Assembly: GCA_002030015.1 (NCBI GenBank)
Contig: LQBH01000011.1
Coordinates: 1 to 56,525 of the forward strand
Source of the DNA: a delta proteobacterium MLS_D
GTDB taxonomy: Bacteria > Desulfobacterota > Syntrophia > Syntrophales > UBA2210
Reading direction: 5' to 3'
Length of the DNA: 56,525 nt
The notes under the pieces were generated by a model, which saw only the letters and a program-made list of their open reading frames with translations, did not search any database and was not told the origin of the DNA. A program made the translations under genes and the position numbers. Below are positions 1 through 56,525 of the stretch, piece after piece; within the stretch, counting starts at the first letter, position 1, and each line of letters opens with the position of its first letter.

Positions 1-230
1 CTCACCGCCTCGGAGAAGCTGTCGCTCACCCTTGTGTGGTAGATGAACATGCCAATTACCACCAAAATCCCAACCAGGACGAGGGCCACCAGGACCGGGG
101 AAACCGAAACCTTCGAACGGGCCGGCGCCGCTGTTTCGACGTCAGCCGCCCCGGTACCGGGTTCTTCATCGGATTCAATTGTATCCGACAGATCGGCGTT
201 ATTCAACTTTTCCGTGTCATGTTGTTCCAT
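1..230 (-). CDS. Partial single-pass membrane protein of unknown function
   Basis: The frame starts with ATG at 230, 21 nt after the fliA stop, and runs off the window edge without a stop, so only the first ~76 codons are visible. The visible protein has a hydrophilic acidic N-terminus of about 43 residues and then one strongly hydrophobic segment (about residues 44-65, Val/Leu/Ile-rich), followed by a charged stretch. This topology fits a single-pass, N-in membrane protein. I recognise no family. Its place at the end of the motA-to-fliA series suggests co-transcription with the flagellar genes, but that is inference. Base use resembles its neighbours. Confidence 0.6.
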   Translation of the reverse strand, partial: MEQHDTEKLNNADLSDTIESDEEPGTGAADVETAAPARSKVSVSPVLVALVLVGILVVIGMFIYHTRVSDSFSEAV

Positions 231-251
231 TGCGACCGACACTCCACACGT

Positions 252-983
252 TTATGAAAGCGACCCGCCTTCCAGGTCAAGCGGCCTGAGAGCGTTCCTG
301 AGCCGCAGTACCGCCCGGGCGTGAATCTGGCAGATTCTCGACTCCGTCAAACCCAGGACGAGACCTATTTCCTTAAGCGTCAGTTCCTCATAATAATAAA
401 GCGACAGGACGAGTCCCTCCTTTTCCGGCAGGGATTCGACGGCATCCTTCAGTACCCGCTTGACTTCTTTCCGCTTCAGAAAAGCAAAGGGGCTTTCATG
501 TTCGATTTTTTCGAGCACCTCAGACCGGGCGTACCGCTCCGTATAATCCGCCGGCAGGTCTTCGCTTGAGATAAGTGACAACCCTCGTGCTTCGTCGAGA
601 AGCGCGTAATAGTCTTCCAGAGATATGCCCATGAAATCAGCCGTTTCCTCGTCGGTCGGTTCCCTGCCCAGTTCGGTACGGAGGGAACGGGCGGCCGCCT
701 CCAGCCTCGAATCCTTGTTCCGGGACGAACGCGAAAGTATGTCCCGCGACCGGAGCTCGTCCAGAATGGCCCCCCGGATCCGGTACCGGGCGTAGATTTC
801 GAACTGAACGTTCTTGGTCTCGTCGAAACGCTCCACGGCGGAGATAAGTCCGAGCGTCCCCGCGCTTATCAGGTCTTCCCGGTCCACGTGGGCCGGCAAC
901 CGAACGGCCATCCGCTCCGCGATGTTCTTTACCAGGGGCGCGTACTGCACGATAAGCGCGTTTCGTTTTTCCCTGTCATTCAT
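252..983 (-). CDS. fliA: Flagellar RNA polymerase sigma factor FliA (sigma-28)
   Basis: This 243-residue protein has the normal FliA/WhiG length. Regions 2, 3 and 4 are recognisable: region 2 from about residue 10 ('APLVKNIAERMA', then a DLISAGTLGL-type segment), and a C-terminal helix-turn-helix ('LTLKEIGLVLGLTESRICQ'). It directs polymerase to late flagellar and chemotaxis promoters of the TAAAGTTT-N11-GCCGATAA kind, and such a site is present in front of cheW at 30673-30699. Its ATG overlaps the end of flhG by 8 nt, so the two genes are translationally coupled. It is the penultimate visible gene of the motA-started operon. No flgM anti-sigma gene is seen here. Confidence 0.95.
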   Translation of the reverse strand: MNDREKRNALIVQYAPLVKNIAERMAVRLPAHVDREDLISAGTLGLISAVERFDETKNVQFEIYARYRIRGAILDELRSRDILSRSSRNKDSRLEAAARSLRTELGREPTDEETADFMGISLEDYYALLDEARGLSLISSEDLPADYTERYARSEVLEKIEHESPFAFLKRKEVKRVLKDAVESLPEKEGLVLSLYYYEELTLKEIGLVLGLTESRICQIHARAVLRLRNALRPLDLEGGSLS

Positions 984-1872
984 TTCCCGTAATCACCGCG
1001 TTTCCAAAAAATTTCAGCATGCCCGGTTCGTCGCTGCAGATCTTCCGGTCATTCATCAGGGTGTCGGCAATGGCTCCCAAAAGCCTGCTGGCACGAGTCG
1101 ATGGAAACATCTCCGTGAACAGGGCCTGCTGCCGAACTGATTCCGTTACTGTTCGATCATAGCCCACGTATCCGAGATACTCCACCCGAAGGTCAAGAAA
1201 CCGGTCTGTGGCCGCCGATAACCGTCTAAAAACGCGCAGGGCCTCCTCGGCGCTTCTCGCCATGTTGACCATAACCAGGAAATCCCGTATGGCGTACCCG
1301 CGGTTCAATACTTTGATCAGCGCGTAGGCGTCCGTGAGCGACGTGGGATCCGGAGACAGTACCACGATGATCTCGTTGGCCGCCATGTTGAAATAGGTCA
1401 CGTTCCCGTTGATACCGGCGGCCGTGTCGATTACCATGATGTCCGGTTTTTCACCGAAGCATTCCAGTTCCTCGATAAGCGTCATTTTGTGACCGCGGGA
1501 CAACTCCGCCATTTCCTGAATACCCGAAGCGGCCGGCACGATCATGACGCCGCCCGGCCCGCGCACGACCACGTCGGACAGGGATTTTTCGCCCCGCAGC
1601 ACGTGACACAGGTTGTAACGGGGCGCAATGCCAAGAAGCACGTCGATGTTGGCGAGCCCCGCGTCGGCGTCGAGCAGGAGAACCCGCTTCCCCTGCGTCG
1701 AAAAAAGATAGGCCAGGTTGGCGGCGATGTTTGTCTTTCCGACGCCGCCCTTGCCGCTGGTAACGGCGATCACCCTCACCCGGTTTTTCTTACCTCTGCC
1801 GGTCGATGCATCCCTTCCACCGGTCACGCCGGCGTTTCCCGCGTACTCTCGTAATATTCCAGCCTGATCCAC
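976..1872 (-). CDS. flhG: MinD-like ATPase FlhG/FleN, flagellar number regulator
   Basis: This 298-residue MinD/ParA-type ATPase has a deviant Walker A motif (SGKGGVGKT, residues 39-47), the switch segment 'LLLDADAGLAN' and a Walker B-like 'MVIDTAAG'. The N-terminus begins MDQAGILR, which matches the DQAxxLR helix by which FlhG proteins stimulate the FlhF GTPase. FlhG restrains flagellar number, together with FlhF, at the cell pole, and in some bacteria it antagonises the FleQ/FlrA activator. It sits between flhF (52 nt gap) and fliA (8 nt overlap), the usual order. The chosen start has an AGAGGTG ribosome site and preserves the activator helix. Confidence 0.93.
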   Translation of the reverse strand: MDQAGILREYAGNAGVTGGRDASTGRGKKNRVRVIAVTSGKGGVGKTNIAANLAYLFSTQGKRVLLLDADAGLANIDVLLGIAPRYNLCHVLRGEKSLSDVVVRGPGGVMIVPAASGIQEMAELSRGHKMTLIEELECFGEKPDIMVIDTAAGINGNVTYFNMAANEIIVVLSPDPTSLTDAYALIKVLNRGYAIRDFLVMVNMARSAEEALRVFRRLSAATDRFLDLRVEYLGYVGYDRTVTESVRQQALFTEMFPSTRASRLLGAIADTLMNDRKICSDEPGMLKFFGNAVITGNE

Positions 1873-1924
1873 CGATTCACCTCTTTATCTTAAGCGAATA
1901 TACACCGTGTCAACCACGTTTCCG

Positions 1925-3043
1925 TTAATGCCGGGGAATTTCCCGGTCGACGACCAGCCGCGCGATTCTTTGGGGATCGACGGAACGGATATCACGAGGA
2001 ACCTGCTGTCCCGTCGCGATATCGGTCACAGGCCGTCCCGCCAGGTCGATCACGTTGTAAACGCAGCCGTAATCGCCGGCGTCGTCGATCTTGGTCATGA
2101 CAATCCGTTCATACTCCAGCGGGCGAAACCGCCGCACGGCGTCCGTCATGGCGTCTTCCCCGGTGGTGGCGCTCAGCACGAGGTTCGTTCTCACGGGAGC
2201 GCTCCCCATGAACGATCGACGCAGTTTCATGACATAGTCGCCGTCGGATCGGCTCTTGCCCGGCGTGTCGATAAGCACGCGGTCAAGGTGGGCAAACGAG
2301 CTGATCGCCGTCTCAAGAGACCCGTCCGCCGGAACCGAGATCACCGGAACATTCATGATGTCGCCGTATATTTTCAACTGTTCAACCGCGCCGATACGAA
2401 AATCGTCCATGGTGATAATGCCGAGGCTTTTTTTGTCCCTGTACAGAATGCGGGCGGCGAATTTCGCAAGCGTTGTCGTTTTTCCTTCGCCCGCGGGTCC
2501 CACGAAGGCACAGATCCGCTTTTCATCTGCAGGACCGGGCGAACAGGACACCACCGACCGGATGATCGCCCGTTTCAGTGTGTCGCCGGTCCTGTCACCA
2601 TCGTGGCCCGCTTTCGATTCAAGATTTTCATCCTGTATTATTTTCATCAGTTTCCCTGCCGCCCGCCGGGACAATCCGCGCGAAATAAGCTCCCGATAAA
2701 GAGGCGGGATTCCCCGCTCGTCCTGTTTACCTGAAAACGCCAGTTTCGATGCGAGGGCGAGAATGCGGTCATTCATCTCGTCAAGCCGGGCCTCGACCCG
2801 GCTCCAGCGATCACCATACTCAGCGGGCCGGCCCGTTTCACCGGCAGCGCCGAAGCCGTTTTCCGCCGCTGCTTCCTCCGCCGTCACGTCGTCCCGTTCC
2901 ATTGCCGCGACAATTTCGATTCTCGAGGACGCGCCTTTTCCGATCCGTCGCGACGACAGGATGACGGCGTCCGGGCCGAGGTCGCGACGGATCCGTTCCA
3001 TTGCCTCGCTGATACTCCGTACTTCGTATTTTTTAAGATGCAT
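1925..3043 (-). CDS. flhF: Flagellar biosynthesis GTPase FlhF
   Basis: This 372-residue SRP-family GTPase has an N-terminal basic segment (MHLKKYEVRS...) and a variable acidic middle, then the NG domains. The P-loop is GPAGEGKTTT at residues 182-191. Further downstream are 'GIITMDDFRIGAVEQLKIY' (the G2/I-box region), 'VLIDTPGKS' (G3) and 'VMTKIDDAG' (G4-like TKxD). FlhF marks the pole for flagellar assembly and is switched by FlhG. Its ATG lies 11 nt inside the end of flhA, indicating coupling. The P-loop has GEGKT where GVGKT is more usual, which should be tolerated. Confidence 0.93.
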   Translation of the reverse strand: MHLKKYEVRSISEAMERIRRDLGPDAVILSSRRIGKGASSRIEIVAAMERDDVTAEEAAAENGFGAAGETGRPAEYGDRWSRVEARLDEMNDRILALASKLAFSGKQDERGIPPLYRELISRGLSRRAAGKLMKIIQDENLESKAGHDGDRTGDTLKRAIIRSVVSCSPGPADEKRICAFVGPAGEGKTTTLAKFAARILYRDKKSLGIITMDDFRIGAVEQLKIYGDIMNVPVISVPADGSLETAISSFAHLDRVLIDTPGKSRSDGDYVMKLRRSFMGSAPVRTNLVLSATTGEDAMTDAVRRFRPLEYERIVMTKIDDAGDYGCVYNVIDLAGRPVTDIATGQQVPRDIRSVDPQRIARLVVDREIPRH

Positions 3044-5120
3044 CGGGCAACCTCAACATCCCCAGCGACTTGATCTGCACGTCGTGCGTGATCTCACTGT
3101 GAGACAGAACGGTAATAAAGGGGAAAAATTTCTCCAGCAGTTTCCAGAGAACGCCCCTGATGGCGGGTGAACAGAGAATAACCGGCTGTTTCCCCCGCTC
3201 CGTGAATGTTCTTACATAGTTCTGAATGGTCCCGACCATATTCTGAACCAGCGACGGTTCGGCGAGAACATAGGATTCGAATTCCGTGTGCTGAACCGTC
3301 CGGTTGATGGCTTCCTCCATGTCGGGTGAGACGAGAACTACCTCGAGTTCGTTCTTCTCGTCCTTGTACTGGTTCGTAATGGCCCGCGACAGAGCCTGGC
3401 GGACGTACCCCGTGAGGAAATCCACGTTTTTCGTGACGGGAACATGGTCCGCAAGCGTCTCCAGTATAGTGGCGACGTCGCGGATGGACACGCGTTCTTT
3501 CAGCAACCGTTGCATCACCTTGTGCAATGTTCCCAGAGGAACGACCGAGGGAACCAGCTCCTCCACCAGGCCCGGGTGGCTGTGGGACAGCGTATCGAGA
3601 AGCGCCTTGACGTCCTGCCGCCCCAGGAGTTCCCCCGTGTGGTTTTTGACGATTTCCGTGATGTGGGTCATAATAACCGTCGCCGGATCGACCACGACGA
3701 CACCCTGGTTGCTCAGGAGTTCCTTCTCCTTTTCCGTGACCCACAGGGCCGGCAGCCCGAATGCCGGCTCGGTTGCCGGAATACCCTTGACGCCCAGGTT
3801 TTCGTCGGGAGCGATCACGAGGTAATGGTCCATCATCAATTCGCCCCTGGCGACTTCTGATCCCCTGATCTTGAGAATGTATTCACCCGGTTTCAGTTGA
3901 AGATTGTCGCGGATGTGAACCGCCGGCAGAATGAACCCCATGTCGAGGGCAAACTGGCGACGGAATGTCTTGATCCTGTTGAGCAGCTCGCCGTCCTGGC
4001 CGGCGTCGACCATCGGGATGAGACCATATCCCACATCGAGTTCCATGGCGTCGAGCGGCAGAAGGGTATCCGCCGGTTCAGGCGGCGGCGCGGCGTCTTC
4101 TTTCTCTTGTTGTTCTTCTTCCTCCTCCCGGGCGGCGGCACGGGAAAGGCTCCAGGCAAGAGCGAACATGGCGGCGGACATGATGACAAAAGCGAACGTG
4201 GGCATGCCGGGAATCATACCGAAGACAAAGAGCATGACCGCCGCCGTTACGATCGCCCGGGGCTGCGTCAGAATCTGTTGCGACATCTCACGACCCAGGT
4301 CCGCCGACGCCGCCGAGCGCGTGACAAGCATGCCCGCCGCCGATGATACGACCAGCGCGGGTATCTGGGTCACCAGCCCGTCGCCCACGGTGAGCAGCGT
4401 GTAGGTGCGGGCCGCGGCGCCCACGTCCATGCCCTGCTGCAGGACCCCCACCACGAGGCCTCCGATGATATTGATAAGAACGATGACGATGCCGGCTACG
4501 GCGTCACCGCGGACAAACTTGCTCGCCCCGTCCATGGCGCCGTAAAAATCGGATTCCCGCTCCACGGACTTTCGCCGATTGCGGGCATCGGTGTCCGAGA
4601 TGAGTCCCGCGTTGAGATCGGCGTCGATGCTCATCTGCTTGCCCGGCATGGCGTCCAGTGTGAACCGGGCCGCGACCTCGGCGATTCGCGTGGCGCCCTT
4701 GGTGATAACAATAAAATTAATAAGTACGAGGACGAGAAAAACGATCAGCCCGACCACAAAGTTGCCGCCCACAACGAAGGTACCGAATGCCTGGATCACT
4801 CTCCCCGCCGCCTCGGTTCCTTCGTGGCCGTTGAGAAGAATGAGCCGCGTGGAAGCGACGTTGAGGGCAAGCCTGAAAAGCGTCGCCGTAAGCAGCACCG
4901 ATGGAAACACGGAAAAATCGAGCGGCTTCAACACGTAAATAGCGACAAGCATGATGATGATGGCATAGGTGATGTTCGCCGACAGGAGAATGTCAAGGAC
5001 GGACGGCGGCAGCGGTATAAGCATCACCAGCAGAATCCCGATGAGAGCCATTCCCACCAGGGTACTGCCGCCGGTGACCCAGCGCCGGCCGATGTTGCTT
5101 CGTGAACTCGTTTGGTTCAT
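3033..5120 (-). CDS. flhA: Flagellar type III export gate protein FlhA
   Basis: The 695 residues match full-length FlhA. The first ~330 residues hold about eight hydrophobic segments with the conserved FHIPEP-family stretch ('EVAARFTLDAMPGKQMSID', around residue 155-175). An acidic Glu-rich linker (about residues 335-350) leads to the soluble C-terminal domain, which binds chaperone-substrate complexes. FlhA forms the nonameric export gate in the inner membrane under the MS ring and uses the proton motive force. Its ATG overlaps the flhB stop by 1 nt (TAATG) and its end overlaps flhF, consistent with one operon. Confidence 0.96.
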   Translation of the reverse strand: MNQTSSRSNIGRRWVTGGSTLVGMALIGILLVMLIPLPPSVLDILLSANITYAIIIMLVAIYVLKPLDFSVFPSVLLTATLFRLALNVASTRLILLNGHEGTEAAGRVIQAFGTFVVGGNFVVGLIVFLVLVLINFIVITKGATRIAEVAARFTLDAMPGKQMSIDADLNAGLISDTDARNRRKSVERESDFYGAMDGASKFVRGDAVAGIVIVLINIIGGLVVGVLQQGMDVGAAARTYTLLTVGDGLVTQIPALVVSSAAGMLVTRSAASADLGREMSQQILTQPRAIVTAAVMLFVFGMIPGMPTFAFVIMSAAMFALAWSLSRAAAREEEEEQQEKEDAAPPPEPADTLLPLDAMELDVGYGLIPMVDAGQDGELLNRIKTFRRQFALDMGFILPAVHIRDNLQLKPGEYILKIRGSEVARGELMMDHYLVIAPDENLGVKGIPATEPAFGLPALWVTEKEKELLSNQGVVVVDPATVIMTHITEIVKNHTGELLGRQDVKALLDTLSHSHPGLVEELVPSVVPLGTLHKVMQRLLKERVSIRDVATILETLADHVPVTKNVDFLTGYVRQALSRAITNQYKDEKNELEVVLVSPDMEEAINRTVQHTEFESYVLAEPSLVQNMVGTIQNYVRTFTERGKQPVILCSPAIRGVLWKLLEKFFPFITVLSHSEITHDVQIKSLGMLRLPDAS

Positions 5121-6217
5121 TATCCGTTCCAGACTCCCGCCCGTTCCGTTCCTCTCCGGTACACGTAAGCCAGCACTTCGGCGACGGCCCGGTAGAGCTC
5201 CGACGGGATGGTTTCGTTTACCTTGACCATCGTATTCAATAGTTGTGCCAGAAGCTTGTTTTCCACGATGGGAATTCCATTCTTCCGCGCCGCTTCCCTG
5301 ATCTTCCCGGCAATGAACCCCTTGCCTTTGGCCGTCACCACGGGAGCGCTCATGTTTTCCGGGTCGTACCGCAGCGCGACGGCGATCCTGGTGGGATTGG
5401 TGACAACCACGTCGGCCTTTTCGACACTCGCCATCATCCGCTGCCGCGCAGCCTCGCGCTGAAGCTGCCTGATGCGGGCCTTGATAAGGGGATCACCCTC
5501 GGTGTTCTTCAGTTCATCCTTCACTTCCTTGTTGCTCATGCGAAGATTCTTTTCGTATTCCCACCTCTGATAGGCGTAATCCAGGGCGGCAAGGATCACC
5601 AGGGCCCAGCAGGTGCGAAAAATAATCTTGAACGCCACTGATCCCGTGTAATCGAGAATTCCCCACGAGCCGAGCCATCCGACGGGAATGATGTTTTCAA
5701 GCTCAGCCATGATGGTAAGATAGACAACAAACGCAACAATAATGATCTTGAACATGCTTTTCGCCAGCTCAACCAGCGAACGCAGAGATACTTTCTGTTT
5801 GAATCCCTTGACAGGGCTGATTTTCGAGAGCTTGGGCCGTATCGATTCGGGCGAAAAAAGGAACCCGACCTGCATCAGGTTGGCTATGAGACCCGCCAGA
5901 AAAACGGTCAGCAACAGGGGCAGAAGAAGCAATCCCACCCGGCGCAGGGCGTCGACAAACAACAACCGCGTGCCGTCGACGGTCATCTGGAAGCTCCCCG
6001 CTTCCATGAAACACCAGCGCATTAAGCGCGACATGGATTCCGTCATGGAGGCCGCCGCGAAGTAAAACAATCCCAGACAGGCGAGAAGGATGAAGACCGA
6101 CGTCACTTCCTGGCTCTTCGCGACCTGTCCCTTGTTACGCGCCTCTTCCCGGCGCTTCGGAGTAGGTTGCTCGGTTTTTTCCTCACTTGCCTGCTGGTCG
6201 CCCTGTTCTTCAGCCAT
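5120..6217 (-). CDS. flhB: Flagellar export switch protein FlhB
   Basis: This 365-residue protein has a charged N-terminus typical of FlhB ('EKTEQPTPKRREEARNKGQV'), four membrane segments between about residues 38 and 215, and the cytosolic autocleavage domain. The self-cleavage tetrapeptide, normally NPTH, reads NPTR here (residues 274-277, bases 5387-5398), so the His is replaced by Arg. The flanking 'VVVT' and 'IAVALRYD' are canonical. FlhB switches the export apparatus from rod/hook to filament substrates, working with FliK. It lies 71 nt downstream of fliR, and an Ala-Glu start follows a GAGG site. Confidence 0.95.
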   Translation of the reverse strand: MAEEQGDQQASEEKTEQPTPKRREEARNKGQVAKSQEVTSVFILLACLGLFYFAAASMTESMSRLMRWCFMEAGSFQMTVDGTRLLFVDALRRVGLLLLPLLLTVFLAGLIANLMQVGFLFSPESIRPKLSKISPVKGFKQKVSLRSLVELAKSMFKIIIVAFVVYLTIMAELENIIPVGWLGSWGILDYTGSVAFKIIFRTCWALVILAALDYAYQRWEYEKNLRMSNKEVKDELKNTEGDPLIKARIRQLQREAARQRMMASVEKADVVVTNPTRIAVALRYDPENMSAPVVTAKGKGFIAGKIREAARKNGIPIVENKLLAQLLNTMVKVNETIPSELYRAVAEVLAYVYRRGTERAGVWNG

Positions 6218-6288
6218 GGTTCGCCTCGACAGTTACCTGACGGTCTTGTCAAAAATCCGGCCCCCGGTGTCCCGAATTCCCGGCAGGC

Positions 6289-7059
6289 TCACATGTGTTC
6301 CAGAAATGTCCCCAGAACACCCGCAAAATCGGAAAAGGCGGCACCGATCACACGGCCCATGAAAGGAAGCGTTATACCGATTGCGATAAGGCCTATGCCG
6401 ATTTTAAGGGGAAACCCGACGATAAAAATATTTATCTGGGGCACCGTCCTGGCGACCATGCCGAGACCGACGCTGGTAAAAAGCAGAAGCACCATGACGG
6501 GAGCCCCGATGGAAAGACCGACGGTGAATATGCTTCTGGCGTACTGTATAATCGCCTCCGTCAGTCCGCCGGTCATGCAGAACGTCATAAGCGGAACGAT
6601 TCTGAAACTCTCCGCGATCCCGTACAGGAACACGTGGTGACCGTCCACGGCCAGGAAAATCAGCATGGATACGAAGAAACAAAACTGTGCTATCACCGAT
6701 ACCTGCGCGCTGCTCAGCGGGTCAACCACGTTGACGATGGCGAATCCCATCTGGAAACCGACAACCTGCCCTCCGAGCTGAACCGCCGCGAACAGGCACT
6801 GCGCCGCGATGCCTATTATCAGGCCGATGATGACTTCGCCCGCCGCCCGTATCAAAAACGGCAACGAGGGATCGGCGTACTGGGGAGCCGCGACGGCCGG
6901 CGCGATGATAACGGTCATTAAAATCGACAGGCCGCCTTTCACGCGCACGGGAACCGACCTGTTCCCGATTACCGGCATGCTTGCAATGATGGCGCTCACT
7001 CGAAGAAAAACCAGGATGAACTGTTCGAGCTGGGACGCCGTAAGATGCATGATATCCAT
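6289..7059 (-). CDS. fliR: Flagellar export gate protein FliR
   Basis: This 256-residue, highly hydrophobic protein has about six membrane segments and family signatures such as 'ASQLEQFILVFLRVSAIIA' near the N-terminus and 'GVQ/AVQLGGQVVGFQMGFA' around residues 90-110. FliR joins FliP and FliQ in the helical core complex of the flagellar type III export gate. The start has an AAGGTG site 8 nt upstream. It is placed after fliQ and before flhB, as in most flagellar operons. Confidence 0.94.
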   Translation of the reverse strand: MDIMHLTASQLEQFILVFLRVSAIIASMPVIGNRSVPVRVKGGLSILMTVIIAPAVAAPQYADPSLPFLIRAAGEVIIGLIIGIAAQCLFAAVQLGGQVVGFQMGFAIVNVVDPLSSAQVSVIAQFCFFVSMLIFLAVDGHHVFLYGIAESFRIVPLMTFCMTGGLTEAIIQYARSIFTVGLSIGAPVMVLLLFTSVGLGMVARTVPQINIFIVGFPLKIGIGLIAIGITLPFMGRVIGAAFSDFAGVLGTFLEHM

Positions 7060-7092
7060 GGACTGACACCTTCCAGCTTCGCTCCCCGGTCT

Positions 7093-7359
7093 TTACCGTA
7101 TGTAAAACGGTATGGACGTGAACAGGTTGTGAGTGAAACTGACCATGATGTTGATCATCCATGGAAGCGCGACCACCATGGCAAGCAGGACGCCGACGAT
7201 TTTGGGAACGAAGGTAAGCGTCATTTCCTGGACCTGGGTGACCGCCTGAAAGATGCTGACCGCCAGGCCGATGATCAGTCCGACGCCAAGCATCGGCGCC
7301 GACAGAAGCAGCGTCATCTGTATCGCGTCGTAGGCGATTCCGATTACCACGTCGACCAT
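7093..7359 (-). CDS. fliQ: Flagellar export gate protein FliQ
   Basis: The protein has 88 residues, the usual FliQ size, with two long hydrophobic helices separated by a short charged turn ('SIFQAVTQVQEMTLTFVPKI' is the conserved middle). FliQ wraps around the FliP-FliR core of the export gate. It starts 35 nt after fliP with a GGAAAGG site and is followed by fliR after 33 nt, consistent with a single transcript. Confidence 0.94.
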   Translation of the reverse strand: MVDVVIGIAYDAIQMTLLLSAPMLGVGLIIGLAVSIFQAVTQVQEMTLTFVPKIVGVLLAMVVALPWMINIMVSFTHNLFTSIPFYIR

Positions 7360-7394
7360 TGCCGTAACCTTTCCCCCGTTTCGGGATGTTATCT

Positions 7395-8177
7395 CTAGTG
7401 AAAACTTTCAACCAGCGAACCGACCACCAGGTACCACCCGTCCACGAGCACGAAAAGCATGAGCTTGAAAGGAAGACTCACCATGATGGGCGGCAGCATG
7501 AGCATACCCATGGAGAGCAGAACGCTGGCGACGACCATGTCCAGAATCAGGAAGGGAACATAGATCATGAACCCGATCTGAAAGGCCGTTTTCAGTTCAC
7601 TGATGACAAACGCCGGAATAAGCTCCGTGAGTCCCGTTTCAGCCGGCGTCCCGGGCTGTGTTGTTCCGGAAATTTTCATGAACAACGCCAGATCCTTGTC
7701 ACGGGTGTGTTTGAGCATGAATTCCCGCACGGGATCGGCAGCCGCCTCAAGGGCCTCTTCGGCGGACAGCTCGTCGTCGACGAACGGCTGTATCGCCCCG
7801 CTGTTGACGGCGTTCCACACGGGCGCCATGATAAAAAAAGTCAGGAAGAGCGACAGGCCGATGACGATCTGGTTCGCGGGAATCTGCTGCGTTCCCAGGG
7901 CGTGGCGAAGCAGTGACAGGACAACGACGATCCGGGTGAAGGAGGTAAGCATGATGAGAATGGCCGGAGCCAGCGAAAGAACGGTGAACAACAGCAACAA
8001 CTGAAGCAGGGTTGATGTACCGCCGGTCCCGCCGTCACCGTCCCCTATGTTTACCTCGATCGACGGCAGAGACAGCGGTTCGGCCCCGGCGGCTCCCGCC
8101 GTTACGAACAGCAGGAGCAGGGAACACGCCGCTGCTGCGATAAAACGCCACCTGCTCTTCTCATCCGCGGTTTTCAC
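7395..8177 (-). CDS. fliP: Flagellar export gate protein FliP
   Basis: I place the start at the GTG at 8177, which follows CTGGAGAAAAACA (GGAG with 7 nt spacing) and gives 260 residues, close to the ~245 of characterised FliP. A longer frame upstream lies inside fliO and adds nothing FliP-like. The first ~31 residues form a signal peptide ('[21 protein letters not shown]'), as expected for FliP. The mature part has the family stretches '[20 protein letters not shown]' and '[21 protein letters not shown]'. FliP pentamers form the export pore core. The start overlaps fliO by 17 nt. Confidence 0.94.
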
Positions 8178-8574
8178 TGTTTTTCTCCAGGAACGTTCCG
8201 GAAACGCGGAACCGGGAAGCGTATTCAGCAAGATGACGGGCGAATCCGCCTCCGCGGCCGCCCTTCTCTGTCGTTCTTTCTCCGGTCGGGCTGTCAAGCG
8301 TCCCGGGATCATCGATCTGAGCCAGCGTCGTCATGCCCTGCGGAGACAGTCCTACCACGATCATCGTACCCGCCACGTCGACGAGGGCTATGCTGTTCTT
8401 GCCACCGAGGTAGCGAACGGCCCTGACACGAATAATATCCGCGCCTCCCGACGTCGTACCGCCACGGTTCACGGTTTTTTTCAACACGTACATGACAATG
8501 ACGACCGCGCCCAGCACGAGGGCCAGCGCCGAGATCATCTTGATTGAAGCGGCGAACAGTTCCGAAGATTCCAT
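8161..8574 (-). CDS. fliO: Flagellar biosynthesis protein FliO
   Basis: This 137-residue protein has one N-terminal membrane segment (about residues 8-28) followed by a small cytoplasmic domain with the FliO pattern '[20 protein letters not shown]' and '[18 protein letters not shown]'. FliO assists assembly or stability of the FliP ring. It has a good AAGGAG ribosome site and lies 29 nt after fliN. The family is short and weakly conserved, so the call rests on the fold pattern together with the fliN-fliO-fliP order. Confidence 0.88.
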
Positions 8575-8603
8575 GTCGCTCCTTTGTACGGCCCGTCAAG
8601 GGG

Positions 8604-9080
8604 CTATCTCAGGTTGTTGACCCGTTCCGAATGCGAAACCACGTCGGTCAGCCGAACGCCTAATCGCTCATTGGCCACGACCACCTCGCCCCGCGCGATG
8701 AGTCGGTTATTGAGGTAAAGATCCACGGGCTCACCGGCGTTCTTGTCCAGTTCGATGACCGATCCTGGTCCCAGTGACAGCAGTTCGCCCACCGGCATCT
8801 TTGAACGCCCCAGCTCCGCGGAAACCTTGAGCGGTATCTCAAGAATGAAGTCAAGATCAAGCGATCCTTTTGACTCACCATTACTTTGAAGCTCATCGAA
8901 TTTCACGGCGCCTACTTCCTGTTTCCCGGGCGTCGCCTTTTCCCGGGGTTGCCCTTTTTCGGCGTTCATCGCAGCAGCCCGTTCGACGGCTTCTTCCCCT
9001 CCGGAGGCCTTCAGCTCTTCCTGGACATCACTCCAGTCCAGATTGTTGATGACGCTTTCATCTTTACTGTTTTCAGTCAT
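8604..9080 (-). CDS. fliN: Flagellar motor switch protein FliN
   Basis: Of the 158 residues, the C-terminal ~75 form the SpoA/FliN domain ('LDFILEIPLKVSAELGRSKM', 'LLSLGPGSVIELDKNAGEPV', 'GEVVVANERLGVRLTDVV'). The N-terminal ~75 residues are charged and of low complexity, an extension often seen in deltaproteobacterial FliN. FliN forms the base of the C-ring with FliM and binds CheY-P. It lies 6 nt after fliM. Confidence 0.94.
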   Translation of the reverse strand: MTENSKDESVINNLDWSDVQEELKASGGEEAVERAAAMNAEKGQPREKATPGKQEVGAVKFDELQSNGESKGSLDLDFILEIPLKVSAELGRSKMPVGELLSLGPGSVIELDKNAGEPVDLYLNNRLIARGEVVVANERLGVRLTDVVSHSERVNNLR

Positions 9081-9086
9081 ATTCTC

Positions 9087-10088
9087 TCACCCCTTCCCGT
9101 TTCCGACCACCTGCGATACCTGCACTGCCTGGTTGCCCCGGCGCCGTCCCGCATGTCCCACGAATTTCAGGTGACCTTCGACATAAATACCCAGGTCTTC
9201 GGTACAATACTGGTCCAGCAGGATTACGTCGCCCGGCTTCAACCTCAAGATGTCCTTCCCCGTTATTTCCGTGTTTCCCAGTTCAACCACGAGGGGAACT
9301 TCCACGGAGCGAATCTCTTCTCTGAACCTGTTTGAAAATTCCTGATCGGATTCACGCTTGTCAGTCTGGTAACTGCCCTGCAACTTGTCGCGAATAGGTT
9401 CCATGGTCGAATAGGGCATGCAGAGCGTCATTTTCCCGGACGCGTAATCCATTTCGAGCTCGAAATTCATGACCATGATCACGTCCTGAGGGGCCACTAT
9501 CTGGGCAAACTGGGGATTCGCCTCCGCCCGTACGTATTTGACATTTACGTCCAGCAATGTCTTCCAGGCCTCTTCCAGGTCCCCCAGGGCGCTTTTGACC
9601 ACCCGTTGCACGATGTTGTTCTCGATGGCGGTGAAATCACGGCCTTCCAGCCTGAAGTCATCCCGGCCGCTTCCTCCGAACAGGAGATCCACAAACGTGA
9701 AAATCAATCGTGATTCCACGATGAATATCATCTCCCCCCGCAGCGGTTTCATCTTAAAAATGTGCATGCTCGTGGGGAAAGGAAGCGTCCTGAGGAAATC
9801 GTGGTATTTGACCATGTCGACCGACGAAGTGTTGATTCCCACAACTCTCCTCAGGATGGACGACATGGTGCTCCGCAGGAGCCTGGCAAATTTTTCGTTC
9901 GTAATCTCCAGGGTCGGCAGCCGCTCCCGGACGATCTTCTTGTGACTCGTCAGGTCGTAGGGGCGGACATCCGTCCGCTGTTCCTCCGCAGCCGCGGCGT
10001 CATTCGTGTCGACCACGCCGTCGGAAATGCCCTTAAGAAGAGCATCCACCTCGTTCTGTGAAAGTATCTGTGACATCGACATCCCCAT
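9087..10088 (-). CDS. fliM: Flagellar motor switch protein FliM
   Basis: The protein has 333 residues. The N-terminal CheY-P-binding peptide is recognisable as 'ILSQNEVDALLKG' (about residues 8-20). The middle CheC-like domain follows, with the GGxGR-type loop 'LLFGGSGRD', and then a C-terminal SpoA domain ('EITGKDILRLKPGDVILLD'). FliM links FliG to FliN in the switch and receives the chemotaxis signal. Three in-frame ATGs at the start (residues 1, 3 and 5) leave the exact N-terminus open by a few residues. Confidence 0.95.
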   Translation of the reverse strand: MGMSMSQILSQNEVDALLKGISDGVVDTNDAAAAEEQRTDVRPYDLTSHKKIVRERLPTLEITNEKFARLLRSTMSSILRRVVGINTSSVDMVKYHDFLRTLPFPTSMHIFKMKPLRGEMIFIVESRLIFTFVDLLFGGSGRDDFRLEGRDFTAIENNIVQRVVKSALGDLEEAWKTLLDVNVKYVRAEANPQFAQIVAPQDVIMVMNFELEMDYASGKMTLCMPYSTMEPIRDKLQGSYQTDKRESDQEFSNRFREEIRSVEVPLVVELGNTEITGKDILRLKPGDVILLDQYCTEDLGIYVEGHLKFVGHAGRRRGNQAVQVSQVVGNGKG

Positions 10089-10122
10089 CGGCCCCGCGTT
10101 CGACGCGTCGGCCGTCGATACG

Positions 10123-10632
10123 TTACTGAATGACGAAATCGGTGAAATACACCTTGCTGATCGACCCTCGACTGAGATAGTTGTTGATCCGCATGACTAT
10201 CTCGTCCCGCAGCTGCTGTTTTCCCTCGAATCCAACGACATCGCGATAATACTTGGAAGACAGAAGGTCCAGGATGCCGTCCATGATTTTCGGCCGCAAC
10301 AGATCCATCTCGTCCAGTATTTCCGGACTCGACAGCTCCAGTTCGATGGTTACTTTCAGATATCGCTGTCCATCATCGTCAAGAAGGTTCACGATCAGCG
10401 TCCCCATCGACCAGAGAGCCCCGATCGGCTGCGATTCATCTTCCGCCTCCTGCCGGTCCGCCGCCCGGTCCTGATACAGCATCCAGCCGCCCAGGCCTCC
10501 GCCCGCAAGAACGGCGACAATTACCAGCGCAATCAGAAATTTCCCGACGATGCCGCCTTTCTTCGGACGTTCCTCCACCGCTTCAACTTCGTCCGGTTCT
10601 TCCCGCCTGTCCCGTCTTTGTCGTTCCGCCAT
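10123..10632 (-). CDS. fliL: Flagellar basal-body protein FliL
   Basis: This 169-residue protein has a charged cytoplasmic N-terminus (~27 residues), a single membrane helix ('FLIALVIVAVLAGGGLGGWM', about 32-52) and a periplasmic stomatin-like FliL domain ending 'YLSRGSISKVYFTDFVIQ'. FliL surrounds the stator and helps stator function. It is preceded by GGAGG and sits between the second motB and fliM, a typical place. I see nothing odd in it. Confidence 0.93.
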   Translation of the reverse strand: MAERQRRDRREEPDEVEAVEERPKKGGIVGKFLIALVIVAVLAGGGLGGWMLYQDRAADRQEAEDESQPIGALWSMGTLIVNLLDDDGQRYLKVTIELELSSPEILDEMDLLRPKIMDGILDLLSSKYYRDVVGFEGKQQLRDEIVMRINNYLSRGSISKVYFTDFVIQ

Positions 10633-10644
10633 AGTTCCTCCCCG

Positions 10645-11328
10645 TCACCCCGGCGGGGTGATAATAATTTCGACTCTTCTGTTTGCCGCTCTCGCTTCGG
10701 CGTTGTTTCCCGGAACACGGGGTCGGGAATCGGCATACCCGGACGCCGACAGGCGTTCAGGCGCGATACCTCCCCGGTCGACCAGGCAGCGTACCACCCC
10801 CGTGGCGCGAGCCACGGAGAGTTCCCAGTTCGACGGAAAGCGGTCCGTCTGTATGGGAACATCATCGGTATGCCCCGCCACCCGGATGCAGGCTTCACTC
10901 TCGCGGAGGCGGTCCGCAAGGGCGTCAAGCATCGACCGTCCTGACGATCCGATGTCGGCCCTGCCGGATTTAAAAAAGAGTTTTTCATCCACCGTCACCA
11001 TAACTCCCTCGTCCACTACCCGGACATCGAAATCACCGGCGGTGCGAAGTTCTTCGGCAAGTTCCTGTTTCTGCCGTTCCAGGCTCAATCCCACCCGCCC
11101 CATGGGCGCGACAAAAGGTTCGAATATTCTGAATTCGGCGCCTGATCCCTCTTTTAGTTTTCCCAGGGCCGCACTCATGGAAAGACTTGCCTCCTTGACC
11201 TTCGCCGCGTCCATATTGGAAAGACTCAGCGTGAGAACAAAAAAAGTCAGCAGCAGGGTTACCAGGTCGTTGAAGGTGGTAAGCCACTTTCCTTCTGATT
11301 TCACTTCCTGTTTCGGTTCTCTGCTCAT
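10645..11328 (-). CDS. motB: MotB-type stator protein (second copy, ion-binding Asp present)
   Basis: This 227-residue stator B subunit has one membrane segment, 'FNDLVTLLLTFFVLTLSLS', which contains the essential proton- or sodium-accepting Asp (residue 21). The peptidoglycan-binding OmpA-like domain follows, with 'VAGHTDDVPIQTDRFPSNWE' and 'NAEARAANRRVEI'. With MotA it forms the ion-driven stator. It overlaps the upstream motB copy by 4 nt (ATGA). Of the tandem pair, this copy carries the full catalytic signature, so it is the likely ion-conducting subunit. Whether it uses H+ or Na+ cannot be read directly. Confidence 0.93.
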   Translation of the reverse strand: MSREPKQEVKSEGKWLTTFNDLVTLLLTFFVLTLSLSNMDAAKVKEASLSMSAALGKLKEGSGAEFRIFEPFVAPMGRVGLSLERQKQELAEELRTAGDFDVRVVDEGVMVTVDEKLFFKSGRADIGSSGRSMLDALADRLRESEACIRVAGHTDDVPIQTDRFPSNWELSVARATGVVRCLVDRGGIAPERLSASGYADSRPRVPGNNAEARAANRRVEIIITPPG

Positions 11329-12095
11329 CCCTGTCCACGTTCTGACGAACCGGCGCTCGTTCGTGCCGGTTCAAAATAGCATTCCACGCGGCGGTTCCTG
11401 GCCCTTCCTTTATCCGTATCATTGGAAGCCAGCGGACGGTATTCGCCGAAACCGACGGCTTCGAGTCGATCCGCCGGCAGCTTTCCCCTGGTGAGAAAAT
11501 ACCGGATTACATTCACCGCCCGAGCCGTCGAAAGCTCCCAGTTCGATGGAAAACGAGCGGTCGCTATGGGAACGTTGTCGGTATGCCCCTCGACTCTGAC
11601 CATGCAATCGGTTTCCTTCAAGACCTGAACTAGTTCGTCGAGGTAGGGATGCAGGGCGGCATCTATATCCGCCGTCCCCGAGGCGAAAAGAACATCCCCC
11701 TGCATCACCGCCTTGAATCCCCGGTCGGTTTTTTCGATACTCACGGCGTCCCCGGCTGCTTCCAGAATGGCGGCCGCCTCCTCCAGTTTTTCAAAAGCCA
11801 GCATGACCGTCTCGTTTTCAAGCGACGTCATTTCTTTCGACGGCAGGTGAACACGTTCGCCCGCCGTCGGCATATATCCCGTTTCATCGCTGCTCAAATC
11901 CGGCTCGTATTCCGCCGGCGTCGTGCCGCCGAATCCCCGCATGAAATTTGAGACCTTGTTATCCTCAATTGATGAATATGAAACCAGCATGGCGAAAAAG
12001 GCGACCAGAATGAGGACGAGGGCGCAATAGGTTATTTCCCATGACGCCGCCGGCGGCGGGACATTTTTTTTTCTGCCGGGTGACGCGTCGCCCAT
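11325..12095 (-). CDS. MotB-like protein (first copy) lacking the ion-binding Asp
   Basis: This 256-residue protein has the MotB layout: a short N-terminus, one hydrophobic segment (about residues 19-41), a linker and a complete OmpA-like peptidoglycan-binding domain ('RVEGHTDNVPIATARFPSNW', 'RARNRRVE'). Aligned on the shared Trp at the start of the membrane segment with the copy downstream, the essential Asp position is Ala25 (bases 12021-12023: W-E-I-T-Y-C-A against W-L-T-T-F-N-D). It should therefore not be able to bind the coupling ion in the usual way. It starts 3 nt after motA and overlaps the next motB by 4 nt. It could be an accessory stator subunit, a T-ring-like anchor or a heteromeric partner. 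Confidence 0.88.
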   Translation of the reverse strand: MGDASPGRKKNVPPPAASWEITYCALVLILVAFFAMLVSYSSIEDNKVSNFMRGFGGTTPAEYEPDLSSDETGYMPTAGERVHLPSKEMTSLENETVMLAFEKLEEAAAILEAAGDAVSIEKTDRGFKAVMQGDVLFASGTADIDAALHPYLDELVQVLKETDCMVRVEGHTDNVPIATARFPSNWELSTARAVNVIRYFLTRGKLPADRLEAVGFGEYRPLASNDTDKGRARNRRVECYFEPARTSAGSSERGQG

Positions 12096-12097
12096 GG

Positions 12098-12859
12098 TCA
12101 GACCGTGGACCTCCTTTCACCGGGAGCGATGAACGAGTGTAGTTTCTGCTCCAGGATTCGTGGATTGTCGCCGGACTGCACCGACAGGATCCCGCTTATG
12201 ATCATCTGCTTTACGAGCATTTCCTGGCCGCTCCTGGTTTTGAGCTTGCCCGCGATGGGGAGAAAAAGAAGATTCGCCAGCAGAATACCGTAAAAGGTCG
12301 TGATGAGGGCAACCGCCATTGCGGGACCGATGGCGCTGGGATCTTCCATCTGCATCAGCATCTGCACCAGCCCGATGAGGGTCCCCACCATACCCATTGC
12401 CGGGGCGAAATTCCCCATAGTGGTAAATATCTCGGCGCCAAGCCGATGCCGTTCCTCGATAAAGTCGAGTTCGGTCTGCATGATCTTCGACAGGGTCGCC
12501 GGCTCGATACCGTCGACCATGAGGCCCACCCCCTTGGCGAAAAATGGATCATCTATATCCTCGACCTTTTTTTCCAGGGCCAGTATTCCCTCCCTGCGGG
12601 CCGTTTTCGACATGTCGATCAGGGTTTCGATGGTTTCGGAAAGAGGCTGCTGACGGTGAAAGAACACCTGTCGCGCTATTTTCATGACACTGAAAATGTC
12701 CGCCATGGGATAATTGATGAAGGTCGCCCCGATGGTGCCCCCTACCACGATGAGTGCGGAGGCGGGACTGATAAACCAACTCAGGCCGCCGCCCAGCATC
12801 ATGGCGGCGGCGACGAGGCCGAACCCGGTTATGATTCCTACTATGGTCGCAAGATCCAT
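12098..12859 (-). CDS. motA: Flagellar stator protein MotA/PomA type
   Basis: I use the ATG at 12859 (253 residues); an in-frame GTG two codons upstream at 12865 is possible. There are four membrane segments: two near the N-terminus ('IVGIITGFGLVAAAMMLGG', 'SALIVVGGTIGATFINYP') and two in the C-terminal third ('GMVGTLIGLVQMLMQM', 'AVALITTFYGILLANLLFL'). The cytoplasmic loop between them contains the FliG-interacting charged region. Size and sequence fit the PomA/MotP branch. It is the first gene of the long motA-to-fliA operon, about 37 nt downstream of a sigma-54 -12 element (12896-12911). Confidence 0.94.
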   Translation of the reverse strand: MDLATIVGIITGFGLVAAAMMLGGGLSWFISPASALIVVGGTIGATFINYPMADIFSVMKIARQVFFHRQQPLSETIETLIDMSKTARREGILALEKKVEDIDDPFFAKGVGLMVDGIEPATLSKIMQTELDFIEERHRLGAEIFTTMGNFAPAMGMVGTLIGLVQMLMQMEDPSAIGPAMAVALITTFYGILLANLLFLPIAGKLKTRSGQEMLVKQMIISGILSVQSGDNPRILEQKLHSFIAPGERRSTV

Positions 12860-12895
12860 GCGCACACCCGCATCGATGAATTTGAATCATGGATG

Positions 12896-12911
12896 AGCAA
12901 AGACCGTACCA
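12896..12911 (-). promoter_or_regulatory. Sigma-54 promoter for the motA-fliA operon
   Basis: On the minus strand the site reads TGGTACGGTCTTTGCT, against consensus TGGCACG-N4-TTGCW. It has GG and GC separated by exactly 10 nt and 14 of 15 informative positions agree. It lies just after the flgE terminator (13008-13021) and just before motA, where a new transcript must start. Confidence 0.85.
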
Positions 12912-12994
12912 CTTGGAGCCGTGTAAGCGGTTGGGCCGTGAGCCATGAATAAGGCAGGAAAATCAGGGACCGGAGAGACAGGGTAACAGCCCGA

Positions 12995-13021
12995 AAATAA
13001 AAAGACTGGCGGGTTTCCGCC
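12995..13021 (-). terminator. Intrinsic terminator of the fliK-flgD-flgE unit
   Basis: On the minus strand a GGCGG-AAAC-CCGCC hairpin (13008-13021) is followed by AGTCTTTTTATTTT. It lies downstream of flgE and upstream of the motA promoter, so it separates the two flagellar transcripts. Confidence 0.75.
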
Positions 13022-13039
13022 GTTTACCGCATACAGTAA

Positions 13040-13077
13040 GGCGGGCCACCGTGGGAACAGTGCCCCGGTGGCCCGCC
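13040..13077. repeat. Perfect 12-bp GC-rich inverted repeat between flgE and motA
   Basis: The arms are GGCGGGCCACCG (13040-13051) and CGGTGGCCCGCC (13066-13077), with a 14-nt loop. A short T run (GTTTT) follows only on the plus strand. The flgE transcript reads it just before the T-tailed terminator at 13008. It may help termination or protect the 3' end. Confidence 0.7.
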
Positions 13078-13163
13078 GTTTTGACGAATAGTCATTTAAT
13101 TGACGCGGCCTGTTGCTTCCATCGCCTTGCCTGTTTATCGGGCACTTCTTCTCTGCCCGGATT

Positions 13164-14591
13164 TTATCGTTTTACGTTCATCAGCTCGCTCATCATCTGG
13201 TCGGTCGTGGTGACAACTTTGGCACTCGCCTGATAGGCGCGCTGCGCGGTGATCATGTTGATAAACTCCTGGGCGATGTCGGTGTTGGAAAGCTCCAACG
13301 AGTTGGAAATGATGGTTCCCATGCCGCCCGTACCGGGAGCGTTCTGAATGGCGACGCCCGACTCAAGCGTTTCGCCGAAGAGATTCGCCCCCATGCGCTG
13401 CAATCCGAGGGGGTTCGAAAAGGTCGCCAGCATGACCTCGCCAATACTCGCCGTCTGGCCGTTGGTAAAGAAACCGGTGATGATACCGTCCTCCGTGACT
13501 GAAATACTGCGCAGTTCACCGGAGGAGTACCCGTCCTGGATAAGGCTTTTCACCACCGAGGTGCTTGCGTAGCCCGTCAGAGGCTCGACCCCTGAACCGG
13601 TCAGTTTCCAGTCCACGTCGATATCTTCGGCACCGTTTGCCAGTCCGGCGAAACTCAGGCTGGGATCCGTCGAAGGCGAGGTCAGTCCTCCGTCGGCAGC
13701 GAACTCGAAGTCCATGGGCATGTACACCACACCGTCATCGTCGATGCGATAATCGGACACCTCCCAATTACTTGCCGAACCCTCCGGTTCGCAATTGTCG
13801 TCGGTAGCCGAAGTATACCCGGTGGTACAGCGATAAACTGTTCCATCGTGCACGAGCAGGTCATCTTCCGCATAAGTTTCACCGTCGGCCACGTATGTCG
13901 TCTCATAGTCCGCCGGATCGAGGGCGTTGTGAACAATATTTGTTTCACCGGTCCCGGCCGCGACGAGAACGGCCCGCGCATCCCATTCACCGGCGGCCTC
14001 CTGTTTCTCAAATTCAAGTCGCAATGTGTGCGGCGTTCCGAGCGTGTCGTAGACTGTCTGTGCGATGGTGAATACCTCGCCGGTTGGTGTCGTAGCGTCC
14101 AGGTTTGCGCCGATGGACATTTCTGTGGTGGCCTTGGGCGCTGATTGAACATCCTTGAGCGATATGTCCGTCACGGCGTCGCTGTCGGCTGACATGAGAT
14201 TACATCCCTGCACCTTGTAGTTGTTTTCATCAACCATGTATCCCTCGTTATCCACCGAAAAGGCGCCCGCTCTCGTGTAGTAAATTCCTCCCTCGGCGTC
14301 ACGAACCATGAAAAAACCTTCACCGTCGATGGAAAGATCCGTCGCGTTCGACGTGGTCTCGAAAGACCCGGCGGAAAAAAGCGTATTGACGCCGCCGACG
14401 GAAACACCGCGTCCCACCTGCATGGTTCCGCCTCCGCCGCCGGTAAGGCTTTGACTCAGAATGTCGGAGAACAGAATCCTGCTGGACTTGTACCCCACCG
14501 TGTTCGCGTTCGCGATGTTGTTGCCGATGACGTCAAGCTGCGTCTGCATGGCGTTAAGCCCTGATATGCCCGAGTACAGTGAACTACTCAT
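13164..14591 (-). CDS. flgE: Flagellar hook protein FlgE with an extra inserted module
   Basis: This 475-residue protein has the canonical N-terminal rod/hook motif ('SLYSGISGLNAMQTQLDVIG', then NNIANANTVGYKS) and the C-terminal motif ('NTDIAQEFINMITAQRAYQA'), which form the D0 coiled coil. The FlaE/D2 domains lie between. Residues ~229-280 (bases 13752-13907) form an insert with a pattern like CBM5/12 chitin-binding modules: aromatic-rich, a 'DDLLVHDGTVYRC' strand and terminal 'SASNWEV'. It holds two Cys (255, 267) that could pair. FlgE polymerises into the hook. Its promoter is shared with fliK, and it ends the operon. About 300 nt separate it from motA, containing two hairpins and the motA promoter. 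Confidence 0.95.
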   Translation of the reverse strand: MSSSLYSGISGLNAMQTQLDVIGNNIANANTVGYKSSRILFSDILSQSLTGGGGGTMQVGRGVSVGGVNTLFSAGSFETTSNATDLSIDGEGFFMVRDAEGGIYYTRAGAFSVDNEGYMVDENNYKVQGCNLMSADSDAVTDISLKDVQSAPKATTEMSIGANLDATTPTGEVFTIAQTVYDTLGTPHTLRLEFEKQEAAGEWDARAVLVAAGTGETNIVHNALDPADYETTYVADGETYAEDDLLVHDGTVYRCTTGYTSATDDNCEPEGSASNWEVSDYRIDDDGVVYMPMDFEFAADGGLTSPSTDPSLSFAGLANGAEDIDVDWKLTGSGVEPLTGYASTSVVKSLIQDGYSSGELRSISVTEDGIITGFFTNGQTASIGEVMLATFSNPLGLQRMGANLFGETLESGVAIQNAPGTGGMGTIISNSLELSNTDIAQEFINMITAQRAYQASAKVVTTTDQMMSELMNVKR

Positions 14592-14624
14592 GACCGGTTA
14601 CCTCCTTGTTTTTATGCGTATTTT

Positions 14625-15341
14625 TTATTTTCCCGCAGTTGTCTCTTTTATTACGGTTACGTCATTTACGGGTATCTCGTCTCCGTTGACCGACAGGTAG
14701 GCCGTATCGTCCTTGAACGTCACGCCCGTTACCAGGCCCGTCATCATCGGCGTCCACGAGGCATACCCGCCCTCATCATTTTCAGCCGTAAGCCGGAACG
14801 CGTAGTTTCCTTCCGGCACGTCGCCCGAATCCCAGGTGTCCTTATATTCACCGGGACTCCGGCTTCCCAGTTCGATAACGTCCATAACCGCCCCGTCGGA
14901 CCGGTATATTTCGAGGACACCTTCCTGTATATAGTCCTCGAGCTGGTATACCAGGTCGACTTTTCCGCCGTCGGCAATAATGCTGTTCCCCTCGGTAAGC
15001 ACCGACTTGCCGATCAGACTTGCCGTTCCGAGATTGTCGATCGCGGCCAATCGCGAACTCACAGAATCCATCCGCCCGTTCAGATTGGTAAGCTGTTCCA
15101 GGCTGGAAAACTGGGCGATCTGGGCCGTGAAATCCGTGCCTTCCATGGGATTCAGGGGGTCCTGGTTTTCCAGTTGCACGATGAGCATCTTCAAAAAATC
15201 TTCTTTCCCCATTTCAGCCGATTTCGTGAAATTGTTCACCCCTTGATCGGCGCCCACTTTGTCCGCTTCTTGCCCCATTTCAGCTGATTTCGTGAAATTG
15301 TTCACCCCTTGATTGGCGCCCACTGTGTTCATCGTCGTCAT
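14625..15341 (-). CDS. flgD: Hook assembly scaffold protein FlgD
   Basis: I choose the ATG at 15341 because GGAGG lies 8 nt upstream, giving 238 residues. The N-terminal FlgD signature 'FLKMLIVQLENQDPLNPMEG' (about residues 45-65) is followed by 'TDFTAQIAQFSSLEQLTNLN'. The C-terminal tudor/FN3-like domain follows with 'GNYAFRLTAENDEGGYA'. FlgD caps the growing hook and is discarded. The N-terminus contains a tandem duplication: 'NQGVNNFTKSAEMG' and 'DQGVNNFTKSAEMG' 22 residues apart (bases 15207-15324). It lies between fliK and flgE. Confidence 0.95.
   Translation of the reverse strand: MTTMNTVGANQGVNNFTKSAEMGQEADKVGADQGVNNFTKSAEMGKEDFLKMLIVQLENQDPLNPMEGTDFTAQIAQFSSLEQLTNLNGRMDSVSSRLAAIDNLGTASLIGKSVLTEGNSIIADGGKVDLVYQLEDYIQEGVLEIYRSDGAVMDVIELGSRSPGEYKDTWDSGDVPEGNYAFRLTAENDEGGYASWTPMMTGLVTGVTFKDDTAYLSVNGDEIPVNDVTVIKETTAGK
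15207..15324. repeat. Near-perfect 52-bp direct repeat (period 66 bp) inside flgD
   Basis: Copies at 15207-15258 and 15273-15324 differ at only two bases. The period of 66 bp is 22 codons, so the frame is kept and the export-signal region of FlgD is duplicated. The low divergence points to a recent event. Confidence 0.92.
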
Positions 15342-15380
15342 TCGTTTCACCTCCGATCATTTCCGTCGGGTACCGGTTGA

Positions 15381-17558
15381 TCACACGAAAAAACTCAACC
15401 GACCCGTACGCTGTCCGTCTTCGCGGGACCGGCCGATATGGTCGTCCTGTCCCGGGTCCGGCAACGATCTTTCCCCGTTTCTTCCGTTTTCTTCACCGTT
15501 TTCACCCTCGAACGGCGCCCCGCCCCGTCCGTCATACCGGCTGAATCCCGCCTCCTGGTCTCGCTGGGCAACCGAGAAGGACTCAACGGTAAATCCCTGC
15601 TCCTGGAGCGCGCCTTTCAGCTGTTCCGTGCCGGCCTGGAGGAATCGGCCCGCTTCACCGCTGTCAACCCGCAAAAGAACACGAACCGTTTTGTCATGCA
15701 TGATCACTTCCATGTCGAGGGAACCCAGGTGCGGAGGTTGCAGTTGTATCCGCATCCGCTGTGAACCATCCTTTCCCTGGGACGCGGCCATCGACGACAG
15801 GTGGGTGCTGATGATTTTCATGTCCGGAGAAGTCCTGGCAGCCGCGGAACCACGATGATTCTCGCCGGCGCCGCCGGGCCCATCCACGCCGGCGGTGAAT
15901 ATTTTGCCGTCATTCCCGCCTCTGAACAACCGTCTCTCCTCCGAAACGACCGGCCGGGACACCCCCCCGGCCAGCAGTTCCCTGCTTCCCGCTGTTTCGC
16001 CGACTAAACGGACATGCTTGTTTTCAACCGCCCCGTCTTCCCCACCGGAAAAACCTGCCGTGGTTGCCCGTACGGCGGAAGAAACTGTTTCGCCAGGGCG
16101 TTCGACTGTCCGGCCTTCAGCCGGACTGACCTGTGCCTGCGCCGCGGGCGATAGACGCTCCCCTCCCGTGTCCACGCGGGCGCGCTGCACGAAGGATTGT
16201 TCATCGCGAACGCCGGTGAACGTTTTACCGTCGCCCTGATGATTGCCGTTCGCCTGCCGCTGAAAATGGTGTTCCCGCCCCTCCGGCCGGATGCCCGAAC
16301 CGTCAACCGTAACCGCCGGCTGGGCATCACGTGACACGGACATAGTAGCCGGACGGGACAGGTGACGATGAACCGCTGCGCCGTTCAACCGTTCAACCGC
16401 TTCGCCCATTGACGCGCCGCCCTTCGGGGCATGTTCCACGTCACCCGGTGAACCGTTAGAAACCGGGGCGTCCGTAACCGCCGAAGCGACGCCGCGTCCG
16501 CCGGGTATCCTGCCGCCGGTAACCGCCGCCGTCGTTTCCTGCGGGACGACGTCCCGTGGGACCGCTCCGGAGCCCGGAACAACCGGTGTTTTTGAAGGAG
16601 ATGCCTGCCCGTGGAAAGACGGCTTCGAAACGGCCGGGAAACTCGCATCCAGGCGCCCCCGCGATGCCGTCGCATCGCTTTTCGCCGACACGACCTTCCT
16701 GACACTATTCACGTCGCCTGCCGAACCGGGCATAACCGCGGCGGCTTTAACCGCCGAATCGGCGCCGCGTCCTCCGGGTATTTTGCCGCCGGTAACCGTC
16801 GCCGTCGTTTCCTGCGGGACAAGATCCACGGAAGCCGCTTCAGACCCCGGCATAACCAGCGTCTTTGAAGAAGATCCCTGCCCATGGAAAAACAGCTTTG
16901 AAACGGCGGAGAAGTCCGCCGGCTTCGCCTGATTATATGGTATTCGTGCACCCTGCTTCGCCGAAACGTCGTTTTCAGGCTTATTATCTCCACCGGCTGA
17001 GAACGACGGGGCCTGAACTGTGGAACCCCGGCCATCGCCTCCGCCCGGCGCCTTTTCGAACAAAAAGGCCCGACCCGCCTGCATGGTTTTCTCTCGAAGA
17101 AGATGTAATTGTTTACCGTCGGACGACGCGACCGTGAGTTCCCCGTCCCGGCCCGGCAGGTATAGTTTCACAATCCCGTCGGTTACCCGGAGAAACGCTC
17201 CGTTTTTTACCAGCGCCCTGATTGGTCCGTCGCCTTCGTCGAACACAGCCGTCACGGCCGGGGCGGCAACTCCACAACCATCCGACTCGTCCACGGCGGC
17301 CGTCACTATCGACTCCGACGCAACAACCTCACCCCGGTTGCCGGCAGTATCGGCCCGGGGCATAATCGCTACCCCGTCCGGGCCGTGCTTCTTCACGATC
17401 CACCCGCTGTCTTCCTTCAATATTTTTTGCGCGGCCTCGCGCAGGCTTTCCCCGAAATCAGCTTCGAACAACCCGCGAGTGTCCGTCGCCCCGGCTTTGA
17501 CAAGACCGGCGGAATCAAAAAGCATGGAACGTATGATGTCGTAGATCTGCCCGGCCAT
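15381..17558 (-). CDS. fliK: Flagellar hook-length control protein FliK
   Basis: At 725 residues this is longer than the ~400-500 of well-studied FliK. The C-terminal Flg_hook domain (about residues 600-690) is clear: 'MRIQLQPPHLGSLDMEVIMH' and then 'EQLKGALQEQGFTVESFSV', ending in a flexible charged tail. The middle is Pro/Gly/Ala-rich and contains two copies of a ~91-residue unit (see the repeat at 16440-16928). FliK acts as a secreted ruler that, with FlhB, stops hook growth. It is the first gene after a sigma-54 promoter (17602-17617), with AGGAG upstream of the ATG, followed by flgD and flgE. Confidence 0.92.
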   Translation of the reverse strand: MAGQIYDIIRSMLFDSAGLVKAGATDTRGLFEADFGESLREAAQKILKEDSGWIVKKHGPDGVAIMPRADTAGNRGEVVASESIVTAAVDESDGCGVAAPAVTAVFDEGDGPIRALVKNGAFLRVTDGIVKLYLPGRDGELTVASSDGKQLHLLREKTMQAGRAFLFEKAPGGGDGRGSTVQAPSFSAGGDNKPENDVSAKQGARIPYNQAKPADFSAVSKLFFHGQGSSSKTLVMPGSEAASVDLVPQETTATVTGGKIPGGRGADSAVKAAAVMPGSAGDVNSVRKVVSAKSDATASRGRLDASFPAVSKPSFHGQASPSKTPVVPGSGAVPRDVVPQETTAAVTGGRIPGGRGVASAVTDAPVSNGSPGDVEHAPKGGASMGEAVERLNGAAVHRHLSRPATMSVSRDAQPAVTVDGSGIRPEGREHHFQRQANGNHQGDGKTFTGVRDEQSFVQRARVDTGGERLSPAAQAQVSPAEGRTVERPGETVSSAVRATTAGFSGGEDGAVENKHVRLVGETAGSRELLAGGVSRPVVSEERRLFRGGNDGKIFTAGVDGPGGAGENHRGSAAARTSPDMKIISTHLSSMAASQGKDGSQRMRIQLQPPHLGSLDMEVIMHDKTVRVLLRVDSGEAGRFLQAGTEQLKGALQEQGFTVESFSVAQRDQEAGFSRYDGRGGAPFEGENGEENGRNGERSLPDPGQDDHIGRSREDGQRTGRLSFFV
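16440..16928. repeat. Two tandem 273-bp (91-codon) repeats in fliK
   Basis: The segment containing GTCGTTTCCTGCGGGAC at 16531 recurs at 16804, exactly 273 bp away. Matching sequence flanks both copies from roughly 16440 and 16713. At protein level the shared cores are 'VPQETTA-VTGG-IPGGRG' and 'FHGQ-S-SKT'. The copies are clearly diverged, so this duplication is older than the one in flgD. Confidence 0.85.
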
Positions 17559-17601
17559 AAAGACGCCCGGCTCCTTTCCCTTATGTTTCGGCTTTCAAAA
17601 G

Positions 17602-17617
17602 GGCAAGAGCCGTGCCA
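17602..17617 (-). promoter_or_regulatory. Sigma-54 promoter for fliK-flgD-flgE
   Basis: On the minus strand the site reads TGGCACGGCTCTTGCC. It matches TGGCACG-N4-TTGC exactly, with GG and GC 10 nt apart, and lies 44 nt before the fliK ATG. An AT-rich palindrome lies immediately upstream (17622-17647). Confidence 0.9.
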
Positions 17618-17621
17618 GAAA

Positions 17622-17647
17622 AAATAATTATTATAATATAATTATTT
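17622..17647. repeat. AT-only palindrome upstream of the fliK promoter
   Basis: The 10-bp arms AAATAATTAT and ATAATTATTT flank TATAAT. It sits 5 bp upstream of the -24 box, in a window otherwise GC-rich. It could be an IHF-like bend, an A/T-tract DNA-binding site or simply low-complexity sequence. Confidence 0.55.
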
Positions 17648-17723
17648 CAGTATGTTAGAAATGATAACAAACGAGGGACGCCACTGTCGGGAATTTCTTG
17701 CCGGTCGTCTCGGCAAAAGAAGA

Positions 17724-17775
17724 AAAAAATGCCCCTCACGAGGCCGGTTTTCCCCGGCGGGCGAGGGGTTTTTTT
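17724..17775. terminator. Bidirectional intrinsic terminator between motE and fliK
   Basis: The arms CCCCTC (17732-17737) and GAGGGG (17763-17768), with an inner GCCGG/CCGGC pairing, are flanked by T-runs in both directions: TTTTTTTATTTA on plus, and ATTTTTTTCTTC on minus. On the minus strand it ends the flgB-to-motE unit. Nothing convergent on plus needs it. Confidence 0.85.
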
Positions 17776-17780
17776 ATTTA

Positions 17781-18332
17781 TCAGTTAACGTCGGTGGAAT
17801 AATGAAGAAAATCGGATATTTCCCTGGTGATGGCGGCGGCGGTATCAGGGTCCAGGTACCCCCAGATTTCACCCGCCGACTTGCTTTTCATGCGCATGAT
17901 GATGGCTGCGGCGGTTTTCCGGTTCAGCCGTTCAAGCATGGCCCCGGCCCGGTCCGGCGGCGCCGCCTCGTAGACTTTTGCCAGGTCGGTATACTGCTTG
18001 TCGTCGATGACCCTGATCGACTCCATCATCGAATCGAGCACGTCGATACGGGACAGTATTTCCTGCTTCAGCGACGAAAGCCTCTGTTCTTCATCGGTGA
18101 GTGTCTTCTCACGCTCGGCCAGCTCCTGTTCCTTCTCAGCCAGCATTTTCAGAAGTTCCCGGTGCCGCGACGATTGATCGTCGTCGGCTGCGCGCTCGTC
18201 GGCCACGGCATCGTCCGGCGACAGTGACGCCTTCCAGCTTTCCGTTTCCTTGATGACACCTGCCAGCGCGGCCACTTTTATCACGATCACCCCGATCAGC
18301 AGAATCTTGCAGAGAAACAGCAGTTTTTTCAC
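17781..18332 (-). CDS. motE: MotE-family flagellar protein (MgtE-N-like domain)
   Basis: This 183-residue protein has an N-terminal signal-anchor helix (about residues 3-25), a long coiled coil (about 55-110, with 'EKEQELAEREKTLTDEEQ') and a C-terminal MgtE-N-like helical domain ('VYEAAPPDRAGAMLERLNRK', 'AAAIIMRMKSKSAGEIWGYL'). In Sinorhizobium MotE is a periplasmic chaperone for a motor protein. In other phyla this small family simply accompanies fliJ and fliK. It overlaps fliJ by 4 nt and is the last gene before a strong terminator. The exact role here is unknown. Confidence 0.82.
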   Translation of the reverse strand: MKKLLFLCKILLIGVIVIKVAALAGVIKETESWKASLSPDDAVADERAADDDQSSRHRELLKMLAEKEQELAEREKTLTDEEQRLSSLKQEILSRIDVLDSMMESIRVIDDKQYTDLAKVYEAAPPDRAGAMLERLNRKTAAAIIMRMKSKSAGEIWGYLDPDTAAAITREISDFLHYSTDVN

Positions 18333-18772
18333 ATGTCCCTCCCGGCCCGCGCCGCCGCGCGCCCGGCCTCTTCGATATGCTTCGCCTCGCGTCGTGCTTC
18401 TTCCTGCACGTAGAGTTCCTTTTGTTTATCCTTGAGTTTTTCGAGCATTTTCTTTTCTTTTCTTGCCTGCGCCAGCCGTTCCCGGCACTCTTCGACGTGA
18501 AGCTTCGCCTGGTGCAGTTTTGCTTCCTGTTTTCTTCGCTCTTTTCCGAGCTGCTCACCCAGGGATATCAGGACCGCCATCATGGGAGCGGGCCTGGCCT
18601 GTCCGGCCGTTCGGGCCAGCTCGGCGGCAGTGGCCGCTTCCCTGCGCAGAACCGATTTCAGTTCTTTCTCTTCCTCCGCCAGTGACCGTTTCGCCCCGGC
18701 CAGTTCCACCTGTCGTTCCTCTTCCCGCCGTGTTCGATGTTCCAGCAGAGCTTCAAGAGAAAACGTAAACAC
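18329..18772 (-). CDS. fliJ: Flagellar export chaperone FliJ
   Basis: This 147-residue, almost entirely helical and highly charged protein has the FliJ start pattern 'FTFSLEALLEHRTRREEE'. FliJ is the central stalk of the FliH-FliI ATPase complex, escorts export chaperones and activates the FlhA gate. It lies directly after fliI (14 nt gap) and overlaps motE. Sequence conservation is low in this family. The call rests on length, coiled-coil character and position. Confidence 0.9.
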   Translation of the reverse strand: MFTFSLEALLEHRTRREEERQVELAGAKRSLAEEEKELKSVLRREAATAAELARTAGQARPAPMMAVLISLGEQLGKERRKQEAKLHQAKLHVEECRERLAQARKEKKMLEKLKDKQKELYVQEEARREAKHIEEAGRAAARAGRDM

Positions 18773-18786
18773 GGTCCGTTCCTTTC

Positions 18787-20100
18787 TCAGGCCAGAAGCT
18801 CGAACAGGGACTGCTTCGACGAGGCAAAGTCGGCGGATTCATTGATGTCCTGCCGCAAAAAGTTCTGTATCCTGTCAATCATGGCAACCGCGCGGTCGAT
18901 GCGGGGATTACTCCCCGTCACGTAGGCGCCGATGTTGATCAGGTCCTCCGCTTTTCGGTAAGCCGCCATGATATCCATGAGTTCCGATGCCTTGTGACGG
19001 TGCTCATCGTCAACAATATCAGCCATCACCCGACTGATGCTTTCCAGGACGTCCACGGCGGGATACTGATTGCGCGCCGCCAGCTCCCGGGACAGGACGA
19101 TATGGCCGTCAAGGAGCGACCGGGCCGCGTCGGCCACGGGTTCGTTGAAATCGTCACCTTCTACCAGGACCGTGTAGAGTCCCGTTACGCTGCCGCCGTC
19201 CTCGACGTTTCCCGTCCGCTCGATCAACTTGGGAAGCAGGCTGAAGACAGAGGGTGTATATCCCTTGGTTGTCGGCGGTTCTCCCAGAGAGAGTCCCACT
19301 TCGCGCAGGGACATGGCGAATCTCGTCAGGGAATCAATCAACAGGAAAACATCTTTTCCCCGGTCCCTGAAGTACTCCGAGATCGAGGCGGCCACATAGG
19401 CGGCCCGCACGCGTACGAGTGGGTGGCTGTCCGACGTCGCCACCACCACCACCGAACGTTCGAGCCCGGCCTCGCCGAGATTTTTTTCTATGAATTCTCT
19501 GACCTCGCGGCCCCGCTCGCCGATAAGGCCGATGACGTTCACGTCGGCCCGGGCGTTTCGGGCCATCATGCCCAGAAGATAACTTTTCCCCACGCCCGAT
19601 CCCGAAAAAATCCCCATGCGCTGGCCCTTGCCGCAGCTAAGCAGGCTGTTGATCGATCTGATTCCCAGGTCCATGGGTTCCCGTATACGCGCCCTTCGCA
19701 GGGGATTTATCGGCTCCGCGTACAAGGGGTAACGTTCGACCAAATGGAGTGGTCCCCGATCGTCGATGGGAATGCCCATTCCGTTTATCACCCGCCCCAG
19801 GAGACCCTCACCGACTGTCACATCGGCGGCGCGACCCAGAGGGAGGAACCGGGATCCCGGCCCGATACCCGACACGTCGTCGAGGGGCATAATGATTACC
19901 CTTCCCTGCCGGAACCCCACCACTTCGGCGCCGACGGTCTTTCCGTTTCCGGGGCATATGGAACACAGCTCGCCTACCTGCACACCCGGATCGTGGCCTT
20001 CAAGAATGAGCCCCCGTACATCGCTTATCTTACCGTACCGATGAAGCGGGTCCGTCCGGTCAATGGCCCTGAAATATTCCTGGAGCGTTGTCTCATTCAC
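18787..20100 (-). CDS. fliI: Flagellum-specific ATPase FliI
   Basis: The 437 residues match FliI. Walker A is SGSGVGKS (residues 166-173), and 'VFLLIDSLTRFAMSLREVGL' holds the Walker B/catalytic region. 'GEPPTTKGYTPSVFSLLPKL' is the type III ATPase signature. FliI hydrolyses ATP to help unfold and deliver export substrates. Its ATG overlaps fliH by 8 nt. Confidence 0.96.
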   Translation of the reverse strand: MNETTLQEYFRAIDRTDPLHRYGKISDVRGLILEGHDPGVQVGELCSICPGNGKTVGAEVVGFRQGRVIIMPLDDVSGIGPGSRFLPLGRAADVTVGEGLLGRVINGMGIPIDDRGPLHLVERYPLYAEPINPLRRARIREPMDLGIRSINSLLSCGKGQRMGIFSGSGVGKSYLLGMMARNARADVNVIGLIGERGREVREFIEKNLGEAGLERSVVVVATSDSHPLVRVRAAYVAASISEYFRDRGKDVFLLIDSLTRFAMSLREVGLSLGEPPTTKGYTPSVFSLLPKLIERTGNVEDGGSVTGLYTVLVEGDDFNEPVADAARSLLDGHIVLSRELAARNQYPAVDVLESISRVMADIVDDEHRHKASELMDIMAAYRKAEDLINIGAYVTGSNPRIDRAVAMIDRIQNFLRQDINESADFASSKQSLFELLA

Positions 20101-20776
20101 GACCGGCTGCTCCTTCCCCTCCGTCGCGGTTGATCAGCCGCTGCTGAAGCACGTTCAGCTGTTCGAAGACCCTCGCGTCGACGACCAGTCCCGACGTCTC
20201 TACCAGGACATCACCCGGATTCAGATCTGGATCGGCCGCTATGCGCAGGGGCGCGTCCGATTCTTCTTCACCGGACCCCTGATCTTTCAGAAACTGTTCA
20301 TCACCGGGACTGAGAAACACCGTCAGCCCGGTCCTGTCTTTCAGGTCCCCGCAAATGTCATCCAGCACGGTGCGCAGGATGTCGCGGTCGAGCGACACTT
20401 CGCGCCGAATAATCTTTTCCGCCAAAGCGACGGCCAGGCGGATTACGTTTTCCTTCGCGCCGTCGTAAAATCGCTCCTGGATACCCGACCACTCCCGGCG
20501 TACCTGCGCGACGGCTTGCATAACGGACGCAATCGATTCACCGCCACGTTTCTGTTCATCTTTTACACCGTCCCGGAATCCTTTTTCATAGGCCTCACGA
20601 ACCCTCTGCTCCACATCCACGTCAGCACCATGCCGCGTCCCGTCACCGTCGCCGCCGCGAACCGTTCCACGTTCCTGCTCCCACAGTGGAGGTGTGAAGG
20701 CGCCGGAATCACTTGTCTTCAGGGAAGTAACGGCCACCTCGGCCGCCTTTATGATTTTTTTAGACGAATTCATCAT
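20093..20776 (-). CDS. fliH: Flagellar assembly protein FliH
   Basis: This 227-residue protein has a variable N-terminus, a helical GxxxG-poor middle and the FliH/V-ATPase E-like C-terminal domain ('ENVIRLAVALAEKIIRREVS', then 'LNPGDVLVETSGLVVDARVF'). FliH holds the FliI ATPase and ties it to the C-ring. It overlaps fliG by 17 nt and fliI by 8 nt, so all three are likely translated in concert. Confidence 0.92.
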   Translation of the reverse strand: MMNSSKKIIKAAEVAVTSLKTSDSGAFTPPLWEQERGTVRGGDGDGTRHGADVDVEQRVREAYEKGFRDGVKDEQKRGGESIASVMQAVAQVRREWSGIQERFYDGAKENVIRLAVALAEKIIRREVSLDRDILRTVLDDICGDLKDRTGLTVFLSPGDEQFLKDQGSGEEESDAPLRIAADPDLNPGDVLVETSGLVVDARVFEQLNVLQQRLINRDGGEGAAGRE

Positions 20777-21803
20777 TTTCCTCGCCCCGTAAGATTCTTA
20801 CTCTTCCTTCGGCCTCAAGCCGCCGCGCCGCGTCGACGATCTGACGCTGGCACTGCTCGACTTCCGACAGGCGAATGGGGGGCATGACTTCCAGGTCGTC
20901 CTCAAGCATTTCCGCGGCCCTCCGGGACATATTGGAATAAAACTTTTCGCGCATGTCGGCGTCCACGACTTTAAGCGCCCTGGCCAGGTCCTCGGTGGAA
21001 ACTTCCTTCAGAATCTCCCTGATACTGCCGTCATCCAGCTCAAAAATATCCTCGAATGAGAACATCTGGTTACGGATCTCCGTGGCCAGATCGGGAACCT
21101 GTTCTTCCAGCACGTTGAGGATGGGCCCCTCGGCCTTCCGTCCCATGCGGTTGAGAATTTCAGCCGACAGGTCGATCCCTCCGAAATATTCTTCCTGGGC
21201 GCTGCCGAGAATAATTTCCGATTCCAGGGCCCTGGCCATTTCCTCGACGAATTCCTGGGGAACGCTCTTTATCGTGGCGATACGCTTTACTATATCCGCC
21301 TGCTTTTCCGGCTCATATCCATCGAGAACCTGGGCGGCCTGTTCGGGCTTCAGGTGAGCGAGAATCAGCGCGATCGTCTGGGGATGCTCCATTTTCGTAA
21401 AATCAAGGATGATCTTGGGATCGACGGACCGCAGTTTCTCGATTACCGGATTCATGTAAGGGCTGAAACTTTCCTCCTCGATGACGGAAATGACCTTTTT
21501 CGCCCGCTCCTCTCCCAGGGCCTTGGTAATGATTTTCTGAATCATTTCGTTCTGAATGGGGACGAAACGCTTGCCCTTGTCACGGGCGAGGTTGCAGAAC
21601 TCCTGTGCCGCGGACTCGAGATCGCCCATGGTCACGTTTCGTAACCGGCTCATGGACAGGCCGAGACGGCGCACCTCATCGGCACTGAGATTTTTCATGA
21701 CCTCGACGGCCTGTTCTTCGTCGAGGGACAACATCAAAATGGCGGCTCGTTCGTCGTTTGTCATGTTCGCTTTTTCGATGCGGCCATCGGCCGGCCGTTT
21801 CAT
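20760..21803 (-). CDS. fliG: Flagellar motor switch protein FliG
   Basis: The 347 residues hold the FliG N, M and C domains. The M domain carries the EHPQ motif ('FTKMEHPQTIALILAHLKPE') and the C domain carries the charged torque helix ('FEDIFELDDGSIREILKEV'). FliG transmits stator force to the rotor. The frame opens 4 nt after fliF. Neither this ATG nor the one 13 codons in (MTNDERAAILM) has a strong ribosome site, so the true N-terminus could be the shorter, more family-typical one. Confidence 0.95.
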   Translation of the reverse strand: MKRPADGRIEKANMTNDERAAILMLSLDEEQAVEVMKNLSADEVRRLGLSMSRLRNVTMGDLESAAQEFCNLARDKGKRFVPIQNEMIQKIITKALGEERAKKVISVIEEESFSPYMNPVIEKLRSVDPKIILDFTKMEHPQTIALILAHLKPEQAAQVLDGYEPEKQADIVKRIATIKSVPQEFVEEMARALESEIILGSAQEEYFGGIDLSAEILNRMGRKAEGPILNVLEEQVPDLATEIRNQMFSFEDIFELDDGSIREILKEVSTEDLARALKVVDADMREKFYSNMSRRAAEMLEDDLEVMPPIRLSEVEQCQRQIVDAARRLEAEGRVRILRGEENDEFV

Positions 21804-21807
21804 TGTA

Positions 21808-23406
21808 TTATTTGAGCCAGCCCCTGAGCAGCTCCGTAAAGGTTCCCGTGTCCTGGCGGGCCATGTTTTTTACCATGCTGATTTCATTCGATTCGTCGAT
21901 GTTCATTTCGGACATGTCCAGCGCCGACGCCGCCCGTTCGCGATGCCGTTCAACATCCGAAATGGAGGCCCGTTCCGTGCCGGTCAGGGCCGGAAGCGCT
22001 CCACGGCCTCCTCGTCCGGCGGCGACGATCACCCGGCTCATGGGACGCAGTACCAGGAATATAACCGCCAGGAGCGCCGCCAGCATCAGGACCGCCTTGA
22101 GAACCGGCATGACGGCCTGGAGCGTTTCTTTCCAGGAATTCTCGACCACAAAATCCTCTTCACCCAAGTCGGCCTGTTTAAAGGGAATGTTGCTTACCGT
22201 CACCTGGTCGCCCCGCCGCTCGTCGAACCCGACGGCCTTCTTGACGAGGTCGTCGAGCTGGGCCAGTTCCTGGGCCGAACGCGGTTCGTAGACCTCTTCC
22301 CCTGACTCGCCGACCCGGTAACTGCCGTCGACGACGACGGCCACGGACAGATTTTCGATTTCGCCCAGCGGTTTGACACTCGTACTTACCGTTTTGCTCA
22401 CTTCATAATGAATTACTTCGTCGTTCTGTTCTCGATTGACAACTGTTTTTGAATTCTCTTTTTCCCCGGTCGGTTCCACCGTGCTTTCCTTCGCCGACAG
22501 GGGATTGGCCGATCGTTCCGTCTTTCGCTGCACGCTGCGGACCACCGGTTCGTCGGGATCAAAATACTCTTCAGTTTTCTGGAATTCCTCGAAGTCGAGG
22601 ACGGCCGAAACGGTGACGATGGCTTTGCCTTCGCCCACGACGCGTTCTATCATCGATTGTACCCGCTCGGTGAGATCATGTTCGATACTTTTACGGTATT
22701 CCAGCTGGGAACCCGTCATCAGTGCAAATTCCGACTGCGGACCGGCGGAGGAAAGAATAACACCGGAATTGTCCACCACCATGACGTCTTCGGGGTTCAA
22801 TCCTTCAACGCTTCCGGCCACCAGTTTGACGATTCCGTCCACCTGTGACGGTTGAAGGCGTTGGCCCTGCTTCATCCGCAAAGCGACGGAAGCGGTCGGA
22901 TTACGGCTGGTTTCTGAGAAAACCGATTTTTCAGGCAACACGATGTGCACCCGGCTGCCCGCGATCTCGTCAAGGCCGCTGATGGTCCTGGCCAGCTCGC
23001 CCTGAAGCGCCCGCTGATAATTCAGTTTTTGCACGAACTCGGTGACACCGAAATTTTTTTCGTCGAAAATTTCAAAGCCCGTGCCGCCCCTGAGGGGAAG
23101 TCCCGAGGAAGCCATCTCGATTCGAAGCTCGGAAAGCTGGTCCGAGGGAACCATGACCCGGCCGCCCGACAGCGAAACCTGGTACGGGACGTTTTTCTCT
23201 TTTAGTTTGAGCGTCACGGCGCCGGTTTCCTCGGGACTGAGATCCGAGTAGAGCACAACGTAATCGGTCCGGTTCATAAAATGAAAAATAATAAAAATGG
23301 TCGCGACAGAGAGTATCATCACCGACACGAAGGCGATTTGACGTGACGGCGTGAGCCGGCCGAACCCTTTAGCGAACTCCGTTATAAACCGTACCAGACC
23401 ATCCAT
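21808..23406 (-). CDS. fliF: Flagellar MS-ring protein FliF
   Basis: This 532-residue protein has two membrane segments, near residues 24-44 and 430-455. They bracket the ring-building domains with the YscJ-like signature ('DYVVLYSDLSPEETGAVTLK', 'ARTISGLDEIAGSRVHIVLP'). The C-terminal tail 'TGTFTELLRGWLK' is the FliG-binding helix pair. FliF forms the MS ring, the first flagellar structure to assemble. It stands between fliE and fliG. Confidence 0.96.
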   Translation of the reverse strand: MDGLVRFITEFAKGFGRLTPSRQIAFVSVMILSVATIFIIFHFMNRTDYVVLYSDLSPEETGAVTLKLKEKNVPYQVSLSGGRVMVPSDQLSELRIEMASSGLPLRGGTGFEIFDEKNFGVTEFVQKLNYQRALQGELARTISGLDEIAGSRVHIVLPEKSVFSETSRNPTASVALRMKQGQRLQPSQVDGIVKLVAGSVEGLNPEDVMVVDNSGVILSSAGPQSEFALMTGSQLEYRKSIEHDLTERVQSMIERVVGEGKAIVTVSAVLDFEEFQKTEEYFDPDEPVVRSVQRKTERSANPLSAKESTVEPTGEKENSKTVVNREQNDEVIHYEVSKTVSTSVKPLGEIENLSVAVVVDGSYRVGESGEEVYEPRSAQELAQLDDLVKKAVGFDERRGDQVTVSNIPFKQADLGEEDFVVENSWKETLQAVMPVLKAVLMLAALLAVIFLVLRPMSRVIVAAGRGGRGALPALTGTERASISDVERHRERAASALDMSEMNIDESNEISMVKNMARQDTGTFTELLRGWLK

Positions 23407-23421
23407 ATCATTCGCCCCGCT

Positions 23422-23739
23422 TTACACCTGCATCCGCATGACTTCCTGGTAAGCCTCAATTATCTTGTTCCGCACCTCCATCATGGTCCGGAATGATACA
23501 TTCGCTTTTTCCAGCGCAATGACGGCTTCATGAATGCTCCGTGAATCGTCGAGCATGACGCCGGTGATCGCCTTGTCCGCTTCCTGTTGCAACTCGTTTA
23601 TCTCCCGGATTTTCCCTTTCAGGACCGTCGAAAACGAATCGGTCTTGTCGGCGACGCCCGGAGCGCCGGCCGCGCCTGATCCGGACGTTTCAACGGGAAC
23701 CGGGGGCCTGATCCCGTTTTTCACAAGTATGTCAGACAT
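23422..23739 (-). CDS. fliE: Flagellar MS-ring/rod junction protein FliE
   Basis: The 105 residues are typical of FliE. The C-terminal half has the family pattern 'HEAVIALEKANVSFRTMMEV' followed by 'RNKIIEAYQEVMRMQV'. FliE joins the MS ring to the proximal rod. It lies 33 nt after flgC and 15 nt before fliF. Confidence 0.94.
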   Translation of the reverse strand: MSDILVKNGIRPPVPVETSGSGAAGAPGVADKTDSFSTVLKGKIREINELQQEADKAITGVMLDDSRSIHEAVIALEKANVSFRTMMEVRNKIIEAYQEVMRMQV

Positions 23740-23772
23740 GCCGCAACCTTCCTTTCTTTCACGCGGGCTGCA

Positions 23773-24198
23773 TCACTTCCCCATTTCGAGGGTTTTCAGC
23801 GCCATGTTCTTCGTGGCCTCGAAGGCGGCCACCGAGGCTTCGTAGGCGCGGTGGGCCATGATCATGTCGGCCATTTCGATGACGGTATTGATATCGGGCA
23901 TAGCCACGTAACCGCGGCCGTCGGCATCGGGATGCCCGGGATTATAGACGTGTTTCACGGCATTTTCGTCGCGCCTGACACCCCCGACTTTCACCTTGTG
24001 AAGGGTATCTTCGAGCACCGATCCGAAATCGTCTTCCGCCGGGGCCGATTCAAAGAGCGCGATTTTCCGGAGGTATGGCCCTCCTCCGGGAGTCCTGGTC
24101 GTTTCCATGTTGGCCAGGTTTTCCACGATCACGTCTATTTTCCGCCGTTGCGCCTCGAATCCCGATGCGCTGATACTCAGCGTGTTTCCAAAATCCAT
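23773..24198 (-). CDS. flgC: Proximal rod protein FlgC
   Basis: The 141 residues have the N-terminal rod motif ('LSISASGFEAQRRKIDVIVE', then NLANMETTRTPGGGPYLRK) and the C-terminal motif 'VIEMADMIMAHRAYEASVAA'. FlgC is part of the proximal rod. It starts 1 nt after the flgB stop with GGAGG in front. Confidence 0.95.
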   Translation of the reverse strand: MDFGNTLSISASGFEAQRRKIDVIVENLANMETTRTPGGGPYLRKIALFESAPAEDDFGSVLEDTLHKVKVGGVRRDENAVKHVYNPGHPDADGRGYVAMPDINTVIEMADMIMAHRAYEASVAAFEATKNMALKTLEMGK

Positions 24199-24199
24199 G

Positions 24200-24568
24200 C
24201 TACCTCACCTCCCGCACGAAGTCCCTTATGGACCGCAGTTTCCGTGACAGCAATTCGACGCCGAGATTATATCTAATCGCATTTTCGGCGAGGTTACTCA
24301 TCTCGCTGTCGATATTTACCGACTTGTCCGTTTCCACGACACGTATTGACGGCTGTTCGCGGGTTACGGCGTTTGTCGCGCTTCCATTCCGGCCCGTCTT
24401 CATCCCGTTCATTTGAAACGCCAGTTCCTTTTCAAACACCACCTCGCGGGCGCGATAACCGGGAGTATCGACGTTGGCGATGTTGGCGGCAATGGCCGTG
24501 TGCCGCCGGGCATGATAATCAAGCGCCCGCGACAGGACCGTGATTGTTTTATCAAAAAGCATTTCCAT
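24200..24568 (-). CDS. flgB: Proximal rod protein FlgB
   Basis: The ATG at 24568 follows AGGAGG with 6-nt spacing, giving 122 residues. Reading further upstream would run through the promoter. The rod motif 'HTAIAANIANVDTPGYRARE' and the C-terminal 'NAIRYNLGVELLSRKLRSIR' identify FlgB. It is the first gene of the flgB-to-motE unit, just downstream of a sigma-54 promoter (24595-24610). Confidence 0.95.
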   Translation of the reverse strand: MEMLFDKTITVLSRALDYHARRHTAIAANIANVDTPGYRAREVVFEKELAFQMNGMKTGRNGSATNAVTREQPSIRVVETDKSVNIDSEMSNLAENAIRYNLGVELLSRKLRSIRDFVREVR

Positions 24569-24594
24569 GGCAGTCCTCCTGCACTCGTTAAACA

Positions 24595-24610
24595 AGCAAT
24601 TCCCGTACCA
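24595..24610 (-). promoter_or_regulatory. Sigma-54 promoter for the flgB-motE operon
   Basis: On the minus strand the site reads TGGTACGGGAATTGCT, one mismatch from TGGCACG-N4-TTGCW with correct 10-nt GG-GC spacing. It lies between the flrC stop and flgB. The flrC product, a sigma-54 activator, is encoded immediately upstream. Confidence 0.9.
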
Positions 24611-24632
24611 GCGGAATGGAATCACGGTGTTT

Positions 24633-25988
24633 TTAATTCTCGACGCCGTATTCGTGAAGTTTGTTGCGCATGGTTCGGACACTGATGCCCAGAATCCTCG
24701 ACGCCCGTGCCTTGTTCCCCTGTACCCGCTCAAGCGTCCTGAAGATGAGGTTCCGTTCCATTTCCCGGATGGTACCGCCCGTCGTCTCGAACCCGTTGTC
24801 GGAAACGGAATCTCCCGTCGGCTCATCGTCACGGCCGACAGCTCGTTCCAGATACAGATGTTCGGGAAGAATTTTCTTCCCGGTGCACAGAAGCACCGAT
24901 CGTTCGATCACGTTCTCCAGTTCCCGCACGTTGCCGGGCCAGACGTGGTTCTCCAGCACCCGCCGCGCCTCATCGGAAAGCGACGGCCTGCCGATTCCGT
25001 TCAGGCTGCTGTATCGTTCCAGGAAAAGATCGGCCAGCAGTGCTATGTCTGTCTTTCTTTCCCTGAGCGGAGGAATCGTCACGGGAATCACGTTCAGGCG
25101 GTAAAACAGGTCCCGCCGGAACTTCCCCTCCTCAACGGCTCGCCTGATATCCGTGTTGGTCGTGGCGATGATCCGCACGTCTACGGAAACGGGCCCACTC
25201 CCTCCCAGTGGATCGATTTCCGACTCCTGTATCACGCGGAGCATTTTCGCCTGTAATTGCAAATCCATCTCGCTGATTTCATCGAGCAGGAGCGAACCGC
25301 CGTGGGCAAGCTCGAATTTCCCCGGTTTTCTTCGGGCCGCGCCGGTAAAGGCCCCCTTCTCGTACCCGAACATTTCGCTTTCCAGAAGGTTGCCCGGAAT
25401 GGCGGCACAGTTCACGGCAACGAAGGGACCCTGCGCCCTGTTTCCCCGCAGGTGAATGTGACGTGCGAGAAGTTCCTTACCCGTACCGCTCTCACCATGA
25501 ATAAAAACGCTGGACCGGGCGGCTGCCACCGTGTTCATCATGTCAAGAATCGCCATCATTTTTTTGTCGGCCGTAACAAAGGAATTCCGCCGCCCTTCGT
25601 CGCGGTCCTGCTGTTTCGGAAGACCGCCGTTGTCGCCGACCACCCGCTCCACTACCGATTCGAGGTGCTCCAGTGAAAAGGGTTTCATGATGAAATCAAC
25701 AGCGCCCGCCCTCATCGCTTCAACGGCGGTATTGACCGTTCCATAAGCCGTTATGACGATTACCGGCGTTTCGGGCGAGATCTTCTTGATGCCGGAAAGC
25801 ACCTCCATGCCGCCGATACGGGGCATGCGCATATCCGTGACGACAACTTCATAGGAATCCCGCCTGAACCTGCGGAGCGCGTCTTCGCCGTCGCCCGCGG
25901 TTTCAACATCGTAGCCGCAGCTTTGAAGCGACTCGGAAAGGGCCGCCCTCATGGAAGGCTCGTCGTCTACTATCAGTATGGGTCTCAT
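24633..25988 (-). CDS. flrC: Sigma-54-dependent response regulator, FlrC/FleR type
   Basis: This 451-residue protein has a receiver domain (phospho-acceptor Asp52 in 'YEVVVTDMRMPRIGG'), then an AAA+ domain with Walker A 'GESGTGKE' and the sigma-54 contact loop GAFTGA ('GYEKGAFTGAARRKPG'). The C-terminus is a Fis-type helix-turn-helix ('NKARASRILGISVRTMRNKL'). It should be phosphorylated by the kinase encoded 21 nt upstream. It should open the sigma-54 promoters of flgB, fliK and motA. In vibrios and pseudomonads this pair is FlrBC/FleSR. An AtoC/ZraR-type name would describe the same architecture. Confidence 0.9.
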   Translation of the reverse strand: MRPILIVDDEPSMRAALSESLQSCGYDVETAGDGEDALRRFRRDSYEVVVTDMRMPRIGGMEVLSGIKKISPETPVIVITAYGTVNTAVEAMRAGAVDFIMKPFSLEHLESVVERVVGDNGGLPKQQDRDEGRRNSFVTADKKMMAILDMMNTVAAARSSVFIHGESGTGKELLARHIHLRGNRAQGPFVAVNCAAIPGNLLESEMFGYEKGAFTGAARRKPGKFELAHGGSLLLDEISEMDLQLQAKMLRVIQESEIDPLGGSGPVSVDVRIIATTNTDIRRAVEEGKFRRDLFYRLNVIPVTIPPLRERKTDIALLADLFLERYSSLNGIGRPSLSDEARRVLENHVWPGNVRELENVIERSVLLCTGKKILPEHLYLERAVGRDDEPTGDSVSDNGFETTGGTIREMERNLIFRTLERVQGNKARASRILGISVRTMRNKLHEYGVEN

Positions 25989-26009
25989 GATTCCGTCCGT
26001 TCTCCCTTT

Positions 26010-27278
26010 TTATTCAACCGGCGGCGTCAACAGTTGGTGCGTGCCGCGTAACGGTTCGGCCAGCGGAAGAGTTATCGTCATGACCGTTCCTCCCCCGTCC
26101 AACCGTTCCGCCGCCACCAGGCCGCCGTGCATGTCAATTATATTGTGAACAATGGCCAGGCCGAGCCCGACTCCGCCTTCCCTGGTCGTGAAAAAGGGAT
26201 CGAATATCCGGTTCACCGACTCGGGAGGAATTCCCTCGCCCGTATCCGTTACTATCAGTTCGACATCACGGGCGTTTCCATCCTGCTCCACCGCACCTCC
26301 CGATGCTATAAACCTGGTTTCCAGTCCGAGACGCCCTTCCCGGGGCATGGCCTGCAAAGCGTTGAGAATAAGATTGAGAAGCACCTGCTTGAGCAGTTCA
26401 CTGTCGCCGGTGATCCAGGGCTCGCCCTCCGCATATGCAACGGAAAGGGAAATACGTTCACTCTCGATAATGGGCGCCGCGAAGGAAAGCACTTCCTCGA
26501 CCAGTCGGTTGATGTGAACCTTCTTCGTAAGCGGCTGCGGTCGTTTCGTAAAGAGAAGCAGGTTGGAAATCCTGTTATTCACATGTTTGACGGCCTTGAT
26601 GATTTCATAGGCCCGGTCGGGACTTCGCTCATTGCCGGGATCCTTCCTCAAAAGAGACGCGAAGAGTTCGATGCCGCCCAGGGGATTGCGTATCTCGTGG
26701 GCTATGGTGGCGGCCATCTCCTCCAGCGCGGCGAACTTTTCCGAACGCTTCTCCATCTCTTCCAGCCGCGCAAGCCGGGTGACGTCCCTGATAACGAAGA
26801 TCGTTTCGACATCCGCGCCGTCTCCCTGTTTCATGATGCTGCTCGATACTTCGAGCATCCGCCCGTTTTCCCTGAATCGAAATGCCTGCAACGGTTCGAC
26901 CGACAGATTGACGCCGTCGTTTCCCAGGCCGGCGAAGATCTCACTGATCGACAGTCCGTACCAGTTTCCTCCGCGACCGGAAAATTTTTCCGCCCTGCTG
27001 TTCATGAGCCTGATCCGGCCGTCACTGTCGGTAACAACTAAACCGCTGGTCAGATTCTCGAGAATCGTTTCCAGGTATGAGCGGATTTTCTCCTTTTCAT
27101 CAAGGACCTGCTCAAGCTCCCGGTTTTTTTGCTCCAGCTCGAGATTGATGAGCTTGAACCGTTGTTCGAGGCCGGCAAAGGCCTCCTGCATCCGTTCCGT
27201 GGCGCTGTTGAAGTCCTCAAAGGAACGCTTCAGCCAGGTCGCCTCCCGGTCTGCCGCCTGTTCCATTTTTTCTTCCAT
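26010..27278 (-). CDS. flrB: Soluble PAS sensor histidine kinase, FlrB/FleS type
   Basis: I start at the ATG at 27278, which has AAGGA 9 nt upstream (422 residues). There is no membrane segment. A coiled coil (residues ~1-75) leads into a PAS domain ('LENLTSGLVVTDSDGRIRLM'), then HisKA with the His in 'AATIAHEIRNPLGGIELF', and an HATPase domain with N and G boxes ('NLILNALQAMPREG', 'DTGEGIP', 'GLGLAIVHNIIDMHGG'). This cytoplasmic layout fits FlrB/FleS, which senses basal-body/export status rather than an outside signal. It is followed by flrC and preceded by the SPOR/TPR gene. Confidence 0.88.
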   Translation of the reverse strand: MEEKMEQAADREATWLKRSFEDFNSATERMQEAFAGLEQRFKLINLELEQKNRELEQVLDEKEKIRSYLETILENLTSGLVVTDSDGRIRLMNSRAEKFSGRGGNWYGLSISEIFAGLGNDGVNLSVEPLQAFRFRENGRMLEVSSSIMKQGDGADVETIFVIRDVTRLARLEEMEKRSEKFAALEEMAATIAHEIRNPLGGIELFASLLRKDPGNERSPDRAYEIIKAVKHVNNRISNLLLFTKRPQPLTKKVHINRLVEEVLSFAAPIIESERISLSVAYAEGEPWITGDSELLKQVLLNLILNALQAMPREGRLGLETRFIASGGAVEQDGNARDVELIVTDTGEGIPPESVNRIFDPFFTTREGGVGLGLAIVHNIIDMHGGLVAAERLDGGGTVMTITLPLAEPLRGTHQLLTPPVE

Positions 27279-27324
27279 ACATCTCTTTCCTTTTTCGCCG
27301 GGGTACAGTACCATGCGGATGTTC

Positions 27325-30300
27325 TCAGCGCGCCTGATCAGGTCTCACGTACTGCGCGTAAAATGATTCGTAGTCTTGCCCGTAATCGGCGACGCGTTTC
27401 CAAAACGGCCCGTCGGAACCGTTTTTCAACAACTCGAATGTCTGCGCCGCCATGTCGGCGTCGGGCAGTCGCGCATAAGACTGGCCGAGACGATATCGCA
27501 CCCAGCAGGTTTCCGTTTCGTTCCGTGCCGTTTCAAGCAGACGCCGGTAAAGGAGCGCGCTTTTTTCGTAATTTCCGCGGTAAAAATGACATTCCGCCAA
27601 TCCTTCACGCGCGGCCCGCGAAGAATGCAGGGCATCCGCGTCGTCGACGGCGTCGATCGACAGTGCCCGTTCATACTGAACCGCCGCCGCCGAATAATGC
27701 CGGAGGGCCTTCAAGACGTGTCCGTATTTCATCATTATCCGTCGCTGTTCCTCCGGCGACGCTTCCACGTCTGCGATAGCGGCGAAATGACCGGCCGCCT
27801 TCTCGCAATCCCCTTCCGCAAAGGCTATGTTTCCGATTATTTCCGAGGCTCGACGGGCGGATTCACTGCGGCTCGACGATGCCAGTTTGAGGGCTTCTTC
27901 CGCCCAGGTCCGTGCTTCATCGTACCTTTTTTCCCGAAACTCGATTCCGGCAAGAGCGACCATTGCCCGCGCCGCCGGCTTTTCAGGACGGCACCGTGAA
28001 AGAATGCCCTCGTAAATAAAACGGGCCGCGGAAATCAAACCAACTTCCACCAGGCTGTCCGCGGCATTGAAAAGTGATTCGTAATCCGCGGCACCGACAA
28101 ATCCGAAACGGCGTACCTCGAAAAAAATCTCGGCCGCCGCCAGGTGATTGCCGTCTTCATGATAATTGTCGACGAGATGCCCGGCGATATCCGTCAGATT
28201 GTGTATGGTTTCCTTTCGAAAAGGCCCCCATGGAGACTGTTCCTGGAGACTCCGGGCCGTTTCGAAGGCTTCACGGTAACGTTTTAATTGAACCAACGCG
28301 TTCGCCTTGAGAAAGAGCAGCTCGTCCCGTCGCTCCCGCTCTTCGCTCTGCGCCATGACTTCGTCGAAAGCAGATACGGGATCGCGGTAATATTCCATGC
28401 CGTCAAAAATATGACAAGGAAGTGACTGTCCCGGCCGGCGCAATCCCAGGTCCGCCATGATAACAATACTTTCCATCGCCTGACGGGTGTCGGGATACCG
28501 TTTTACCACCATCGCGAGCAAGCTCAGAGCCGCCGGGACCTGATCCATGACGGCGAGAATCCGACCCGCGCCGTGGAGGACCTCGGGAGCTTCGGGAGCT
28601 TCGGGATAAAGGTTGAACCAGCTGAGAAAAATATCGAGTCCGCGCTCGTAATTCCCGCTCCTCATATAATGCGATCCCAGGGTCAACAGGTCCTGCCTGG
28701 GCACTGCTTCGAGCGACGGCCACATGCGTATCGCCCGGTCGAAAACCTCATCCGCTTCGGCGAACCGGCCCAGTTGTGAATAACTGTCGCCCAGCGTGAT
28801 AAGAGCCGCGCGCAGATCTTTACCCTGTGGATATTCTGACGTGTACTGTGAAAGTTCCTCGACGGCCTTTTCGAACTTTTGCATTCGGTAATAAAAAAGT
28901 CCCCGCAGGTACACCGCCCCGGGAACAAGGGGAGAATCAGGATAATCATCACAAAGTCGGTTCAATTCCCGAAGACCTTCATGGTAAAGACCCAGGGATT
29001 CATACCCTTTTGCCATGCGCAGGAGTATGTCATCGTTGCCCCGGACCCCATCCGGGTAGAGACGGAGTATCTCCCGATAACGATCGATTGCGCTGTTCAC
29101 GGAACGGCGATCCCCCCCCAGGGACAACTGAAAGAAGCTGTCGGCGGCCCGTCGAATGGCGATCTCTTTCGTGTCTTCATCCAGGTCTTCATCCTCCAGA
29201 ATTGTCTCGAATTGTTTCAGTGCGGTTTCATACTTTTCCGCCTCGAATGACGACAGGGCTTCCATAAGCAGTGAATCTTCAACCGTTTTTCCGGGCGGTG
29301 CCGACCGCGTATCATTTTTTGCCGCGTCCACCGATTGAACGGAAACAGGATCTTCAGCAGTCATCGGCTCCTCTTCAACGGGGCAATCGGGTTGTTCCTT
29401 ACCACCCGTCTTCACCTTCACACTGCCGACCGAGTCTTCGGGTTTCCCCACATCTCTCCGCTTCGCCTGCATCGTATCGCCATCTACACCGGCGGAACCG
29501 GTCTTTCGGCCGTCACCGGAACCTTCAGAACCCACAGTTTCCTCAACATTTCTCTGCTGTGTCCGCGCATCATCGGCATTGGCGCCGGAGGCCGCATCTC
29601 CTCGGTCATCGCTGGAACCGCCGCAGTTTTCGGTTTTTTCAGATCTCCTCCTTGCACGCGCATCACCGGTATCTGCGGCGGGGGCTCGACCATTTTTCGC
29701 TTCATCTTGAATCCTGGAATGCACGGCCGCACCACCGGCGTCCGGTTCACCGCGGGGAATCCCTTCCAGTTCCATGACTGTATAGTCCTCGAGAATCCCC
29801 TCCTTCTTCAGTTCTGCGGCGCGTTTACCGGCCTCGTTCTGATCTTCGTAAAAGCCTGCGAACACCCTGTACCAGTCCCCTCTGCCCGGCAGGGAAACGA
29901 AAACTGAACGAGCCCTGCAACCCTTTTTTTGAAAACGGTCGGCCATCGCTTCCGCCCGCTCCCGATCCCTGAAGGAACACACCAAAATACCGAAACCGGC
30001 TTCCGGCGGCGTATCGATCCTGTTGAGAGCGTCGCGTTCCACCGACAAGAGCGAATATTCATCGATGATGCCGCGTTTTCGAAGCGCCTCGCCATACTGG
30101 CGTGCTTCACCCCGGTCCTCGTGAATCCCGGCGAACACACGATGCCAGTTTCCCAGGTCCGGCAGTGAAACGTCCCTGATAACAGCCGGGCAACCTTTCT
30201 CTTCGAGCGAAGTCGCCAGGGCCTCTGCGTGAGCTTTTTCCTTGAACGAGGCCACATGTACACCGAATGCGGCCTCGCAACGACCGGCGCAGAAAAGTGC

Positions 30301-30357
30301 CGCGGATACCCACAAAATCAGGATGGCAACTGTCATGGTGCTGTTTTTACGTTCCAT
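27325..30357 (-). CDS. Exported SPOR-repeat and TPR-repeat protein
   Basis: I place the start at the ATG at 30357 (1010 residues). An upstream start at 30429 would lie at the very edge of the sigma-54 promoter (30432-30447) and upstream of its likely transcription start. The new N-terminus is a good signal peptide ('MTVAILILWVSAALFCAG', then RCEAAFG). Two SPOR-type domains follow ('GVHVASFKEKAHAEALATSL', 'GILVCSFRDRERAEAMADRF'), which in other proteins bind denuded septal peptidoglycan. A low-complexity Ser/Gly/Asp/Arg linker with ~30-residue degenerate repeats comes next, then about 600 residues of TPR units. It lies 46 nt upstream of flrB. A periplasmic scaffold or flagellar/septal factor is plausible, but the function is unknown. 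Confidence 0.82.
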   Translation of the reverse strand: MERKNSTMTVAILILWVSAALFCAGRCEAAFGVHVASFKEKAHAEALATSLEEKGCPAVIRDVSLPDLGNWHRVFAGIHEDRGEARQYGEALRKRGIIDEYSLLSVERDALNRIDTPPEAGFGILVCSFRDRERAEAMADRFQKKGCRARSVFVSLPGRGDWYRVFAGFYEDQNEAGKRAAELKKEGILEDYTVMELEGIPRGEPDAGGAAVHSRIQDEAKNGRAPAADTGDARARRRSEKTENCGGSSDDRGDAASGANADDARTQQRNVEETVGSEGSGDGRKTGSAGVDGDTMQAKRRDVGKPEDSVGSVKVKTGGKEQPDCPVEEEPMTAEDPVSVQSVDAAKNDTRSAPPGKTVEDSLLMEALSSFEAEKYETALKQFETILEDEDLDEDTKEIAIRRAADSFFQLSLGGDRRSVNSAIDRYREILRLYPDGVRGNDDILLRMAKGYESLGLYHEGLRELNRLCDDYPDSPLVPGAVYLRGLFYYRMQKFEKAVEELSQYTSEYPQGKDLRAALITLGDSYSQLGRFAEADEVFDRAIRMWPSLEAVPRQDLLTLGSHYMRSGNYERGLDIFLSWFNLYPEAPEAPEVLHGAGRILAVMDQVPAALSLLAMVVKRYPDTRQAMESIVIMADLGLRRPGQSLPCHIFDGMEYYRDPVSAFDEVMAQSEERERRDELLFLKANALVQLKRYREAFETARSLQEQSPWGPFRKETIHNLTDIAGHLVDNYHEDGNHLAAAEIFFEVRRFGFVGAADYESLFNAADSLVEVGLISAARFIYEGILSRCRPEKPAARAMVALAGIEFREKRYDEARTWAEEALKLASSSRSESARRASEIIGNIAFAEGDCEKAAGHFAAIADVEASPEEQRRIMMKYGHVLKALRHYSAAAVQYERALSIDAVDDADALHSSRAAREGLAECHFYRGNYEKSALLYRRLLETARNETETCWVRYRLGQSYARLPDADMAAQTFELLKNGSDGPFWKRVADYGQDYESFYAQYVRPDQAR

Positions 30358-30431
30358 ATGATTCGCGATACTGGCGGCCCCCTGAGGTCCCGCTGTCTTT
30401 TTCGATGTCCCCACTCTCGATGTTTCCAATC

Positions 30432-30447
30432 AGCAAATTGCATACCA
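30432..30447 (-). promoter_or_regulatory. Sigma-54 promoter for the SPOR/TPR-flrB-flrC unit
   Basis: On the minus strand the site reads TGGTATGCAATTTGCT, with GG and GC 10 nt apart and a full TTTGCT -12 element. It implies that the regulators flrBC are themselves sigma-54-transcribed. The expected start near 30420 excludes the ATG at 30429. Confidence 0.78.
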
Positions 30448-30595
30448 TTATTGCTGTTTCGCCGTCGACGGGGCCCTTTGAGGACCACAGGGACGTGATG
30501 CTGATGTCCGCCGACGGATCGATCACAATCCGCGAAGAAAAGAGCCAAAATATTGACGGAAGGCCGACAAAAAACTATGGCCCACCGACGGAGAC

Positions 30596-30631
30596 GCACG
30601 GGGCGGCCACCCTTCGGTTGCCGCCCCGTGC
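30596..30631. repeat. Perfect 12-bp GC-rich inverted repeat in the divergent spacer
   Basis: The arms GCACGGGGCGGC (30596-30607) and GCCGCCCCGTGC (30620-30631) have a 12-nt loop that can close further (ACC/GGT). It lies between the divergent sigma-54 (30432) and sigma-28 (30673) promoters. No T-run follows on either strand within 15 nt. The rest of the 425-bp spacer (30430-30854) shows only the two promoters and a weak CCGGCA/TGCCGG pairing in the cheW leader. Confidence 0.7.
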
Positions 30632-30672
30632 GCGGATCGGGCGGCAGGCAAGGACGATGCGTTCACGATCAT

Positions 30673-30699
30673 TAAAGTTTTTTTTCATTCTGCCGAATT
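30673..30699 (+). promoter_or_regulatory. Sigma-28 (FliA) promoter for cheW-mcp
   Basis: TAAAGTTT (30673-30680), an 11-nt spacer, then GCCGAATT (30692-30699). The -35 box and spacing are exact and the -10 box matches 6 of 8 positions of GCCGATAA. It is the only sigma-28-like site I found and fits the chemotaxis genes it precedes. Confidence 0.85.
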
Positions 30700-30854
30700 A
30701 TCTCTAGAAGTGCGACATTCCGGCATCTTTCTTTGTTTCCTCCTGCCGGGTCAGCCATACCATTTATTGGAGAATGGCATATTTTATGCTTTCCATTCAC
30801 TCCGGTGGAGAAGCGGCTCACGAACTGACATAGAAAGAAAAGACCTGTTCCACC

Positions 30855-31400
30855 ATGAAAAATCTTGATGAATCAGTGAAAAAACCGACTGAAAAAATTG
30901 CACTGTCCGGCAAGTATCTCACCTTCAGCCTGGCCGGAGAGGAATACGGCATAGGAATTCTCAAGGTGAAAGAAATAATCGGCATGATGACCGTAACGCC
31001 GATACCGCGGCTCCCCGCGTTCGTGAAAGGCGTTATCAATCTTCGCGGAAAGGTGATTCCCGTTATCGATCTACGCCTCAAATTTGGCATTGAAGCCGCT
31101 GAATATTCGGAGAGAACCTGTATTATCGTCGTCGAAATCAGGGACGGCGACAAGACAGTACCGATCGGACTCGTGGTGGACTCGGTATCGGAAGTGCTCA
31201 ACGTGCACGGCGATCAGGTTGAGTCGCCCCCGTCTTTCGGAACACGTCTGCGAACCGGCTATATCCTGGGAATGGCGAAAGACGAAAAGAGCGTGAAAAT
31301 TCTTCTCGACATCGATCATATACTGACGGCCGAAACAATGGAAATGCTCAGGGACGACGTCGATGAAAAAACCGTCAAGGGAGGGGAACACCATGATTAA
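30855..31400 (+). CDS. cheW: Chemotaxis coupling protein CheW
   Basis: The 181 residues form a CheW domain with the family stretches '[20 protein letters not shown]', '[20 protein letters not shown]' and '[18 protein letters not shown]'. CheW links receptors to the kinase CheA. It is co-transcribed with the receptor gene that overlaps its end by 8 nt. The leader from the sigma-28 site is ~150 nt. The ribosome site is weak (AGAAAAGA). Confidence 0.95.
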
Positions 31401-33423
31401 AGGAATGAAGCTGGGAACGAAACTGCTCCTCGGTTTTTCGGCCGTGGCGCTGATAACACTTCTGCTGGGGGTCGTAGCCTATTACGGAGCCTACCGGAGC
31501 GACAAGGCAATCAACGATATCGGCACAGTCCGCCTGCCCGCGGTCAAGAGTGTACTCGAAATCAAGGCGGGCGTTGAAGAAATGGTCAGCGCCCAGCGGA
31601 CTCTTCTCAACACCGCCATTCCGCTTGAAAACCGTCTGGAACAATACGAACAGATCGACAGGGCCAGAAAACATTACGAAACGGCGGCCGATGTTTACGC
31701 CTCGTTGCCCCGAAGTGATGAAGAGGCGCAGGAGTGGCGAGCCTTTCTCGCGGTCTCCAACGAGTGGGAGAGCATAAACAATGAATTCCTCACGCTCTGC
31801 CGGGAATTCGATTCTCTCGACATTCTGAATCCCACCCTGCTGCTGTCCGATCTTCAGCGGTTCCGGGCCGACATAAATGATTTCCTGGCCAAGACACTTC
31901 AGATGGTGAGTCTCGCGGAAGTAAGCGATGACGTCGTCGATGCGTCCGACAACGCCTTCAGCCGGTGGCTGAGCGATTTCTCAACCGGCAACGAACGGGT
32001 GCAAGACATCGTGAAAAACCTGGAACGCGCCAACAATCAACTGTTCGAATCGCTGCAGCCGATTCGGGAAGCCATCGAGTCCCTCAACACTTTTGAAGCG
32101 GAACGTCATTTCCGCGAGGGCATGCTGCCCGCCGCCCGGTCGTTCCAGGGTTTTATCGATGAACTCATCAGTGAAATCCGTGCGGCGGAAGAGCTGCAAC
32201 AGCGCATTAATGAACTTGCCATGGTGCAGGCCGCCGAGCTGCAGGAGCAATCCTTCGATCACCTGGATACCCTGATCGGTATCAGCGATCACATTGCCGA
32301 CGAGGAGATCAGGCAATCCACCGTACAGGCCGGTTTTCTAAAAATATTTTCCCTGATCTCCATGCTGGCGGGTGTGGCGCTCGCCATGATACTCGGGTTT
32401 GCAATCACGCGGACCACAACGCATTCAATTCAGAAAGTTATTGTGAACCTCAACGACGTGTCGGAACAGATCGGAGATGCCTCGATGCAGGTTGCCTCGT
32501 CAAGCCAGAACCTCGCCGAGGGTACTTCGGAGCAGGCGTCTTCACTCGAGGAAACATCATCGTCCATGGAGGAAATGGACTCAATGACCAAACAGAATGC
32601 CGATAACGCGGGTCAGGCAAAGGCCATGATGGACGACGCCCGCCGTATGATCGAAAAAGTCAGTTCGCACATGGAAGAGATGGGCCGCGCCGTTGAGGAA
32701 ATTACCAAGTCCAGTGAAGAAACGAGCAAAATCATCAAGACCATCGACGAAATCGCGTTCCAGACGAACCTGCTTGCCCTGAACGCGGCGGTGGAGGCCG
32801 CCAGGGCCGGTGAGGCCGGCGCCGGTTTTGCCGTGGTGGCCGACGAAGTGCGGAACCTGGCCATGCGGGCCGGTGAAGCGGCGAGAACAACAAGCGATCT
32901 TATCGAAACAACGGTCAAAGCCGTCAAGAAAGGCAGCGAATTGACCGGTTCCACGCGGGACGCTTTTCAGGAAAACATGACCATATCGGAAAAAATCGGC
33001 CAGCTGGTGGATGAAATAGCCACGGCATCAACCGAACAGTCCAACGGCATCAGCCAGGTAAACCTCGCTCTCGCAGAAATGGACAAAGTAACCCAGAAGT
33101 CGGCGTCCAACGCCGAAGAGTCGGCCAGCGCGGCCGAAGAGCTGTCGTCCCAGGCTGACAGCATGCTCGCCGTCGTGCACGAACTTGCCGGGATCGTCGG
33201 CGCGTCCGTACATACAGCGCATCTCGCGGCATCCGACACTGACAGGAATACCCGTCAATCGACAGTAAGCGGCGACCGGACGGATACCGTCTGGAAAGAA
33301 ACGAAAAGATCAGAGGGCTCTCTCCGGCTGCCGGAAGGAAACAAAACCGGGAAAATAAAGAAAAAATTTGATGAAGTAATCCCCATGGAAGAAAACGATG
33401 AAGGGGAATTCAGGGAGTTTTAA
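31393..33423 (+). CDS. Methyl-accepting chemotaxis receptor
   Basis: The ATG at 31393 with GAGGGG in front gives 676 residues. TM1 is at about residues 6-32 and TM2 at about 320-340, enclosing a ~285-residue all-helical periplasmic domain (two-helix-bundle, HBM-like). A short linker and the signalling hairpin with tip '[20 protein letters not shown]' follow; adaptation regions with paired Glu/Gln lie on both sides. The C-terminus ends '...EGEFREF', which fits the x-[HFYW]-x2-[HFYW] tether for CheR/CheB. The ligand is unknown. It is followed by a clear terminator. Confidence 0.94.
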
Positions 33424-34084
33424 CCGCGGTTCCAGGCGCCCGCCCACCACGGCGGGCGCCGTTTTTTGTGAGTGCAGCCGTATCTTTTTTTGTACGGGTG
33501 GCGACCCGGGTTGCCCCGTGTTCCGCCGGAGGGTCCTTCTTTAAAGGCGTCTCGTCGACATCAAAACATTGCCTCAAATCGTAAAAAAACGCCTCCGCCT
33601 GTTCACGACAGGCCTCCATGTTCATCCCGTTCCGTCGGTATTCATCGAAACGCTCGAGCCAGCTCTCGCCTGTTCTGGGACAGGTATGAATAAAGCTCAT
33701 GAAATCCCTGATCCGGTCCAGCGTCTCCGAACCGAGAGCGTGTTCCATTTTACAGGCTTCCACGTCGGCGGTTTCGTCGTCAACCTTTAAAATATCAGTG
33801 AGAAACTGCCGAAGGGCGTCGTGTTTCCTCCTCATCTCGCGCCCGATGACGATGCCGCGTTTCGTTAATTCCACGTATTCATATCGTTCGTAGTTGACCA
33901 GTCCCCGTTCACTCAATGTTTTCAGCATGCTCGTAACAGTCGGCATGCGCACATCCATTTTTCCGGCGATATCCTTGACCCGGACGGCTTTCTTCTGCTC
34001 CGCCAGATCAAAAATCGCCTCCAGATAATCCTCCATGGTATCCGTGAGGGCTTTGGTCCTTTTCTTCTTTGTCGAATCAACCAC
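33410..34084 (-). CDS. DtxR/MntR-family metal-dependent regulator
   Basis: The best start is the GTG at 34084 (AGGTG 7 nt upstream; 224 residues). ATGs further up fall at or before the promoter. A winged helix ('[20 protein letters not shown]', '[20 protein letters not shown]') precedes the dimerisation/metal domain, whose site-2 ligands Cys-Glu-His appear in '[19 protein letters not shown]' with an upstream His ('RRKHDAL'). The last ~45 residues are Lys/Arg/Ala/Pro-rich and partly encoded by the terminator hairpin of the convergent mcp gene. It presumably represses Fe or Mn uptake genes elsewhere. Confidence 0.85.
33435..33467 (+). terminator. Intrinsic terminator of cheW-mcp
   Basis: A perfect 10-bp stem GGCGCCCGCC/GGCGGGCGCC (33435-33444, 33451-33460) with loop CACCAC is followed by GTTTTTTG. 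It works on plus only. The same DNA encodes the Arg/Gly-rich C-terminus of the convergent DtxR-type gene. Confidence 0.93.
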
Positions 34085-34125
34085 GAGAACACACCTATTC
34101 GGATTCTCTAACATTGTTTGATTTA

Positions 34126-34154
34126 AGACTAGCAACGGTTATTCTCCCTGTCAA
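34126..34154 (-). promoter_or_regulatory. Sigma-70-type promoter of the DtxR-family gene
   Basis: On the minus strand TTGACA (34149-34154), a 17-nt spacer and TAGTCT (34126-34131). The predicted start near 34119 makes the GTG at 34084 the natural start codon. Confidence 0.78.
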
Positions 34155-34232
34155 GCAAAAGTATTTCGACGGAAATTAATAAACAAAATACCGGCGCCGG
34201 AATTCCTTTCCCTGGCGGCGGCGAAAAAAGGT

Positions 34233-34241
34233 TGCTATACT
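34233..34241 (+). promoter_or_regulatory. Extended -10 element before the NlpC/P60 gene
   Basis: TGCTATACT reads as TGn-TATACT, an extended -10. The implied transcription start near 34248 coincides with an upstream in-frame ATG, which therefore is unlikely to be used. I see no clear -35. Confidence 0.5.
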
Positions 34242-34343
34242 TATTGAATGGATAACACGTTCAGCGAGTATTTTCGGTTACGCCGACGAACAGACCCGGC
34301 CGGGTTCGAAGCGGCAGAATCCGGCACTGTTTCCCGTCTTTCA

Positions 34344-35723
34344 ATGAAAGCGGCCCGGTATGCCCTGCTCTTCCTGTTTCTCCTTGCCGGCTGCGCCGGG
34401 CGGCCACCCGTTATTGCCGATCTCGCGGCGTATGACCAATCGGCTGTTGATTATATTTGCGATTACACCGACGGGTTTCCCGAGTCGGCGGATTTTTTTT
34501 CATCCTCTGCCGCACTGTTCCTGGAGCGCCGTTTCGCCCCCTGGAATAGCGGAACGAGTGAATGCCCGTCTACCGAGTTCTTTAAAAGAATCGCATCGGC
34601 AAGGGGAAAGACTCTCTACGGAGAAAACCTGCGGATCCACGATCCCCGATGGATTGAAACGTTGATCACGTACATGGAACCGCACCGGTTTCCTTCACAT
34701 TCAATTCCGGCTCTGGCTCTGCATGAAACCGATCTGCGGGTCTTTCCCACGTGCCGACCGGCATTTGACGACGTTTACCGGGCCGGCAAGGGATATCCGT
34801 TCGACCGCTGGCAGATGTCGACTGTTTTCGCCGGCACTCCGCTCATGATCCTCCACGAAACCAGCGCCGGCGACTGGCTGTATGTCAGAACGCCATTCGC
34901 CGACGGATGGGTCAGGTCACGCGATGTCGGCACCGTCGGCTCGAATACCCGTAAGCGTCTCACCGGAGAAAATTTCGTCGTACCGCTGCGCGACCGCGTA
35001 CCCCTGAACGACGACGCGGGCAACTTCCTGTTTTACGCCCGTATCGGCAGCATCTATTCATTTGCCTCGCGCGTCGGTGAATCCTTCCGACTTGAGGTTG
35101 CGGTTTCCGACGGGACAGGCGGAACACGTTTGGTCAAGGCAACCGTGTCCCGAAAGGATTTCTCGCTGTTTCCATTGACGATGACACCGCAGGCAATAGC
35201 ACGGATCGCCGACGCCATGGCCGATGATCCTTACGGGTGGGGCGGCATGTACGGCAATCGTGACTGCTCCGCTTTCCTGCGCGACTTGTTCGCCGGATTC
35301 GGATTGTGGCTCCCCCGTAATTCGTTTCAGCAGATCAACGAAGGTGAGTGGATCGTTCCCCTCGGACATCTTGCGCCCGACGAAAAGGAACGGCTTATCA
35401 TTGAAACCGCCCTGCCCTTCGCCACTATTCTCTGGATGCCCGGTCACGTGGCACTCTATATCGGCGAACGTGAAGGACGGGCCATGGTACTTCACGTTAT
35501 GTGGGGCGTTCGCCGCCGCACCCTTCTGGGCGAAGACCGCGTAATAGTCGGAGGCTGCGCCGTCACGACCCTGAGAGCCGGCATTGAACACCCCGGTGTC
35601 CGGCCGGCCGACCTTCTCGTCAGTCGCATTGAGGCAATGCGCATTCTCGTACCAAGGGAACGACCCGCTGAGACGGATCTTCAGGAGGAAAGTACCCGGG
35701 ACAACGTGTCCCGAAGTTTTTGA
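34344..35723 (+). CDS. NlpC/P60-family lipoprotein cell-wall peptidase with two SH3 domains
   Basis: Starting at 34344 (459 residues) places a lipoprotein signal at the N-terminus with lipobox L-A-G-C (Cys17). The order is N_NLPC_P60 stabilising region (~30-115), SH3b1-type (~120-200) and SH3b2-type (~205-270) domains, then the catalytic NlpC/P60 domain. Catalytic residues are Cys308 ('GNRDCSAF'), His368 ('MPGHVALYIG') and a third polar residue, likely His384 ('LHVMWG'). Such enzymes cut gamma-D-Glu-diamino-acid bonds in peptidoglycan stems. It overlaps the convergent hybrid-kinase gene by 43 nt at the 3' end. It has no obvious operon partner. Confidence 0.9.
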   Translation: MKAARYALLFLFLLAGCAGRPPVIADLAAYDQSAVDYICDYTDGFPESADFFSSSAALFLERRFAPWNSGTSECPSTEFFKRIASARGKTLYGENLRIHDPRWIETLITYMEPHRFPSHSIPALALHETDLRVFPTCRPAFDDVYRAGKGYPFDRWQMSTVFAGTPLMILHETSAGDWLYVRTPFADGWVRSRDVGTVGSNTRKRLTGENFVVPLRDRVPLNDDAGNFLFYARIGSIYSFASRVGESFRLEVAVSDGTGGTRLVKATVSRKDFSLFPLTMTPQAIARIADAMADDPYGWGGMYGNRDCSAFLRDLFAGFGLWLPRNSFQQINEGEWIVPLGHLAPDEKERLIIETALPFATILWMPGHVALYIGEREGRAMVLHVMWGVRRRTLLGEDRVIVGGCAVTTLRAGIEHPGVRPADLLVSRIEAMRILVPRERPAETDLQEESTRDNVSRSF

Positions 35724-37264
35724 ATGTTGTATGGCTTCTGCAGGAAAGCGGCGGGTTCCCGCCCCCGAATGCGGTTCGACAGGTCTTCTTCATTGTAACC
35801 ACTGACCAGAATGACGCGGGCTTCCGGGTCCAGATCGATAATCTCGTTGAACGCCTCGATGCCGTCCAGGCGGGGCATGGTGAGATCAAGCAGCACCAGG
35901 TCCGTTTCAGCGCCTCTTTCGCGGTAAAGATCGACCGCTTCCCGGCCGTCGGCCGCGAAATACACAGTAAATCCGAGGTATTTCAGCATATCGCCCACCA
36001 CGGAGCGGAGTATTTCTTCGTCATCGGCGAGCAGTACGGTCCCCTGCCTTGACGTCCCGTTGATCAATGAGGATGTCTGCGTGTCGGCCGGTCGGGGTTC
36101 GCCCTGCTCGAGAACGGGAAACAACAGCGTAAACACGGTTCCTCGGCCGGGCTCGCTTGTAATGGCAAGCGTTCCATCGTGGGACCGAACGATGCCCAGC
36201 ACCGCCGCCAGTCCCAGCCCGCGACCCGCAAACTTGGTTGTATAGAAAGGATCGAACAGCCGTTGCCGCGTTTCGGCGTCCATACCGCATCCGTTATCGG
36301 ACACACTCAGCTTGAGATACCGGCCCGGTGACAGTTCATCGGCCAGTTCGGTTTTCCGGAGGTCCTCTTCATCGCACTGAACCGTCTCGAGCGACACGGT
36401 GATGACGCCGTTTTCCTCCGCCAGGGCCTCAGAAGCATTGATAATCAGGTTCATGACCACCTGCCTGATCTGGGTGGAATCGGCCGACACGAGCGGTGGA
36501 TCGTCTTCCAGGTTAAGGTTCAGGATCGCTTTCTTCGAAATCGATCCCTTCAACAGGTGCACCATTTCACGGATCAGCTCGGATGCATTCAGCGGTTCCC
36601 GTGAAAATGAAGCCTTCCCCGAATAGGCAAGCATCTGGCGACACAGGCCTGCGGCTTTCTGTGCTGCCTTTTCAATGTCGTTAATGCGGCTCCTGGCGGG
36701 CGAGAGAGGAGACAACTCGGTAAGAACAAGCTGCGCGCTTCCCAGTATCACCATTAATATATTGTTGAAATCGTGGGCGATTCCGCCGGCAAGCATGCCC
36801 AGGCTCTCAAGTTTCTGCCGCTGCTGAATGCGGCGTTCCAGTTTCAGCTGTTCTTCGCGCGCCGCCTCTCGTTCCCGCCGCACGTCTCGAAGTTGTATGG
36901 CTTCTTTTATTGCAAAAGGCAGCCGCGACAGGTGTTCCTTGATGACGTAATCGGTGGCGCCCGCTTTTATGCAGGCCGCAGCGGTTTCCTCGTTGGTGGA
37001 ACCCGTGCAGAGAATGAAAGGGAGCTGCGGATCATGCTCCAGGGATAATCTCAGCGCCTCCATGCCGTCAAAAAGCGGCATGGCGTAATCGGATACCACC
37101 ACGTCGGGACTGAAATCACTGAGAGCCGCGAGAAAATCCTCACGCGAATCGACACAGCGGGCGGTAAAAACAAACTCCTGCTTTTCCAGAATCCGACAGG
37201 CCAGCTCGAAATCGGAGGAAACATCTTCAACAAACAGTATTCGAAGGTCGCCGTCGGGCTTCAT
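35681..37264 (-). CDS. Hybrid histidine kinase, REC-HisKA-HATPase-REC
   Basis: This 527-residue soluble protein has an N-terminal receiver (Asp59 in 'VVVSDYAMPLFDG'), a coiled linker, a HisKA domain of the 'GGIAHDFNNILMVILGSAQ' type (His164), HATPase with 'NLIINASEALAEENG', 'DNGCGMD' and 'GLGLAAVLGIVRSHDG', and a C-terminal receiver ('TDLVLLDLTMPRLDG'). There is no membrane segment or sensor domain, so it is probably driven by another kinase or by partners through the first receiver. No DNA-binding output is encoded next to it. It is flanked by rubrerythrin upstream and overlaps the NlpC/P60 gene at its end. Confidence 0.9.
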   Translation of the reverse strand: MKPDGDLRILFVEDVSSDFELACRILEKQEFVFTARCVDSREDFLAALSDFSPDVVVSDYAMPLFDGMEALRLSLEHDPQLPFILCTGSTNEETAAACIKAGATDYVIKEHLSRLPFAIKEAIQLRDVRREREAAREEQLKLERRIQQRQKLESLGMLAGGIAHDFNNILMVILGSAQLVLTELSPLSPARSRINDIEKAAQKAAGLCRQMLAYSGKASFSREPLNASELIREMVHLLKGSISKKAILNLNLEDDPPLVSADSTQIRQVVMNLIINASEALAEENGVITVSLETVQCDEEDLRKTELADELSPGRYLKLSVSDNGCGMDAETRQRLFDPFYTTKFAGRGLGLAAVLGIVRSHDGTLAITSEPGRGTVFTLLFPVLEQGEPRPADTQTSSLINGTSRQGTVLLADDEEILRSVVGDMLKYLGFTVYFAADGREAVDLYRERGAETDLVLLDLTMPRLDGIEAFNEIIDLDPEARVILVSGYNEEDLSNRIRGREPAAFLQKPYNIQKLRDTLSRVLSS

Positions 37265-37310
37265 GTCGTACCTCTCACCGGGAGCTTAACGCCGGTACCT
37301 GGAAGGCCGA

Positions 37311-37345
37311 CCGCCGCCCGTTGAACGGAGACTGGCGGGCGGCGG
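37311..37345. repeat. 10-bp GC-rich inverted repeat after rubrerythrin
   Basis: The arms are CCGCCGCCCG (37311-37320) and CGGGCGGCGG (37336-37345). It lies between the rubrerythrin stop and the hybrid-kinase start and lacks a T-run. It may be a 3'-end hairpin of the rubrerythrin transcript. Confidence 0.55.
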
Positions 37346-37359
37346 GAGCGCAACCACGT

Positions 37360-37953
37360 TCAGTAGGTTTCGGCGAAAAGTTCGAAATAAGCCTGGGGAT
37401 GAACACAGGCCGGGCATTCCAGGGGCGCCTCCGTCCCTTCGTGAATATAACCGCAGTTTCCGCATTTCCAGAGTACCGGTTCATCCCGTTTGAACGTTCT
37501 TCCAGTCTCGATGTTCCGGGCCAGCTTCTTGTAGCGGGTTTCATGCCGCTTTTCGGCTTTGGATATCATCGTGAACACCACTGCTATTTCGGGGAATCCT
37601 TCCTCGCGGGCGACTTCGGCGAACGCGGGGTACAGCTCGGCCCATTCCTCGTACTCACCGGCGGCCGCCGCCTGCAGGTTCTCGAGAGTCGAACCCTGGG
37701 CCACGGGATAAGGCGACGTGATTTCTATCGTCGCCGGCAACTCGCCTTCGAACCCGGCCAGCAGAAACTTGTAGAACCGCTTGGCGTGTTCCTTTTCGTT
37801 GTCGGCTGTTTCGATAAAAATATTTTTGATCTGCTTGTATCCTTCTTTGTCCGCAACCGACGCGTAATAGGTGTAGCGGTTGCGTGCCTGCGATTCGCCT
37901 GCGAAGGCCTTCAGAAGATTCTCCGCCGTTTTTGTTCCCTGCAACTTCTTCAT
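37360..37953 (-). CDS. rbr: Rubrerythrin
   Basis: This 197-residue protein has the ferritin-like diiron domain, with Glu/His ligands in 'AFAGESQARNRYTYYASVAD', 'IETADNEKEHAKRFYKFL', 'AAAAGEYEEWAELYPAFA' and 'ISKAEKRHETRYKKLARN'. A C-terminal rubredoxin-like Fe(Cys)4 domain follows ('CGNCGYIHEG', 'CPACVHPQ'). Rubrerythrin reduces hydrogen peroxide in anaerobes using NAD(P)H-derived electrons. It has a strong AGGAGG site and lies 12 nt after the PerR-type pseudogene, on the same transcript. Confidence 0.95.
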   Translation of the reverse strand: MKKLQGTKTAENLLKAFAGESQARNRYTYYASVADKEGYKQIKNIFIETADNEKEHAKRFYKFLLAGFEGELPATIEITSPYPVAQGSTLENLQAAAAGEYEEWAELYPAFAEVAREEGFPEIAVVFTMISKAEKRHETRYKKLARNIETGRTFKRDEPVLWKCGNCGYIHEGTEAPLECPACVHPQAYFELFAETY

Positions 37954-37965
37954 ATCATTCCTCCT

Positions 37966-38374
37966 TCAATTATTTCGCTGTCCATCACGGCACTGCGGGC
38001 ACAGGCCCTGATAATAGACACTTCTTTTTCGCACCAGGAACGATTCGAGCCCGGCCTCGACCGATGGATCAAGTCGAATGGCAAAATCAAAAATCCTGCC
38101 GCATGATTCACACCTGAAATGTCCGTGTTCTTCCAGGCGGGCGTCGTAACGCGCTTCATTGCCGTCCGTGGCAACCCTCTTCAAAGAGCGCCAGCGCATT
38201 ATACACCGTCGTTTTTGACAGCGTTGGAATATCGTCCACGAGGGCCCGATACACATCGTCCGCCCCGGGATGCTCTCTGCTCTTCAGGAGATACTCCAGT
38301 ATTCTCAACCTCGGGAATGAAGGCCTGATCCGTTTTTCCAGCAACCGTTTCTCGGCTTCGTTATGTTTCGACAT
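37966..38374 (-). pseudogene. PerR/Fur-type regulator, frameshifted
   Basis: Two frames together make a complete Fur-family protein. The N-terminal half from ATG 38374 carries the DNA-binding helix ('TLSKTTVYNALALFEE') and then runs into a stop. The C-terminal half, in another frame, has 'KRVATDGNEARYDARLEEHG', 'HFRCESCGRIFDF' and 'CPQC', i.e. both zinc CxxC pairs. They meet at GAAGAGGGTTGCC near 38180. Compared with family members about four residues are missing, as if a ~14-17 bp segment between two GAAGAG copies was lost. Everything else is undamaged, so the event is recent, or a sequence error. PerR normally represses peroxide-defence genes such as the rbr next to it. Confidence 0.8.
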
Positions 38375-38395
38375 ACTCTCCGGCAGGCACATTAA

Positions 38396-38410
38396 TTATA
38401 ATCATTACAT
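38396..38410. promoter_or_regulatory. PerR-box-like operator for perR-rbr
   Basis: TTATAATCATTACAT matches the PerR box TTATAATnATTATAA at 12 of 14 fixed positions. It lies just downstream of the predicted transcription start and upstream of the regulator gene, which suggests autoregulation together with rubrerythrin. Confidence 0.75.
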
Positions 38411-38425
38411 TTCTGTTATCGTTTC

Positions 38426-38452
38426 ATTATACGACCGGGCACGGTCCGTCAA
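38426..38452 (-). promoter_or_regulatory. Sigma-70-type promoter of perR-rbr
   Basis: On the minus strand TTGACG (38447-38452) and a perfect TATAAT (38426-38431), with a slightly short 15-nt spacer. The start would be near 38419, placing the PerR-like box at about +10 to +24. Confidence 0.75.
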
Positions 38453-38467
38453 GAAATTTTTCCGCCG

Positions 38468-40186
38468 TTACTCCATCATCCTTACCTGCAATACACGTAT
38501 ACCGCAGGGCTCTATGTCGATTACGGCGTTTTCAGCGGACAACGTCCATTCTGAACCTGAAAAAACATCCGTCAAAACAAGTGCCCGGGCATTGTTAGTA
38601 CACGACGAAAGGTCGAGCGGCAGGCTGTACCTGTTGTTCACATCAAGATTGGCGAGCACGAGAAAACCTTCATCGTCGTTTCGGTTCATTCTTCGCAGCG
38701 CCCCCAGAACGGCACCATGATCCCCGTCGACAAAATCGATATTACCTTCGTGATGAAACAGCTCCCATCGTGCAAACAGATCATTTATTTTTTGAATACC
38801 GTCGGTGACCGATCGGTTTTGATCAAAGTCGACTTTCTGCCTCCGGCCGATGAAATTTATTTTTTCCGGCAAGCCGTATTCCGTTCCCTGGACTATGCCG
38901 GTCCTCCCTGTACCCATAAGAGCCGTCGCGGCATAACGAGGCACGGCGGCATCGGGCGCTCCGAAAAGCTGTGCCGGCGTACCCGTGTCGTGGGTGGTGA
39001 TGGGCACGAAATAGCGGACCTTGCTCCCGATGTCATGAAGATAACGAATATAGCGCCGCAGGTCTGCGGCGTAGGGATATTCCCAGGGATTGGCGAGAAA
39101 ACAGTCTATCTGCCATTCCGCGGCTCTTTTCAGCACCGTGTTGGAATCGGTAAAAAATTCCGCCATGATCACCAGGTCCGGACAGGCGCCGCGCAATTCG
39201 GGCAGCAGGTGGGTGATGAATTCCTCGTGGCTGGAATGCAGGTTGTCGAGGCGTACCATGCCCCCGGTAAGAGAAGCGAAATGGGCCCAGAAAAGCGAAT
39301 ACCGGGTCATGTAATCCCAGATGTCCGCCCGTATTTCCGCATGAGGGTGATCGTAATAAATATTTACCAGGTCGTTCCATGTGAGCCAGGTGTTCATATG
39401 CCAGCAGCCGGCCCGCTTCATTCCGTCCTTTTCGTTTCTGTCGGGCACGATCCACTCGGGACATTCGCGCACCATGCGGCTTCTCACACCGATGTGATTG
39501 AGGGTCAGGTCGAAGCAGAGCCGTATGCCCCGATCCCGTGCCGCTTCGACGAAACGGCGGAGATCATCAAACCCCTGCAGGTTGCCCGAATTCCGGTAGG
39601 CCGCATCAATCGAGAAAAGATCACCCGCCGCGTAGGGGCTTTGCGATTCGTCCAGCTCGGTCAGCGGCAGGAGATGTACCGTGTTGAACCCGAGATCGGC
39701 GATGCGGGGAAGGTCTTTTATCCAGTCATCCACAGTACCCGACACCGTCGGAATCAGGGTGTACATCCTGATATCCTTCAGTGACGCGGGGTCTACAATG
39801 ACCCGGCTGAAGGGCAGACGGTCCCAGAACCAGCTTTCGCCGCCGTCGAGGGAATACTTTATCTTAAACTGGTAGTTACCTCTTTTTTCCACCCGGCGGG
39901 AAAACCGGTGCGTGCCGTCGGGTTTTTTCTCGAAATCGAGCTCACGCCAGTCATTTTCCGAACCGCCGAGATTGGTGTAAAGACGCACCGATGCGTCGGG
40001 CTCCTGCCGTTGAAACTCCACTTCCAGCGTCAGTTCCTCGTCCTGATAAATCCTGAAAAATTCGTCCTGTCCCCGGGGAAAGGAACGCCGGAGCAATCCC
40101 TTTTGCCCGATTCTCATGTTCCGCGAGCGGAACCCGGGAATATCGAATGGAAGAAACGACGAGTTTCCGGAGTCGTTCATAAACAC
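38468..40186 (-). CDS. GH13 alpha-amylase-family enzyme, debranching-enzyme (GH13_25)-like
   Basis: This 572-residue protein has an N-terminal beta-sandwich-like region (~40-130), then a (beta/alpha)8 barrel. All GH13 catalytic motifs are present: 'DLTLNHIG' (Asp226-His231), 'GGMVRLDNLHSS' (Arg312, nucleophile Asp314), 'IMAEFFTD' (acid/base Glu343) and 'ITTHDTG' (His399-Asp400). The VRLDNxHS and AEFFT spellings resemble the 4-alpha-glucanotransferase half of eukaryotic-type glycogen debranching enzymes more than classical amylases. No signal peptide is seen, so a cytoplasmic glycogen/maltodextrin role is likely. The start may be the GTG at 40186 or the ATG two codons on. No other glycogen gene is nearby. 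Confidence 0.85.
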   Translation of the reverse strand: MFMNDSGNSSFLPFDIPGFRSRNMRIGQKGLLRRSFPRGQDEFFRIYQDEELTLEVEFQRQEPDASVRLYTNLGGSENDWRELDFEKKPDGTHRFSRRVEKRGNYQFKIKYSLDGGESWFWDRLPFSRVIVDPASLKDIRMYTLIPTVSGTVDDWIKDLPRIADLGFNTVHLLPLTELDESQSPYAAGDLFSIDAAYRNSGNLQGFDDLRRFVEAARDRGIRLCFDLTLNHIGVRSRMVRECPEWIVPDRNEKDGMKRAGCWHMNTWLTWNDLVNIYYDHPHAEIRADIWDYMTRYSLFWAHFASLTGGMVRLDNLHSSHEEFITHLLPELRGACPDLVIMAEFFTDSNTVLKRAAEWQIDCFLANPWEYPYAADLRRYIRYLHDIGSKVRYFVPITTHDTGTPAQLFGAPDAAVPRYAATALMGTGRTGIVQGTEYGLPEKINFIGRRQKVDFDQNRSVTDGIQKINDLFARWELFHHEGNIDFVDGDHGAVLGALRRMNRNDDEGFLVLANLDVNNRYSLPLDLSSCTNNARALVLTDVFSGSEWTLSAENAVIDIEPCGIRVLQVRMME

Positions 40187-40453
40187 CCGCTTTCATCGCC
40201 TGCATTAACGTGTCGCGGTGAATAGCGCCGCAGGCGAAACGTTCCACCGTTTTTCGTGACATGATACATCAGTCCGACCGTGACATAAAAGACAAATCGG
40301 AACTGTAAGAACCTGAATATTTCTTCCGCGGTGACCGGGTACCGGTACCGGTTTTATTCTTGATTTTGGAATTACCATTCTTTAGGGTATCTTTTGATAT
40401 CGTATAAACAGACGGCCGACGGGAATCAAGGTTCCCCGTGTGAGCGTTCATTC

Positions 40454-41245
40454 ATGTGTGCTTTTATTATCATAAGTCTCTCGGCCTTTTTCGTGTCCGG
40501 CCTCACACTCTATTCCGGATTCGGTCTTGGAACACTCATGATGCCCGTTTTCGCCGTTTTCTTTCCTGTCCCCATCGCCGTGGCGGCCACCGCCGTGGTT
40601 CACGGCGCGAATAATATTTTCAAGATCATCCTGGTGGGCAGGCACGCCGACGCGAGCCTGGTTCTTCGGTTCGGCGTTCCCGCCCTGGCGGCCGCCTTTC
40701 TCGGCGCCTGCATGCTTGAATACGTATCGCGGCTCGACCCGATCGCGACCTATTCCCTGGGATTCCGTGTCGCAGAAGTAACACCGATTAAGCTCACGAT
40801 GGGTATTCTCATTTTATCCTTTTCCCTTTTCGAACTGCTGCCGGTACTCCGGACAATCGCCATCGACAAAAAATATCTCTTTGTCGGCGGACTTCTTTCA
40901 GGATTTTTCGGGGGATTATCGGGACACCAGGGCGCTCTGCGTTCGGCCTTTCTCGCTAAAATGGCGGTGTCCACGGAAACCTTCGTCGGAACCAGCGCCG
41001 CCATAGGATTTCTGGTTGATATGACGCGCATTGCCGTCTACGCTGCATTGTTCCTTGGCGCGGGAAAAGCTTTTTTTCTTGACTCCTCACAACTGCCCCT
41101 GGTAGCAACAGCGATTCTCGCAGCCTTTGCCGGTGTCATCGCGGGGAAGCGATATCTTCGCACGGTCACCATGAAAACAATCCAGGCGGTGACGGGCGTC
41201 CTGCTCATGGTAATCGCCCTGTCACTGGGCACGGGAATACTGTAA
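40454..41245 (+). CDS. TSUP (TauE/SafE) family permease
   Basis: From the ATG at 40454 the protein has 263 residues and about eight hydrophobic segments. The TSUP pattern is seen in both halves: 'SGLTLYSGFGLGTLMMPVFA' near the N-terminus and 'VGGLLSGFFGGLSGHQGALR' in the middle. Members export sulfite, sulfoacetate or related organosulfur anions, or import unknown substrates. The substrate here is not evident. A longer frame from 40394 adds only a hydrophilic 20-residue leader. It is followed 34 nt later by a small helical protein gene, and the two may be co-transcribed. A weak TTGGAA-N16-TATCTT pair precedes it. Confidence 0.85.
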   Translation: MCAFIIISLSAFFVSGLTLYSGFGLGTLMMPVFAVFFPVPIAVAATAVVHGANNIFKIILVGRHADASLVLRFGVPALAAAFLGACMLEYVSRLDPIATYSLGFRVAEVTPIKLTMGILILSFSLFELLPVLRTIAIDKKYLFVGGLLSGFFGGLSGHQGALRSAFLAKMAVSTETFVGTSAAIGFLVDMTRIAVYAALFLGAGKAFFLDSSQLPLVATAILAAFAGVIAGKRYLRTVTMKTIQAVTGVLLMVIALSLGTGIL

Positions 41246-41279
41246 AGAATCAGTTGATAACGGGAAAGAACGAGTTGCA

Positions 41280-41792
41280 ATGAGTGAAATAAAAAGCACC
41301 ATGGATATCGTCATGGAACGAACACGGCACCTGTCGCTTTCAGAGGAAGAAAAGGCCCGGCATAAGCAGGAAGAGTTCAAAAAACGTCTCGGCGGGTTAC
41401 TGGCACAATACGAGGACGGCCTGCTTCCGGCCGCGAAGCTGCAGGAACGAATCGACGCCCTGCGGAATGAAATTGCCGTCGAAGACCGCCGGGCCGTCAT
41501 GGATATTCTGGCCGACCGCGTCGACCCTGACGGCGACAACAAGCGCGTTTTCGAACTGCTGGCCGATTGGGCGCCCGATCTTCATGACGCCCTGGAAAAA
41601 ATACTAACGGATCACCGAGAACAGCGAACCGCCCTCGTTGACAAAACCCTGGAAAGGTTACGCGACGAACTCCGCCGCGAAGATATAGAGGGATCGGCGG
41701 TAGTACCAAATCCCGAAAAAGATCCATCGTACCGGGAACACCTGAACGACCGGCGGCGCGAAACGATCGCCCGGATTAAAGCCGTACTGTAA
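41280..41792 (+). CDS. Hypothetical helical protein
   Basis: These 170 residues are highly charged, with no membrane segment or Cys and a predicted mostly alpha-helical, coiled-coil-prone composition ('EEEKARHKQEEFKKRLGGLL', 'LVDKTLERLRDELRREDIEG'). I do not recognise the family. It follows the TSUP permease by 34 nt on the same strand and converges on the MBL hydrolase gene. Codon use resembles the neighbouring genes, supporting a real gene. Confidence 0.7.
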   Translation: MSEIKSTMDIVMERTRHLSLSEEEKARHKQEEFKKRLGGLLAQYEDGLLPAAKLQERIDALRNEIAVEDRRAVMDILADRVDPDGDNKRVFELLADWAPDLHDALEKILTDHREQRTALVDKTLERLRDELRREDIEGSAVVPNPEKDPSYREHLNDRRRETIARIKAVL

Positions 41793-41845
41793 GACAGGGG
41801 CATCGGGCCGGAGGGCGTTATCGCGCAATAAATACCCGCGGCCCG

Positions 41846-42514
41846 CTAGAGATAGGCGAACCACATCCGTTCAACCTGTTCGAAATTCCGTTTCACGGCG
41901 TCCTCTCCGGTCAGAATGTCGCCGTGGCCGGAAAGAAGCAGCTCTCCCCTGAGACGGGCGACGCGCCGAATGCTGTCTTTCAACGTGTCGGAATCCCCGC
42001 CGGGAATATCGGTTCGTCCCAGGCCGCCCCTGAAAATAAGGTCGCCCGTGAACAGCGCGCTTCGATCGGGCCAGCGAATCGTCACCGATCCGGGTGAGTG
42101 ACCCGGAGTGTGGTAAACTTCAAGCAGTATGTCCCCCACGCGCAGCGTACCGTCCCGCAGAAAAAAATCCGGAGTGAAACGTTCGAGCTTGAGCGAAGCA
42201 GTACCGCCGAGAAGGGGGAACAGCTCGCGGACCATGTTCCAGTCGTTTTCGTGAAGGGCGAAGCGCGTGGTCCCGTCCGGAAAAAGACTCACGGCCTCCA
42301 CGTGGTCGGGATGGGCGTGCGTGCCGATGACAAGGTCTATGTCGCCCGGACCCAGCCCTATGCGATCAAGACCGTCGACCACGTGTTGAAAACAGGAGAC
42401 GTGTCCCGGATCGATGAGAATGGTTCTTTCCGCTGAACGAATGAGATAGGTGTTACAATTATTAACCGTGGATGAAGTCCACGGAAATGCATGCAGATTC
42501 GGTGCGATTTCCAT
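41846..42514 (-). CDS. Metallo-beta-lactamase-fold hydrolase (glyoxalase II-like)
   Basis: The ATG at 42514 with GGGAG 8 nt upstream gives 222 residues. The metal motif HxHxDH is 'GTHAHPDHVEA', with later ligands in 'TPGHSPGSVTIRW', 'FTGDLIFRGGLGRTDIPGG' and 'LLSGHGD'. This is the glyoxalase-II-like branch, whose substrates range from thioesters to persulfides. It is the last of nine co-oriented genes that begin at the sigma-54 promoter near 48560. A 122-nt gap precedes it, so it could also have its own start. Confidence 0.88.
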   Translation of the reverse strand: MEIAPNLHAFPWTSSTVNNCNTYLIRSAERTILIDPGHVSCFQHVVDGLDRIGLGPGDIDLVIGTHAHPDHVEAVSLFPDGTTRFALHENDWNMVRELFPLLGGTASLKLERFTPDFFLRDGTLRVGDILLEVYHTPGHSPGSVTIRWPDRSALFTGDLIFRGGLGRTDIPGGDSDTLKDSIRRVARLRGELLLSGHGDILTGEDAVKRNFEQVERMWFAYL

Positions 42515-42636
42515 ATACGGCACTCCCGGTATCGACTGTTTTGCCGCGCACCATGCCACAAATTTTTTCCATTTTCAATGCTTCTGCATATCCCTGTTCA
42601 GCTGGCCCGTTCCGGTCCTTCACGCCGGTGCCCTGG

Positions 42637-43536
42637 TCAGAACCGGAATGTCATGCCCGCAGCCCCGGGATGTACACGCCCGCCCAGTTCCCGCCGCAGA
42701 AACTCCGTCGCTTCATCGCCGGTACAATGACAGGGCACGATCATTGCCGGGTCGATTACTTTCAGGGCCCGCACGGTCTCGTCCAATCTCCGGCGATCGG
42801 CGTTCACCAGGTGAAAACCGCCGATAACGGCTCGAATGGTGGTTCCCCCGGTCAGTGCGGTCACGTACCGCAGCGTGTTCACCAGGCCGGCATGACAGCA
42901 ACCCACACATACCACCAGCCCCTCGCCGGTCTGAATCCAGAGGGCCAGGTCATCGTCTATCATGTCGACCCGCCGTCCTCCCGGATCCAGATAGAAGGGA
43001 CCTCCCGAGTCTTCAAAATCCGTCTCCCGCGGCACGGGACCGGTGATGCCGACCGTGTTCGACAGCATGACCGGCTCCTGAATCCAGTGGAGACGTTCTT
43101 CAGACAACTCGTCAACGGCGGCCATTGACACGCGGGGCATGTGAATCGCCCGTGCCCTGCCGTCCCGTATGGAATAGCGGGGCTGAACGACACCGGCATG
43201 ACAGTAGACATCCGCTTTCGTGGCCAGTTTGAGCACCGCTGCGATGCCGCCGGTGTGGTCATAGTGACCGTGGCTGAGAACGAGTGTGTCTGTTTTCCGC
43301 AGGTCGACGTCGAGGCTGCGCGCGTTCGGTTGCAACGCTTTTCCCTGTCCCGTATCGAAGAGGATCGTCCTGTCACCGGTTGCGATCCAGAGGGACAGGC
43401 CGTGTTCCTCCATCAGGCCGTTTTCAACGTGATTGTCGACGACTATGGTGATCGTGGTGCCGCTCATCGAATCGGCCGGGGAAGCCTCGCCCGCCCCGCC
43501 AATCGATTGATTTTCCGAATCAGTGGTCACAGACAT
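42637..43536 (-). CDS. Metallo-beta-lactamase-fold hydrolase, COG1237 type
   Basis: From the ATG at 43536 (299 residues). The metal motif is 'LSHGHYDHTGG', and the N-terminal 'TIVVDNHVENGLMEEHGLSL' and 'ILFDTGQGKALQPNA' are typical of the COG1237 group, annotated after the pterin-ribofuranosyl-aminobenzene-phosphate synthase of methanogens but of uncertain role in bacteria. 'CVGCCHAGLVNTLRYV' and 'GGFHLVNAD' provide further His ligands. The start lies 17 nt inside the Mrp fusion gene, so the two are coupled. Genes of this type often sit beside Mrp/NifX genes in anaerobes. Confidence 0.88.
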   Translation of the reverse strand: MSVTTDSENQSIGGAGEASPADSMSGTTITIVVDNHVENGLMEEHGLSLWIATGDRTILFDTGQGKALQPNARSLDVDLRKTDTLVLSHGHYDHTGGIAAVLKLATKADVYCHAGVVQPRYSIRDGRARAIHMPRVSMAAVDELSEERLHWIQEPVMLSNTVGITGPVPRETDFEDSGGPFYLDPGGRRVDMIDDDLALWIQTGEGLVVCVGCCHAGLVNTLRYVTALTGGTTIRAVIGGFHLVNADRRRLDETVRALKVIDPAMIVPCHCTGDEATEFLRRELGGRVHPGAAGMTFRF

Positions 43537-45205
43537 TGTCCCCCAGTTGCAACTGACCGGCCAGATAATCGTCGACAAGGTATTCCGGCGTCTCGGACGG
43601 CGCACCCACCATCACGTGAATGCCCCTCTCTTCGAACAGATTCTTTGCCATTTGTCCCATGCCGCCGGCAATAATCACCGTGGCGCCGCGCTCGGCAAGC
43701 CATCGGGGAAGCAGGCCCGGCTCATGGGGCGGCGACTCGAGATCTTCCCGGTTGAGTATTTTTTTTGTTTTTGTGTCAACTTCAATGACGGCGAAGCGTT
43801 CGCAATGACCGAAATGCATGGCGAGTCTTCCTTCCGCCAGGGGAATCGCAATTTTCACGATCTCGTCGTTCGTTTCGGCGGCGGGGTTAACCTCGGACGC
43901 TTGCTTGCCGGAGGTCTCCGCAGGCCCTCCGTTTCCGTCCAGCGCCGCGACAGGGGCGATAATTGAGCGCATGATCTCCGCCGTTTGAGAATCGGCGAAT
44001 TGCTGAATGAATACACTCCCGCGGTCCGCCGCCTCGGAAATCTCCGGTTCGATGGGAATCGAACCGAGAAACTGCACGCCCATGTCTTCGGCAATCCGCT
44101 TCCCGCCGCCGGAACCGAGAATCGGCGTTGCCTCGCCGCATTTCGGACAGACAAAACCACTCATATTTTCCACGACGCCGAGAACCGGCACTCCGATCTG
44201 GCGGCAGAAGGTGATGGATTTCCTGACATCAACCGCCGCCACCCGCTGGGGTGTCGTCACGATAATCGCTCCATCCACCTCGCCCATGAGCTGGCAGACC
44301 GAGAGTGGCTCGTCGCCGGTTCCGGGGGGTGAATCAACGATCAGGAAATCCAGGTCCCCCCAGATTACGTCTGAAAGAAACTGCCTGATTACGTTCATTT
44401 TCATGGGCCCCCGCCAGATAACCGCGTCGTCCTGGTTCTGCAGCAGAAAGCCTATCGACATAACGTTGAGATTACCCATTGCGACGGGAAGCAGGCCGCC
44501 GTCCGATCCCTTTATAATTTGACCTTCCAGACCGAGCATGGTCGGAATACTGGGACCGTGAATATCCACGTCGAGAAGCCCCACTTTCTTTCCTGCCAGC
44601 GAGAGAGCAATGGCGACGTTCACGGCGACAGTGCTCTTGCCGACGCCGCCCTTGCCCGAGAGAACCACCAGCTTGTGCCGAATACGACCGAGGCGGGACT
44701 GGAGCTTCTGTCGTTCCTCAAAGTCGCGGTCGCTTTCACCCGGCTTCCGTTGATCGGCGGCTCCGCCTCCTTCGGCGCTGTGGGGCACTTCTTCCTGGTT
44801 TCCCGTATTTTCGGCGGCCGCCGCCCCCCTTGTCTGATAATCATTACAGGCGGTTCTAACCGCCGCCACAACCAGCGTCACGTCATCGTCCGCCTCGGCC
44901 GGAACACTGCCAAGGGCGCCCAGAAGATCCTGCCGCGTCAGTGCGCCGGCATCCTCGATCCGTTTTCCCTCAAGCATCGTCGTTGCCAGGCTTCCCGCAG
45001 CCCGCGCGGCATCGCTGCCGTTCGTTGCAAAGGACAGTGTTTCAATGATTCCATCAGGAGCAGAAATCCAGAATTCCATTGTTTCGCCGCGCGGACCGCT
45101 TATTCGCGCGTGGCCGTCAAATTCTTTAAGTGGCCCGTAATTTCTCGGGTTTTCCGCATGATCACGCGCTTCGGCGGATAATGTTTCACTATCGGTGCGT
45201 TCCAT
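43520..45205 (-). CDS. IscU-like / Mrp ATPase / NifX triple-domain fusion (MrpORP-like)
   Basis: The 561 residues make three domains. Residues ~15-125 resemble a NifU-N/IscU scaffold ('HAENPRNYGPLKEFDGHARI'), but two of three cluster Cys are replaced (Arg39 in 'GPRGETM', Ser64 in 'NGSDAARAAGS'), and Cys120 remains. Residues ~175-420 are an Mrp/NBP35 ATPase with Walker A 'GKGGVGKST' (184-192) and the cluster-bridging CPKC (353-356). Residues ~449-561 form a NifX/dinitrogenase-cofactor domain ending in '...NVCDH'. Mrp ATPases carry Fe-S clusters. Mrp fused to an ORP/NifX domain is known from Desulfovibrio. The ATG follows AGGAGG. Confidence 0.9.
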   Translation of the reverse strand: MERTDSETLSAEARDHAENPRNYGPLKEFDGHARISGPRGETMEFWISAPDGIIETLSFATNGSDAARAAGSLATTMLEGKRIEDAGALTRQDLLGALGSVPAEADDDVTLVVAAVRTACNDYQTRGAAAAENTGNQEEVPHSAEGGGAADQRKPGESDRDFEERQKLQSRLGRIRHKLVVLSGKGGVGKSTVAVNVAIALSLAGKKVGLLDVDIHGPSIPTMLGLEGQIIKGSDGGLLPVAMGNLNVMSIGFLLQNQDDAVIWRGPMKMNVIRQFLSDVIWGDLDFLIVDSPPGTGDEPLSVCQLMGEVDGAIIVTTPQRVAAVDVRKSITFCRQIGVPVLGVVENMSGFVCPKCGEATPILGSGGGKRIAEDMGVQFLGSIPIEPEISEAADRGSVFIQQFADSQTAEIMRSIIAPVAALDGNGGPAETSGKQASEVNPAAETNDEIVKIAIPLAEGRLAMHFGHCERFAVIEVDTKTKKILNREDLESPPHEPGLLPRWLAERGATVIIAGGMGQMAKNLFEERGIHVMVGAPSETPEYLVDDYLAGQLQLGDNVCDH

Positions 45206-45436
45206 GGTGTCTGCAACCTCCTGTAAATGGCCTGTTTCACCGTTACTTGATATTTTTTCAGCCGGGATTTTTCTGAGTCAACAGCCGGTGCTGCGGCTCA
45301 TTTCCCGCGATATTCCCCACCGCTTCAGGCGGCGACGAGAGCATTTCTCTATCACTCTTCCGACCGAATGTCACCCTCTTATCCGTACCGGGCTCCTTAT
45401 CACGTCGATGCGTGTTTTCAACGTTTTTCGGGTAGA

Positions 45437-46399
45437 TTAACCGTCTTTTTTGAATTTTCTCAGATAATAATCGTGACCTTCCCAGCGTGTCTTCACAAGA
45501 TCGCCCTGCGTCACGAGCCGTTCAACAAGACTCCGTGACGCTCCGGACCGCTCAAGGAGTTTTGCAACCGCCTCGTCCCGCATGGGATGGACGGCCGTTA
45601 TACTCAGCAGATCTTTTTCGGCATCGCCGCTGGACGCGAACGCGTCCCCCTCGTATCCGATCAGATATTCCACCCGCCTGACCGCGTCGCTCAGAATTCG
45701 AAAAGCCCCGGTCAACTCGACCTCACCCGGAGCCGCAGACCAGTTTTCAGCCGGAGGACGGAGGGGAACGCTCAGGTAAGCCGTTGACGGCCCGATTCCT
45801 TTCAAAAATTCAGCCGTCTCGTACAGGTCGTCGCTTTCGTCGTTGATGCCCCCGACGAGCATTGTTTCCGTGACCAGTTGTCCCGTAAAGCTTTCGGCGA
45901 AAGCGGTGATGCCCTCGAGAATCCGTTGAATCTCGAGACGTCTGTGGGGCCTGTTGACCCGCCGCCAGGTTGCTTCTCTCACCGAATCGACCTTGACCGA
46001 AACCCAATCGGCCATGCATAGTTCTTTTCGCACGTCATCACGCCACAGCAACGAACTGTTCGTTATCACGCCCACCGGGACATCCAGGGTCTTCAAGAGA
46101 TTTATTTCCTCCCCCAGGTTCACGTCCAGCGTGGGCTCCCCGTCAGGCACGAACGTCATATAATCAACCCGTTCCGACGATTTTTTCGCCTTCGCCACGT
46201 GGGCTGCGACATCACGGGCGATGGCCTCGGGATCGTAAAAAGTCCCGCGATCAATTCTCATTTGCGTGGTCCGCCCGACCTGGCAATAGACGCAGGAATA
46301 GGTGCATACCTTGGAGGGTATATTATTTATGCCCATGCTTTTCCCGAGCCGCCGCGACGGAACGGGGCCGTAAGAATATGCCACGTTTCCCGAACTCAT
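45437..46399 (-). CDS. Radical SAM protein, COG0731 (TYW1-like) type
   Basis: From the ATG at 46399 (320 residues; an ATG eight codons upstream is also possible). The N-terminus 'YGPVPSRRLGKSMGIN' and cluster motif CTYSCVYC (Cx3Cx2C), followed by 'FVPDGEPTLDVNLGEEI', are characteristic of the COG0731 group related to tRNA wyosine synthetase. The C-terminal ~70 residues look like a winged helix ('AVAKLLERSGASRSLVERLV'). The bacterial function is unproven. It is placed between trmO (136 nt) and the Mrp fusion (231 nt). That 231-nt spacer shows no clear promoter or terminator. Confidence 0.85.
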   Translation of the reverse strand: MSSGNVAYSYGPVPSRRLGKSMGINNIPSKVCTYSCVYCQVGRTTQMRIDRGTFYDPEAIARDVAAHVAKAKKSSERVDYMTFVPDGEPTLDVNLGEEINLLKTLDVPVGVITNSSLLWRDDVRKELCMADWVSVKVDSVREATWRRVNRPHRRLEIQRILEGITAFAESFTGQLVTETMLVGGINDESDDLYETAEFLKGIGPSTAYLSVPLRPPAENWSAAPGEVELTGAFRILSDAVRRVEYLIGYEGDAFASSGDAEKDLLSITAVHPMRDEAVAKLLERSGASRSLVERLVTQGDLVKTRWEGHDYYLRKFKKDG

Positions 46400-46535
46400 G
46401 CTTCTTGACCACAGGCGGGACATCTGTAACACCCGGTCCGTCCGCAGGCCTCATATATGTATGTCGGCATAAGCCTCATCCTCCATTTTTTAAAAACAGA
46501 TTTTTTGACTGCCTCCGCCCGAACAGCCGTGATGA

Positions 46536-47039
46536 TCAACGCTTCTTTCCGGAACGATAATTTCTCAGGCCCCGGCTATGCGCCGTATCCTCGTCAATAC
46601 CATCCTGCCAGCCGTTTCTGGTTGTTTGTAAAAAATCAAATTTCGCCGTGTAGGGCTTTATATCGAGCAGGGGCGTACCGTCAAGAATGTCAACACCGTC
46701 GAGATGAAGTACCGTACCCTCCCGGCGCACCAGTTCGACGACGCTGAGCCCGATGGCATTGGGCCGACAGGGCGCCCGCGTTGCGAAAACACCGCGTTCG
46801 GTGTCCTGGAGATACGGTTTGACCAGGAGCTGCACTTCCTCGACACAGTGAAAATGATAAATAAGATAAATGTGCGAGAAACCTTCAAGATCACGAAGCC
46901 CTTCGGCAAACTCGGTAAACACTTCCACCCGTCCGAGGCAGCCTTTGGCGTAAACAGGCTGGATCGGCGTCTCCCCGGCAACGCAATGTTGACTGTAAAT
47001 CACGCCGATAGGTCGATAACCGATCATTGTTTCGTTCAT
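46536..47039 (-). CDS. trmO: tRNA m6t6A37 methyltransferase TrmO (TsaA/YaeB)
   Basis: The 167 residues match the core TrmO beta-barrel without the long C-terminal extension of E. coli TrmO. Motifs are 'FATRAPCRPNAIGLSVVELV', 'DILDGTPLLDIKPYTAKFD' and 'LEGFSHIYLIYHFH'. TrmO N6-methylates t6A at position 37 of tRNAThr(GGU) using SAM. Archaeal-size short forms are common near Mo/W-cofactor genes in anaerobes, where the real substrate may differ. Its ATG overlaps the NifX-like gene stop by 4 nt (ATGA). Confidence 0.9.
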   Translation of the reverse strand: MNETMIGYRPIGVIYSQHCVAGETPIQPVYAKGCLGRVEVFTEFAEGLRDLEGFSHIYLIYHFHCVEEVQLLVKPYLQDTERGVFATRAPCRPNAIGLSVVELVRREGTVLHLDGVDILDGTPLLDIKPYTAKFDFLQTTRNGWQDGIDEDTAHSRGLRNYRSGKKR

Positions 47040-47398
47040 ACCCAGTGTCCTTCGACATCGGCACTGTCAGCCTTCTCAAGTTTTCCCGCCCGGTATTGTT
47101 CGAGAATCTCGGCGACTGTTCCGGCCGGGGCATTATAAACAGCAACACCTGCCGCCGAAAGAACCCGGTAGGCGTTTGGTCCGGAATGACCCGTTATCAG
47201 GGCTTGCGCGCCGGTTTCAGCAACGGTCTGCGCCGATTGAATGCCTGCCCCCTGGGCCGCGTTCAGGTTCTGTCGATTGTCGATCACTTCAAAGGTATCG
47301 TTGTCCAGATCGTAAATGAGAAACTTCGGCGCCCGGCCGAACCGCCGATCCACCGGGGCATCGAGATTGTCGCCTGATGTTGTAAAAACTATTTTCAC
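47036..47398 (-). CDS. NifX/NifB-family Fe-Mo cofactor-binding protein
   Basis: I use the GTG at 47398 with AGGAGG 9 nt upstream (120 residues), since the family begins with 'KIVFTTSGDNLDAPVDRRFG'. The ribonuclease-H-like NifX fold continues with 'RAPKFLIYDLDNDTFEVIDN' and 'ALITGHSGPNAYRVLSAAGV'. It has no Cys, so metal or cluster would bind through other residues. It is a single-domain relative of the orange protein. Upstream lies a DUF5320 gene and an attenuator-like hairpin; downstream is trmO with ATGA overlap. Confidence 0.9.
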   Translation of the reverse strand: MKIVFTTSGDNLDAPVDRRFGRAPKFLIYDLDNDTFEVIDNRQNLNAAQGAGIQSAQTVAETGAQALITGHSGPNAYRVLSAAGVAVYNAPAGTVAEILEQYRAGKLEKADSADVEGHWV

Positions 47399-47435
47399 CT
47401 GTGAGCGCCTCCTTGCGCGTAACATTCCATTTCAT

Positions 47436-47480
47436 TCACAAAAGGCCGTACCGTTTATAATGGCGGCACGGCCTTTCGTG
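47436..47480 (-). terminator. Hairpin between DUF5320 and NifX-like genes
   Basis: The arms AAAGGCCGT (47441-47449) and ACGGCCTTT (47468-47476) extend outward (CAC/GTG) and inward (CCG/CGG). On the minus strand a four-T run follows. This looks like a weak terminator or processing site that would lower expression of the genes behind it. Confidence 0.6.
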
Positions 47481-47498
47481 CTCAGGATTGCGCGGCGT

Positions 47499-47873
47499 TT
47501 ATTCCTGCGCGGTTCCCGCTTCAACTTCCTCGAGACGTTTTTTAATGAATTCCAGTTCCGACTGTAACGCGTCGGCCTGGTTCTTCAACGCCTCCTTTTC
47601 CATGTCAGGATTCGGATTCCCGTAAGGCGCAGCGTATCCGTAATACGGCGGCGCATAACGGCCATAGTCTCCCCAGGCGGGGATACCTCGCCACCCGAAT
47701 CCTCTGCCGAATCCTCGGCCCCAGCCACCGCGGCCTCTTCCAAATCCGAATCCGGCACCACGGCCGTATGCGGGGCCAGTGTATCCCGGGACACCGTATC
47801 CCGCGCAATATCCAGCCGCGCGGCCCGTCATCGGTCCCATTCCCATGGGTCCCGTTCGATCTCCTCCAGGCAT
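47499..47873 (-). CDS. DUF5320 Gly/Tyr-rich small protein
   Basis: The 124 residues have the conserved N-terminal 'MPGGDRTGPMGMGPMTGRAA' followed by a Gly/Arg/Tyr/Phe/Trp-rich, repeat-like middle (~residues 20-88) and a C-terminal coiled coil ('ALQSELEFIKKRLEEVEAG'). This layout is DUF5320, a family regularly found next to NifX/ORP-type genes in anaerobes and archaea. No function is known to me. A single Cys sits near residue 23. It has a strong AGGAGG site and lies 45 nt after the NifX-zinc-ribbon gene. Confidence 0.9.
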   Translation of the reverse strand: MPGGDRTGPMGMGPMTGRAAGYCAGYGVPGYTGPAYGRGAGFGFGRGRGGWGRGFGRGFGWRGIPAWGDYGRYAPPYYGYAAPYGNPNPDMEKEALKNQADALQSELEFIKKRLEEVEAGTAQE

Positions 47874-47918
47874 GATCCTGTCCTCCTTTCCTGTGAGTTG
47901 TTATTATACACACTTATA

Positions 47919-48521
47919 CTATTTTCGCACCATCGCCGTTCCACAGGCCGGGCAGGCCCTTTTGACACAGGGCACGCCCGGTTCATGCGGCTCCTCCCGT
48001 CCACATTGCGGGCACAGGCAGTGGCCGGATGTTCCAACGGCAAACGTCGCTCCCGCGAACCCCGACCAGCGACCCCGTCCGCGTCCCTGAACTCCGCCCG
48101 CCATCGCACGGCCACGCCCCCGACCGTCAACAACCATATCTTCCGGGAACCCCTGGTTCCGTCCTCCGAACCACCGTCGTCCCCGTCCGCAACACCCGGG
48201 CATCGCAAAGGCGTCCTGTTCCAGTGTCCCCTCCTGCCAGGCCGCGATAATTTCGCCGAGATCCCCCGCCACGAAGGGAACAACCCTGATTCCGTAGGCG
48301 GCGATCATTCCATACAGGGTCCTGGATATGGCGCCGCAGATCAGCGTATCGATTCCCAGCCCGGCCAGTCGAAGCGCCTTTTGCGCCGGCGCGTCTTCCG
48401 GGAGCGTCTCCTGATCCTCACCGACGATTCGTCCGGCCTGCACCTCGATGATTCTAATCCGGCCGGCTGTATCGAAGACCGGAGCTATGCGACCGTCCCA
48501 ATGCGCAAAGGCAGCCTTCAT
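47919..48521 (-). CDS. NifX-domain protein with C-terminal zinc ribbon
   Basis: From the ATG at 48521 with AAGGA 8 nt upstream (200 residues). Residues 1-110 are a NifX/dinitrogenase-cofactor fold ('MKAAFAHWDGRIAPVFDTAG', 'LRLAGLGIDTLICGAISRTL'). Residues ~110-165 are Gly/Arg-rich and contain CC. The tail 'CLCPQCGREE...CVKRACPACG' is a CxxC-type zinc ribbon. It is the first gene behind the sigma-54 promoter at 48555-48570. The upstream in-frame extension to 48653 would cross that promoter and is discarded. A cluster-binding protein with a nucleic-acid or protein docking tail is plausible. Confidence 0.87.
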   Translation of the reverse strand: MKAAFAHWDGRIAPVFDTAGRIRIIEVQAGRIVGEDQETLPEDAPAQKALRLAGLGIDTLICGAISRTLYGMIAAYGIRVVPFVAGDLGEIIAAWQEGTLEQDAFAMPGCCGRGRRWFGGRNQGFPEDMVVDGRGRGRAMAGGVQGRGRGRWSGFAGATFAVGTSGHCLCPQCGREEPHEPGVPCVKRACPACGTAMVRK

Positions 48522-48554
48522 GTTTCGAATCCTTTCACGTGGTACCATATATTT

Positions 48555-48570
48555 TGCACAAGTTATGCCA
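48555..48570 (-). promoter_or_regulatory. Sigma-54 promoter of the NifX/DUF5320/Mrp operon
   Basis: On the minus strand the site reads TGGCATAACTTGTGCA, with GG and GC 10 nt apart. It lies 34 nt upstream of the first NifX gene and ~130 nt downstream of the gene for a sigma-54 activator, its likely regulator. An activator site is expected in 48580-48700, but I cannot define one confidently. Confidence 0.78.
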
Positions 48571-48699
48571 AAGCATGACACCCCCTGAGTATATGGCAAC
48601 CCACTGTTACTACAGGCATATCTTTTTTTGATTTCGAGTGGAACGCACCGCATGGATGCATGTACGCTACCCTGCCAGGAAATTATCGGTGCACAATTG

Positions 48700-50094
48700 C
48701 TACTTATTTTGCCTGTCCCGGGAACGGTCGTCCCGTCCGGGTAGAGAAATACCCAGCTTTTTCATACGACGGAAAAGAGTCGTTTTGTGAATGCCCAGTT
48801 CACGAGCCGCCGCCTGGCGATTGAACCCGGTCCGTTCCAGGGCGGCCAGAATCGCCTGGACATCGAGAATGTCGTGGGCGGAACGCACGTGTTGCGCCGA
48901 TGCCGGCGCCCCGTCCTGGTCCTGAGCTGTCAGCTCGGTCGGAAGGTGGGCAATGCCGATATATCCTTCGGAACAGAGAATAAAGGCCCGTTCCACGACG
49001 TTTTCCAGTTCCCGTATATTGCCGGGCCAGTCGTGCGCCATGAGCAGGGACAACGCTTCAGGGCTGACTCCCTGCACGGATTTTCCCTGCAGGTGGTTGA
49101 ACCGGGCGATGAACTGATCCGTCAGCAGCGGAATATCTTCCTTGCGACGGCGAAGAGGCGGCAGTTCAATGCGCATAACGTTTACGCGGTAATAAAGGTC
49201 TTCGCGGAACAGGCCGAGGCGCACCTGCTCGGCCGGATCCTTGTTGGTCGCCACGATAACCCGGGCATCGGCTGTTTCAGAACGTGTAGAGCCCAGCGGT
49301 TCGTACGTGCGCTCCTGCAAAACCCTGAGCAGTCTGACCTGCAGCGCTGGACTGATCTCGCTGATTTCATCGAGAAAAATCGTTCCTCCTCCCGCCATGG
49401 CGAAACGTCCGGGTTTGTCCCTGTTGGCGCCGGTAAAAGCGCCTGACTTGTAACCGAACAGTTCCGATTCCAGGAGCGTATCGGGAAGGGCGCCGCAGTT
49501 AACCGCGACAAAAGGAGCCTTGTTACGGGAACTGAGCGAATGAATCGTGCGGGCAATCAGTTCCTTCCCCGTTCCCGTCTCGCCGAGAACGAGAACGGTA
49601 CTCGGGCTGGCGGCGATGGCCGGCAGCACATCGAAGAGGCGCTGCATCAGGGGACTTCGGCTGGCCAGATCGCCGACGCGGAATTTTTCACCCAGCTCCA
49701 TGCGCAGCGCCTCGACCTCAGAAAGATCGCGAAAGGTTTCCGCGCCTCCTTCAACACGGCCGTCGGCGTCGCGAAGCACGGCGGTCGACACGCTGATCGG
49801 AATACGGTTTCCTTCGGCGTCGATTATGTAACACGATTTCCCGATGACGGGTCTGCCTGTCCTCATCGTTTCCCTGAGAGCGCAATCGTCCCCGCACATG
49901 CTTGAACGAAACACTTCCGAACAACGCCGTCCGATGGCCTCATCGCGGGAAACACCGGTGATTTCTTCGGCGGCCCGGTTGAACGATGTAATATTCCATT
50001 CCCGATCCACCGTAAAAACGCCGTCGGAAATGCTCTCAAGGATGGCTTCCGTCGGCGTGAACAGTTTCGACTTTTTCTTGCTGCGACTTGTCAT
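48700..50094 (-). CDS. PAS-containing sigma-54-dependent activator
   Basis: From the ATG at 50094 (464 residues; a GTG 13 codons upstream is possible). A PAS domain (~15-125) holds a Cys group at 58, 67, 71 and 88 ('RRCSEVFRSSMCGDDCALRE'), which could bind a cluster or sense redox. The AAA+ domain has Walker A 'GETGTGKE', the GAFTGA loop ('GYKSGAFTGANRDKPG') and 'FLDEISEISPALQVRLLRVL'. A Fis-type HTH ('FNRQAAARELGIHKTTLFRR') ends it. With no receiver domain, it is likely controlled directly by ligand or redox state. Position makes it the activator of the operon that follows. Confidence 0.88.
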   Translation of the reverse strand: MTSRSKKKSKLFTPTEAILESISDGVFTVDREWNITSFNRAAEEITGVSRDEAIGRRCSEVFRSSMCGDDCALRETMRTGRPVIGKSCYIIDAEGNRIPISVSTAVLRDADGRVEGGAETFRDLSEVEALRMELGEKFRVGDLASRSPLMQRLFDVLPAIAASPSTVLVLGETGTGKELIARTIHSLSSRNKAPFVAVNCGALPDTLLESELFGYKSGAFTGANRDKPGRFAMAGGGTIFLDEISEISPALQVRLLRVLQERTYEPLGSTRSETADARVIVATNKDPAEQVRLGLFREDLYYRVNVMRIELPPLRRRKEDIPLLTDQFIARFNHLQGKSVQGVSPEALSLLMAHDWPGNIRELENVVERAFILCSEGYIGIAHLPTELTAQDQDGAPASAQHVRSAHDILDVQAILAALERTGFNRQAAARELGIHKTTLFRRMKKLGISLPGRDDRSRDRQNK

Positions 50095-50133
50095 TGCTGA
50101 CTCGACTCCAGTTCCCGCGGCGGTCCGGGACAC

Positions 50134-50591
50134 TTTTTCTTCAATAATTCGAATAAACCACCGCAGTACTTCGTCTTTATCACGTGCGGTCAGAGATGAT
50201 CAAGAACTAGTCGGCGGATGGAGGCGGGCATGAAAGGACGTTTTCATCGTTGGTTCAAAGGCGGCGGAAATAGGTTCAACTCCCCTTGTGTTCCCCGCCC
50301 GGAAAACAAGTCCTTTTTAAATACCCCGGAACGGTAGCGTAGTAGCCTGAAAAAACAGCGTGGGCGGATACTCTCTTTATCCCGGATTGAGCCCTCTGCA
50401 GAACCCCGAAAAACCGGCAATGTCGTCATGAACCCTTACGGGTGCTATAACACCCCTCGGGCATTAAAACCGGCGCACACCGGTATCCAGCGTTATCGAG
50501 TTCTTTCTGGATTCCCCCTCAAGGGGACCATCCCGGATCGCGCTTCGCTTGTCCGGAATGACAGGGAAGGAGGTTAAGCCAAGCTCTCGGA
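50134..50591. other. Non-coding spacer
   Basis: These 458 nt between the flavoenzyme stop and the sigma-54 activator start contain no convincing gene. I see only the dispersed-type repeat at 50484-50565 and no clear promoter. The sequence between 50134 and 50480 shows scattered short palindromes only. Confidence 0.5.
50484..50565. repeat. Dispersed extragenic palindromic-type repeat
   Basis: The segment from GGTATCCAGCGTTATCG to GTCCGGAATGACAGG has the layout of a repeat common in many bacterial genomes: on the minus strand GTCATTCCGGACA..., an internal ATCCGG, and ...GGAATCCAG. Here the centre is expanded (GCGAAGCGC and CCCCTTGAGGGG hairpins). Only one copy occurs in the window. Confidence 0.6.
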
Positions 50592-52538
50592 TTATTGAAT
50601 ATTCCAGGCAGCCCGGGCTCCCTCTTCAGTAGCTTCAATAATTCTTCGCGGTTCCTTCGCATCGCCGACGATGAAACTGGTTATGTTATTCTCATCCATA
50701 AAGGTTTTCAGTGTATCGGACGACGTGAGGCCGGTCGCGATTATGACCTGGGAAGCAGGCTCATCGCGGAACCGACGGCCCCCTTCGACGAAGAGAACGG
50801 AATCGGTCTTTATCGCTTTTACTTTCGTGTTCAACAATATTTCATATCCCGCCTTTTTCAGCCTTCCGTGAAGCATGTATCCATGTGACGTATAGGGCGG
50901 TACAGGGCTGACGGGCAACTGCTCAATAACGACGACATTTTTTATCCCTCTGGACTGCATGAAATCGGCGGTTTCCATGCCGACCAGTCCGCCCCCGATG
51001 ATGAAACTGTTGTTCCGTGGAGCAATGTGCCCGCTCAGTATTTCCCACGCGTTGCATACGTGCGGCATGTCGATTCCGTCGATACGGGGAATTATTTTTA
51101 CGCCGCCCGTGGCAATAATTACCGCGTCGGCACTGCCGTCACGCGACATTATCATGTCTTCCGTTACATTCGTACCCAGCCGCACAGCAACGCCCGCCCG
51201 TTCAGCCTTTTCCGCCAACGCGCGAATCCACTCCTCATACCCTGATTTGTACGGAGCGCGTGAAGCATATCTGATCTGCCCGCCCACGGCGTTTTCCTTT
51301 TCAAACAGAGTCACCCTGTGTCCCAGTCGGGCCGCCTCGTACGCTGCCGTCAGCCCGCCCGGTCCGGCGCCGATCACCCACACGCTGCGCCCGTGGCGAA
51401 CTTTTTTTGACGGGTATACAAGCTCCTGCCCCGTCTCAGGATTGATGGCGCACCGAATACGTTTCCCCTCGAACATCAACCGCTCGATGCATCCCTGGTT
51501 GCAGGCGAGACAAACGGTCGTCCGCTCCGGGTGACCCTCGACGGCATTTTTTAAAAAATCGGGGTCCGCGAGGTGCTGACGGCCAAAGGCCACCATGTCG
51601 GCGTCGCCTCTCGCTATAACCTGGTTCGCCAGGAAGGGATCGGTGAAACGTCCGACGGCGATGACCGGAACATCGACAACGCTTTTGATTTTGCGCGCCA
51701 GGACTGCGTTGAATCCCGGCTCGTATTCCGCCGGCGCTATGGTAATGCCGGCGGGGCTGCCGTGAGTCCCGAACGAGGCGTGAATGACGTCGACACCGGC
51801 CGCGACAAAATCAGAAACGATGCCCTGCATGTCTTCCGCCGAATACCCGTTCTGAATCGATTCTTCTATTGAAAGGCGCAGCATGACGGGAACGGCGTTT
51901 CCCGCGCGCATACGCACCTCTTCGATGACTTCCAAAATAAAACGCGCCCTGTTGCGGAACCCCCCGCCGTATTCGTCGGTGCGACGGTTGGAATGACCGG
52001 ACAGAAACTGCGTGAGCAGGTAGCCGTGTGCGCCGTGAATCTCGACGGCATCGAAACCGGCCCTGACAGCCCGGTCGGCCGTCGCCCCGAACGCCGCTAC
52101 GACGTCCTGAATATCGGACTTCGACATCTCACGTGGTTTTTTTCCGAATATATAACTCGCCACGGGCGACGGCGCCATCGCGGCGCCTCGTTCCAGCTGG
52201 TACATGCTCTCTCTTCCCGCGTGATGGATCTGCATGACTGCTTTATTCCCGCAGACATGAACCGTTTCCGCCATCCTTGCCAGTCCGGGGAGAAAGCGGT
52301 CATCGTAACCGCCCAGTGACGTGGGACTTTCGTGACCGTCGGGATGGACTGAAATGATTTCGGAAATAATAAGTCCCGCGCCCCCGTGCGCCCGCCTTTT
52401 CAGATAGGCGATATTCGCGTCGCTTACCGTGCCGTCCGTATTGCCCAGGCACGTTCCCATCGGGGGCATTACCGCCCTGTTCGGTATCTCGAGCGAACGA
52501 ACAGTGACAGGTCTTAATAAATATTCAAGATTGTTCAT
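50592..52538 (-). CDS. NADH:flavin oxidoreductase / 2,4-dienoyl-CoA reductase-type flavoenzyme
   Basis: This 648-residue protein has the FadH-type three-part layout. An Old-Yellow-Enzyme TIM barrel (~1-340) has 'RAVMPPMGTCLGNTDGTVSD' and 'IHGAHGYLLTQFLSGHSNRR'. A 4Fe-4S site follows (CLACNQGC and then RCAINPETG, i.e. Cx2Cx3Cx11C). FAD/NAD(P) domains come last, with 'VIGAGPGGLTAAYEAARLGH' and a second dinucleotide motif 'FIIGGGLVGMETADFM'. Such enzymes reduce enoyl/dienoyl-CoAs, aromatic enoates or other enones. The neighbouring acyl-CoA carboxyl transferases make an acyl-CoA role likely. The physiological substrate cannot be told from sequence. Confidence 0.9.
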   Translation of the reverse strand: MNNLEYLLRPVTVRSLEIPNRAVMPPMGTCLGNTDGTVSDANIAYLKRRAHGGAGLIISEIISVHPDGHESPTSLGGYDDRFLPGLARMAETVHVCGNKAVMQIHHAGRESMYQLERGAAMAPSPVASYIFGKKPREMSKSDIQDVVAAFGATADRAVRAGFDAVEIHGAHGYLLTQFLSGHSNRRTDEYGGGFRNRARFILEVIEEVRMRAGNAVPVMLRLSIEESIQNGYSAEDMQGIVSDFVAAGVDVIHASFGTHGSPAGITIAPAEYEPGFNAVLARKIKSVVDVPVIAVGRFTDPFLANQVIARGDADMVAFGRQHLADPDFLKNAVEGHPERTTVCLACNQGCIERLMFEGKRIRCAINPETGQELVYPSKKVRHGRSVWVIGAGPGGLTAAYEAARLGHRVTLFEKENAVGGQIRYASRAPYKSGYEEWIRALAEKAERAGVAVRLGTNVTEDMIMSRDGSADAVIIATGGVKIIPRIDGIDMPHVCNAWEILSGHIAPRNNSFIIGGGLVGMETADFMQSRGIKNVVVIEQLPVSPVPPYTSHGYMLHGRLKKAGYEILLNTKVKAIKTDSVLFVEGGRRFRDEPASQVIIATGLTSSDTLKTFMDENNITSFIVGDAKEPRRIIEATEEGARAAWNIQ

Positions 52539-52585
52539 TATCAGCCCCTCACTATCATTGACGATCCTGTCTCACCCGAAGCGCG

Positions 52586-52617
52586 CCGGCCCGGCGTTTA
52601 ATGCAAAGCCGGGCCGG
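52586..52617. repeat. 10-bp GC-rich inverted repeat between carboxyltransferase and flavoenzyme genes
   Basis: The arms CCGGCCCGGC (52586-52595) and GCCGGGCCGG (52608-52617) have TTT/AAA closing part of the loop. There is no T-run after it on the minus strand, so a Rho-independent stop is doubtful. It may set or protect a transcript end between the two genes. Confidence 0.6.
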
Positions 52618-52689
52618 ATGAGGCCGGTCATGGCGCCTCATAAACACATCTTCGCGGATCCCCGATAAACCCGGGAAATCCTGCGCTCG

Positions 52690-54234
52690 TCAGAACTTGT
52701 TGGGCCAGCCGGCCAGAAGATGCTGCCCCATTCCCTTGTCGGCTGAATCGCGTATAATCTTCAAAATCTCCATTAGGTAGTTCCGGGTTTCACGCGGATC
52801 AATAATATCCTGGACATAGAATTCCTGGGCCACAGGGTAGGGCGAGCAATCGCTCACCATAACCTCGGTCATTTTTGCTCGTTCTTCTTCGGACAACTTG
52901 CCGAAGACCACGTCCGCGGCTATGGTGGGATCCATGAAACCGATTTCCGCCGTCGGCCACGCCACGAAATAATCGGGACCGGAACCGGGTCCGCACATGT
53001 TTGCCGCGGCCTGGCCATACGATTTCCGTATCACGATCGCTATTTTCGGAACCGTCACCTGGTACAGGGCCTGCAGGGCATTCATGACTTTCGCCCCGAC
53101 CCTCTTTTCTTCAGCTTCCTTCCCCACCCAGTGACCGGGGGTATCGTGGAAAAACACCAGGGGGATATTGAAGGAATCACACAGACAGAGGAAACTGGTC
53201 AGTTTCTCCAGGCCGTCCGTGTTCATTGCGCCCATGTTATGTGCCGGATTACTGGCGATTATTCCCATGGTCTCGCCGTTCACCCTGCAAAGGCTTGTGA
53301 TGAGCATCTTGCCGAAGTTCGGCTTCAACTCGAAAAGCTTTCCGCCGTCCACAATACATTCGAGAATCTTGTGCATATCGTAGGTGCGGGTGCGTTTCTC
53401 CGGAAGAAATTCAAGAATGTCAGGCATTTTTTCCCCGGAACCCGCGGGAACCGGACGAACCGGGGGCAACTCCGTATTGTTGGAAGGCAGATAGTCAAGG
53501 AATTCCTTGATGATCGCGAAACATTCCTCCTCGTCTTCAGCAATCCGGTCGGCCATGCCCGTGATCTTGTCGTGAACCTCCCAGCCGCCGAGCTCTTCCC
53601 CGGAAAATGACTGGCCGATCGCCTTCGAAAGGGCCCGCGGTCCGGAAATTGAAATGGCGCTTCCCTTGACCTGCACGACGAAATCGGCAAGACAGGCCTG
53701 AAAATCAGGGATTCCGTAACACTCTCCCATGGCGGCCATGACGAATGGATGGATCCTGATATGTCCGTATTCCACCTTCAGGGTGTCGGTACCTCCCCCG
53801 CTTATGGAACAAATCCCCCGTGAACCCTGCACGTCGGGCATACGGGCCCCGCCGGCTTCCCCGAACCAGATGAGGGGAACATTGTTCTTGTTTACCAGTG
53901 TCTTGAACTGGATGCCTTTTTTCAGGTTGATCCGTGCGTTGGTTGATGCGAGTACCGTGAAATCATTGGCAACCACGCCCACGCGCCGGTTGTTGATGGT
54001 GCCGAATCCGAGAACGATTCCATCGGCGGGGGTTTTTTCTTCCATTCCGGGCCTGTCCGAAGTCGCCAGGAGACCCAGCTCCAGGAAGGAACCGTCATCC
54101 AGAATTTTCGCCACCCGTTCCCTGGCGGTGAGACTGCCGCGTTCGTGATGTCGCTTTACCTTTTCAGGCCCTCCCTGCTGACGCGCCTTTTCTTTCTTCA
54201 GGGCAAGTTCTTCGAGAAGTTCTTCGAATTTCAT
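52690..54234 (-). CDS. Biotin-dependent acyl-CoA carboxyltransferase subunit (first of two)
   Basis: The 514 residues match MmdA/PccB-type carboxyltransferases (usually 505-525). Both crotonase-like halves are seen. The N-half has 'ERGSLTARERVAKILDDGSF' and 'LIWFGEAGGARMPDVQGSRG'. The C-half has 'TYDMHKILECIVDGGKLFEL', 'PLVFFHDTPGHWVGKEAEE' and 'GQAAANMCGPGSGPDYFVAW'. It moves a carboxyl group between an acyl-CoA and carboxybiotin on a carrier protein. The acyl-CoA is not evident: methylmalonyl, glutaconyl and others fit. It lies 25 nt after the second carboxyltransferase gene with AGGAGGTG in front, so they are co-transcribed. Confidence 0.9.
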   Translation of the reverse strand: MKFEELLEELALKKEKARQQGGPEKVKRHHERGSLTARERVAKILDDGSFLELGLLATSDRPGMEEKTPADGIVLGFGTINNRRVGVVANDFTVLASTNARINLKKGIQFKTLVNKNNVPLIWFGEAGGARMPDVQGSRGICSISGGGTDTLKVEYGHIRIHPFVMAAMGECYGIPDFQACLADFVVQVKGSAISISGPRALSKAIGQSFSGEELGGWEVHDKITGMADRIAEDEEECFAIIKEFLDYLPSNNTELPPVRPVPAGSGEKMPDILEFLPEKRTRTYDMHKILECIVDGGKLFELKPNFGKMLITSLCRVNGETMGIIASNPAHNMGAMNTDGLEKLTSFLCLCDSFNIPLVFFHDTPGHWVGKEAEEKRVGAKVMNALQALYQVTVPKIAIVIRKSYGQAAANMCGPGSGPDYFVAWPTAEIGFMDPTIAADVVFGKLSEEERAKMTEVMVSDCSPYPVAQEFYVQDIIDPRETRNYLMEILKIIRDSADKGMGQHLLAGWPNKF

Positions 54235-54259
54235 ACACGCACCTCCTTGTAAGGGAGCA

Positions 54260-55822
54260 TTAACACCTTATGCCCCGCGTCTTTATCCCCAGTCGGGTTT
54301 TTTCAGTCGGGAAAACGGTTTCAACCCAGTCACATAACAACGGCCGCGTGTCCCGGGGATCTATAATGTCTTCGATGCAGAAATGTTCCGCCGTTCTGAA
54401 AGGTGAAGCAAAACCCCGGTAATATTCCTGCAGTTCGTCATGACGTTTCATCGGATCTTCGGCACTTTCTATCTCGGCTCGATGGGCGGCGTAGACACCA
54501 CCCTCAACAGGTATGTTTCCCCAGTAGGCGGAGGGCCACGCGTAACGCCAGTTGAGAGAGCTGAAATCGGACTGCGCGCCTCCAGCCACTCCGAAGCATC
54601 TCCTTACATATATAGTCGCCCACGGAACAGTGGCCTGAATGACCGCCATGCTGGCACGCACTCCCTTTCGAATAGTTCCGTATTCTTCCGCCTTGCGACC
54701 GATGAAGAAGCCGGGCTGATCCACCAGGTTCACTATCGGCAGGTGAAAGGTGTCGCACATGTCTATGAAACGCTGAAATTTTTCCGCGACCGACCAGTCG
54801 AACGCCCCCGCCATGAAACGTGGATCACTCGCGAGCACTCCAACCGGATAGCCGTTCAGCCGTGCGAGAACCGTTATCTGTGAACGTCCCTGATATTTGC
54901 CGATCTCAAAAACAGAATCCTTGTCAAAGACGGACGCGATAATTTTTCGCATATCATAGGCTTTCTTGGATTCCCGAGGCACAGCGGAGAGGAGATACTC
55001 GTCACGCCGGTTGCGATCATCCCTGTCGGCGTACTTTCGGAGCGGCATTTCCCACACGTTTGCAGGCATATAGTCGAGAAATTTTCTGGCCTGTTCAAAG
55101 GCGTCTTCTTCACTTTCGGCTTCGTTGTCCACGACGCCGCTTATTCTCGTGTGGATCTGGTATCCGCCCAGTTCTTCCTTTGAAATCCGCTCGCCCATCG
55201 CCCACTGCACAAGCGGAGGACCGCCCACGAAGACCTGCGATTTTTCTTTCACCATGACTGAAAAATGCGATTCCACCGTCTCCATCGCCCCTATCCCCGA
55301 AACAGACCCCAGCACCAGTGAAACAATTGGCACCATGGACATCAGTTCCACTCCGAGCAGCCTCTCCCGGTCCCTGCCCGCGGGCAGGTCAACGTATCCC
55401 TTTTCGGCGATTTCCCTGATGCTGCCGCCGGCTCCGTCAAGCAGCCTTACCACGGGGAGACGCATTTCATGCGCCATCCTGGCGATGTAAGCCAGCTTTG
55501 CCTTGAACAGATCTCCCACGGAAGCGCCCTGGATAGTGAAATCATCTCCATGCACCACTACCTTGCGGTCGTCTATGGTTCCGAGACCCATCACTATTGG
55601 ACAGGGAACTATGCTGAGCAAATTGTGTTTGTCATCATATTTAGTCGCTGCCGCAAGGACCCCTGTTTCGGAAAAAGAGTTCTCGTCCAGCAGGGCGTCT
55701 ATACGTTCTCGTATTGTGAGTTTGCCGTGGTCATGCTGTCTCTTTACATTCTTTTCACCGCCCATTTGATAGGCGGTCTGCTTCCTCTTATCTATTTCAT
55801 CTACTTCAGGTTTCCACGTCAT
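54260..55822 (-). CDS. Biotin-dependent acyl-CoA carboxyltransferase subunit (second)
   Basis: The 520 residues have the same two-domain carboxyltransferase layout but are clearly diverged from the neighbour. The N-half has 'HGKLTIRERIDALLDENSFS' and 'VRLLDGAGGSIREIAEKGYV'. The C-half has 'AYDMRKIIASVFDKDSVFEI', 'PIVNLVDQPGFFIGRKAEEY' and 'IEDIIDPRDTRPLLCDWVET'. Having two such subunits back to back suggests either a heteromeric enzyme, or two enzymes sharing the biotin carrier and membrane pump encoded upstream. No biotin carboxylase gene is in the window. The start follows AAAGGAG. Confidence 0.9.
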   Translation of the reverse strand: MTWKPEVDEIDKRKQTAYQMGGEKNVKRQHDHGKLTIRERIDALLDENSFSETGVLAAATKYDDKHNLLSIVPCPIVMGLGTIDDRKVVVHGDDFTIQGASVGDLFKAKLAYIARMAHEMRLPVVRLLDGAGGSIREIAEKGYVDLPAGRDRERLLGVELMSMVPIVSLVLGSVSGIGAMETVESHFSVMVKEKSQVFVGGPPLVQWAMGERISKEELGGYQIHTRISGVVDNEAESEEDAFEQARKFLDYMPANVWEMPLRKYADRDDRNRRDEYLLSAVPRESKKAYDMRKIIASVFDKDSVFEIGKYQGRSQITVLARLNGYPVGVLASDPRFMAGAFDWSVAEKFQRFIDMCDTFHLPIVNLVDQPGFFIGRKAEEYGTIRKGVRASMAVIQATVPWATIYVRRCFGVAGGAQSDFSSLNWRYAWPSAYWGNIPVEGGVYAAHRAEIESAEDPMKRHDELQEYYRGFASPFRTAEHFCIEDIIDPRDTRPLLCDWVETVFPTEKTRLGIKTRGIRC

Positions 55823-56145
55823 GTTTCTTCTCCTTTCACATTCCTTCTGTTTCCACGGATCATATCCCCCGATCCCGCATTCAATACAGCTGATTCGAAA
55901 AACGGCGACTCACTCATCTTCAAGGAAGTCTGATCATCTCGCAGGCCTGTTTTCCCCCTCGCGAACGGTCATTTCGAACCGACGGAACGTGACATTCTCC
56001 TGTATCGGCACGGAACAAATCAGCGAGCCGTCGGCGTACCGCTTCACCCGTAACGCCGACGTCCGAACGGAAACCGCCGACGACGCGAATAACAGGCCAT
56101 GATCGTCCTTTTATCCTCAGCCGGCGGCGCGACCGTGCATCCCGT
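55823..56145. other. Spacer between carboxyltransferase and biotin carrier genes
   Basis: These 323 nt have no convincing gene. A minus-strand frame closed at 55934 is open back to 56110 and reads like coding sequence, but it has only a GTG at 56047 and no ribosome site. It could be the remains of a small subunit gene. Confidence 0.4.
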
Positions 56146-56361
56146 CTATTCCAAAACCATCAGCACCTGGTCGGACTCAACAGAATCCTTCTCCTTGACC
56201 ATGATCTCCTTTACAGTGCCGTCTTCGGGCGCGTAAATGGGGTTTTCCATTTTCATCGCCTCGAGAATCAGCAGCTCGTCATCCTTCGTAACGGGATCAC
56301 CAACGTTTACCAGAATTTCGATAACAGTCCCCGGCATGGGGGCCAAAACCTGAGCAGCCAC
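56146..56361 (-). CDS. Biotin carboxyl carrier protein
   Basis: This 71-residue stand-alone biotinyl domain has the biotinylation site in 'LILEAMKMENPIYAPEDG' (Lys in EAMKMEN) and the N-terminal 'VLAPMPGTVIEILVNVGDPV'. The GTG start has AGGAGG upstream. It carries CO2 as carboxybiotin between carboxyltransferase and, given the gene just upstream, a sodium-pump decarboxylase subunit. It lacks the Pro/Ala-rich linker of many decarboxylase gamma subunits. Confidence 0.93.
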   Translation of the reverse strand: MAAQVLAPMPGTVIEILVNVGDPVTKDDELLILEAMKMENPIYAPEDGTVKEIMVKEKDSVESDQVLMVLE

Positions 56362-56433
56362 TGCGACACCTCCTTTTTCCAGTTTTTCTATTGTTTTATA
56401 AAATTATTTATTTTCTCGTACTTTTTGTATTTT

Positions 56434-56525
56434 CTATCCCAGTATACCGATAAAGACCCCTCCGGCGATGGCGGCGCCGATGGCGCCCGCGACGTTCGGT
56501 CCCATGGCGTGCATGAGCAGGTAGT
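56434..56525 (-). CDS. C-terminus of Na+-pumping decarboxylase beta subunit (OadB/GcdB type), partial
   Basis: The last 30 codons of a gene entering from beyond the window are visible: '...LLMHAMGPNVAGAIGAAIAG' followed by GVFIGILG and a TAG. This is the typical end of the membrane beta subunit of oxaloacetate, methylmalonyl-CoA or glutaconyl-CoA decarboxylases, which exports Na+ while decarboxylating carboxybiotin. It lies 72 nt upstream of the biotin carrier gene, on the same strand. Confidence 0.85.
   Translation of the reverse strand, partial: YLLMHAMGPNVAGAIGAAIAGGVFIGILG

Follow-up and report, generated by a model that had tools for sequence, protein, structure and literature searches.

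Why does an operon with a single motA carry two motB genes in tandem, the first of which lacks the aspartate on which ion binding depends? This question is raised by the window, i.e. the whole 56,525-nucleotide stretch of DNA that was analysed here, in which the original prediction had recognised two adjacent MotB genes served by one motA. The Asp-less paralogue is referred to below as MotB*. The features of the operon and the two codons at issue are located as follows.

13164 to 14591, minus strand: flgE, encoding the hook protein, a neighbour conserved on the upstream side; identified from a hook-protein-like sequence and from homologues 5′ of motA in most relatives, not from a family scan
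12098 to 12865, minus strand: motA; matches to PF01618 and MotA_N over the cut-off, with MotA/PomA chains as closest solved relatives
11325 to 12095, minus strand: motB*, 256 aa; paralogue of MotB in which Ala25 replaces the ion-binding Asp and Leu28 replaces Thr
12021 to 12023, minus strand: Ala25 codon of motB*, the site equivalent to the ion-binding Asp, aligned with PomB Asp24
11325 to 11328, minus strand: overlap of the motB* stop and the motB start, 4 bases, from the ORF coordinates
10645 to 11328, minus strand: motB, 227 aa; Asp21 and Thr24 present, OmpA-like domain intact
11266 to 11268, minus strand: Asp21 codon of motB, read from the sequence
10123 to 10632, minus strand: fliL; PF03748 match, conserved downstream neighbour by synteny in relatives
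9087 to 10088, minus strand: fliM; FliM match in the genome, conserved neighbour by synteny in relatives

The resulting gene order on the minus strand, flgE-motA-motB*-motB-fliL-fliM, recurs in most of the relatives' loci inspected, and the 4-base overlap suggests that translation of motB may be coupled to that of motB*. Both proteins had been predicted to keep the membrane helix and the peptidoglycan-binding domain, and this was borne out by the family models: MotB_plug (PF13677, curated cut-off 24) was matched with 28.4 bits by MotB* and 50.8 bits by MotB, and OmpA (PF00691) was matched over its curated cut-off by both. In the genome, which is 96% complete, MotB* and MotB are the only MotB_plug matches. 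PF01618 is found in three proteins, one of which adjoins motB, while the other two match only the later part of the model. The view that one motA serves both copies is upheld by these counts, and a second motA dedicated to MotB* was rejected, as no further one adjoins a motB among the three PF01618 proteins. Elsewhere in the window, likewise on the minus strand, a small protein encoded near fliK (17781-18332) begins with a hydrophobic segment, has a helical stretch and ends in an MgtE_N-like part that gives a weak FliG_N match, and is probably MotE-like; a 1034-aa protein (27325-30429) carries SPOR domains and many TPR repeats; and NifU_N-like, NUBPL/ParA P-loop NTPase and FeMo-cofactor-type domains are fused in a single protein (43520-45205).

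At the site in question MotB* reads SWEITYCALVLILVAFF (Ala25) and MotB reads KWLTTFNDLVTLLLTFF (Asp21). When solved stators were aligned with a profile built from MotB* relatives, the Ala25 column fell on Asp24 of PomB and on the Asp of C. sporogenes MotB. The original prediction is confirmed in this respect. This Asp is the ion-binding residue and is essential for stator function (PMC9093738). Judged by sequence, MotB* is a MotB paralogue and not a MotB in the functional sense, because Ala25 takes the place of that residue; a protein annotated as MotB need not bind the ion.

The distribution of the pair was examined by a first search covering 60 relatives, whose loci were then inspected, and by wider searches afterwards. 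Within the window's class the pair was present in about 30 genomes from 12 families. Elsewhere in the phylum, Thermodesulfobacteriota, it occurs in another 12 families (two named records are the Desulfobacterales MAG L114 and the Desulfobacteraceae MAG L118), and it is also present in Nitrospirota (L255, L259, L260, L262, L263 and the Troglogloeales MAG L129). The counts were taken from locus lists and represent samples, not a census. The search centred on genome G535 returned largely the same phylum, and recurring genomes (G numbers above 836) were counted once. Universal presence in the class was rejected, as several flagellated genomes among the 60 FliM-bearing ones have flgE-fliL-fliM without mot genes between. 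Contig ends aside, each Asp-less copy with enough flanking DNA adjoins an Asp-bearing motB, and no lineage was found to carry a solitary, separately controlled MotB* among the loci inspected.

For 54 aligned pairs the Asp column of the first copies contains Ser (36), Ala (10), Gly (5), Asn (1) and Asp (2), whereas Asp is found in 54/54 second copies and in 26/26 single MotBs. Absence of the Asp from 52/54 tandem first copies, compared with 0/54 second copies and 0/26 singles, is not due to chance. The replacing residue is nearly always small (Ser, Ala or Gly), as would suit a packed site in the helix. At i+3, Thr is kept in 49 of the 54 second copies (with Ser in 3) and in 24 of the 26 singles, and almost all first copies have Leu, Met or Ile there. 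The first-copy helix has a signature of its own, consisting of Gln/Glu16, Cys20, Phe30, Met32 and Tyr36 in MotB numbering, with Phe30 present in 42/42 MotB* helix sequences. A private mutation is ruled out by the orthologous first copies, which lack the Asp across relatives, and the loss, looked for in orthologous pairs as the original prediction had proposed, is conserved over 24 families of the phylum and into Nitrospirota. Tandem motB genes with Asp in both copies were found at L197 (genome G527), where the first copy (L197:2853-3656) reads AWLTTYCDLM, and at L304 (Desulfovibrio sp. UBA6079), where L304:1702-2556 reads AWLITFSDMM. These two pairs share the motA-motB-motB order with the window operon but differ from it in retaining the Asp twice, and may represent the state before Asp loss.

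In a maximum-likelihood tree of 110 proteins, the first copies form one group (support 95, starred), the second copies lie on one side of a branch (92), and the single MotBs form another group (95, starred); the L197 first copy falls with the Asp-less first copies although its Asp is kept. A grouping driven by the trait itself was rejected, since the first copies still fall to one side of a branch, with an unstarred support of 84, in a tree of the periplasmic part from which the transmembrane columns had been removed. In the latter tree, a better likelihood than that of the quick search was reached when the second copies were constrained to stay together, and a single group of second copies was not rejected. 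After enlargement with Nitrospirota and divergent members, 52 of 53 Asp-less first copies (84) and 54 of 55 second copies (93) stay together. The exceptions, outside these main groups, are L199, whose Asn-bearing first copy is placed beside that of L197, and L304, whose pair sits on long branches among the single MotBs in a position that is unsure. The two groups have much the same internal branching order, and their distances are correlated (r 0.83; 0.69 after removing MotA), but common ancestry would also produce such a correlation and a matching topology. The likely history is a single old duplication, with loss of Asp from the first copy thereafter and joint inheritance or transfer of the pair; because of the exceptions just named, a single duplication is not proven.

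Comparison of motB* with its 91% identical orthologue in the nearest genome gave a dN of 0.048 and a dS of 0.231, close to the values for motB (0.041 and 0.246) and fliL (0.040 and 0.217). With a dN/dS of about 0.2, the same as for motB, motB* is by this measure under purifying selection. Mean identity in the MotB* helix is 0.53, compared with 0.56 in single MotBs and 0.42 in the MotB* periplasmic domain.

The possibility that another acidic residue takes over in the ion path was examined on both sides of the pore. The window MotA has the pore residues Pro155, Thr162, Thr189 and Thr190, and in the 40 pair loci these columns are conserved in 40/40, 40/40, 39/40 and 40/40 cases, respectively; Pro155 is presumably the equivalent of E. 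coli Pro173, judged by the motif. No acid was found at the pore-lining positions of MotA TM3/TM4 in these 40 loci, and none in the MotB* helix from Trp19 to Ser41 except Glu20, which lies beside the Trp at the cytoplasmic end. A replacement acid in MotA or MotB* was consequently rejected for lack of a candidate at these positions, and the reported loss of the Asp withstands this check.

The AlphaFold model of MotB* consists of one long N-terminal helix and an OmpA-like domain resembling the periplasmic domains of MotS, PomB and MotB; because its mean pLDDT is 73.5, it was used at the domain level only. Another close fold match is PDB 3khn, the 'putative MotB like protein' DVU_2228 of Desulfovibrio vulgaris. 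The tested peptidoglycan-binding residues (Asp and Arg) are present in both copies of 38 pairs, in the first copy only of 6, in the second only of 5 and in neither of 5, in a tally of 54 pairs that includes the incomplete rows L051 and L292. Loss is often confined to one copy of a pair. In L047-L050, L214, L217 and L232 these residues are eroded or replaced in MotB* and the helix is retained, which points to the helix as the essential part of MotB*. In L047 and L048 (family f12) the peptidoglycan-binding Asp of the GHTD motif is gone from both MotB copies of an otherwise complete operon. The reverse case is seen in L213 and L081 (family f9), where MotB* retains the binding Asp and the Asp-bearing MotB has Lys or Gly there.

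In known stators five MotA subunits surround two B subunits, and an a x b rule gives the ions per turn of such 5:2 motors (PMC9389320). The reading that we favour, with a probability of roughly 0.6, is that MotB* is a dedicated ion-inert B subunit that shares one MotA pentamer with MotB, so that the stator would be asymmetric (MotA5-MotB*-MotB). A mixed dimer is the simplest reading because a conserved ion-blind helix and an intact helix are encoded by adjacent genes beside one MotA. The sole ion-binding Asp would come from MotB, and MotB* would act as the other helix of the axle and, in most cases, as another peptidoglycan clamp. One ion site instead of two would then be visited per MotA passage, and a full turn of the MotA ring would take about 5 ions, not 10. 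At a given ion-motive force each unit would run at half the ion cost and deliver no more than half the torque. Such a heterodimer is supported by what is observed: Asp and Thr are lost in a conserved way, the pair is inherited together, there is a single MotA, and motB* is under selection. A helix about as conserved as that of single MotBs, an intact MotA side of the pore, and the frequent loss of peptidoglycan-binding residues from one copy only are consistent with it. Among the roles that the original prediction had offered for the Asp-less copy, mixed stators fit best, and MotB* may also tune torque; the static anchor fits less well, as binding residues are lost while the transmembrane signature stays.

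Conservation of the MotB* helix would also follow from MotB* homodimers inside MotA, which might form docked units unable to pass ions and act as a brake, a spare clamp or a regulator competing with MotA5-MotB2 for MotA and docking sites. Whole units could be formed by MotB*, because the transmembrane segment, the plug-like region and usually the peptidoglycan-binding residues are kept, and Asp-replaced stators still dock in Borrelia (PMC6663468). Nevertheless this role is judged unlikely: a permanently inert unit encoded in the same operon would compete with active units at about equal dose, several lineages lack the MotB* peptidoglycan-binding residues that a brake or clamp should keep, and in no lineage was MotB* seen by itself under a control of its own. 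Even more doubtful is a MotA-independent function as a periplasmic anchor or ring component round the motor. Polar motors elsewhere possess scaffold rings, MotB* has an OmpA-like domain whose binding-site Asp is kept in 36/41, and the modelled fold is that of stator periplasmic domains. An anchor, however, has no detailed need of the transmembrane segment, which is more conserved than the periplasmic domain (0.53 vs 0.42) and persists in the loci named above where the binding motif has decayed; moreover, the gene always lies between motA and motB.

A heterodimer could also be envisaged in which MotB* only tunes ion selectivity or gating and the second site is supplied by MotA or water, with about 10 ions still passing per turn. 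Because a carboxyl at MotA Pro173 can conduct protons without the MotB Asp (PMC4030992), the ion site need not in principle be on MotB. This variant is nonetheless very improbable, given a Pro at position 155 in every one of the 40 pair MotAs and pore-lining TM3/TM4 positions without acid. Ordinary decay of a redundant MotB copy could account for the eroded OmpA domains of some members, but is hardly credible next to a dN/dS of about 0.2, like that of motB and fliL, a single substitution class across two phyla and an unbroken transmembrane signature; for the motB* of the window it was ruled out by the dN/dS and the conserved signature.

The mixed MotA5-MotB*-MotB stator faces a mechanistic difficulty of its own. 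Cells whose MotB population carries Asp->Asn are non-motile in E. coli and Borrelia (PMC6663468), and in a published two-site model both MotBs drive rotation in turn (PMC9175137). For these reasons a stator with one site must cross 72 degrees with no Asp on the partner; either its working differs from what these models describe, or the role of MotB* is a different one. Only tentatively, and at somewhat less than even odds, do we propose that a natural one-site rotary stator, in which MotA5 turns round a MotB*-MotB axle by 72 degrees per ion, with about 5 ions to each full turn, is so old that Thermodesulfobacteriota and Nitrospirota have it in common, as a lower-cost, lower-torque gear. If this is true, the one-site stator would be a ready-made test of the need for two alternating sites, the question of ions per turn would become directly testable, and light could be shed on the passage of the ring through 72 degrees with no partner site and on a possible trade of torque against ion economy in bacteria.

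An Asp-less MotB partner is apparently undescribed: no description was found in the open-access literature searched, to which this statement is limited, and the terms 'aspart', 'heterodimer' and 'two MotB' are absent from the text of a 2025 survey on the evolution of MotAB. The canonical MotAB, PomAB and MotPS stators resemble the present system in their ordinary MotA, which is of the MotA/PomA type here, and in an ordinary MotB, whose domain plan and modelled periplasmic fold are shared by MotB*; they differ in having two identical B subunits, both with Asp, whereas one of the two B genes lacks it here. Myxococcus AglR/AglQ/AglS likewise combines one MotA homologue with two MotB homologues, for which hetero- versus homodimer formation is stated to be undecided, but AglQ and AglS are both described with the conserved Asp and belong to a gliding, not a flagellar, motor (PMC9389320). 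In the TolQ-associated TPH-vWA pairs, B-like subunits are mostly encoded as heterologous gene pairs with one A-type gene; their domain architecture is different and both partners are described with Asp (PMC12204202). The closest published arrangement is that of Aquifex aeolicus, where motA is followed by motB1 and motB2 in one operon (PMC4525482); heterodimers are apparently not discussed in that paper. As reported there, the transmembrane regions of Aquifex MotB1 and MotB2 are 97% identical, with one difference (Gly20/Ser20), and the N-terminal/transmembrane regions worked as chimeras with MotA in E. coli. Both chimeras powered motility, so that neither Aquifex copy is ion-blind, unlike MotB*.
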